A stretch of 10,444 bases of DNA from the NCBI GenBank assembly GCA_903831545.1, contig CAIKYI010000013.1, positions 1 through 10,444 of the forward strand, read 5' to 3'. The translations under genes and the position numbers were made by a program. Positions 1 through 10,444 of the stretch are shown one piece after another. Each line of letters opens with the position of its first letter. The first letter of the stretch is position 1. The notes beneath the pieces were generated by a model that was not told the origin of the DNA, did no database searches, and saw nothing but the letters and a program-made list of their open reading frames with translations. The stretch comes from an uncultured Methylobacter sp. Its GTDB lineage: Bacteria; Pseudomonadota; Gammaproteobacteria; Methylococcales; Methylomonadaceae.

Positions 1-456
1 ACCATTACTCCGCAACATTTACTGTTTAACCGTAATGCAATTCTGGCGGGTGGCATAAAACCGCATTATTACTGTCTGCCGATCCTCAAGCGCGAGTCGC
101 ATCGGCTTAATCTGGTTAAGGCTGCCACCAGCGGCAACCCAAAATTCTTTTTGGGAACGGACAGCGCGCCACACCTGTCCGGCTTAAAAGAAAACGCTTG
201 CGGTTGTGCCGGTTGTTATAGCGCTCACGCGGCGTTGGAACTATACGCAGAAGCCTTTGAACAGGCAGACGCCCTGGATAAACTCGAAGGCTTCGCCAGT
301 TTTTACGGTGCATATTTTTATCGATTACCGAGAAATTCGGGCACAGTGACGCTGGAAAAAGCTGCCTGGATAGTGCCGTCTTCTTACGGAGAGAATGACC
401 TCAGCATTACACCCCTAAAGGCGAATGGAGAATTGGCGTGGAAGATTAAAGGCTAA
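1..456 (+). CDS. pyrC: Dihydroorotase (class II), C-terminal part; 5' end outside window
   Basis: PyrC is a cytosolic zinc amidohydrolase that interconverts N-carbamoyl-L-aspartate and L-dihydroorotate, the third step of de novo pyrimidine synthesis. The reading frame is open from base 1 to a TAA at 454-456 and shows 151 residues, somewhat under half of the roughly 350-residue family length. The visible part aligns closely with the C-terminal half of E. coli PyrC: it opens with TITPQHL and FNRN, then [11 protein letters not shown], then the hallmark FLGTDSAPH. The Asp of that motif (visible residue 54) is the conserved catalytic/metal-site aspartate, and the family's KE..CGCAGC segment follows. 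The other zinc ligands and the carbamylated lysine would lie upstream of the window. The neighbour mlaA is convergent, so no operon partner is visible downstream. The identification is very secure. Confidence 0.97.
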
Positions 457-522
457 GTAAAAACACCCCTACGTCTTTCTTTTTAAACTTAAATTTAAAT
501 AACTTCATGTTTGAAATAGAAC

Positions 523-581
523 GAGGCGCATCACATCTTAAAGATGCGCCTCCTGTCGTCGGCACATCCTATAGACTATCG
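523..581 (-). repeat. Interspersed intergenic repeat, copy A (truncated, hairpin-forming)
   Basis: Read on the minus strand from 581, this matches copy B (3915-3954) over about 39 bases with five mismatches and one gap. The shared core is CTATAGGATG, then TGCCGA, then AGGAGGCGCATC. After the core it forms a perfect 10-bp stem: GAGGCGCATC at 523-532 pairs with GATGCGCCTC at 543-552 across a 10-base loop. A shorter competing stem (CATCTT 534-539 with AAGATG 541-546) lies inside it. The right outer arm seen in copy B is missing. It sits between the convergent 3' ends of pyrC and mlaA, so in RNA it could act as a 3'-end stabiliser or bidirectional terminator, although there is no good T-tract. 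Family identity is unknown to me from sequence alone; it resembles REP/MITE-like elements. Confidence 0.75.
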
Positions 582-606
582 CCTTTCATCTTTTGTCTGA
601 TTAAAT

Positions 607-1368
607 CTAATACGGCCTGACCGGAACCAAATTTTCCTTTTTCACATCATCTTCATTGTCCAGCAAATCATAGCCTTCGGGCATGTTTCCATCATGAACC
701 AAGTATTCACGTTGTTGCAAATAAGCGCTTTTAAAAAATGAATACCGATCTACCGAGGCTTCGGTGGCAATTTTTTCGGTACTTAAATTATCTGCGCGTC
801 GATCGAAAGCATTAAGCGCAAACAAACTACCGGTGATAATACCACTGTCTACATAACTGATTGGATTCATTGCCGCATCGCCAATCAAGCCGCCAACGCC
901 ACGGGGAGAACTTGGCCCAAAAAACGGCAGCACCAGATAAGGCCCGGTCGGAATACCCCAAACACCCATGGTTTGGTCAAAATCTTCATTATGTTTGGGG
1001 AGATCAATCATTTCCGCAACATCAACCAGGCCACCAATACCGGCTGTGGTATTGACAAGAAAGCGCGCGCCATCCTGGCCGGTTTGTGAAATCTTGAACT
1101 GTAACAAATCATTAATCGTTACACCGATATCTTTAATATTACTGAAAAAATTGGTTACGCCACGATCTGCAAACGATGGCATTACCCAGCGATAACCTTC
1201 AGCAATGGGTTTCATCGCATAAGTATCAAGATTGTCATTAAACGTTTGAGTTCCGCGATTCCAACCTTCCAATGGATCCTGCGGATCTTTACCGGTCGTT
1301 GCGCAACCGGTCAAACTGGCTAATAAAACAAGACATCCGCATTGCGGGATCAATTTTAGATATTGCAT
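607..1368 (-). CDS. mlaA: MlaA (VacJ) family outer-membrane lipoprotein
   Basis: MlaA is the outer-membrane component of the Mla pathway. It works with porins and passes mislocalised phospholipids to periplasmic MlaC for return to the inner membrane, which maintains outer-leaflet asymmetry. The 253-residue protein matches the family length (about 250). It starts with a lipoprotein signal peptide: hydrophobic stretch 11-18 and lipobox L19-T-G-C22. The residue after the Cys is Ala rather than Asp, which fits outer-membrane sorting. The mature part has the family motifs DPLEGWNR (31-38), the FFSNIKD region (74-80), VNTTAGIGGL (105-114) and the GVWGIPTGPYLVLPFFGPSSPRG block (135-157). The ATG at 1366-1368 has a GGAG Shine-Dalgarno sequence (1377-1380 in plus coordinates). 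The rest of the mla system (mlaBCDEF) is not in the window. The gene is convergent with pyrC and divergent from ribonuclease T. Confidence 0.95.
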   Translation of the reverse strand: MQYLKLIPQCGCLVLLASLTGCATTGKDPQDPLEGWNRGTQTFNDNLDTYAMKPIAEGYRWVMPSFADRGVTNFFSNIKDIGVTINDLLQFKISQTGQDGARFLVNTTAGIGGLVDVAEMIDLPKHNEDFDQTMGVWGIPTGPYLVLPFFGPSSPRGVGGLIGDAAMNPISYVDSGIITGSLFALNAFDRRADNLSTEKIATEASVDRYSFFKSAYLQQREYLVHDGNMPEGYDLLDNEDDVKKENLVPVRPY

Positions 1369-1401
1369 AACATTTTCTCCACATCACTATTATTTTTATT
1401 A

Positions 1402-1430
1402 AAGATAGGTTTTCGCGTAACATAGCACAA
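1402..1430 (-). promoter_or_regulatory. Possible sigma-70 promoter for mlaA
   Basis: On the minus strand, TTGTGC (1425-1430) and TATCTT (1402-1407) are separated by exactly 17 bases and lie about 35-60 bases upstream of the mlaA ATG. The hexamers match the consensus at 3/6 and 4/6 positions. The spacing and location are right, but such weak matches occur by chance. Confidence 0.35.
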
Positions 1431-1433
1431 ATT

Positions 1434-1447
1434 GCTGGATTTCCAGC
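1434..1447. promoter_or_regulatory. Short palindrome GCTGGA-TT-TCCAGC between mlaA and rnt
   Basis: A perfect 6-bp inverted repeat with a 2-base centre lies directly upstream of the proposed mlaA -35 hexamer, in the divergent mlaA/rnt region. This is a plausible place for an operator, but I do not recognise the site and a 6-bp palindrome may be chance. Confidence 0.2.
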
Positions 1448-1483
1448 TGATCATTTCAAGACCTTCCGGTGCCACTTAAAAAA

Positions 1484-1510
1484 ATGTATAACTCTGTCAT
1501 TCCCTTATAA
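1484..1510 (+). other. Apparent original start of rnt, closed by an in-frame TAA
   Basis: An ATG at 1484 opens eight codons (MYNSVIPL) in exactly the frame of ribonuclease T and then meets TAA at 1508-1510. The next codons are KRFR, the first residues conserved in the family. A GTG at 1469 is in the same frame, and the frame is closed upstream by TGA at 1448-1450. There is no clear Shine-Dalgarno sequence in front of either start. The simplest reading is that this was the 5' end of rnt and codon 9 has become a stop, or that the base is a sequencing error. Confidence 0.5.
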
Positions 1511-2110
1511 AAACGTTTCCGATGCTTCCTTCCTGTTGTCATCGACATAGAAACTGCCGGATTTAATCCCAAGAAAAATGCGCTACTCGAAATTGCAGCG
1601 GTGATTGTCGAGCTTAACCGCAACAACGAAATGGAAATTACCGAACGTTATACCACACATGTCATTCCGTTTAAAAACTCCGAGCTGGATGAATCCGCCC
1701 TTAAGTTTAACGGCATAGATCCTCATCATCCTTTTCGCATGGCTATTGACGAAAAGGACGCGCTGAACATGCTGTTCAAACCCATCAAAGACGCCGTCAA
1801 GCGAAACAACTGTACCCGAGCCATTCTGGTTGGACATAACCCTGCTTTTGACATTGGCTTTCTTAATGCCGCCATTCAAAGAACCCAGATAAAACGGAGC
1901 CCTTTTCATCCGTTCAGCACTTTCGATACTGCCACATTGGGCGGACTGGTCTATCAACAAACGGTGCTTTCAAAAATTGCCCAGGCGGCGGGTTTGGAGT
2001 GGGACAACAATAAAGCCCATGCTGCGCTTTATGACGCTGAAAAAACGGCAGAGCTGTTTTGCATAATTGTTAATCGCTGGCGCGCCTTAACTGATGTCAA
2101 TGCAATGTAA
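1511..2110 (+). CDS. rnt: Ribonuclease T (DEDD exonuclease) with disrupted 5' end; possible pseudogene
   Basis: RNase T is a homodimeric 3'-5' exoribonuclease of the DnaQ/DEDDh superfamily that trims tRNA CCA ends and matures the 3' ends of 5S, 23S and other stable RNAs. The reading frame from 1511 to the TAA at 2108-2110 is unbroken and aligns with E. coli RNase T throughout. It opens KRFRCFLPVVIDIETAGFN (E. coli RFRGFYPVVIDVETAGFN) and continues with FNGIDP, a HNPAFD motif, KRSPFHPFSTFDTA and HAALYDAEKTAELF. All acidic and His catalytic positions are present: D and E of DIE (codons at 1544 and 1550), D at 1850, H at 2018 and D at 2033. The oddity is at the start. An in-frame TAA (1508-1510) directly precedes KRFR, and no ATG, GTG or TTG follows until GTG at 1601. 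Starting there would remove the DIE motif and could not give an active enzyme. The usual Gly of RFRG is Cys. This is therefore a recent nonsense mutation, a sequencing error or an unusual initiation. Confidence 0.85.
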   Translation, partial: KRFRCFLPVVIDIETAGFNPKKNALLEIAAVIVELNRNNEMEITERYTTHVIPFKNSELDESALKFNGIDPHHPFRMAIDEKDALNMLFKPIKDAVKRNNCTRAILVGHNPAFDIGFLNAAIQRTQIKRSPFHPFSTFDTATLGGLVYQQTVLSKIAQAAGLEWDNNKAHAALYDAEKTAELFCIIVNRWRALTDVNAM

Positions 2111-2147
2111 AAACCAAGTAATCCCGCTTTAAAAAGAAGCATAAGGT

Positions 2148-2180
2148 GGGGATTTATAGCCGTTTAAAATAAAAATCCCC
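2148..2180. terminator. Hairpin between convergent rnt and transglutaminase genes
   Basis: GGGGATTT (2148-2155) and AAATCCCC (2173-2180) form a perfect 8-bp stem around a 17-base A/T-rich loop. The hairpin sits in the 74-base gap between two convergent stop codons, the right place for a bidirectional terminator. Neither strand has a strong T-tract after the stem, so efficient intrinsic termination is uncertain. Confidence 0.4.
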
Positions 2181-2184
2181 CTAC

Positions 2185-2988
2185 TTACTTATTCACCATC
2201 CTGGTATCGAGCAAATTAACCTGAACATCCATCTTCATTAAGATACAACTCAAGCCAAACTGATGGAATATTGAAACATCCGCTGCATCGCGACCAAATG
2301 CAATCACCACCCTTCCCCCGCGAAACTCGTTCTGGGTAGGGTCAAAGGCATACCATTGACCTCCGACATAAACCTCAAACCAGGCATGCAAGTCCATGGG
2401 CTCAAGTTGATATAAATAACCTACCACCAATCGGGAAGGAATACTGATACTCCTGCTTAAGGCAATGGCGAGTTGGGCAAGGTCTCGGCACACGCCAAAA
2501 CCACGATTATTAACCTCGATCGCCGATAATGGCGAATCGCTGGAACCGGGAATGTACTTGATGGTCTGACGCACCCAGTCAGTAATTTTCGCAACCTGAT
2601 CGTAACCAGGTGTAGCATCGGCGACTATGTCCCGGGCAAGGTCGCCGAAACGGTCCGATTCACAATAGCGACTGGGTAATAAATAAGGCAAAACTTCGGC
2701 AGGCAGATTTTGTATTTCAACAAAAGCTGCCCCGGATACGCTGATGATGTTTTTTGGCGTGATAGCCTCATAACAGGTATAGATATTAAATTCACCTGGA
2801 GGCGCAACCAGACGTTGACAATAGTTGCCTAAATTATCTTTACTTTCAATAATATTAACTACAGGTTCAACGCTGTAGCTTGATTGAGTGATCTTTTGAT
2901 GCTCATTGCTGAAGGGACGCAACATTAAAATTAACGCTGTTGGGTCTTCTATCTGAAAATGAAGATCACAACTGACTTGCAACTTCAT
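2185..2988 (-). CDS. Transglutaminase-like (papain-fold) protein
   Basis: A 267-residue protein with a bacterial transglutaminase-like core. The catalytic triad is readable: Cys167 in GFGVCRDLAQLA, His201 in MDLHAWFEVYV and Asp216 in WYAFDPTQN. The aromatic spacing and the order Cys-His-Asp are typical of this superfamily. Residues 1-100 form a beta-rich N-terminal region common in these proteins. There is no signal peptide or membrane segment, so the protein should be cytosolic. Bacterial members mostly act as peptidases or amidases rather than protein cross-linkers, and the substrate cannot be told from sequence. The gene lies 31 bases downstream of the ParA-like ATPase gene on the same strand and is probably cotranscribed with it. 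I see no obvious Shine-Dalgarno sequence before its ATG, which may mean translational coupling or a weak site. Confidence 0.85.
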   Translation of the reverse strand: MKLQVSCDLHFQIEDPTALILMLRPFSNEHQKITQSSYSVEPVVNIIESKDNLGNYCQRLVAPPGEFNIYTCYEAITPKNIISVSGAAFVEIQNLPAEVLPYLLPSRYCESDRFGDLARDIVADATPGYDQVAKITDWVRQTIKYIPGSSDSPLSAIEVNNRGFGVCRDLAQLAIALSRSISIPSRLVVGYLYQLEPMDLHAWFEVYVGGQWYAFDPTQNEFRGGRVVIAFGRDAADVSIFHQFGLSCILMKMDVQVNLLDTRMVNK

Positions 2989-3019
2989 AAATTATTATAG
3001 GCGTTGGTAGTTGTTAGCA

Positions 3020-3715
3020 TTAAATCCCTACTGCCTGAATCTGGCCATAAGCATGTCGCAGCCACATTTTTACACGTTGCAGCTCCAGTAAACCCAAGGC
3101 ATTCAGCGTTTCTGTATCCTTATTCATTGCCGCCCAAAAACTGGAACTGTTAGCATCAATTTTAGTCATCACTGGCGCATGCAGGCGCTTTAAAGTAATC
3201 ACTTTGGCATTGAGTGCTAAAGCACGATTTTTAACGCCGGAAGACTCCAAAATATTAAAGCTCTCGTCACGAAGCTGGTTCTGCACCAAAATATAGTTCA
3301 AACGGGAACCATATTGATCGAGCAATTTATCCAGCAAGTCTACGCAATCCTTTCCGGAATCCATCACATTCCAGTAATACAGGGCAATACCCAGTTCTTC
3401 CGCCAATTCCAGCACGCCCGATTCATCCAGCCATTTTGCCAGCGGGTGATGCGTTTGTGCAGCAAGGTCAACCAAAATGCGATGCTGCGGATTCTCGGCA
3501 GCCGTTTCCATGATGGCGTCCAGGCTTTGGTAATTATCAATAACAGTGGGCGAGGCATAATCAGCATAAAAGCGAAGTAAGGAACCGTGCGAACGGTCGG
3601 TATCAAACCCGACAAACGGTATTTTATTGCCTATCATATATTGAGCCAGTACCCTTGCCACAACGGATTTACCCACTCCGCCTTTTTCGCCACCGATAAG
3701 ATGAATTGTACTCAT
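3020..3715 (-). CDS. ParA/MinD-family P-loop ATPase
   Basis: A 231-residue SIMIBI-class ATPase. It has the deviant Walker A motif GEKGGVGKS at residues 9-17 with the signature lysine K11, the A'-like FDTD at 37-40 and a Walker B-like ILVDLAAQ at 80-87 with Asp83. These features define the ParA/MinD/CobQ group, whose members position DNA, protein machines or polar structures by ATP-driven dimerisation on DNA or membrane. There is no ParB gene or parS-like site nearby, so this is unlikely to be the chromosome-partition ParA; it looks like an orphan member. Residues 90-220 do not show a motif I can assign. The ATG at 3713-3715 has a well-placed GGAG (plus 3721-3724). The downstream neighbour is the transglutaminase-like gene, with a 31-base gap. 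Its cargo is unknown. Confidence 0.85.
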   Translation of the reverse strand: MSTIHLIGGEKGGVGKSVVARVLAQYMIGNKIPFVGFDTDRSHGSLLRFYADYASPTVIDNYQSLDAIMETAAENPQHRILVDLAAQTHHPLAKWLDESGVLELAEELGIALYYWNVMDSGKDCVDLLDKLLDQYGSRLNYILVQNQLRDESFNILESSGVKNRALALNAKVITLKRLHAPVMTKIDANSSSFWAAMNKDTETLNALGLLELQRVKMWLRHAYGQIQAVGI

Positions 3716-3771
3716 TTTTTCTCCATTAAATTAATTTGTTACCTTTGCAGTTGCGGGGTAAAACCTAGCTC

Positions 3772-3792
3772 GCGATTAAAGCTTGAAATCGC
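3772..3792. repeat. Small inverted repeat in the leader of the ParA-like gene
   Basis: GCGATT (3772-3777) and AATCGC (3787-3792) form a 6-bp inverted repeat with a 9-base spacer containing AAGCTT, 57-77 bases upstream of the ParA-like ATG. It could be an operator or a leader hairpin, or chance. The rest of 3716-3914 holds no gene I can support and no clear promoter. A further small palindrome, TATCAG-AA-CTGATA, lies at 3882-3895. Confidence 0.25.
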
Positions 3793-3914
3793 AATCAAAG
3801 CGCGCCTACAACTGGCTTCCATTTTTGGGCTGATGAAAATAACTTCATCATTACTCCCTTTGTAATCTAAAAACGTCTAAGTATCAGAACTGATAAATTT
3901 AACCCAATAAGGGC

Positions 3915-4004
3915 CGTTAGCCTATAGGATGCTGCCGATGCAAGGAGGCGCATCGATTCCCGCTTGATGCGCTTCACTGCGTTCAGCGCATCCTATCGTG
4001 CTAA
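3915..4004 (+). repeat. Interspersed intergenic repeat, copy B (with outer inverted arms)
   Basis: This copy keeps both outer arms. TTAGC (3917-3921) and ATAGGATGC (3924-3932) on the left match GCATCCTAT (3988-3996) and GCTAA (4000-4004) on the right. Inside are GAGGCGCATC (3945-3954) against GATGCGCTTC (3966-3975), one non-Watson-Crick position, and an alternative perfect 8-bp stem GATGCGCT (3966-3973) with AGCGCATC (3985-3992). The left part matches copy A at 543-581 in reverse orientation. The element ends two bases from the glnN stop codon, so it would fold at the 3' end of that mRNA. The nested inverted repeats suggest a REP- or MITE-like element without coding capacity. No transposase is present. 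Confidence 0.75.
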
Positions 4005-4005
4005 G

Positions 4006-6180
4006 TTATTTAAGAAACAACATTTCCTGATAAGTTGGGAAAGGCCACAATTCATCAGCGACTTCGCCTTCAAGTCCATCGGCGAAGCTGCGAACTTCAT
4101 CCATTAAAGGACGAACAGTTTTTGCACAGAACTGCAAATGTTCTTCAATCGTTGCAAAATCATGCTGGCTGATAGCCGCAGAAAGCTTGGCCACTGATGC
4201 CATCATTGCTGTAAGCAGCTCGGTTACCTGCACCAACGGCTCATTGGAAAGCTCTACTTCGTTGGCTTTAAGACTGTTTATCGTAACAGAAAGATCTGAC
4301 AGGTATTTAACCACGGCCGGATATATTCCGGTTTTAGCCATGCTGATCACCAGCTTTGCTTCCACTTCAATTGCCAGAATATATTGTTCGGCATAAATTT
4401 CAAAGCGACTGGCCAGTTCAACCGGTGATAACACGCCAAGCTTTTCAAATAACGCTTCAATGTAGGGTTCTTTTAAAACAGGCAACGCATCGGCTGCGGT
4501 TCTAAGATTCGCCAATCCGCGTTCTTCAACCGCCATTTTATGCCATTCGGCTGAATATCCGTTACCACCAAAGATAACCGCACCATGTTGATCGATGATT
4601 TCCTTCAAGGTATCAAGTATTGCCGTATCAAGACTGGCGCCCTTGTTCAAAGAGCTTTCCAAAGTATCGGCAACCCAGTTCAATGAATCTGCAAGTAGCG
4701 TATTCATGGCAACCAAAGGACCTGCCACCGATTGCCCTGAACCCACCGCGCGAAACTCAAAACGGTTGCCGGTAAAGGCAAAAGGCGAGGTGCGGTTTCT
4801 GTCACCGGAATCTTTATTAAATACCGGCAGCGTATTGATACCCAGATCCATAACCCCCGCGTTTAGCGAACCGGTAATCTTGCCGTTACTGATTTGCTCA
4901 AATACATTATCGAGTTGCGATCCCAGGTAAACCGACATAATTGCCGGCGGCGCTTCATTGGCACCCAGGCGATGATCATTGCTTGCCGTAGCGATAGCGG
5001 CACGCAACAGCGGACCATATTTGTGAACACCACGAATAACCGCGCCGCAAAACAGAAGAAATTGGGTATTTGAATGTGGGGTATGTCCCGGATCCAGTAA
5101 ATTGCCCTGAGTCGAATTACCGACAGACCAGTTGACATGCTTGCCTGAGCCGTTAATTCCTTTAAACGGTTTTTCGTGTAACAAACACACCAGACCATGC
5201 TTTTTGGCGGTGTTTTTTAACACTGTCATCAACAGTTGCTGGTGATCTGTGGCAACGTTTGCCGATTCAAAAAAGGGTGCAATCTCGAATTGTCCGGGCG
5301 CTACTTCGTTATGACGGGTCTTGGCCGGAATTCCCAGGCGATATAATTGTTCTTCAGCATCCTGCATAAAAACCTGGACACGTTCAGGTATTGCACCAAA
5401 ATAATGATCATCAAATTGCTGGCCTTTAGCCGCAGATGCGCCAAACAGTGTTCTGCCAGCCAGCAGCAGATCCGGACGGCTGTTGACAAAATTCGCGTCA
5501 ACCAGAAAATACTCTTGCTCTGCGCCACAACTGGAATTAACCGGCGCAATATCGGTATGACCGAGCAATGACAAAACCCTATGCGCCGCTTTATCCATTG
5601 CGGCATTTGCACGTAACAACGGGGTCTTCTTATCCAGCGCTTCTCCAGTCCAGGAAACAAAAACGGTAGGAATACACAGTGTTGCCCCATTGTCAGTAGT
5701 CATGATATAGGCAGGGCTAGTGACATCCCACGCAGTATAACCACGCGCTTCAAAAGTTGATCTAATCCCGCCATTGGGGAACGACGAACCATCAGGTTCG
5801 CCCTGTACCAGCACCTTGCCGCTGAATTCAGAAATAACCGAGCCATCGCTTTGCACGGAAATAAAACTATCGTGTTTCTCTGCGGTAGCATTGGTCAAAG
5901 GAAAAAACACATGCGCATAATACAAAGCACCCTTGGACATAGCCCAGTCTTTCATGGCCAAAGCCACCACATCGGCAACTGAAACATCGAGCTGTGCACT
6001 GGCTTCAATGGTTTTCTTTACCGATTTGAAGATATCTTTTGGCAAGCATTCCTTCATCTTACTCAGCGTAAACACATCATTTGCCCATAGGCTATTAAGT
6101 GATTCCGGTGATTTGGCAGGCATAGGCCGACGATTGGTGATATTTTGAATCGCTTGTAAGCGTGCAGCATTTCCAGACAT
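4006..6180 (-). CDS. glnN: Type III glutamine synthetase (GSIII)
   Basis: GSIII makes glutamine from glutamate, ammonium and ATP, the entry step of ammonium assimilation. At 724 residues this matches the long GSIII form (about 700-730) and not GSI (about 470). The GSIII-specific N-terminal block [21 protein letters not shown] (residues 137-157) is present. The catalytic core follows: GAEQEYFL (219-226), [11 protein letters not shown] (289-299), [10 protein letters not shown] (343-352), then [10 protein letters not shown] (404-413) and [18 protein letters not shown] (460-477), which carry the metal and ATP/glutamate ligands. The GSI adenylylation loop is not seen, so control by GlnE-type adenylylation is not expected. 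The ATG at 6178-6180 has a strong AGGGGA Shine-Dalgarno sequence (plus 6186-6191). A sigma-54-type promoter and NtrC-like sites upstream suggest induction under nitrogen limitation. GSIII is best known in Bacteroidetes and cyanobacteria and usually coexists with a GSI in proteobacteria; a glnA would be elsewhere. The gene is followed directly by repeat copy B. Confidence 0.95.
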
Positions 6181-6219
6181 TTTATTCCCCTGTTAGATAT
6201 TGATTGTCCATCAGAACAA

Positions 6220-6235
6220 AGCAATAATCGAACCA
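6220..6235 (-). promoter_or_regulatory. Sigma-54 -24/-12 promoter of glnN
   Basis: The minus strand reads TGGTTC-GATTA-TTGCT. It has the invariant GG and GC separated by exactly 10 bases and the full TTGCT of the -12 box; the -24 box lacks the central CA of TGGCAC. The predicted transcription start is near 6209, about 30 bases before the glnN ATG with the Shine-Dalgarno sequence between. The match, position and gene function agree. Confidence 0.7.
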
Positions 6236-6319
6236 ACAAGCTGATCTGATTTTTGACGCGCACATTATCAGGTTTTACTTGCAGCTTTCGCTAACCTAAA
6301 CACCTGGCCCCGAATAATT

Positions 6320-6367
6320 TCGTGCGATTTTAGTGCGAAAAATAGATTTTTAGTTCAGTTTGGTGCA
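6320..6367 (-). promoter_or_regulatory. NtrC-like enhancer half-sites upstream of glnN
   Basis: On the minus strand there is TTGCACCA (plus 6360-6367) and, exactly 30 bases nearer the gene, CGCACTA (plus 6331-6337); a further CGCACGA lies at plus 6320-6326. TGCACCA and TGCACTA are the left halves of the classic NtrC sites, and E. coli glnAp2 has the same order at about the same spacing (32 bases). The right halves are degenerate. The distance from the predicted start is about 120-160 bases, typical for an enhancer. Binding is an inference. Confidence 0.5.
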
Positions 6368-6393
6368 AATAGCCATAAACTCGGCTATTTGCA
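6364..6393. repeat. Perfect 11-bp inverted repeat between SHOCT gene and glnN
   Basis: TGCAAATAGCC (6364-6374) and GGCTATTTGCA (6383-6393) form a perfect 11-bp stem with an 8-base loop, 94-123 bases downstream of the SHOCT gene stop. It could serve as that gene's transcript end, although no T-tract follows on the minus strand. One arm overlaps the distal NtrC-like half-site. The rest of this gap (6394-6486) shows nothing I can name. Confidence 0.5.
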
Positions 6394-6486
6394 AAAATAC
6401 AGTCATTCACCACGAATGACACTATCGGCAGGACTGTTTAAACCGGGATTAACCCTTCAATATTGCTTTCTATGTCAAGCAGATCG

Positions 6487-7329
6487 CTATAATCTGGCTA
6501 GCAACTCCGCTTTCTTGGAACTGTATTCAGTCTCCGTCAAAATACCTTTATCTTTAAGATTGGCCAGTTTCTCGATAGCACCGAAAATATCAGCTTCTTT
6601 CCCTGTATCGTATTCAGATTTTGATTGAAAGTCAGGCGCCGGTTGCGCTTGAACCGGCGTTTGCACAGGCACATTATCGATAGAAATAAGCGGGAGCGTA
6701 TTAACATCAACCAGTCCGTATTGACTGGTAAATGTAATTGAACCGCCTACCGATTGTTGCTGGGAGAAGCCACCAATCTGATGATCCAGCGTGTCGTATA
6801 ATTTTACCTGCCCGGCGACATCAATAGCCAGGCGTCGAATGGTCGCAAAGTAGGCATATCGCAGATTATTTTGTGAGCCGGTGCTGTTGGGAAACTGCAA
6901 GCCTGCCGGCCACCAGTTACCCGAACTACCGGCAGGTGGTGGCACAAACAAGCTGACGGGTCCATTTGGCCCTGAACTGTTTTGTTGCTGACTGCCGCCA
7001 AAGTTAGCCTGTTGCTGGTTACCCTGACTCTGAGACTGAAAACTGCCGCTTTGAATAAGGTCGGGTTGATTGGCGATAAGATTTGAGAGCTCTTGACACA
7101 AGCCGGCGACGCTGTTTTTTAAACCGTTATTAAACATATCTCCCAGCATAATCATGCCGCCTTTCATCCATTGTCCGGAGCCGCCAAATTCAGGATGATT
7201 AAACTGTGCCATGGAACCATTACCGTTGATTACCGACAGTAGCATGCTAAATACGGCATCAGAACTAAAATTATAGCGCTGTGCAATATTGTTGATAATT
7301 TGCTGGCCTTCCGGCGTAAGCTGTTTCAT
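6487..7329 (-). CDS. SHOCT-domain protein with conserved N-terminal helical region
   Basis: A 280-residue protein of unknown function. The C-terminus (246-280, ADIFGAIEKLANLKDKGIL then TETEYSSKKAELLARL) is a typical SHOCT domain, a short helical hairpin found at the ends of many unrelated proteins and thought to mediate oligomerisation or interaction. The N-terminal 1-87 (LTPEGQQIINNIAQRY, then GNGSMAQFNHPEFGGSGQWMKGGM) is a conserved module that I recall from other gammaproteobacterial SHOCT proteins. Between them lies a low-complexity Gln/Ser/Gly-rich linker (about 92-122) and a proline/aromatic segment (129-146). There is no signal peptide or membrane helix, so it is probably cytosolic. 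The Shine-Dalgarno sequence is weak (GGA, 11 bases before the ATG). The gene is divergent from the phosphorylase-kinase-like gene and shares a 473-base upstream region with it; a possible sigma-54 element and NtrC-like sites lie in that region. Confidence 0.85.
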   Translation of the reverse strand: MKQLTPEGQQIINNIAQRYNFSSDAVFSMLLSVINGNGSMAQFNHPEFGGSGQWMKGGMIMLGDMFNNGLKNSVAGLCQELSNLIANQPDLIQSGSFQSQSQGNQQQANFGGSQQQNSSGPNGPVSLFVPPPAGSSGNWWPAGLQFPNSTGSQNNLRYAYFATIRRLAIDVAGQVKLYDTLDHQIGGFSQQQSVGGSITFTSQYGLVDVNTLPLISIDNVPVQTPVQAQPAPDFQSKSEYDTGKEADIFGAIEKLANLKDKGILTETEYSSKKAELLARL

Positions 7330-7440
7330 TGAAAAATCCGTTTGATTAAGATGGGAGCTACAAAGAATGAATCAGACGACGCAGGTTTTTACAGATTGCC
7401 GCCAGATTTTATGACCAGTTTAAAGTAACTGTCGTTTAAA

Positions 7441-7456
7441 AGCATTATTTAATCCA
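7441..7456 (-). promoter_or_regulatory. Possible sigma-54 promoter of the SHOCT gene
   Basis: The minus strand reads TGGATT-AAATA-ATGCT, with GG and GC separated by the required 10 bases. The TGG and TGCT cores fit, but the CAC of the -24 box is absent. The predicted start is near 7430, leaving a leader of about 100 bases. It lies 70-90 bases from the NtrC-like pair. It is weaker than the other two elements. Confidence 0.4.
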
Positions 7457-7510
7457 TACCTGTTGCAACTGACTCTAAACAATCACCACAGTAGCAAATC
7501 CCGCTCTTTT

Positions 7511-7548
7511 ATAGTGCGCAAAGCAAAATTTTGTCTCAACTTGGTGCG
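7511..7548 (-). promoter_or_regulatory. NtrC-like half-site pair in the SHOCT / kinase-like divergent region
   Basis: On the minus strand CGCACCAA (plus 7541-7548) and GCGCACTA (plus 7512-7519) lie exactly 30 bases apart, in the same order and orientation as the pair upstream of glnN. Aligning 7510-7551 with 6329-6370 without gaps gives 29 identities in 42 bases. The pair is about 80-120 bases upstream of the predicted SHOCT start and 210-250 upstream of the predicted kinase-like start, so as an enhancer it could serve both. Confidence 0.45.
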
Positions 7549-7626
7549 AGTGATCCTGCGGTTTTTTAGCAATCAACAGCGTGCCTTTCCTCTTGGTGTC
7601 CGGGGGTTATCCTGAAAAATACAATT

Positions 7627-7668
7627 AGGCCTTATATATTCAATAATTTACCCAAATAAACAAGGCCT
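7627..7668. repeat. Inverted repeat AGGCCTT / AAGGCCT upstream of the kinase-like gene
   Basis: AGGCCTT (7627-7633) and AAGGCCT (7662-7668) are exact inverted copies 28 bases apart across an A/T-rich stretch, about 65-106 bases upstream of the sigma-54 element. The arms may be two operator half-sites or a cruciform, or chance. Apart from this, the NtrC-like pair and the two promoter elements, 7330-7802 shows no coding potential that I can support. Confidence 0.3.
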
Positions 7669-7732
7669 CGCGTTACCCTTCAAAATTCATTTCAAATCAC
7701 TATCAAGCAGCACGCGTTACAAAGATGAACAA

Positions 7733-7748
7733 TGGCACAGCATCTGCT
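7733..7748 (+). promoter_or_regulatory. Sigma-54 -24/-12 promoter of the phosphorylase-kinase-like gene
   Basis: The sequence TGGCAC-AGCAT-CTGCT has a perfect -24 box, the invariant GG (7734-7735) and GC (7746-7747) separated by exactly 10 bases, and a TGCT -12 core. The predicted start is near 7759, giving a leader of about 44 bases to the ATG at 7803. This is the best promoter match in the window. Confidence 0.75.
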
Positions 7749-7802
7749 TACTGTTTCTTATAACTCTCAGGTTAATACTGTAAAACTGGCACATTGCACA
7801 CC

Positions 7803-10444
7803 ATGAAATTGAATGATACCGACGATAAACTTGACGCTTATTACCATCAGGTGCAAGACATCATTCTCAATAAACAGGATTGGGTAAGTGGTTTACTACC
7901 TGCCAGTACCGCTGTAACTGCCCATGGCAATTATACGGATGCCTGGGTAAGAGATAATGTCTACAGTATTTTGGCAGCCTGGGGATTGGCACTGGCTTAC
8001 CGCCGTGCCGATGAAAATCAGGGACGAACTTATCTGTTGGAACAAAGTGTCGTCAAGTTAATGCGGGGACTCTTGACTGCGATGATGAGGCAGGCGCCCA
8101 AAGTCGAAAAATTCAAGCAGTCCCAGAATCCACTGGACTCGTTACATGCCAAATATGATACCAAATCAGGCGCTGTGGTTGTCGGTGATAATGAATGGGG
8201 GCATTTACAGCTGGATGCCACCTCTTTATTTTTATTGATGCTTGCACAAATGACTGCCTCGGGTTTGCGTATTGTTTTTACCATTGATGAAGTCAATTTT
8301 GTACAAAATCTGGTTCACTATATCAGCCGGACATACCGCACCCCGGACTACGGCATCTGGGAGCGTGGCCACAAAATCAATCATGGCCTTGCAGAATTAA
8401 ACGCCAGTTCAATTGGAATGGCAAAAGCGGCCCTTGAAGCGCTGTCCGGTTTTAATCTGTTTGGCAAAGAGGGCGGGCAAGCATCCGTTGTTCATGTCAT
8501 TAGTGACGATATTGCCAGAACCCGAATCACCCTGGAATCTCTTTTACCCCGAGAATCAATTTCCAAAGAGACCGATTCAGCCGTACTCAGCATCACTGGC
8601 TTCCCTGCTTTCGCAGTTGACAATGAGGTTCTTAGAAGAAAAACAGAAGCCATTATTTGCGTAAAGCTGGAAGGCCTCTATGGTTGCAAACGCTTCTTGC
8701 TGGACGGCCACCAAACGGCAATTGAAGATAGTGAACGTCTGCATTACGATCCCCATGAATTAAAACAATTTATGGATATTGAATGTGAATGGCCGTTGTT
8801 TTTCACCTATTTACTGCTTAACAATTTGTTCACAGACGACAAAGCGACTGCTTTACGCTATCGCACCAAACTGGAGAGTTTACTCGTTGACCACAATGGC
8901 CAGCGATTATTGCCAGAACTTTATAGTGTTCCTTTAAATTCGATAGCCGCAGAAAAAGCTAACCCACATAGTCAGTCGCGAGTTCCGAATGAAAATATAC
9001 CTTTGGTTTGGGCTCAAAGTCTTTTTATATTGGGCTGCCTTATCCAGGATGGTTTACTCGAACTTGACGACATAGATCCATTAGGGCGTCACAAAATAGT
9101 CAAACAAACCCCCGATTGCAAACTGCAAATTCAGTTATTGGCTCAAGATGAAGCCGTACAAAGCCAATTATTGGACTATGGAATTGGCACGGAAACACTT
9201 GCGGAAATCGCCCCTTTTCAGATCCGGGAAGCCCATGAACTGGCCGCAGCCTATACGCATGTAGGCAGAAATGACCGTATTGGCTTAACGGGCAGACCCT
9301 TTAGACAACTGCGGACATTGGCAACCTCAAAAATCTATGTCCTGGCAGGCGAGCGGTTACTATTTTCACCGCAATGCCTTAATCAAAAGGGTTTCTATCT
9401 GGCAATGGACAACCGTCTGCTGATACAACGCTTACGCCTTGAATTGTCCTATATTTATAAATATTGGGACAGACCGGGCAACCCTTTGGTTATTATGACC
9501 ATCAAAAACAATATGCTGGATAGTCATCATCGCGATATTCTGATTGAATTTATCAAAGAACTGCAGGAAGGTTCAACCCAAGGCATAACCTTGCAACTTG
9601 GCACCCTTCTGAATTTCGCAGAAACCTCAAGCCACGAAAAAATCAACTATTTGCATGATTTTGAGTTCTCTAAAGCCTCTTGGGAAGAAGCCGAGCGACC
9701 TTTCTTTCATGTATTGGCCACAAACAGTGCTTTACCGACACCCTTGGATACCCATACCCTGACAGAATGGGAAATCAGCACCGATCAGATACTGATCGAA
9801 CAACTTGAAACCAATGCCAATCTTTATGCGCAACTGGAAGCATCAAGCATACTGAGTCTTCGACACAACCTGGATTATGACACCGGATTAACAGCGCCCG
9901 ATGGCACAGTGGGAAGCGTACGAAATTTACTGGAAGAGATTTATCAAAGAGCCGGTGATCAGCATGTCTGGTATGTAGTTAGATGTAGCGCCGGCTTGCT
10001 GGGCAAATATGACATCAATCTGGAACAGGCCGCCACCGAAATACTGGTTCGGCAACACGCACTCACTCTAGGCCGCGCATACAGCAGTAAAGCAACCTTA
10101 ACGCGCCCGGCCGATTCCTCGGAAATTTTACAAACCATACGCGACTTTAACAATGACGCCAGTGAACACATTATTATTCAGGAATTGATCATTTATCTGG
10201 GTATGTTAATCAAGTCTAACCAGGAATTGTTTGCTGACATGTACACGGTTCGCGTAGGACATATCCTTGATCTACTCATCGTCAGACAGCAACGCGAATC
10301 GGCTTGTAGCACACTGGATCAGGCTTTCGATGAAATCCTTTCCTTAACGCCCTTTCAATTGGCAAAAAAGGTAAAGGAGACACTGGAAGATTATTGCAAC
10401 ACAGAAGAACAACTGGATTTGGCCGAAACACTGCACTATGATGG
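7803..10444 (+). CDS. Phosphorylase kinase alpha/beta-subunit-like protein (GH15 fold), 3' end outside window
   Basis: The frame is open from ATG 7803 to the window edge, giving 880 residues without a stop. It aligns from the first residues with the animal phosphorylase b kinase alpha subunit: LDAYYHQVQ..GLLPAS (10-35), DAWVRDNVYSILAAWGLALAYR (46-67), EQSVVKLMRGLL, LDSLHAKYDTKSGAVVVGD, WGHLQLDATS, the WERG motif with Glu187, ELNASSIGMAKAALEAL (198-214), IECEWPLF around 326-333, LPELYSVP, and TGRPFRQL with ATSKIY around 496. Similarity continues past the glucoamylase-like GH15 domain into the C-terminal alpha/beta region (SVRNLLEEIYQRAG from about 705, then QHALTLGRA). In animals these subunits control the gamma kinase that activates glycogen phosphorylase. 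Bacteria lack the gamma subunit, so here the protein may bind or cleave an alpha-glucan or regulate glycogen enzymes; the role is unknown. The start agrees with the homology, but no Shine-Dalgarno sequence is visible. Confidence 0.92.
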   Translation, partial: MKLNDTDDKLDAYYHQVQDIILNKQDWVSGLLPASTAVTAHGNYTDAWVRDNVYSILAAWGLALAYRRADENQGRTYLLEQSVVKLMRGLLTAMMRQAPKVEKFKQSQNPLDSLHAKYDTKSGAVVVGDNEWGHLQLDATSLFLLMLAQMTASGLRIVFTIDEVNFVQNLVHYISRTYRTPDYGIWERGHKINHGLAELNASSIGMAKAALEALSGFNLFGKEGGQASVVHVISDDIARTRITLESLLPRESISKETDSAVLSITGFPAFAVDNEVLRRKTEAIICVKLEGLYGCKRFLLDGHQTAIEDSERLHYDPHELKQFMDIECEWPLFFTYLLLNNLFTDDKATALRYRTKLESLLVDHNGQRLLPELYSVPLNSIAAEKANPHSQSRVPNENIPLVWAQSLFILGCLIQDGLLELDDIDPLGRHKIVKQTPDCKLQIQLLAQDEAVQSQLLDYGIGTETLAEIAPFQIREAHELAAAYTHVGRNDRIGLTGRPFRQLRTLATSKIYVLAGERLLFSPQCLNQKGFYLAMDNRLLIQRLRLELSYIYKYWDRPGNPLVIMTIKNNMLDSHHRDILIEFIKELQEGSTQGITLQLGTLLNFAETSSHEKINYLHDFEFSKASWEEAERPFFHVLATNSALPTPLDTHTLTEWEISTDQILIEQLETNANLYAQLEASSILSLRHNLDYDTGLTAPDGTVGSVRNLLEEIYQRAGDQHVWYVVRCSAGLLGKYDINLEQAATEILVRQHALTLGRAYSSKATLTRPADSSEILQTIRDFNNDASEHIIIQELIIYLGMLIKSNQELFADMYTVRVGHILDLLIVRQQRESACSTLDQAFDEILSLTPFQLAKKVKETLEDYCNTEEQLDLAETLHYD

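Follow-up and report, generated by a model that had tools for sequence, protein, structure and literature searches.

The window, by which we mean the whole 10,444-nucleotide stretch analysed here, comprises positions 1-10444 of contig 13 in a 73% complete assembly of 3.64 Mb and 805 contigs. We identified the following features.

4006..6180, minus strand: type III glutamine synthetase (GSIII) gene, with Pfam GSIII_N, Gln-synt_C and Gln-synt_C-ter
6220..6235, minus strand: sigma-54 element TGGTTCGATTATTGCT, located 55 bp ahead of the GSIII ATG
6330..6366, plus strand: another enhancer-like pair, reading TTAGTGC...TTGGTGC; it is upstream of the GSIII gene and points away from it
7503..7517, plus strand: upstream site 1, GCTCTTTTATAGTGC, NtrC-like, with one mismatch to GCACY-N5-RGTGC
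7535..7550, plus strand: upstream site 2, around TTGGTGC (7541-7547), with a GTGC-GTGC distance to site 1 of 30 bp
7733..7748, plus strand: sigma-54 (-24/-12) element TGGCACAGCATCTGCT, 70 bp before ATG 7803
7803..10444, plus strand: gene for a phosphorylase kinase (PhK) alpha/beta-like GH15 protein, N-terminal 880 residues, cut by the contig end
7950..7955, plus strand: codons of Arg50-Asp51, the GH15 glucose-binding pair, invariant in 101/101 and 241/241 sequences
8361..8363, plus strand: codon of Glu187, the predicted general acid, equivalent to human PhK alpha Glu185
8916..8918, plus strand: codon of Glu372, the predicted general base, equivalent to human PhK alpha Glu371 and replaced by Lys in PhK beta

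The PhK-like reading frame runs from ATG 7803 to 10442 and is open at the contig end, with a TTG codon at 7794; complete relatives are mostly ~1020-1100 aa long. An earlier sequence-only reading held that the protein follows PhK alpha beyond the glucoamylase-like domain, and this was borne out. Among solved structures, convincing sequence matches were obtained only with human PhK alpha (residues 7-618 and 662-854, E = 6.7e-208) and human PhK beta (residues 8-827, E = 1.1e-160), and a profile built from 61 relatives matched the same two alone. Pfam placed GH15 (PF00723, E = 3.4e-81) at residues 9-819 and the start of KPBB_C at residues 835-879, 45 residues of which are visible, while the orthologue at locus L023 carries a nearly complete KPBB_C (E = 1.5e-96). 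Foldseek alignments showed the GH15 barrel fold and an architecture shared with PhK alpha/beta (PDB 8jfk and related) over the full length at 31-38% identity. Taken with the window protein and L023, they extend the PhK-family homology over the whole length, KPBB_C included. The bacterial profile is shorter than human PhK alpha between the first and second matched stretches (profile 587 to 631; human 592 to 751). GH15 glucoamylases and glucodextranases (1dog, 1ug9, 1lf6) are also among the closest known systems and are not known to have the PhK-type D2-D5 parts. A crude check of the N-terminus suggests a cytosolic protein. A weak trehalase profile match was rejected, and BLASTP of the window protein against the GH15 protein of locus L251 gave nothing significant.

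The nearest relatives by protein belong to Methylobacter and other Methylococcaceae. At least 7371 related proteins at E<=1e-30 were present among the 7995 matches listed, usually named, where the source gives a name, as GH15 or phosphorylase kinase alpha/beta; because relatives are so numerous and so named, the family itself is already known and is not new. Its distribution is patchy. With the window's own genome counted each time, the gene occurs in 20/61 genomes of the relatives draw, and KPBB_C in 15/370 genomes of the class draw and 8/397 of the phylum draw; among 14 control genomes, KPBB_C was found in Synechococcus elongatus only. Every positive genome of the relatives draw has a single copy, so none holds an alpha/beta pair, and the bacterial gene differs from PhK alpha/beta in this as well as in often adjoining glucokinase or glg genes. 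The loci counted below were taken one per species-level genome, yet they are related and their counts are not independent events; L082, whose match is cut at a contig edge, was left out of the orthologue counts.

The sequence-only reading ranked the sigma-54 element of this gene first in the window, and TGGCACAGCATCTGCT does match best there, with one mismatch to TGGCACN5TTGCW. At least one match as good was present in 92 of 200 window shuffles, and significance from the window alone was rejected. The element gains its credibility from conservation before orthologues, on which the same reading had let its promoter claim depend. A GG/GC core with 10 bp between, scoring >=9/11 within 200 bp, was found in 59 of 79 upstream regions (the window and 78 loci with >=200 bp; L068, with <200 bp, left out), against a mean of 1.4 and a maximum of 4 in 50 shuffle sets and 59/690 upstreams of other ORFs at the same loci. 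At a score of >=10, 43 regions compared with 0.26 in shuffles. The 20 regions scoring <9 include many of the Methylomonas/Methylotuvimicrobium type. In Methylobacter tundripaludum-like loci the element lies 104-129 bp before the match start, rather than ~70. At L039, a locus without downstream glucokinase, a hairpin with a T run after it was seen by eye between the sigma-54 match and the PhK-like gene.

A pair of sites recurs upstream of the sigma-54 element, GC(A/T)C-N7-GTGC followed ~30 bp further on by CAAnTTGGTGC. We take GCACY-N5-RGTGC to be the NtrC site consensus; E. coli NtrC promoters have paired sites upstream of a -24/-12 element. RGTGC pairs 19-33 bp apart were present at 40 of 55 sigma-54 loci (window counted; loci with <300 bp upstream or without the element left out) and missing in 15, against 15/649 control upstreams, and the spacing was 29-31 bp in 35 of the 40. 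A strict pair pattern was found in 29/76 upstreams (75 loci and the window; loci with <400 bp left out), in 0 of 30 shuffle sets and in 1/596 controls, and the palindrome with <=1 mismatch in 27/76, compared with a shuffle mean of 2.2 and 26/596 controls, the pair and palindrome patterns having been chosen after viewing these same sequences. The window's own pair fits the RGTGC pattern at 30 bp spacing and does not fit the strict one; its site-1 palindrome is insignificant alone, being matched in 107 of 200 shuffles. Information content at the columns fixed by the pattern was circular and was discarded.

Like the NtrC/sigma-54 promoters of glnA and glnK, the arrangement combines a -24/-12 element with NtrC-type sites paired at a distance of about three helical turns; it differs in preceding a glucan/glucose operon and in having its sites mostly 100-220 bp above the element. 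In two relatives (L242 and L238), a sigma-54 element also precedes glnK, the first P-II gene, together with two sites that carry 1 and 2 mismatches; these sites are separated by 30 and 32 bp and are more degenerate than the pairs of the PhK-like gene. The glnK of L241 (genome G019) has one weak site and lacks the element, three second P-II genes gave no site pair with an element in a palindrome scan at <=2 mismatches, and upstream of glnA, L241 and L242 have one site each and no sigma-54 element. The strict pair occurred at 1/30 P-II loci. The glnK comparison is only a modest control, because single sites with <=2 mismatches are common in control upstreams (174/596). Whole-genome scans for loose pairs returned 11 hits against 2 in the reversed control for G000, 10 against 3 for G001, 8 against 1 for G032, 7 against 6 for G018 and 4 against 5 for G019. 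Only the last two genomes were about level with the reversed control; the hits do not define a regulon.

The window's genome encodes RpoN/the sigma-54 DNA-binding domain and NtrC (726.6 bits; cut-off 558.6). As to the regulation only, the gene might be controlled by a sigma-54 activator other than NtrC that has a similar site containing GTGC, a doubtful but appreciable alternative. The NtrC profile has many matches in the genomes, mostly through shared domains only, and the left site halves are degenerate across loci. Against this alternative, a pair of near-matches to the same palindrome stands above the sigma-54 element at glnK of the two relatives, and similar elements occur at the GSIII gene. 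The tie to sigma-54 and nitrogen that had been proposed from the sequence gains support from the conserved element and site pair, from the degenerate pair at these glnK genes, from the presence of NtrC and RpoN genes, and from the sigma-54 element that the neighbouring GSIII gene has of its own.

An element similar to it lies at -55 to -63 in 7/7 near-full-length GSIII upstreams (window counted; L040, where the glutamine synthetase frame is split, left out). At five loci, GSIII and the PhK-like gene face away from each other as neighbours ~430-550 bp apart, with an outward sigma-54 element on each side and RGTGC sites between, spaced 30 bp at L061, 23 bp at L069, L077 and L101, and 42 bp at L062; the PhK-side element scores 9 at L061 and L062. 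In the window, a 280-aa gene separates the two genes, each of which has its own site pair. The GSIII gene is a probable co-regulated neighbour of the PhK-like gene.

Other neighbours were observed as well. A gene for a Gln-rich SHOCT-domain protein (6487-7329, minus strand) is divergent to the PhK-like gene, as are, directly, 17/22 members of its cluster; the upstreams of these genes have a site pair in 16/22 and a sigma-54 score >=9 in 1/22. A recurrent set, noted in the window at 2185-3715 (minus strand), comprises genes for a circularly permuted ATP-grasp protein, an alpha-E protein, a transglutaminase, a DUF2126 amidoligase and a 251-aa protein that is weakly proteasome-like and perhaps Anbu. 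At least one gene of this set is found near the PhK-like operon in 25/79 loci, including L031, L034, L036, L055, L057, L058, L094 and L098. Upstreams of the ATP-grasp cluster have a sigma-54 match >=9 in 13/21, and 4 of those 13 also have a site pair; a larger nitrogen island around the operon is therefore possible. A TraL-like ATPase gene (3020-3715, minus strand) has no Pfam match and directly adjoins the transglutaminase gene in 10 places. An RNase T-like frame (1601-2110, plus strand) has a GTG start and matches its profile from position 46 onward, so either the N-terminus lacks ~30 residues or translation truly starts elsewhere.

A search for glycogen phosphorylase or glgC/glgA genes downstream had been advised. 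The window's contig stops inside the PhK-like gene, and the search was run in relatives, where the next gene proved to be mostly glucokinase and where glgB, glgX or malQ lay near some distant members. Among the close loci, a glucokinase gene is directly downstream on the same strand in 66/79; seven are cut by the end of the contig and six are without it, two of these six having <700 bp of sequence left. Of 65 measured distances from the PhK-like gene to glucokinase, 57 fall between -17 and +13 bp, and the others comprise three gaps of 67, 107 and 576 bp and five long overlaps, which are probably wrong starts. The downstream protein of L028 is a glucokinase (PF02685 and TIGR00749). In the 20 distant loci (L117-L129 and L138-L144, minus L130, a Methylotuvimicrobium repeat of L100), glucokinase is adjacent in five (L122, L123, L124, L126 and L127), of which L124, L126 and L127 come from one genus. 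Three of the other 15 have <710 bp left, L141 and L144 were scored as not adjacent with enough sequence beyond the gene, and other glucokinase types are outside the count. The gene order is GH15-glgB-glgX at L142, with the same gene sizes and order at L143, and glgB-glgX-malQ-GH15 at L140; the annotated neighbours at L117, L118, L119, L121, L139 and L141 have no glucan tie.

The pairing is not obligatory, and glucokinase is independent of the PhK-like gene. PF02685 glucokinase was found in 5/5 same-genus genomes without the PhK-like gene (G006, G008, G010, G020 and G021), G018 has the PhK-like gene (L095) without adjacent glucokinase and a glucokinase elsewhere, and a second PF02685 glucokinase lies elsewhere in G012 and in G019. 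In the window's own 73% complete assembly, PF02685 glucokinase was not found.

Both GH15 catalytic Glu residues are invariant in 101/101 and 241/241 sequences, and the pair is identical in PhK alpha. The acid loop 185-195 has pLDDT <50 in the predicted model. Arg50-Asp51 correspond, by motif, to Arg542/Asp543, given as the glucose-binding pair of dextran dextrinase in the accessible text of PMC12446779. The same text states that inverting GH15 enzymes conserve an Ala after the base and that its contact is made by the main chain (PMC12446779). A motif alignment by eye puts Asn398 of the window protein at this position, and this Asn is invariant across the 61 sequences of alignment A1. The Kribbella flavida GH15 isomaltose glucohydrolase (5Z3A) differs from the window protein: its chain has 371 residues, identity is 17%, and the Ala conserved after the base is, by motif, an Asn in the window protein. 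According to the accessible part of PMC10978961, animal PhK subunits end in a C-terminal CaaX farnesylation box, and human PhK alpha, with both Glu kept, was inactive towards maltose, isomaltose and glycogen. The bacterial relatives differ from the animal subunits here: a CaaX-type Cys (position -4) was present in 0/91 relatives longer than 1030 aa.

On balance we favour, with moderate confidence, an NtrC/sigma-54-activated operon of a GH15 glucohydrolase and glucokinase that would free and capture glucose from glycogen-derived glucan. The homology, the intact GH15 residues, the glucokinase of most close relatives, the sigma-54 element and the site pair are read from sequence; from them we infer activity, substrate and NtrC binding. 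The PhK-like gene would be the first of two genes in the operon and glucokinase the second. Under nitrogen shortage, phosphorylated NtrC would bind the paired sites ~200 bp upstream of the promoter and activate RNA polymerase-sigma-54 at 7733-7748, and the neighbouring GSIII gene would be switched on together with it, in some relatives perhaps through the same sites. The PhK-like protein, presumably cytosolic, would hydrolyse alpha-glucosidic bonds at non-reducing ends, the substrate being glycogen-derived maltodextrin or isomalto-type ends, and glucokinase would convert the released glucose into glucose 6-phosphate. Stored glucan would then have a hydrolytic outlet in addition to glycogen phosphorylase. 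As a guess, the D2-D5 regions in common with PhK may position or oligomerise the enzyme on glucan. The main doubt about an enzyme is that inactive human PhK alpha has the same Glu pair. Also counting against the favoured operon are Asn398 at the place, by motif, of the conserved Ala, the low pLDDT of the acid loop, the 15 distant loci with no glucokinase alongside, the glucokinases that occur independently of the PhK-like gene, the 20 low sigma-54 scores, the 15 loci without the site pair, and the lack of both glucokinase and the remainder of the operon in the window's assembly.

One rival is a glucan-sensing scaffold without hydrolase activity, whose GH15 pocket would bind glycogen ends and which would control glucokinase or glycogen phosphorylase by contact, an ancestral version of the role of PhK alpha for its kinase subunit. 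We consider it unlikely, as pure binding does not obviously need an acid and a base that are invariant in 241/241 sequences, PhK beta is an example of loss of the base, and the neighbouring genes often encode enzymes of glucan or glucose turnover. Rather improbable, in turn, is a GH15 enzyme acting on another small substrate, as a trehalase, an isomaltose glucohydrolase or a sucrose-type enzyme, that would act on compatible solutes and so feed glucokinase under nitrogen shortage; it differs from the favoured operon in substrate alone, and glgB, glgX or malQ beside some distant relatives points to glycogen instead. A true PhK-like regulator, the subunit of a bacterial Ser/Thr kinase phosphorylating glycogen phosphorylase, is very improbable, for although PhK alpha and beta are the sole convincing solved relatives by sequence and GlgP genes are present, no protein kinase stands among the annotated neighbours or neighbour clusters, the CaaX-type Cys is absent from all 91 relatives and the glycosidase residues are intact.

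The sequence-only reading had proposed a role in deciding between glycogen storage and use. Such a PhK-like decider finds no support, in view of the invariant Glu pair, the glucokinase that mostly follows, the lack of the CaaX Cys and the position of some distant relatives beside glgB, glgX or malQ; judged on sequence, these suggest that a glucose-supplying enzyme is the better reading. More tentatively, and with somewhat less confidence than in the operon, we propose that bacterial PhK alpha/beta homologues may be active glucohydrolases and that the animal subunits may descend from such an enzyme, which in methanotrophs would form with glucokinase a hydrolytic shunt from glycogen to glucose-6-phosphate, induced through NtrC/sigma-54 together with GSIII.

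No report of the operon or of a nitrogen-controlled bacterial PhK homologue was found in titles and abstract beginnings of the open-licence literature. In the accessible text of PMC8062543, glycogen was lower, and free glucose and trehalose were higher, in glucokinase double mutants of a related methanotroph, and the sources of free glucose named there are MalQ-type, GlgP and GlgX enzymes; a role in glucose reuse is ascribed to glucokinase in that of PMC6406325. Neither accessible text names a GH15 enzyme (occurrences of "glucoamylase" in PMC8062543, 0; of "hydrolase" in PMC6406325, 0). The PhK-like protein is a further candidate source of the free glucose in glucokinase mutants.

The authors of the 2024 structure (PMC10978961, accessible part) call for further investigation of what the glucoamylase-like domains of PhK mean physiologically. 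This question becomes testable on a single protein with a bacterial relative that shares the architecture, keeps its pocket intact and, in the majority of close relatives, has a glucokinase partner. From the promoter evidence we propose that nitrogen switches glycogen turnover in methanotrophs; if true, nitrogen status would be wired directly to glycogen use.
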